Origin: Anaerolineae bacterium
Lineage (GTDB): Bacteria > Chloroflexota > Anaerolineae > 4572-78 > J111
Direction of reading: 5' to 3'
NCBI GenBank assembly: GCA_020433835.1
Contig: JAGRBY010000083.1
Location: 1 to 17,749, forward strand
DNA length: 17,749 bases
The translations under genes and the position numbers were made by a program. Below the pieces are notes generated by a model, which did no database searches, was not told the DNA's origin, and saw only the letters and a list, made by a program, of their open reading frames with translations. How positions within the stretch are numbered: position 1 is the stretch's first letter; each line of letters opens with the position of its first letter. This document shows, one piece after another, positions 1-17,749 of this stretch.

Positions 1-14
1 AGCGGAGTGAGCAT

Positions 15-58
15 CCTCAGATGCGAACGGCAAGGGCTAAACCGCTCCGCATCTGAGG
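15..58. repeat. Inverted repeat, 11-bp perfect arms
   Basis: CCTCAGATGCG at 15-25 is the exact reverse complement of CGCATCTGAGG at 48-58, with a 22-nt spacer. A second overlapping pairing (GCGGAG at 2-7 with CTCCGC at 45-50) is possible. It lies beyond the 3' end of the minus-strand peptidase gene but has no T-run on either side, so a terminator role is not supported. It is more likely part of a dispersed intergenic repeat. Confidence 0.6.
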
Positions 59-82
59 CCTGTCCTGAGCGTAGTTGAAGGG
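58..82. repeat. REP-like dispersed repeat (CTGTCCTGAGCGTAGTTGAAGG type)
   Basis: This stretch reads as one variant of the family containing CCTGTCCTGAGC followed by GTAGTTGAAGGG. From memory, near-identical short intergenic repeats are abundant in many environmental bacterial genomes, including Chloroflexota. Only one copy is in this window, so the repeat status rests on recognition rather than on a second copy here. Confidence 0.5.
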
Positions 83-97
83 AGGCTCCGCGCCTCG

Positions 98-151
98 CTG
101 GTAACAGGTAATTCAATCTCCAATCTCTAATTACCAGTTACCAGTTACCAA
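98..151 (+). repeat. Hairpin repeat element, left copy, with TTACCAG heptamers
   Basis: Bases 98-113 pair with 129-144 (15 of 16 positions), enclosing a 15-nt loop at 114-128. The right side continues as tandem 7-mers: TTACCAG, TTACCAG, TTACCAA at 131-151. Bases 111-149 match the reverse complement of 2961-2999 at 37 of 39 positions, so this is one of two inverted copies bracketing the peptidase gene. It ends one base before that gene's stop codon (153-155). Confidence 0.8.
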
Positions 152-152
152 A

Positions 153-2777
153 TTAGTTAACCGTAACCTGCCCATACACCTCGGTCGTGTTGCCGTCGAG
201 GTCTTCTATAATAAAGCCGACAACATACGGGCCGGGAGCGGCGTCGAGTTCCTGCCAGGTAAAGGGTTGATCGCCGAAGGTGAGCGTGTCGCCGGTTTGT
301 TGTGAAACCTGGGCCACGTTGCCCTGCTGATCCAAATCGAGCCAGCGTTCGAGCACGGTGAAGGTGTCGCCGGTTTGGGGAACAATCTCACGCGGTGCGC
401 CGGTGCCGTCTTCGTTGGTGAAGCCGACCACCTGGCGCATAATGCCGTTGTTGAAGTAGAGGCGGGCGGCTCGCGTTTCGCCGCCGTCGGCATAGGTGTA
501 CAGGCCATCGACGGTGTAGATAGCATCCTCAAAGGTTGCGCCGTAGCTCTGCGGCTCAAAGCGGGCGACGACGGAATTGACGCCGTCGTCGATGGCAAAG
601 ACAATCGGCTCCCACTCGAACTCCATCGTGAAGGTGCCCTGTTGGCTCCAAACCGGATAGTAGACGCCGTCGATTTCGCGGGTGTCGTTGCTGTCCAGGT
701 AGTCGGAGTCGGCCACGAAGATGGAACTGCCGGACTGATCAAGAAAACCGACGAAGAGGTAGATATAGCCAACATCTTGGCCGGTAATATCGATGCTGAG
801 CAGCACCGGCTGGCCCGGAGCCGCCACGTTGTCGGACAGGGTGATGGGCGAGACCTGAATCGGCCCGGCTCCCGGCGCACTAACGCTGGTGCTTGGTTCC
901 GGGATAGCGACAGTGTTGGTATCGGGTTCGAAGGAGCGGCCGGTGTAGTGGTAGGCCAGGAAATCGTCCCACAGCGACTCGCCGGCAAAGCGACGGGAGA
1001 TGGGGATGTACGATTGCGGGCCGGTAGCGGGTGTTTGGTAAAGCTGCGAGTTGGGGAAGTAAATCGACACGCCGGTTGAGCCTGGCTTTTTGGGGCCGTG
1101 CTTTTCGGCGATGACAGCGCGGTCGATGGCCGCCAACACCTTGTTGGCCGGCTCGGTTAGGGCCGAGCTGCCGCCTTCTTGTTTAAGCAGCGCCACAAAG
1201 TTACCCAGATCGATATACGAGGGCGGGATGGACGAACCAAAGACGCTGGTAAACGACTGGGCGTAACTGCGGGCCTGAGCCACGGTGCGCTGATCGACAT
1301 TTTGCAGGGCGTAGGAGAAGTCGTTAACGCTGCTAACCAGAGCCGGAATGGCCGACAGGTCAACTGCCGTCAAGGTGATACTTTGTTCTAGCTGCCGCGT
1401 TAATTGATCGGCGGTGGGGCCGCCGCCGCCACCACCAAGCAGGCCGAACAGCCCGCCCATCGGTGATCCCCGGCCAACGAATTCGGCGCGGGCCTGGTCA
1501 TCGACAATACGCTGATCGTCTTGGATGTAGCTTTCGACAATAAGTTGGCTGAGGCCGGCCCCGTCGATGTTGGGGTTGGCCTTCAGCGTTTTCAAAAAGC
1601 CGGTATAGGCCCAGCCCAACGACGGTTCCACTTCTTGTGAAGCAACGGCGTAGCGGCTGTGCGGCTCCAGGGCGCTGAACACTTCCAGATGGCCCATCAA
1701 ACAGGCATCCATACCGATTAGCTCAAATTTGTCTATCCCGGTTTGAGCGCGAATTTCCCCCAGCGCGTCATCCAGTTCCATCAGGTACAGTTGGTTGCCC
1801 AGGGCCGAGGCCAGCGGAATGGACGGGTCGCCGCGTCCGCCGGGGTCGGGGTCGCTCCAGCCGCCGGGCCAGCCCATGCCGTGGTCAGACATAATCAAGA
1901 CGTATTTGTCGGCCGGGAAGGTATCGACGGCCCAGGTGACAAAATCGACCAGGGTTTGGCCGTCAGACATATTGACTTCGCCCAGGTCGGCCAGCTCTTG
2001 CGAGGCTACGTGCTGAAGATCGTTGTCTTGGGTGACGTAGAAGCGTTTGGCCGTGGTCCAGTCACCGTCGCCCTGAAAACCGGCCCGGTAGCGGTCAACC
2101 TGGGCCACAATGTGGACGTTGTCGCTGGAGCCGACGCGCTCGGCTTCGTTGAGGTCAACGTAAATATCTTGTTCCAGAATTTTGTCATCGGCATCCTGGT
2201 AGAGCATCACCAGCCAGCTTTGCCCATCGCCGGAAGCGGCAGGCGGGGTGAAGGGTTTGGAATTAACCGTGGGCAAACTTTGCGGGGTGGGTGCAGCCGC
2301 TGGGCGGGTGGCGACGGCGACATTGCCGGACTCCTGCGGCACGCTGCTGCCGGAATCATCCGAACCGCCAAACAGCCACATCAGCGGCAAGGCGCAGATC
2401 ACAATAATGATCAAGATACCGATCATCGGCAAAGAAAGCTTGCCACCCGGCAGCGGCGACCCACCGGAGCCTGAGGAAGTAGGGGGTCGATAGCCGCCGC
2501 CCGAACCCGAACCGCCAGAGCCGCCCGATCCTGAACTGCCTTGCCCGCCGGAACCGCCGGGACGTCTGCGCTGCGGCGCGGAAGCGCGTTCGCGGGGCTG
2601 GCCGCTGTCCGAGCCGCTGCGGCGTCGCCGCTGGACGCGGATGGTTTCTTTATCATCACTGGCCAACAACCAGGGTGTTATCAGCGGGGTAGCTGAAACC
2701 GGTCTCAATGCACGAAGCGAAACGGCGGCCTCCGTTAGGAAATTGAAGGCTCCATCAAATCTACGGTTCTGCTTCAT
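153..2777 (-). CDS. Membrane-anchored clostripain-family (C11) cysteine peptidase
   Basis: An 874-residue protein of the C11 (clostripain) family, clan CD cysteine peptidases that in characterised members cleave after Arg. The catalytic His is visible as SDHGMGW (H299) and the catalytic Cys as MDACLMG (C359). The domain opens at about residue 186 with WLVMLYQDADD. The N-terminus has an Arg-rich patch (RVQRRRR), a Gly/Ser-rich linker at about 73-112, and one transmembrane helix at about 114-137. This predicts a cytoplasmic N-terminus and an extracytoplasmic peptidase. A beta-rich, Ig-like tail covers roughly 640-874. It is much longer than a minimal C11 domain, mainly from linker and tail. The start is fixed by a GAGGAG ribosome site just upstream. 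The gene stands alone, divergent from the glycosyltransferase array, and looks richer in GC than that array. Substrate unknown; the family call is secure. Confidence 0.93.
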   Translation of the reverse strand: MKQNRRFDGAFNFLTEAAVSLRALRPVSATPLITPWLLASDDKETIRVQRRRRSGSDSGQPRERASAPQRRRPGGSGGQGSSGSGGSGGSGSGGGYRPPTSSGSGGSPLPGGKLSLPMIGILIIIVICALPLMWLFGGSDDSGSSVPQESGNVAVATRPAAAPTPQSLPTVNSKPFTPPAASGDGQSWLVMLYQDADDKILEQDIYVDLNEAERVGSSDNVHIVAQVDRYRAGFQGDGDWTTAKRFYVTQDNDLQHVASQELADLGEVNMSDGQTLVDFVTWAVDTFPADKYVLIMSDHGMGWPGGWSDPDPGGRGDPSIPLASALGNQLYLMELDDALGEIRAQTGIDKFELIGMDACLMGHLEVFSALEPHSRYAVASQEVEPSLGWAYTGFLKTLKANPNIDGAGLSQLIVESYIQDDQRIVDDQARAEFVGRGSPMGGLFGLLGGGGGGPTADQLTRQLEQSITLTAVDLSAIPALVSSVNDFSYALQNVDQRTVAQARSYAQSFTSVFGSSIPPSYIDLGNFVALLKQEGGSSALTEPANKVLAAIDRAVIAEKHGPKKPGSTGVSIYFPNSQLYQTPATGPQSYIPISRRFAGESLWDDFLAYHYTGRSFEPDTNTVAIPEPSTSVSAPGAGPIQVSPITLSDNVAAPGQPVLLSIDITGQDVGYIYLFVGFLDQSGSSIFVADSDYLDSNDTREIDGVYYPVWSQQGTFTMEFEWEPIVFAIDDGVNSVVARFEPQSYGATFEDAIYTVDGLYTYADGGETRAARLYFNNGIMRQVVGFTNEDGTGAPREIVPQTGDTFTVLERWLDLDQQGNVAQVSQQTGDTLTFGDQPFTWQELDAAPGPYVVGFIIEDLDGNTTEVYGQVTVN

Positions 2778-2782
2778 TATTT

Positions 2783-2788
2783 CTCCTC
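2783..2788 (-). promoter_or_regulatory. Ribosome binding site of the C11 peptidase gene
   Basis: On the minus strand GAGGAG lies 5 nt before the ATG at 2777-2775 (GAGGAG-AAATA-ATG). It supports this start over any downstream methionine, although the first 45 residues look unlike a signal peptide. Confidence 0.75.
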
Positions 2789-2833
2789 ATTAAGAAAACT
2801 AGTGGCGTTAATTTGCACAAAATATGCGCCTGC

Positions 2834-2863
2834 ATTGTAACCGGAGACACGCTGCTTTGACAA
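2834..2863 (-). promoter_or_regulatory. Candidate sigma70-type promoter for the C11 peptidase gene
   Basis: Reading the minus strand, TTGTCA (2863-2858) and TACAAT (2839-2834) each match five of six consensus bases and are 18 bp apart. Transcription would start near 2827 and give a 5' leader of about 50 nt. The same site contains TTGACA on the plus strand (2857-2862), but no matching -10 box follows it there. Confidence 0.45.
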
Positions 2864-2960
2864 ATGGCTAGCCGGGCCTACGAGATTTGCTCACAGAAAA
2901 TTCGGCCACATTATCGAAACCCTTAGGAATGAGAATTAAGTAACTTACCCAGTTCTGTCG

Positions 2961-3017
2961 GGTAAATGGTAACTGGTAATTAGAGACTGGAGATTGAATA
3001 ACCATTTACCAATTACC
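2961..3017 (-). repeat. Hairpin repeat element, right copy (inverted)
   Basis: Bases 2961-2981 pair imperfectly with 2997-3017 (18 of 21), around a 15-nt loop at 2982-2996. The 10-mer GGTAAATGGT (2961-2970) also pairs perfectly with ACCATTTACC (3001-3010). Read on the minus strand, 2999-2961 matches 111-149 at 37 of 39 positions. The loop differs from the left copy at one of 15 positions. Confidence 0.8.
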
Positions 3018-3194
3018 TAAACGTCAATGTGGAAGTTATTGTATTCACGATCCTTAGCGTAACAGCATAAGACAGATTAAATTATAACCACTTTCTAAGA
3101 GGGTTCTTATAAAATTAAATGACTTCCGTGTAACAATAGCACCATTCTAGCCACAATAACCCAATCTGGTTAATCAACGCAACAGTATTACGAA

Positions 3195-4274
3195 ATGATC
3201 ATAGAAGACACCCTTGTTTGCCTTTGCACGCGACAGAATTTCGAATCGAGTCATAGCCAAACTTTACTTCATCTTTGCCAAACCCAATCCGTTCAGTGGG
3301 ACACCGTTTACGCGATTGCCGAACAGCATCAGATTGCGCCGCTGGTTTACCACAACTTATCGAAGTGTTCCCCCGAAGAGTTAAATATCCCCCCCGCCGT
3401 TCTTGCTCGCTTTAAGAAAGCTCAAATTCGCAATATTTTCGCCAAGAAACGAACCCAAGCCGCGCTGAAAAAGGTTCTGGCTCTTTTTGCGCAAAAGGGC
3501 ATTGATGTGATGGTGGTTAAGGGCGAAGCGTTGAGCCAATTGGTGTATGAACGGCCCTGGTACACCGTTTCGTATGACGTCGATCTGGTTATTCGAGCCA
3601 GGGAAGCGGACCTGGTTAAGGCTGACTATTGGGAGATTCTGGAATTTCTGGAAAAGTTTAACCAGGAACGCAGCGAGTTTAAAGAGCATATCGAGTATGA
3701 CTTTTATGAGCATCACGATGTGACGATGAATAATATTTTAAGCATTGATTGGCATCGTATCTGGGCCGAAGCGCGTAAAATTCAGATTGGCGGTTATGAT
3801 GTTTTTGTGATGACCCCCGAAGACATGCTGCTAACGACGGCTATCAATAGCTGTCGCAAGCGCTTTTTTCGGCTTAAATCTTTATGCGATCTGGCAACCA
3901 TTGTTGAAACACACCTCGACCTCGATTGGGAGGCGGTTATTCGTAAGGCCCATGCGTATAAATGCAACACCATTTTATATACGGCTTTTGTGGTTACGCA
4001 AGCGACCTTGGGCTGTCGGTTGCCTGATGGGATTATGACCGCTCTAAAGGTCAATCAACTTCGAGGTTCGCTTGTTCATTATCTGGTTCGCTCTTTATCT
4101 CAACAATTATCATTATCAAACTTATTTGTCCAGTCGGAAAATGCAACGTTCAAACGTACGTTGAGTTGGCCGTTGTTTCTAACCTATGTTACCTATCGGG
4201 TTGATCTCTTTTTGCCCAAGCTAGGTGAACTCTATACTGCCTGGCGTAATCCGCCGCCACCCGTTCCCAGTTAG
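3195..4274 (+). CDS. Nucleotidyltransferase-fold family protein (PF14907-like)
   Basis: A 359-residue protein resembling the uncharacterised nucleotidyltransferase family NTP_transf_5 (PF14907), whose members recur in lasso-peptide, RiPP and exopolysaccharide clusters. The expected active-site layout is present: VVKGEAL (K109-G110) followed about 20 residues later by SYDVDLV with the metal-binding pair D128 and D130. The C-terminal half has the family's helical part, including MTPEDMLL and RLKSLCDLA. Reaction and substrate are unknown; the fold suggests transfer of a nucleotide or phosphoryl group. It is the first gene of the array, 26 bp before a glycosyltransferase. The ATG is the first in frame and fits the family length, but no Shine-Dalgarno precedes it. 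A degenerate relative lies at 11609. Confidence 0.87.
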   Translation: MIIEDTLVCLCTRQNFESSHSQTLLHLCQTQSVQWDTVYAIAEQHQIAPLVYHNLSKCSPEELNIPPAVLARFKKAQIRNIFAKKRTQAALKKVLALFAQKGIDVMVVKGEALSQLVYERPWYTVSYDVDLVIRAREADLVKADYWEILEFLEKFNQERSEFKEHIEYDFYEHHDVTMNNILSIDWHRIWAEARKIQIGGYDVFVMTPEDMLLTTAINSCRKRFFRLKSLCDLATIVETHLDLDWEAVIRKAHAYKCNTILYTAFVVTQATLGCRLPDGIMTALKVNQLRGSLVHYLVRSLSQQLSLSNLFVQSENATFKRTLSWPLFLTYVTYRVDLFLPKLGELYTAWRNPPPPVPS

Positions 4275-4288
4275 CAGCTTACACAACC

Positions 4289-4293
4289 AAGGA
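4289..4293 (+). promoter_or_regulatory. Ribosome binding site for the GT4-type gene
   Basis: AAGGA lies 7 nt before the ATG at 4301 and supports that start. Confidence 0.55.
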
Positions 4294-4300
4294 TTTCACC

Positions 4301-5476
4301 ATGAAAGACCGCTCCATCCTGGTGATAGATGTCTGGATGCCGACGCCGGATCGCGATAGTGCTTCACTAAGAATAGTTAATTTGCTTTCCATTTTAGAGC
4401 AGATGGTGGGCCGGGTAACGTTTGGCGTTGGCGATCCTCCGCATTGGCGCACGGCTGAAAAGTGGCGGCCTTTGGTTCAGCCGCTCCAAGGTTCGATGAT
4501 CAGGTTGGTTGAAGGGAACGCCGCTATTGAAGCCCACCTGAAGCAACAGGGGCAAGATTATGATGTGGTCATATTGAGCCGGCTCAGCGTGGCGAGCCGG
4601 TATCTGCCGACGGTGCGTCGCTATGCACCCCAGGCGGCTGTGGTCTTCGACACCACCGATCTCCATTTCTTGCGCGGCTTTCGCGGAGCCAAGGTAACGG
4701 GCAAAGTCAATTTAATGCGAAGCGCCTTGCTGGCGAAAAAGGATGAATTAGCCCTGGCTCGCCAAGCGGACTGCACGCTCGTTGTTAGCCCTGTAGAGAA
4801 AACCATTTTAGAAGAAGAATGTCCCGATATATCGGTTCAGGTTATTTCAAACATTCATACGGCCTATGGTTCTCGGAAACCATTTTCAGAGCGAAGCGGA
4901 ATTATCTTTGTCGGTTCGTTCCCGCATCATCCCAATGTCGATGGGATGGTGTATTTTTATCAGGATATTTACCCCCTGCTCAAAGAACAATTGCCGGATA
5001 TAACGATCACCATCATCGGCAGCGATCCGCCGGAATGGCTAAAACAGGCCGCTGACGAGCAATTTATCGTCACCGATTATGTACCCGACATTGCGCCTTA
5101 TTTCGACCACAGCCGCCTCTCGATTGCGCCACTCCGTTACGGGGCGGGGGTTAAAGGCAAAGTCTTGCTGAGCATGGGCTACGGCGTGCCGGTGGTGGCT
5201 TCTTCAATCGCGGCTGAAGGCATTCCTGTGGTCAATGGTCGCGATATGCTCATCGCCGATACGCCGGCAAGCTTTAGCGAAGCCATCGTTGAACTTTATT
5301 ATAATGAAGCACTGTGGGATCAGATGTCGGCCAATGGGCTTAAGATCATTGACAAACATTTTTCTTTTACCACCGCCCGACAAGCCTTAACAGACTTATT
5401 AAATAGTTTGGGTCGAACAGTTCGAGTTGAGGGCAGCGATGTTTACGAAAGCGCATCTATTACGGAGGAAATATAA
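4301..5476 (+). CDS. Glycosyltransferase, GT-B fold (GT4-like)
   Basis: A 391-residue GT-B glycosyltransferase. The N-terminal acceptor half (about 1-190) begins with SILVIDVWMPTPDRDSASLR, an opening typical of GT4-like enzymes that build surface glycans, and contains VVFDTTDLHF near 115-124. The C-terminal nucleotide-sugar half (about 200-375) has IIFVGSFPHHPNVDG, the GVKGKVLLSMGYGVPVVASS segment near 282-301, and a helical tail. It resembles the Glyco_trans_1_4 type (PF13692). It would transfer a sugar from an activated donor to a glycan, lipid or peptide acceptor in the cytoplasm; donor and acceptor cannot be read from sequence. The ATG has a good ribosome site, and the next gene starts 2 nt after the stop, implying co-translation. 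Confidence 0.88.
   Translation: MKDRSILVIDVWMPTPDRDSASLRIVNLLSILEQMVGRVTFGVGDPPHWRTAEKWRPLVQPLQGSMIRLVEGNAAIEAHLKQQGQDYDVVILSRLSVASRYLPTVRRYAPQAAVVFDTTDLHFLRGFRGAKVTGKVNLMRSALLAKKDELALARQADCTLVVSPVEKTILEEECPDISVQVISNIHTAYGSRKPFSERSGIIFVGSFPHHPNVDGMVYFYQDIYPLLKEQLPDITITIIGSDPPEWLKQAADEQFIVTDYVPDIAPYFDHSRLSIAPLRYGAGVKGKVLLSMGYGVPVVASSIAAEGIPVVNGRDMLIADTPASFSEAIVELYYNEALWDQMSANGLKIIDKHFSFTTARQALTDLLNSLGRTVRVEGSDVYESASITEEI
5464..5468 (+). promoter_or_regulatory. Ribosome binding site inside the end of the GT4-type gene
   Basis: GGAGG lies 10 nt before the ATG at 5479 and is embedded in the last codons of the preceding gene. It sets the start of the short GT2 gene. Confidence 0.6.
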
Positions 5477-5478
5477 CG

Positions 5479-6198
5479 ATGCTTAATCCACCACCTCTGG
5501 TCAGTGTTATCATCCCTGTGTATAACGCCGAGCCGTATGTGGCTGAGGCCATAGAAAGCGTGCTGGCCCAGAGTTACAACCATATCGAAATCATCGCCGT
5601 TGATGATGGTTCAACCGACAACAGCGCAGCGGTAGTCAAACGCTTCCCGGCCGTTCACTATTATACTCAGCCCAATGCCGGTATCAGTGCCACGCGCAAC
5701 CGGGGTATAAAACAGGCGCAGGGCGACTTTCTGGCTTTTCTCGATGCCGATGATGTCTGGGTGAAAGAGAAGCTAGCCTTGCAGCTTGCTGCCTTTGAAG
5801 AGAATGCCCATCTGGATGTTGTGTTCGGCCACGTGAAGCAGTTTCGCAGCCCCGAGCTTAAAACAGTGCCAAATAACAAACCGTCTACCGTAGAGCCGCT
5901 CATGCCGGGCCATATCCCTTCAACCATGCTCATCAAGCGCGATGCTTTTTTTCGGGTAGGGCTGTTTGAAACCAACTGGAAAATGGGCGAATTTGCCAGT
6001 TGGTATCTACGGTCGTTGGAACAAGGGTTACAGCACATAATGCTGCCTGATCTGGTTGCCCGGCGACGGGTTCATGAAACAAATAACGGTATTCAACAGC
6101 GTACATCAATTCATGATTACGTGCATATTATCAAGGCCTCGCTTGATCGCCGTCGAGCGGCTGCTCTTAAGCGCGAGGAAAACAAAAAACACAGTTAA
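5479..6198 (+). CDS. Short family 2 glycosyltransferase (GT-A)
   Basis: A 239-residue GT2 enzyme. The donor-binding core shows VSVIIPVYNAE (8-18), VDDGSTDN (41-48) and the metal-binding DADD (89-92). After it comes FGHVKQFRSPEL near 115-126. The protein ends in a basic tail, IIKASLDRRR, shared in form with three other short GT2 proteins in this array. It lacks membrane segments and is near the minimum length for a GT2 domain, so it probably works on a soluble or carrier-bound acceptor in the cytoplasm. Its closest relative here is the gene at 16978, which shares FGHV-QF-SPEL, MLIKR, GEF--WY and the LDRRR tail. It directly precedes the PqqD-like gene. Donor and acceptor sugars unknown. Confidence 0.92.
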   Translation: MLNPPPLVSVIIPVYNAEPYVAEAIESVLAQSYNHIEIIAVDDGSTDNSAAVVKRFPAVHYYTQPNAGISATRNRGIKQAQGDFLAFLDADDVWVKEKLALQLAAFEENAHLDVVFGHVKQFRSPELKTVPNNKPSTVEPLMPGHIPSTMLIKRDAFFRVGLFETNWKMGEFASWYLRSLEQGLQHIMLPDLVARRRVHETNNGIQQRTSIHDYVHIIKASLDRRRAAALKREENKKHS

Positions 6199-6208
6199 AA
6201 TTTTTTTA

Positions 6209-6214
6209 CAGGAG
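6209..6214 (+). promoter_or_regulatory. Ribosome binding site of the PqqD-like gene
   Basis: CAGGAG lies 7 nt before the ATG at 6222, after a T-rich run (6200-6207). It is one of the clearest ribosome sites of the array, which may mean high translation of this small protein. Confidence 0.6.
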
Positions 6215-6221
6215 ATTTAGC

Positions 6222-6665
6222 ATGACCTATTTTCAAATCAATTCACCCCATGTTATTCACGAAATCATCGACGGCGAAGCCGTGCTGGTTAACCTGGAAA
6301 GCGGCAGCTACTACAGCATCGACAATATTGGGGCGGTCGTTTGGGATTACGTAGAAAAAGGTTTCAGCAGCAGCCAGATTGTTGAGGCCGTGGCGGCCCA
6401 ATATGACGGCAAAGCGGCTGATATCGATCAAGGTGTGCAAAATCTGTTCACCCAACTGCAAGCCGAGCAGTTAATTGTGCCCATCGAATCGTCGCCAACG
6501 AACGGACATGCCCCCGCGCTAAATGCAGCAGCGAATGGGCCGGATAAACCGCCATTTGAAGCGCCCGTCTTGCATAAATATACCGATATGGAAGACCTGC
6601 TCTTGTTAGACCCCATTCACGATGTGGATGAGACAGGCTGGCCCAATTTACCTGAAAATGTATAA
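6222..6665 (+). CDS. PqqD-like RRE protein with C-terminal leader-like tail
   Basis: A 147-residue protein. Residues 1 to about 90 form a PqqD-like RiPP recognition element (RRE): the pattern AVLVNLESGSYYSIDNIGAVVWDY is cut here to its hallmarks, LVNLESGSYYSID (26-38) and a Trp-containing helix. RREs bind leader peptides and hand them to modifying enzymes. About 20 low-complexity residues follow, then a tail (112-147) with FEAPVL (112-117), YTDMEDLLLLDPIHDV (120-135) and GWP (139-141). PqqD proteins are usually about 90 residues, so the tail is extra. Its F-x-x-P-x-L start resembles the Y-x-x-P-x-L motif by which lasso-type leaders bind RREs. It sits between a GT2 and an HPr-kinase-like gene (2-nt gap). 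Function of the tail is inference: intramolecular ligand, recognition tag or modified substrate. Confidence 0.88.
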   Translation: MTYFQINSPHVIHEIIDGEAVLVNLESGSYYSIDNIGAVVWDYVEKGFSSSQIVEAVAAQYDGKAADIDQGVQNLFTQLQAEQLIVPIESSPTNGHAPALNAAANGPDKPPFEAPVLHKYTDMEDLLLLDPIHDVDETGWPNLPENV

Positions 6666-6667
6666 CT

Positions 6668-7792
6668 ATGAATCATCAAACAAACCCGTCTAAGACTTTG
6701 TCGCGGAGAATACAACCTAATCCCGCTGCATTTTTTGAAACGGTTTACCAAGCCTTTCAAAATGCGGAACAGGCTGTGGGGAGTTCCATCGACCGCTACT
6801 ACAGCATTGATGGCCATACCATCCGGTTACGCTTTGCCGGACCGGCCCTGGTTGATGACCTTACGCCGGCGCTGGAACATCATGCCACCCCGCCCACGTC
6901 GGCACCGGCATTGACTATTTGTATTTGGGATTCGATGTCGACCCAAACGGAATGGCCGTCGTTTCCGTGGTGGGAATACTTCATGCATGTGAATTCAAAC
7001 GGCGAAAAGGTTAGCAACCTTTATACACCTCGGGGTGACATACGCGGTTACAATGATGGTCGAATTTACACCCATATTGGGGCTGACTTGTTCAGTATAC
7101 TGGATATCAAACAGAATATAGCTGTTTATTGGTGTCAAGACGCGGCGCAATTGCCCTTGTACGAAAAGGGAGCGCCGGTTCGTACCATTCTACACTGGTG
7201 GCTGCGTGACAAAGGGCTACAACTCCTACACGCCGGAGCCATTGGCACGCCCGATGGAGCCGTGTTGCTGGCCGGCAAAGGGGGATCGGGCAAATCGACC
7301 ACCGCTCTGACCGGGCTACAAAGCGACCTATTGTATCTAAGCGATGATTATTCGTTGGTAAAGTTAGGGTCACCACCCCACGTATACAGTTTATACAACA
7401 CTGCCAAAGTGCGCCCGGATAATCTAAAGCGGGTGCCACATCTTCATCACGCACTAACCAATGCCAATCGGCTTGAGACAGAAAAAGCGCTCTTTTTTAT
7501 CGGGCAGCATTATCCCGATAAAATCGTCAGCGATTTGCCCATTCGAGCCATTCTGCTACCAAAGGTAACAGGGCTGCCAGACACCACCATCGAACCGGCT
7601 GGTGCTAAAGAGGCCTTAAGTTCCTTGGCTTTAAGTTCCTTGCACCAGTTGGCCGGCTCCGGGAAAGCGTTGATACACACCATCAACCAACTGGTCAATC
7701 AGGTGCCAATTTATCATCTAAAACTGGGCACAGAACTCGATCAAATTCCTATGGTAATTTCAGATGTCATCGCCAGGGAGTCGGCACCATGA
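6668..7792 (+). CDS. HPr-kinase-like P-loop protein
   Basis: A 374-residue protein with a C-terminal P-loop kinase domain of the HPr kinase/phosphorylase type. The domain begins near LHAGAIG, then the Walker A loop GKGGSGKST (203-211) and LSDDYSLV with D226-D227, the likely metal-binding or catalytic acidic pair. The N-terminal half (1-190) has no recognised domain but is Trp-rich around WPSFPWWEYF. Proteins of this type accompany PqqD-like genes in lasso-peptide clusters, where some phosphorylate the precursor (PadeK-like), and in HprK-related exopolysaccharide loci. True HprK acts on the PTS protein HPr, for which there is no sign here. Substrate unknown; the neighbouring PqqD tail or a glycan carrier are candidates. 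The start lies 2 nt after the PqqD stop without its own Shine-Dalgarno, implying coupling. Confidence 0.85.
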   Translation: MNHQTNPSKTLSRRIQPNPAAFFETVYQAFQNAEQAVGSSIDRYYSIDGHTIRLRFAGPALVDDLTPALEHHATPPTSAPALTICIWDSMSTQTEWPSFPWWEYFMHVNSNGEKVSNLYTPRGDIRGYNDGRIYTHIGADLFSILDIKQNIAVYWCQDAAQLPLYEKGAPVRTILHWWLRDKGLQLLHAGAIGTPDGAVLLAGKGGSGKSTTALTGLQSDLLYLSDDYSLVKLGSPPHVYSLYNTAKVRPDNLKRVPHLHHALTNANRLETEKALFFIGQHYPDKIVSDLPIRAILLPKVTGLPDTTIEPAGAKEALSSLALSSLHQLAGSGKALIHTINQLVNQVPIYHLKLGTELDQIPMVISDVIARESAP

Positions 7793-7832
7793 ATACCTAT
7801 CCAAACCAACTAACAAGATTCAGCAACCTCGT

Positions 7833-9686
7833 ATGAACGCATTATCAACCTTATGGGCAAACTTTAAGCAACTTCTAACCAACATCCGCTGGGCGTTTCA
7901 GTTGACCTGGTCAACCAATTCAACCCTCTTTTTAGGCATTATGGGGGCCAATGCGGTACAGAGTTTGCTGCCGGCGGGCATTGCTTTGTCCTCACGGAAC
8001 TTAATCAACAGCGTGTCAGATATCTTGAACGGCCAAACTCAGAATACGAATGGCGTCATTTTTTGGCTAACCATCAGCGCGGTCATTGCCGTAGTGGGCG
8101 CGGTTGCGACCAATGCCCAACAGTTTTTCAATCAGCGCCTGAGAGATGAATTGGACCTGCGGATTACATCTGAGATGTTAACTCACGCGGCGGCGCTGGA
8201 CTTTGCCTTTTTTGAGGACCCAGAATCCAGAGATATGCTACATCGCGCCCGCAGCGATATGGCCGGCCACTTTGCCCAGTTTTTGACCATCGCCCTGGCC
8301 ATTATTACCAATATTATCCAGATTATCTCGCTCCTGATTATCTTGATGGTTATTCAGCCCATCATCCTGCTGCTCCTGCTGCCCATCAGCCTGATTTATG
8401 TGGCTTTTCAGTGGCACTACGCCAGTAAACGGTTTAAAGAAGAGCATGCTCGTACCACGAAAAACCGCTGGTTAGATTACTATGTTTCTCAAATGATGAA
8501 TGAGGACAGCGTAGCCCAGGTAAAACTTTTGGGACTCCAGCCCCTTTTTATCGAACAGTTTTGTACAATTACGGCCGAGTTTTTAGGTCGTAATCGGACA
8601 ATTTACCTGTACGGACTTATTGGCAGTGTGACGTTTGCCGTGCTATCTTCCGTGGCCATCTACTACGCCTTTGCCCTGGCCACCTTTCAAGTGATTGCCG
8701 GTGGGTTAACCATTGGCGATGTGGCTATTTATGGTGGCGCGGTAGTGCGGCTGCGGGGTGCTACTGAAAGTACCATTGGCTGGTTGGGCAGCCTGCGCTG
8801 GCAAACCCTGTTTGTCTCAAATTTAGCCGACTTTCTAGCCGTCAAACCCAAAATGACCAAAACGGGTCAGTTATGCCCCGGACCGGGGCGGGGCGAAATC
8901 GAACTAAAAGCGGTCAGTTTTACCTACCCCGGTGCCAGTCAGCCCACTTTACACAACGTATCACTATATATCGAGCCAGGCGAAACCCTGGCCATCGTGG
9001 GTGAAAATGGAGCCGGTAAAACCACACTCGTCAAACTGCTGGCCCGTCTTTACGACCCTGATGAGGGCCACATTCTGTTTGACCAGGTTGATATCCGCGA
9101 CCTGTCTCTGGATTATCTGCACCAGAATATCTCCTTTGTATTTCAGCATTTTGGCCGCTATGCCGCCACCGCCGGTGAGAATATAGCTTATGGCGATTGG
9201 AAAACCCTGCTGCACGACCCGCAAGCGGTCGAGCGTATTGCCCAGGCGGCGGGTGTCCACGAGATGATCGAAGCTATGCCGCAAAAATATGATACGATGC
9301 TGGGGCGTAACTTTGGCAAGTACAGTCTGTCGGGCGGACAGTGGCAGCGACTGGCCATTGCCCGCGCTTTTGCCCGCCAGCCTTCGCTGCTGATTTTGGA
9401 TGAACCGACGGCCAATCTGGATGCCAGAGCCGAGTATCAACTTTTTTCTGATTTCAAGAAGCTGGCTCAGAAACGCACAACTATTCTCATTTCACATCGC
9501 TTTTCAACGGTCAGCATCGCCGACCGGATTATTGTGATGGATAAAGGCCAAATTATTGAAAGTGGCACGCACGATGCCTTAATGGCTAAGGCCGGACACT
9601 ACGCCATGTTGTACAACCTCCATCATCGGCAGATGACAATACCCCTTAACGGCAACGGCGAAAAGGAATCGACATTGTGGCATTAA
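7833..9686 (+). CDS. ABC exporter (fused membrane and ATPase domains)
   Basis: A type IV half-exporter: an N-terminal six-helix membrane domain (about 30-310) followed by an ATPase domain. Walker A GENGAGKTTL starts at 390, the signature LSGGQ is at 499-503, Walker B LLILDEPT follows, and the H-loop is ISHRFST. All catalytic motifs are intact. There is no N-terminal C39 peptidase domain, so it does not remove leaders itself. It presumably works as a homodimer exporting the product of this locus, or flipping a carrier-linked intermediate. An earlier in-frame ATG at 7764 would add 23 hydrophilic residues and overlap the previous gene by 29 bp. I prefer 7833 because it begins right at the first conserved helix, but neither start has a clear ribosome site. 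It overlaps the sulfotransferase gene by 10 bp. Confidence 0.9.
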   Translation: MNALSTLWANFKQLLTNIRWAFQLTWSTNSTLFLGIMGANAVQSLLPAGIALSSRNLINSVSDILNGQTQNTNGVIFWLTISAVIAVVGAVATNAQQFFNQRLRDELDLRITSEMLTHAAALDFAFFEDPESRDMLHRARSDMAGHFAQFLTIALAIITNIIQIISLLIILMVIQPIILLLLLPISLIYVAFQWHYASKRFKEEHARTTKNRWLDYYVSQMMNEDSVAQVKLLGLQPLFIEQFCTITAEFLGRNRTIYLYGLIGSVTFAVLSSVAIYYAFALATFQVIAGGLTIGDVAIYGGAVVRLRGATESTIGWLGSLRWQTLFVSNLADFLAVKPKMTKTGQLCPGPGRGEIELKAVSFTYPGASQPTLHNVSLYIEPGETLAIVGENGAGKTTLVKLLARLYDPDEGHILFDQVDIRDLSLDYLHQNISFVFQHFGRYAATAGENIAYGDWKTLLHDPQAVERIAQAAGVHEMIEAMPQKYDTMLGRNFGKYSLSGGQWQRLAIARAFARQPSLLILDEPTANLDARAEYQLFSDFKKLAQKRTTILISHRFSTVSIADRIIVMDKGQIIESGTHDALMAKAGHYAMLYNLHHRQMTIPLNGNGEKESTLWH

Positions 9687-10459
9687 TTATCGGCGGACAT
9701 CCGCGCTCAGGCACAACCATACTACAAGAGGTGTGCGATCGACATCCGAACATATCGATCACCAACGAGTTCGGCAATTTCGCTTATCTGGGTCAATCCT
9801 ATCTGGAGTACAGTTACCGCATGATGCGGCGCTGGTGCCGAGTCGGTAATAAGTGGGCTTTCGATCTATCGTATAGTTCCCAGAAACCCTTAGGTTTGTA
9901 TAACTTCCTATTTACAACACGCTATTTACTAAGAATGGGGCAACCCCCTTGGCGGCCCATTGATGTTCAAACCATCGAGACAACCCTAAAACAAACTTTT
10001 CCTGAAGCGACTATCGTTGGGGACAAATGGCCGGATCATATGTTTTTGATGGACAACTTTGTAAAGAGAGACGATTTGTATTGCCTGGTTATCTATCGAG
10101 ATTGTCGTGATGTAACCAGTTCTTTTCTCAAGCAAACCCGAACCACTTGGCGTAAACAAGCCTGGGTTAACAGCCTCAATACGGCTGAAAAAGTAGCCAG
10201 GCGTTGGGTTGAGGTGATGCACTTAACGGAACGTCACGCCGATCAACTCCATATCATCCGCTATGAAGATTTGATCAAGAACCCTAAGGCGGTTTTTGCC
10301 TCCATTGGAGCGTGGCTTGGGGTCGATCCTGCCGGTTTTCCGGTAAATGCGATAAAGGAAACGAGCATTGGTAAATATAAAAAAGGCTTAACCAACGAAG
10401 AGTTAACGACGGTTATGAACATTGCCGGCCCAACTATGGCCCAGCTAGGTTATGATTAA
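9677..10459 (+). CDS. Sulfotransferase (PAPS-dependent)
   Basis: A 260-residue sulfotransferase. The 5'-phosphosulfate loop is GGHPRSGTT (6-14) at the very N-terminus, and the 3'-phosphate motif appears as IYRDCRDV (R141, R144) leading into SSFLKQTRTTW. RYEDLIKNP lies further on, near 195. These are the standard features of the Sulfotransfer_1/_3 families, which transfer sulfate from PAPS to a sugar or tyrosine hydroxyl. The start is GTG, placed so that the phosphosulfate loop begins a few residues in, as usual for the family; it overlaps the exporter gene by 10 bp. Its presence implies a sulfated product. In context the acceptor is probably a glycan made by the neighbouring glycosyltransferases, though lasso clusters also sometimes carry sulfotransferases. 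Confidence 0.92.
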   Translation: MALIIGGHPRSGTTILQEVCDRHPNISITNEFGNFAYLGQSYLEYSYRMMRRWCRVGNKWAFDLSYSSQKPLGLYNFLFTTRYLLRMGQPPWRPIDVQTIETTLKQTFPEATIVGDKWPDHMFLMDNFVKRDDLYCLVIYRDCRDVTSSFLKQTRTTWRKQAWVNSLNTAEKVARRWVEVMHLTERHADQLHIIRYEDLIKNPKAVFASIGAWLGVDPAGFPVNAIKETSIGKYKKGLTNEELTTVMNIAGPTMAQLGYD

Positions 10460-10483
10460 GCAACAAAATCATCTTTCGCTTTA

Positions 10484-10518
10484 AAGCTGACAGCTAAACG
10501 CTGATAGCTGAATGCTTA
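10484..10518. repeat. Heptamer-type tandem repeat (AGCTGAN)
   Basis: About five imperfect 7-mers with consensus AGCTGAN run from 10485 through 10518 in the only sizeable gap of the array (10460-10550). The units read AGCTGAC, AGCTAAA, CGCTGAT, and so on. The 7-bp period matches the TTACCAG repeats at 131-151, though the unit is different. It may mark a break between two transcription units. Confidence 0.6.
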
Positions 10519-10550
10519 TTACCAATCTATCACCGCTAAAGAAATAAATT

Positions 10551-11612
10551 ATGAAAAATCACAAACTGGTCAGTATCATTATTCCCGTTTTTAACGGCGA
10601 GACGTATATTGTCGAAACAATCGAGAGTGTTTTCAACCAAACATACCCCTCATGGGAATTGATCGTTGTCGATGATGGTTCAACCGATGACACCCCCCAT
10701 ATTTTGCGTGCTTATAACAACCGCATTCGCTACATCTACCAGCCCAACAGCGGTGTATCTGCGGCCCGTAATCATGGTCTCCGCCTGGCTCAAGGCGACT
10801 ATATTGTCTTTCTTGATGCCGACGATCTTTTGCTGCCCAACAAACTAGCCGACCAGGTCGCTTGCCTGGATGCACACCCAACCGTAGGAAGCGTACATAG
10901 TGGCTGGCACTTAATCAACGCCCAGGGAGAATGTATCGATACCATCGAGCTGTGGCGTGAAGCTCCCGAACTCGATTTGGAAGCGTGGTTAACGCAGTGC
11001 CCTTTTTATTTACCGGCCATGATGTTCCGCCGCCATTGGTTGAAAAGTGTCGGGGGCCTTGATACAACGCTTCCCCAAGCCGAGGACGTTGATATGCTGC
11101 TGCGCATGCGGATGATGGGCTGTACGACGATCTGGCTACAGCAGCCAACCGTATGTTATCGCCAACATGGATCCAGTACGATGCGAAATGGTGTGCAGCA
11201 GGCGGAAAGTATTACCCAGGTGATGACGGCCTTCTTTGCCCGGCCGGATCTGCCTGACCAAATACACCAGTTACAGGACAAAATTCTTTTGAATACCTAC
11301 ATGTGGTGTGTCTGGCATATGTACGATACGGGCTATACCACCGAAATTGTCGATTACTTACGCCAGTCACGATTGTATATATCGGAATCACCCCTGCTAA
11401 CAGTCCGGCTCTGGTTAGAACGCTTTGCCAGAATGTGCGTTAAAAAAGGGTACAATCTTGAGGAACTGCGCGTCCTGTGGCCTCAGTTTAAGGCGGCTAT
11501 TCAGGTAGAGGAACCGCTCTGGCAGCAGATAGAGCAAGCCCTAAACCGCTGGCTCAAATTTATGATGGTTATGTACGCCAACGCTGAAAATGGCAAAGGA
11601 TTTGCTTCATGA
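10551..11612 (+). CDS. Family 2 glycosyltransferase with helical C-terminal extension
   Basis: A 353-residue GT2 enzyme. The GT-A core is canonical: VSIIIPVFNGE (7-17), VDDGSTDD (40-47), SAARNHG (70-76) and DADD (89-92). A region near 175-180 (PQAEDVDMLLRM) supplies the usual catalytic acidic residues. Beyond about 230 there is a helical extension rich in Trp, Leu and Arg, absent from the short GT2 proteins of this array. No membrane segment is evident. It follows the 91-bp repeat-bearing gap, so it may open a second transcription unit, and overlaps the next gene by 4 bp (ATGA). No strong Shine-Dalgarno precedes it; a purine stretch (AAAGAAA) is the only candidate. Sugar specificity unknown. 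Confidence 0.92.
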   Translation: MKNHKLVSIIIPVFNGETYIVETIESVFNQTYPSWELIVVDDGSTDDTPHILRAYNNRIRYIYQPNSGVSAARNHGLRLAQGDYIVFLDADDLLLPNKLADQVACLDAHPTVGSVHSGWHLINAQGECIDTIELWREAPELDLEAWLTQCPFYLPAMMFRRHWLKSVGGLDTTLPQAEDVDMLLRMRMMGCTTIWLQQPTVCYRQHGSSTMRNGVQQAESITQVMTAFFARPDLPDQIHQLQDKILLNTYMWCVWHMYDTGYTTEIVDYLRQSRLYISESPLLTVRLWLERFARMCVKKGYNLEELRVLWPQFKAAIQVEEPLWQQIEQALNRWLKFMMVMYANAENGKGFAS

Positions 11613-12751
11613 AAACCTGGCCTAGTTCATCCCAAAAAGCATTGCTGCGGGCTACATTTTTATCAGGAGATGAAGGAATTAAAGCTTTTGAGACATGGAA
11701 GTCTCAAATAGATATGGCGGATCACGCGGATTTGGGATCGTTTCGATTACTGCCGTTCCTGTTTCATCATTTAAAAACGCAAGGCATCGATGATCCACTC
11801 CTGATGAAGTTGAAAGGTATTGCCCGGCGAAACTGGTATAAAAACCAAGCGTTCTTCCGCCGATGGGCACCGCTGCTGCAAGCGCTTCATCAAGCCCAGA
11901 TTACGTGTATGATGCTTTCCGGGCCGGCTCTCGCTTGGGACGAATATCGTGACTACGCGCTTGATTCAGAAATGGAGTTAGCGCTATTGGTTCCGTCGAA
12001 ACAGGCACAAGCGGCCATCCACCAGCTTCAAGCCTTGGGCTGGCAGCCCAACAAACCCCTGCCAAACGATCTACTGGGGCCTTACATCAAGGCCGAATGG
12101 ATGCAATGCTTTAAAGATGCGGCCGGACGCAAACTCTGTCTGCACTGGCATCTGTTTCCGGCGGGGCGCACGGCGGTGGCTGAGGCTGATATTTGGGGCG
12201 CGGCCACAACTACGAAGATGCATGATGTGCCAATTCACCTCCTAAACCCGGTCGACCAAATCCTGTACAGTTGCTTTAAAGACCACGCCACCACCGACAC
12301 AGCCCGTTTTTTACGGGCTATTGACCTGATGCTCATTCTCCAAAACACACCCAATTTCAACTGGAACCGCTTGTGCAGCCAAGCCCAAAGACATCGTTTG
12401 ATTGTACCGTTGTTAGAGACACTGGGCTACATTCAAAGCACGCTTGATGAACCGCTTCCCTCGGCAGTCTGGCAGCAATTCCGCGCGTTTCCTATCACCC
12501 GACAAGAGCAGCTTGAGTACCGGCTCAAGACCAACTACCCGGAGGCGTGGTACCATATCTGGCAGCTCTGGTTTTACTATCGCTGTCGCACCGCCCAAAC
12601 ATCGCTTATCCGCGATGTGGTGGGGTTTCCCCAGCATCTGCAACACATTTGGCGACTGCGAAAGCTGCATCAGGTTCCTCGTCGGGCTATGGGCATTGTA
12701 CGCCGCCAGTTGCAACAGCACTTCTTCTATCATCAACGGGTCGGGCGTTAA
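11609..12751 (+). CDS. Degenerate nucleotidyltransferase-fold protein (PF14907-like)
   Basis: A 380-residue relative of the protein at 3195. The N-terminal helices (LLPFLFHHL near 45-53), the spacing between active-site regions and the helical C-terminal part (LLNPVDQILYSCFKDH) fit the family. The active site does not. Where intact members have K-G-x-A-L, this one has SGPAL (104-108). Where they have D-x-D, this one has SEMEL with E121 and E123, so both metal-binding aspartates are glutamates. It may be an inactive partner of the intact paralogue or a sugar-phosphate-binding protein, or it may tolerate Glu. The reading frame is open throughout with no frameshift, so it is not a decaying pseudogene. 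It is translationally coupled to the GT2 upstream by a 4-bp ATGA overlap. Confidence 0.75.
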   Translation: MKTWPSSSQKALLRATFLSGDEGIKAFETWKSQIDMADHADLGSFRLLPFLFHHLKTQGIDDPLLMKLKGIARRNWYKNQAFFRRWAPLLQALHQAQITCMMLSGPALAWDEYRDYALDSEMELALLVPSKQAQAAIHQLQALGWQPNKPLPNDLLGPYIKAEWMQCFKDAAGRKLCLHWHLFPAGRTAVAEADIWGAATTTKMHDVPIHLLNPVDQILYSCFKDHATTDTARFLRAIDLMLILQNTPNFNWNRLCSQAQRHRLIVPLLETLGYIQSTLDEPLPSAVWQQFRAFPITRQEQLEYRLKTNYPEAWYHIWQLWFYYRCRTAQTSLIRDVVGFPQHLQHIWRLRKLHQVPRRAMGIVRRQLQQHFFYHQRVGR

Positions 12752-12788
12752 GGTTGTGGCCCAGGGATACGCAGTGAGTGAGAGAGCG

Positions 12789-13532
12789 ATGACGTTAAAT
12801 ACCCCTTTGGTTAGCGTGATTATGCCCGTTTACAACGGGGCTGTATTTCTGGCCGAAGCCATCGAGAATCTTCGCCAGCAACAGTATGAACCGCTTGAAA
12901 TCATTATCGTTGATGATGGCTCAACCGACAACACGGGCCAAATCGTCGCCGGTTTAGGCAGTGACATTCGATATGTGTGTCAAACCAATCAAGGTCCGGC
13001 AGCGGCCCGCAATCACGGTCTCCAGCTAGCAACCGGCGAAGTAATCGCCTTTTTGGACGTGGATGATCTCTGGACAGAGCATTGGCTATCCACCCAGGTA
13101 GGTTTTTTAGCTGCACACCCGGCGGTCGATGTTGTGCAGGGGCTTATTCAAGAGTTACAGCTCGTAACCGGCTCAACGTTTGAGCCGGTCGCCGATCCTT
13201 ATTATTCGGTCAATCTTGGCAGCGCAATTTATCGTCGCCGGGTATTTGATTGGGTAGGGTTGTTTGATGAAACGCTCCACTATAATGAAGATACGGATTG
13301 GTTCATCCGGGCCTGGGACAAAAATGTTAGCAAAACCCAACTGGCTGAAGTGGCCCTTTTCTATCGCAAGCACGAAGGCAATATGACAAACGGTGGTAAT
13401 TCTAAACAGTCCGGGTTTGTCTGGCTCTTAAAGAAACGGTTGGATCAGCATCGAAAAAACAGCACTGTGTTGGGGCATGTGGCTTCGGGCCAATCTGTTA
13501 GCCTGACCGAATATATTGGCTGGCAAAAGTGA
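12789..13532 (+). CDS. Short family 2 glycosyltransferase (GT-A)
   Basis: A 247-residue GT2 enzyme with VSVIMPVYNGA (8-18), VDDGSTDN (41-48), AAARNHG (71-77) and DVDD (90-93). It ends in a basic helix of the same type as its siblings (LLKKRLDQHRKN). The open frame extends 345 bp upstream to 12444, but that stretch lies almost wholly inside the preceding gene in another frame, and its translation shows no GT2 similarity. The ATG at 12789 puts the first beta strand at the usual position, and GAGAG lies just upstream. A 37-bp gap separates it from the nucleotidyltransferase-like gene. Donor and acceptor cannot be told. Confidence 0.9.
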   Translation: MTLNTPLVSVIMPVYNGAVFLAEAIENLRQQQYEPLEIIIVDDGSTDNTGQIVAGLGSDIRYVCQTNQGPAAARNHGLQLATGEVIAFLDVDDLWTEHWLSTQVGFLAAHPAVDVVQGLIQELQLVTGSTFEPVADPYYSVNLGSAIYRRRVFDWVGLFDETLHYNEDTDWFIRAWDKNVSKTQLAEVALFYRKHEGNMTNGGNSKQSGFVWLLKKRLDQHRKNSTVLGHVASGQSVSLTEYIGWQK

Positions 13533-13541
13533 GAGATATCT

Positions 13542-14231
13542 ATGAACAATAAACCCCTGGTGAGTGTTATTATTATTGTCAAAAATGGCGAACGATTTTT
13601 AAGACAAGCCATCGACAGCGTTTTAGCCCAAAATTACACCTTACGGGAAATTATCGTAGTTGATGGTCAATCGGAAGATAAAACGGCGGAAATCGCTCAA
13701 TCATTTGAGCAAGTTAGCTATATTCGGCAGACCAATAAAGGTGTAGCGGATGCCTATAACCTGGGTATTGAGGTTGCAACCGGCGATTTAATTGCTTTTC
13801 TATCGCATGATGATTTGTGGCTACCCCACAAACTAAACCGCCAGGTTGACCAAATGCAACGTCAACCGCACATCCAATACACGGTGACCAAAATAAAATT
13901 TTTTCTGGAACCCGGCTGCGCCATCCCCGCAGGCTTTAAACCTGAGTTATTAGAAGGGGGGCATGTTGGCCGTATTATGGAAACCCTGGTTGCCCGCAAA
14001 AGCCTATTTAATTGGGTTGGAAAATTTGATGACGCTTATTCCATTGCCAACGATGTTGATTGGTACGCGCGGGTTAAAGACCAAAACATACCCATGGCCG
14101 TTATTCCGGAGGTATTGGTTCACAAACGCATTCACGATAAAAATACTGCTGCCGATGCTCAGGCAAATAACCAACAGTTGCTGCAAATTTTAAGGCGCTC
14201 ACTGCACCGTAAACGAAGCCAAAATGACTAA
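13542..14231 (+). CDS. Short family 2 glycosyltransferase, SHDD variant
   Basis: A 229-residue GT2 enzyme, the shortest in the array. The opening is VSVIIIVKNGE (7-17). The nucleotide-binding loop is VVDGQSEDKT (39-48), the VDGxSxDxT form, in place of the VDDGSTDN of the others. The metal-binding segment is SHDD (88-91) rather than DADD, so the first Asp is missing but the last two remain. It belongs to a different GT2 subgroup from its neighbours and probably uses a different donor or acceptor. The basic end LRRSLHRKR resembles the tails of the other short GT2 proteins. It starts 9 bp after the previous gene, with GAGAG nearby, and overlaps the next by 8 bp. Confidence 0.9.
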   Translation: MNNKPLVSVIIIVKNGERFLRQAIDSVLAQNYTLREIIVVDGQSEDKTAEIAQSFEQVSYIRQTNKGVADAYNLGIEVATGDLIAFLSHDDLWLPHKLNRQVDQMQRQPHIQYTVTKIKFFLEPGCAIPAGFKPELLEGGHVGRIMETLVARKSLFNWVGKFDDAYSIANDVDWYARVKDQNIPMAVIPEVLVHKRIHDKNTAADAQANNQQLLQILRRSLHRKRSQND

Positions 14232-15480
14232 CCGTAATATCGAAATTCAATACAGATTAGCCAGTGTGTGGCAAGCTAAAGGCAATCTGGAACAGGCTAT
14301 CGAAGGCTACCGCAACATTTTGAACCGCCAGCCCAATCACCTGGCGGCCACGCTCAAGCTTGGCAATTTGATGCAGGAGCAGGGCCGCCCGGATGAAGCC
14401 CTAACCATCTTCCGCCAGGCACTGAACCACCACCCCAACGAGGCCCGCATTCACAAACACTTTGTCAACGCCCTCATTGGGCAAGCCGGACTGGATGAAG
14501 CCTTTCGATATTATCAATTGACACGACGCGACACCAAAGCCATTGATATGTACCCGCAAGATATTCTGTGCTGCCTGGTTATCCGCAATGAGGTGCATCG
14601 GCTGCCTTACTTACTGACCTATTACCGCCACAAAGGCATTGATAAATTTTTGGTAGTTGATAACCACTCCACCGATGGCAGCCTTGCCTATCTGCTGGAG
14701 CAGCCGGATGTGTTTGTGTGGCAAAGCGATTACTCTTTTAACAAGGCCAATTTTGGCGCGGGCTGGTTTGAGTTGCTGCTGCGCAAATATGGCAGCGAAC
14801 ACTGGGTGTTAATAGTCGATGCCGATGAACTGCTCTACTACCCGCAGTGCGAAACCACAAGCATTGCCGATTTGTGCCGTCACCTGGACCGTAAAAATAA
14901 ACGTGCCTTTAGAGCCATTCTGCTGGATATGTATTCCGACAAACCCATCCGAGCCACGTATTACAAACCGGGCCAAAATTTTTTAGAGGTTTGTCCCTAT
15001 TTCGACCGGCAGTTCTACCACACCATGTGTGAACAGAGCAGCCCATTTGGCAATCAAACCCTTTACATTGGCGGCGTTAGAGAGCGCGTGTTTGGCAAAG
15101 CCGGTGATTATTACCTTAATAAGGCACCTTTGCTCAAATACACCCCCGATTGCATTCTAATTGGTGGTCAGCATGGAACCAATCTGCCCACAACGGATAT
15201 CGCTACCGAACGGGGTGTGTTACTCCACTTTAAATATTTTTCCTCGTTTATTGATTACGCCAAACAAGAGACAAAACGGAAAGAGCATTACGGCGGGGCC
15301 ATGCAATATCGAGAGTATGCTCAAGGGTTAGATAACGATGAAGCGCTAACCCTGTTTAACCCGGACTATTCGGTTAAATTGGAAAGCAGCGAGCAGTTGG
15401 TACAGTTGGGCATTATGCACATAGATGGTGAAGATAATTCGGAAATATCTTATGACAAAACACAACAACGTTATAGCTAA
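14224..15480 (+). CDS. TPR-fused glycosyltransferase (GT2-like / PF13704 type)
   Basis: A 418-residue two-part protein. Residues 1 to about 100 form two to three TPR units (YRLASVWQAKGNLEQAIEGY, then LGNLMQEQGRPDEALTIF), a protein-binding scaffold. From about 113 a GT-A domain of the Glyco_tranf_2_4 (PF13704/GT92-like) kind begins with DILCCLVIRNEVHRLPYLL, followed by VVDNHSTDGS (144-153) and the metal-binding VDADEL (198-203). Family members are poorly characterised glycosyltransferases of surface glycan loci. The TPR part closely matches that of the next protein, suggesting the two dock on a shared partner. No membrane segments. It overlaps the preceding gene by 8 bp. Confidence 0.88.
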   Translation: MTNRNIEIQYRLASVWQAKGNLEQAIEGYRNILNRQPNHLAATLKLGNLMQEQGRPDEALTIFRQALNHHPNEARIHKHFVNALIGQAGLDEAFRYYQLTRRDTKAIDMYPQDILCCLVIRNEVHRLPYLLTYYRHKGIDKFLVVDNHSTDGSLAYLLEQPDVFVWQSDYSFNKANFGAGWFELLLRKYGSEHWVLIVDADELLYYPQCETTSIADLCRHLDRKNKRAFRAILLDMYSDKPIRATYYKPGQNFLEVCPYFDRQFYHTMCEQSSPFGNQTLYIGGVRERVFGKAGDYYLNKAPLLKYTPDCILIGGQHGTNLPTTDIATERGVLLHFKYFSSFIDYAKQETKRKEHYGGAMQYREYAQGLDNDEALTLFNPDYSVKLESSEQLVQLGIMHIDGEDNSEISYDKTQQRYS

Positions 15481-16978
15481 CTCGGCCCACATTCACTATA
15501 AATTGGCCACCATGTGGCACGCCAAAGGGCATCTGGATCGCGCTGTGTCCGGCTATCGAGAAGCTATAAGCCTGCAACCCACTTATGTGCCGGCCCATCT
15601 GGAGCTGGGCAATGTGTTGTGTCGACAGGGCAATTTTGATGAAGCCATCGACGTTTTTCAACGGGCCATCGACCTTAATCCCAACGAAGCCATCTTCCCC
15701 CAAAAGTTGGCCGATCTTCTGGCTCGGAAAAAGGCAACCGTGGCTAACGGGCAAAATATCGGCCTGCCCGCCGCCACTTATCAACAGACAACCGCTAATG
15801 GCTTGGGCCACATTCTGCTGTATACCGATTGCCCTGGTATTCACGGGGCCGAGCAATGTAACCAGCTATTAATGCTCAATTTGGTGGAGGCCGGTTATCG
15901 CGTAAGCTGCGCCCAGAGCAAAGCCGATCACCATTTAATTCAGGAGCGCCATCAAGCCGGAATTCAGCATCTTTGGCTTGAGCCTGACGACATTTACAAC
16001 GACCCTCAGGGAGCCAACGCCTTTACCAACGCAGAAGAAGCGGCCTGGGTTATCAATACCGCCCGGCCCGACCTGATCATCTTTAGCGGCGGCTGCCCGG
16101 TTTCTAATTTGGTTGCCCAGCAAGTTGCCGCCCGGCTGGGAATTCCCTACCTGGTAATTGTGCATTGTGTAACCGCCGCTTGGGCCAACAAATTTAACGC
16201 CCACCTATTCAAGTTGCCCCCTATTTACCAGCAGGCTGAAGCCGTTATTGCCGTTTCCCAGGAGAATCTCACGCTGCTGCGCCAACACTTCGGGCTTCCC
16301 AATACGATGGGCCAGGTTCTTTACAACGGCAGGCCCAATTCCTTTTTTACGCCGGTTGACGCAGTTATACGCCGGCAGATACGTCGCCAACTGAATATAC
16401 CTGCTGAGGCCGTTGTTGTGTTCACCTCTGGTAGAATGGAAATGGTTAAAGGGTATCAGTATCAACTCCAAGCCATCAAACAAGTACGCCAGAAACCTGT
16501 TTGGTCCCATCTCTATTTTATGTGGGCCGGTACCGGCACGCTGGAGTCTCAATTAAGAGCTATTATCGCTCAGATTGATGCCGAAGATCACGTCAAATTT
16601 TTAGGCCAACGGTCAGACATCCCAGACTTACTCAATGCCGCCGATATTTTTGTACTCTCTTCGCATTTCGAGGGTATGCCCTTATCGGTGATGGAGGCGA
16701 TGGCCAAAGGGCTGCCGGTCATCGCCTCCGCGGTTAGCGGTACAGTCGAAGAGTTAGGTGACGCCGGCCACCTGCTGCCCAATCCGGGGGCTGATCCGGC
16801 AGGCGTTATCAACGGTTTGGCTGATACGTTAACCGCTTGGGCCACCGATACAAACTTACGCAGTGCAATAGGCCGAGCCTGTCAACAACGGGCCGAACGG
16901 CTCTTTCAGGCCGAACCCATGTTTAACCGCTATTTAGATATAATCCGGCAAACCCTAGCGAAAGATAATAATCCCTGA
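15452..16978 (+). CDS. TPR-fused family 4 glycosyltransferase (GT-B)
   Basis: A 508-residue protein from this start. Two TPR units occupy about 10-85 (YKLATMWHAKGHLDRAVSGY, then LGNVLCRQGNFDEAIDVF). The GT-B enzyme follows: an acceptor half from about 110 (HILLYTDCPGIHGAEQ) and a donor half with VFTSGRMEMVKGY and the GT4 hallmark E-x7-E as EGMPLSVME (E407, E415). It should be a retaining transferase using a nucleotide sugar. An ATG at 15425 would add nine residues and lengthen the overlap with the previous gene to 56 bp. I prefer 15452 because it aligns with the start of the TPR part in the upstream paralogue. Its stop shares one base with the next ATG (TGATG), indicating translational coupling. 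Confidence 0.9.
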   Translation: MTKHNNVIANSAHIHYKLATMWHAKGHLDRAVSGYREAISLQPTYVPAHLELGNVLCRQGNFDEAIDVFQRAIDLNPNEAIFPQKLADLLARKKATVANGQNIGLPAATYQQTTANGLGHILLYTDCPGIHGAEQCNQLLMLNLVEAGYRVSCAQSKADHHLIQERHQAGIQHLWLEPDDIYNDPQGANAFTNAEEAAWVINTARPDLIIFSGGCPVSNLVAQQVAARLGIPYLVIVHCVTAAWANKFNAHLFKLPPIYQQAEAVIAVSQENLTLLRQHFGLPNTMGQVLYNGRPNSFFTPVDAVIRRQIRRQLNIPAEAVVVFTSGRMEMVKGYQYQLQAIKQVRQKPVWSHLYFMWAGTGTLESQLRAIIAQIDAEDHVKFLGQRSDIPDLLNAADIFVLSSHFEGMPLSVMEAMAKGLPVIASAVSGTVEELGDAGHLLPNPGADPAGVINGLADTLTAWATDTNLRSAIGRACQQRAERLFQAEPMFNRYLDIIRQTLAKDNNP

Positions 16979-17694
16979 TGAACACAAAAGTTAACCCTAA
17001 CCCATCAATCACACTTATTGTTCCCGTCTATAATGGCGAAAAATACTTAGCCGAAGCCATTGCAAGTATTCTAAGCCAAAGCCGTCCCCCGCAAGAGATT
17101 ATTATCATTGACGATGGCTCAACCGATAATACCGCCGCTGTCGCCAAAGGTTTTGGCGACCGGGTACGGTATTATTACCAGCCCAACCAGGGGGCCGGTG
17201 CCGCCCGAAATAACGGCGTCACCCTGGCGCAGGGCGATGCGTTGGCCTTTCTTGATGCCGATGATATCTGGGCCGAAGCTAAACTGGCCCATCAAATACA
17301 AGCATTGGCCGCCGACCCCGCGCTGGATATGGTTTTTGGCCATGTGCAGCAATTTCACAGCCCGGAACTGCCGGATGAGGTCAAGCAGCAAATCAAAATT
17401 CCGGCTGAGATTGTGCCGGGCCAGCATGTGGGGGCGATGCTGATTAAACGCGAGTCATTTCAAAAAGTTGGCCCTTTTAGAACCGATTGGGAAATTGGCG
17501 AGTTTATCGACTGGTACGCCCGAGCCGAAGAGCGAGGGCTAAAAAGCCTGATGCTGCCGCAGGTCGTCATGAAACGACGCTTACACAAAGCCAGTCAAGG
17601 AACCTACAAACGCGAACATCAAAAAGAGTACGTTCGTGTTCTCAAAGCCGCTCTGGATCGACGGCGGCAAAAGAATAAAAGCAGAGCCGGTTGA
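16978..17694 (+). CDS. Short family 2 glycosyltransferase (paralogue of the one at 5479)
   Basis: A 238-residue GT2 enzyme. The GT-A core shows ITLIVPVYNGE (11-21), IDDGSTDN (44-51), GAARNNG (74-80) and DADD (93-96). The second half tracks the protein at 5479 closely: FGHVQQFHSPEL, MLIKRESF, WEIGEFIDWY and the tail VLKAALDRRR occur in the same order and spacing. The two probably share a donor, or act on related acceptors. It is the last gene in view. A 7-bp imperfect hairpin (17706-17727) without a T-run and then AAGGAG at the window edge follow, so transcription likely continues. Specificity unknown. Confidence 0.92.
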   Translation: MNTKVNPNPSITLIVPVYNGEKYLAEAIASILSQSRPPQEIIIIDDGSTDNTAAVAKGFGDRVRYYYQPNQGAGAARNNGVTLAQGDALAFLDADDIWAEAKLAHQIQALAADPALDMVFGHVQQFHSPELPDEVKQQIKIPAEIVPGQHVGAMLIKRESFQKVGPFRTDWEIGEFIDWYARAEERGLKSLMLPQVVMKRRLHKASQGTYKREHQKEYVRVLKAALDRRRQKNKSRAG

Positions 17695-17743
17695 AAATAA
17701 GCCCACTACCTTTGCACTTTAAAGTAGGCTCTTGATGGATTTC

Positions 17744-17749
17744 AAGGAG
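17744..17749 (+). promoter_or_regulatory. Ribosome binding site of a gene beyond the window
   Basis: A perfect AAGGAG forms the last six bases, 50 bp after the last stop codon. It suggests that another plus-strand gene begins just outside, continuing the array. Confidence 0.5.

Follow-up and report, generated by a model that had tools for sequence, protein, structure and literature searches.

A conserved leader-like tail carried in cis by PqqD-type RRE proteins beside kinase and sugar-transfer genes

Described cassettes and the locus compared with them

RREs determine how many RiPP enzymes find their substrates. Among the described systems, the closest to the one dealt with here are the LPP clusters, which, in the sections of the report that define them, bring together LppB, LppK, LppN and LppD, with an HprK kinase that polyphosphorylates Ser, an NTP transferase and an MsbA-like exporter (PMC13381572). 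The same sections describe a separate precursor, LppA, with the leader YxxPxVLxHQxIxFETxxS, a discrete RRE and the leader peptidase SpI; outside the groove, the LPP leader has no clear contact with the RRE, and the authors suggest that this portion binds enzymes (PMC13381572). As far as the relevant parts of the reports go, the same kinds of enzyme phosphorylate and glycosylate the precursors of paeninodin and pseudomycoidin (PMC8498205) and of LPP (PMC13381572), the pseudomycoidin NTP transferase adding a hexose to the phosphate (PMC8498205). Engineered leader-enzyme fusions, in the passages devoted to them, are constitutively active on leaderless substrates (PMC13003496, PMC10604976), and a survey of PF05402 gives, in its part on protein size, 21% of proteins above discrete RRE size without other Pfam annotation (PMC12710340).

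The window, that is the whole stretch of 17,749 nucleotides analysed here (contig JAGRBY010000083.1 of an Anaerolineae bacterium), holds at 6222-6665(+) an ORF for a 147-aa protein made up of a PqqD-type RRE, a linker and a leader-like tail, with AGGAG 5' of its ATG (Table 1). Residue 110 begins at position 6549, and re-reading the ORF showed that the original prediction, which had pointed to an RRE protein with a leader-like, acidic tail of its own, had the coordinates and letters of that tail right. The protein includes the stretch DPIHDVDETGWP; the landmarks of its tail are F112-E-A-P115-V-L117, Y120-TDMEDLLLLDPIHD-V135 and G139-W140-P141, and the C-terminal part as a whole runs F112-EAPVL-HK-Y120-TDMEDLLLLDPIHDVDETGWP141-NLPENV. 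PF05402 is matched at residues 19-85 with 49 bits, above the gathering cut-off of 23.4, and the winged-helix RRE fold is present; the best NCBIfam match of the RRE is lasso_PqqD_Bac, and the score against NF033536 (lasso B1) is 52.9 bits, below the NCBIfam cut-off of 80.

Table 1. Parts of the tail-bearing protein and neighbouring genes in the window
Feature	Position	Strand	Remarks
RRE, PqqD-like winged helix, residues 1-88	6222..6485	+	
Linker, low-complexity, residues 89-111	6486..6554	+	10-25 aa in 70 relatives; pLDDT blocks 53 and 60
Leader-like segment F112-EAPVLHK-Y120, modelled strand 117-120	6555..6581	+	P115 71/71, F112 90%, L117 80%; pLDDT 91
Acidic/Leu segment T121-D122-M123-EDLLLL129, short modelled helix 123-127	6582..6608	+	D122 71/71, M123 94%, Leu 89-93%
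D130-PIHDVDETGW-P141, most conserved motif	6609..6644	+	D130, P131, H133, G139, P141 71/71; pLDDT ~50-53
Variable C-terminus NLPENV and stop	6645..6665	+	3-20 aa after GWP in 70 relatives
NTP_transf_5 nucleotidyltransferase 1	3195..4274	+	PF14907, 130.2 bits
GT4-type glycosyltransferase	4301..5476	+	PF13692
GT2 glycosyltransferase, immediately upstream of tail gene	5479..6198	+	PF00535
HprK-like kinase	6668..7792	+	Walker A GKGGSGKS; His188 invariant in 18 aligned; TIGR04352 E 7e-7, 28.6 bits, cut-off 200
MsbA-type ABC exporter	7764..9686	+	PF00664/PF00005; best NCBIfam match MsbA_lipidA, 324.5 bits, cut-off 602
Sulfotransferase	9677..10459	+	PF13469, 65 bits
GT2 glycosyltransferase	10551..11612	+	PF00535
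NTP_transf_5 nucleotidyltransferase 2	11609..12751	+	PF14907, 92.8 bits
GT2-like glycosyltransferase	13542..14231	+	NCBIfam glycosyltransferase matches below cut-off; resembles 5479-6198 gene
GT2-like glycosyltransferase	16978..17694	+	resembles 5479-6198 gene

The kinase gene starts 2 bases past the stop of the tail gene and the genes downstream overlap at 7764/7792 and 9677/9686, so that, judged by spacing, the tail gene, the kinase and the overlapping genes appear to be arranged as in an operon. The kinase has no Pfam match, and no peptidase domain was matched in the ABC exporter. A further GT2-like ORF at 12444-13532(+) is listed with a start that falls within the nucleotidyltransferase gene before it; the ATG ahead of TLNTPLVSVIMPVYNG is probably where it really starts. 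At the edge of the locus, 153-2777 on the opposite strand (-) encodes a clostripain-family (Peptidase_C11) protein with a Gly/Ser-rich stretch.

The likeness to LPP lies in the RRE, the HprK-like kinase, the NTP transferase and the MsbA-like exporter, in loci rich in polysaccharide and glycosyltransferase genes, and in a leader motif that in LPP is Y-x-x-P-x-V; the kinase, NTP transferase and exporter by which an LPP cluster is recognised are all encoded in the window, the kinase and the exporter with scores below the NCBIfam cut-offs. LPP clusters have a separate LppA and SpI, whereas at the tail loci the RRE itself bears the leader-like motif, and no precursor or SpI turned up alongside. No SpI match occurred among 9 window proteins scanned with NCBIfam, and in 34 tail-bearing genomes, many of them with short contigs, the SpI (TIGR02228) matches lay either on a different contig or no closer than 72 kb to the tail; with SpI located elsewhere, membership of the tail loci in LPP was rejected.

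Lasso clusters of the paeninodin and pseudomycoidin kind, with a PbaB1-type B1, resemble the tail loci in RRE sequence, kinase, nucleotidyltransferase and, in some, a sulfotransferase, but the RRE of the window falls below the lasso B1 cut-off, its motif is in cis, and no B2 peptidase or lasso cyclase was matched among the window proteins scanned (10 with Pfam, 9 with NCBIfam). B2 (PF13471) scored above cut-off in 8 of the 34 tail genomes and shared a contig with the tail in just one (L018/G010, about 10 kb away), which led to a lasso origin being discarded.

The engineered fusions (LctM, cyanobactin YcaO and ThurKC in the pertinent part of PMC10604976) are alike in having a leader covalently joined to its recognition partner, but they are man-made and on the enzyme itself, whereas the tail is natural and on a discrete RRE. 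The 147-aa protein is one of the oversized PF05402 proteins, and the parts of the survey on these name no such tail (PMC12710340); none of four tail motif strings occurred, and no description of the tail was recognised, in the literature searched, which left out most subscription papers and bioRxiv. RREs and the paeninodin/LPP cassette are known, and the conserved leader-like tail in cis is new.

Conservation, gene company and spread of the tail

A search with the 147-aa protein returned 1837 relatives, and among the best 120 of these, in which the tail was read, all 120 bear it, 119 fitting the strict pattern and P0061 being one residue off. A query with the RRE only (residues 1-92) gave 54 proteins, mostly close relatives (51 shared with the 120 and 3 new), with the tail in 54 of 54, and the earlier impression that other PqqD-like proteins bear related tails was borne out by both counts. 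A genome scan for the tail pattern gave 246 encoding stretches, of which 80 loci were kept; in 79 of these 80 tail-selected loci an in-frame RRE lies directly upstream (E <= 1e-3, by a profile built from the window protein's close relatives). The fused leader-like tail is real and not a matter of chance. Viral contigs gave 35 matches to the pattern and 0 confirmed tails, and an NCBIfam search with the tail alone and four RRE-less tail proteins yielded nothing useful.

In 71 aligned sequences of less than 55% identity, P115, D122, D130, P131, H133, G139 and P141 are the same throughout, and the consensus of the class is F-x-x-P-x-L-x-K-Y-T-D-M-[EQ]-[DE]-LLLLDPIH[DE]V-D-E-x-GWP. The mean frequency of the top residue is 0.78 over residues 112-141, a figure inflated by the largely tail-selected make-up of the set, 0.47 over residues 1-88 and 0.22 over the linker and C-terminus; within this largely tail-selected set, conservation is higher in the tail than in the RRE. 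The alignment omits L019, L070, L104 and L117 as pattern misses (L117, from G227, being a fragment of the tail that contains a stop) and L081-L100, L108, L109, L118 and L119 as repeats, and it includes the RRE-less L048, which was dropped for counts over 70 rows. The codons under LLDPIHDV, a motif that the script found in 78 of 80 loci, vary synonymously, so the constraint acts on the protein.

Within 9 kb of the tail, over 79 loci and the window, HprK was found in 64 of 80, GT2 in 66, NTP_transf_5 in 54 and ABC in 33, and the kinase lies no more than 1.5 kb away in 51 of the 80. Where both flanks are long (36 loci), the counts are 31 for HprK, 33 for GT2, 29 for NTP_transf_5 and 15 for ABC, and at least three of the four enzyme kinds are present in 28 of the 36. 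A sulfotransferase occurs at L038, as it does in the window.

To avoid selection by the tail itself, three phyla (301, 198 and 292 genomes) were scanned with a profile built from the adjoining kinase. The scan gave 18 matches, of which the 3 inside the three centre genomes were set aside. For 13 of the 15 remaining, an RRE was present in the stretch read, and none of these 13 is among the 80 tail-selected loci; 11 have canonical tails, 2 have variants and 0 are tailless. The other two, G551 (at a contig end) and G596 (with no RRE in 12 kb), were excluded and not counted as support. The variants, L125 and L155 (2198-2662), keep YxxPx[LF]xx[YF]xDMxxLLALDP and continue with PMP...[FI]PW, not IHDV..GWP. 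In the 34 tail-bearing genomes, a PF05402 match lies no more than 600 bases from 38 of the 40 tail matches, and 60 of 98 PF05402 matches are tailless, whereas none of the 13 kinase-anchored loci is; the tail is accordingly the mark of a class tied to the kinase. Conservation of the tail, one of two points on which the original prediction could have failed, held both in the 120 homologues listed and at loci reached through the kinase.

The kinase was found in 6 of 301, 2 of 198 and 8 of 292 genomes of the three phyla. The tail turned up in 11 of 297 genomes from the phylum to which L048 belongs and in 7 of 398 from that of L047. The 80 tail loci carry the names of Chloroflexi, Cyanobacteria, Acidobacteria, Nitrospirae, Bacteroidetes, Ignavibacteria, Gemmatimonadetes, Proteobacteria, Verrucomicrobiota, Lentisphaerae, Brocadiia and others, by record titles as deposited, mostly of MAGs in which misbinning is possible. 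The class is spread over many phyla, rare in each, and patchy as a mobile cassette would be. A complete, mobilizable cyanobacterial plasmid, pCRI9333.04 of the culturable Crinalium epipsammum PCC 9333, carries in its region L160 (NC_019735.1 5896-17248) a cassette of PqqD-tail, two nucleotidyltransferase, HPr kinase, FkbM, two GT-A and ABC genes, and its location there suggests horizontal spread.

The leader-like motif and its modelled strand

Lasso and LPP leaders, in the portions of the LPP report that compare them, have Tyr or Trp at position 1 of the motif (PMC13381572). Measured against [Y/W]xxPx[L/V/I/F/A], the tail departs at that position, which is Phe in the window protein and in 90% of the 71 sequences, with Tyr or Trp in few, and agrees in the Pro at +3 (P115, 71/71) and the aliphatic residue at +5 (L117, 80%). 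In the AlphaFold model of the window protein, the block 111-120 has a pLDDT of 91 with a strand at 117-120, and in that of the L059 homologue, with an RRE 28% identical to the first, a strand at 121-124 lies in the same register in a block of pLDDT 95. The reference register is that of the PbaA leader strand, E-9 to L-7, in the PbaB1 crystal as the LPP report presents it (PMC13381572), and the predicted L-x-K-Y strand matches, with confidence, the register of leaders in the lasso and LPP RRE crystals. The register suggests the groove of the RRE as the partner of this strand, although the models could also stem from docking in trans, within a dimer, or from memorisation by the predictor. The positions mapped from the PbaB1 pocket are more conserved than other RRE positions (0.66 vs 0.46, permutation p 0.013), these pocket positions being core positions as well and 2 of 10 (36 and 63) not mainly hydrophobic.

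Beyond the strand, a short helix appears in both models, in a block of mean pLDDT 60 in the window protein and 80 in the L059 homologue, and DPIHDV..GWP is modelled with pLDDT of about 50-53 and 55-68, respectively; this low-confidence segment might be a motif for a partner or a site of reaction. With the proposal that the tail sits in the groove in cis, the models agree so far as the block 111-120 forms a confident strand in the leader register (pLDDT 91 and 95); they do not support docking of the whole tail, the rest of which stands at 50-60 (55-80 in the homologue). A model that left the tail disordered was named beforehand as evidence against the prediction, and the outcome is divided between the confident 111-120 and the low-confidence DPIHDV..GWP. 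Upheld, too, are the leader-like nature claimed for the tail, its conservation, its fusion to an RRE and the confident prediction of a strand in the leader register.

Readings of the tail

A separate precursor was sought among 2684 small ORFs (20-130 aa) from 81 loci by clustering, and no conserved one was seen, in a set that omitted small ORFs overlapping a frame of at least 180 aa by 30%, so that a masked precursor is possible. The five clusters spanning at least 5 loci are antisense readings of PqqD genes (up to 8 members of each were viewed), and the other seven of the first 12 are 3-locus sets. Small ORFs with a leader motif, 9 of 72 of which were viewed, looked accidental by eye and were rejected as precursors, as were short frames with such a motif in the plasmid region L160. 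Among the 46 annotated features of pCRI9333.04, in a gene table that is incomplete and lists many hypothetical proteins, no lasso cyclase, leader peptidase or precursor appears by name. That no separate precursor is in view, as had been noted for the window, agrees with the 81 loci and the plasmid. SpI-like genes do lie near small tailless RREs at L131:6102-8164, L132:997-7011 and L133:7496-10599, and these were set aside as other systems; L130 had also been considered as a possible SpI-RRE locus, and its RRE frame is absent from the ORF list. Short ORFs with a leader motif occur in L131 (TYEAPVV...) and L132 (FEAPQIVTYT...), and the latter has FEAP..xxYT in common with the tail, a 12-residue match (E 7e-4 for the pair) that was picked by eye and serves as illustration only.

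The best reading, put forward tentatively and falling a little short of probable, is that of an RRE that comes pre-loaded in nature and would serve a phospho-glycosylation cassette as its adaptor or activator. It is favoured because, unlike in LPP, the RRE carries the leader-like element and no precursor or leader peptidase turned up, and it combines observed sequence, conservation and gene context with a predicted docked strand. The conserved pocket positions, the recurring cassette enzymes and an RRE-tail-HprK fusion (L154) also speak for it. The F-x-x-P-x-L-x-x-Y segment would fill the leader groove of its own RRE as a permanent mimic of the RRE-leader complex, and LLLLDPIH[DE]V..GWP would project past the groove and be recognised by the enzymes of the cassette; such a role for DPIHDV..GWP is favoured by analogy with what the LPP authors suggest for the part of the leader off the RRE. 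The pre-loaded RRE would recruit or activate a cassette of the paeninodin/LPP kind, in which the HprK-like kinase would act first, followed by NTP_transf_5 and the GT2s, on an acceptor without a leader, which might be a peptide, a protein or a glycan, and the product would exit by the MsbA-like exporter. Against this reading count the finding of ABC in just 33 of 80 loci, the rarity of the class, the tails that occur without an RRE and the degenerate F-x-x-P of L147-L149. A wider claim, that the fused leader frees RiPP-type kinases, nucleotidyltransferases and glycosyltransferases from a leader on the substrate, with leaderless proteins or capsule-type glycans being decorated in many phyla, is conceivable and rather doubtful.

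The main rival, unlikely on balance, is a fused RRE-precursor, in which the RRE presents its own tail and the enzymes build a phospho-glycan on T121, H133 or near GWP, the protein serving as carrier or primer. It would fit the precursor modification by the same enzyme kinds in paeninodin, pseudomycoidin (PMC8498205) and LPP (PMC13381572), as these are described in part, together with the failure to find a separate precursor at 81 loci and on plasmid L160. H133 and D130 are present in 71 of 71, T or S at 121 in 61 of 70, and short RRE-less tail peptides exist, but there is no invariant Ser/Thr: position 138 is Ser/Thr in 34 of 70, some Ser/Thr follows GWP in 46 of 70, and in 10 of 70 neither residue occurs anywhere from D122 onward. 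Nothing is conserved past GWP, and core peptides are unlike the near-identity that the tail keeps across many phyla. SpI (TIGR02228) lies at least 72 kb off where it is on the same contig, and B2 reaches the tail contig in the single genome mentioned above. In L154, from a genome of the cyanobacterial set, a single frame at 7171-9120(-) comprises an RRE, then the tail, then what looks by eye like another RRE stretch, and lastly the HprK-like kinase, so that the tail is internal and not C-terminal. The suggestion that the neighbouring enzymes take the tail as their substrate has therefore lost ground: position 121 and H133 would serve it, and the want of an invariant Ser/Thr, the 10 of 70 and the internal tail of L154 weigh against it.

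A role outside RiPPs, in which a polysaccharide machine would use the PqqD fold as a structural or assembly subunit, with the tail docking an assembly partner of glycosyltransferase or exporter type, is improbable. GT2 genes within 9 kb at 66 of 80 loci and the sulfotransferases of the window and L038 would suit it, as would frames that by eye are HprK-GT2 fusions, apparently linking kinase and glycosyltransferase activities, at four loci (L038:9331-11115, L068:11271-13091, L075:9411-11219 and L045:14292-16286). The proteobacterial RRE proteins L147, L148 and L149 keep DPIHEV..GWP and have a degenerate F-x-x-P-x-L, which weakens groove docking as a universal purpose and leaves room for the second half of the tail, to judge from these sequences, to have an older or more general function. 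Most of the mapped groove residues and the F-x-x-P-x-L spacing are nonetheless kept in most members, which speaks against a role outside RiPPs. Least probable of all is an autoinhibitory plug, which would keep the groove shut until pushed out by a true leader from a gene elsewhere, for although Phe in place of Tyr or Trp at position 1 and the location in cis might suit a weak, displaceable ligand, and some of the same genomes have RRE systems with short leader-motif ORFs (L131, L132), the residues that are conserved best come after the modelled strand, where a plug would not need them, and systems of the L131/L132 type have tailless RREs of their own.

Were the pre-loaded RRE to prove true, evolution would have used the leader-fusion trick known as a laboratory route to leader-free modification, a set of loci with an RRE and no precursor would be explained, and RiPP tailoring would be linked to polysaccharide-type loci. 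For genome mining, the class offers the motif [FYW]xxPx[LVIF]xx[YF]xDMxxLLLLDPIH[DE]VxxxGWP.

The tail is also found by itself. RRE-less tail peptides of 31-65 aa (P0121-P0125), some perhaps truncated, and an 83-aa tail ORF without an RRE at L048:1589-1840(+), beside a GMC oxidoreductase, show that the tail can occur alone; the genome of the latter has two more genes in which RRE and tail are joined (L103 and L106).
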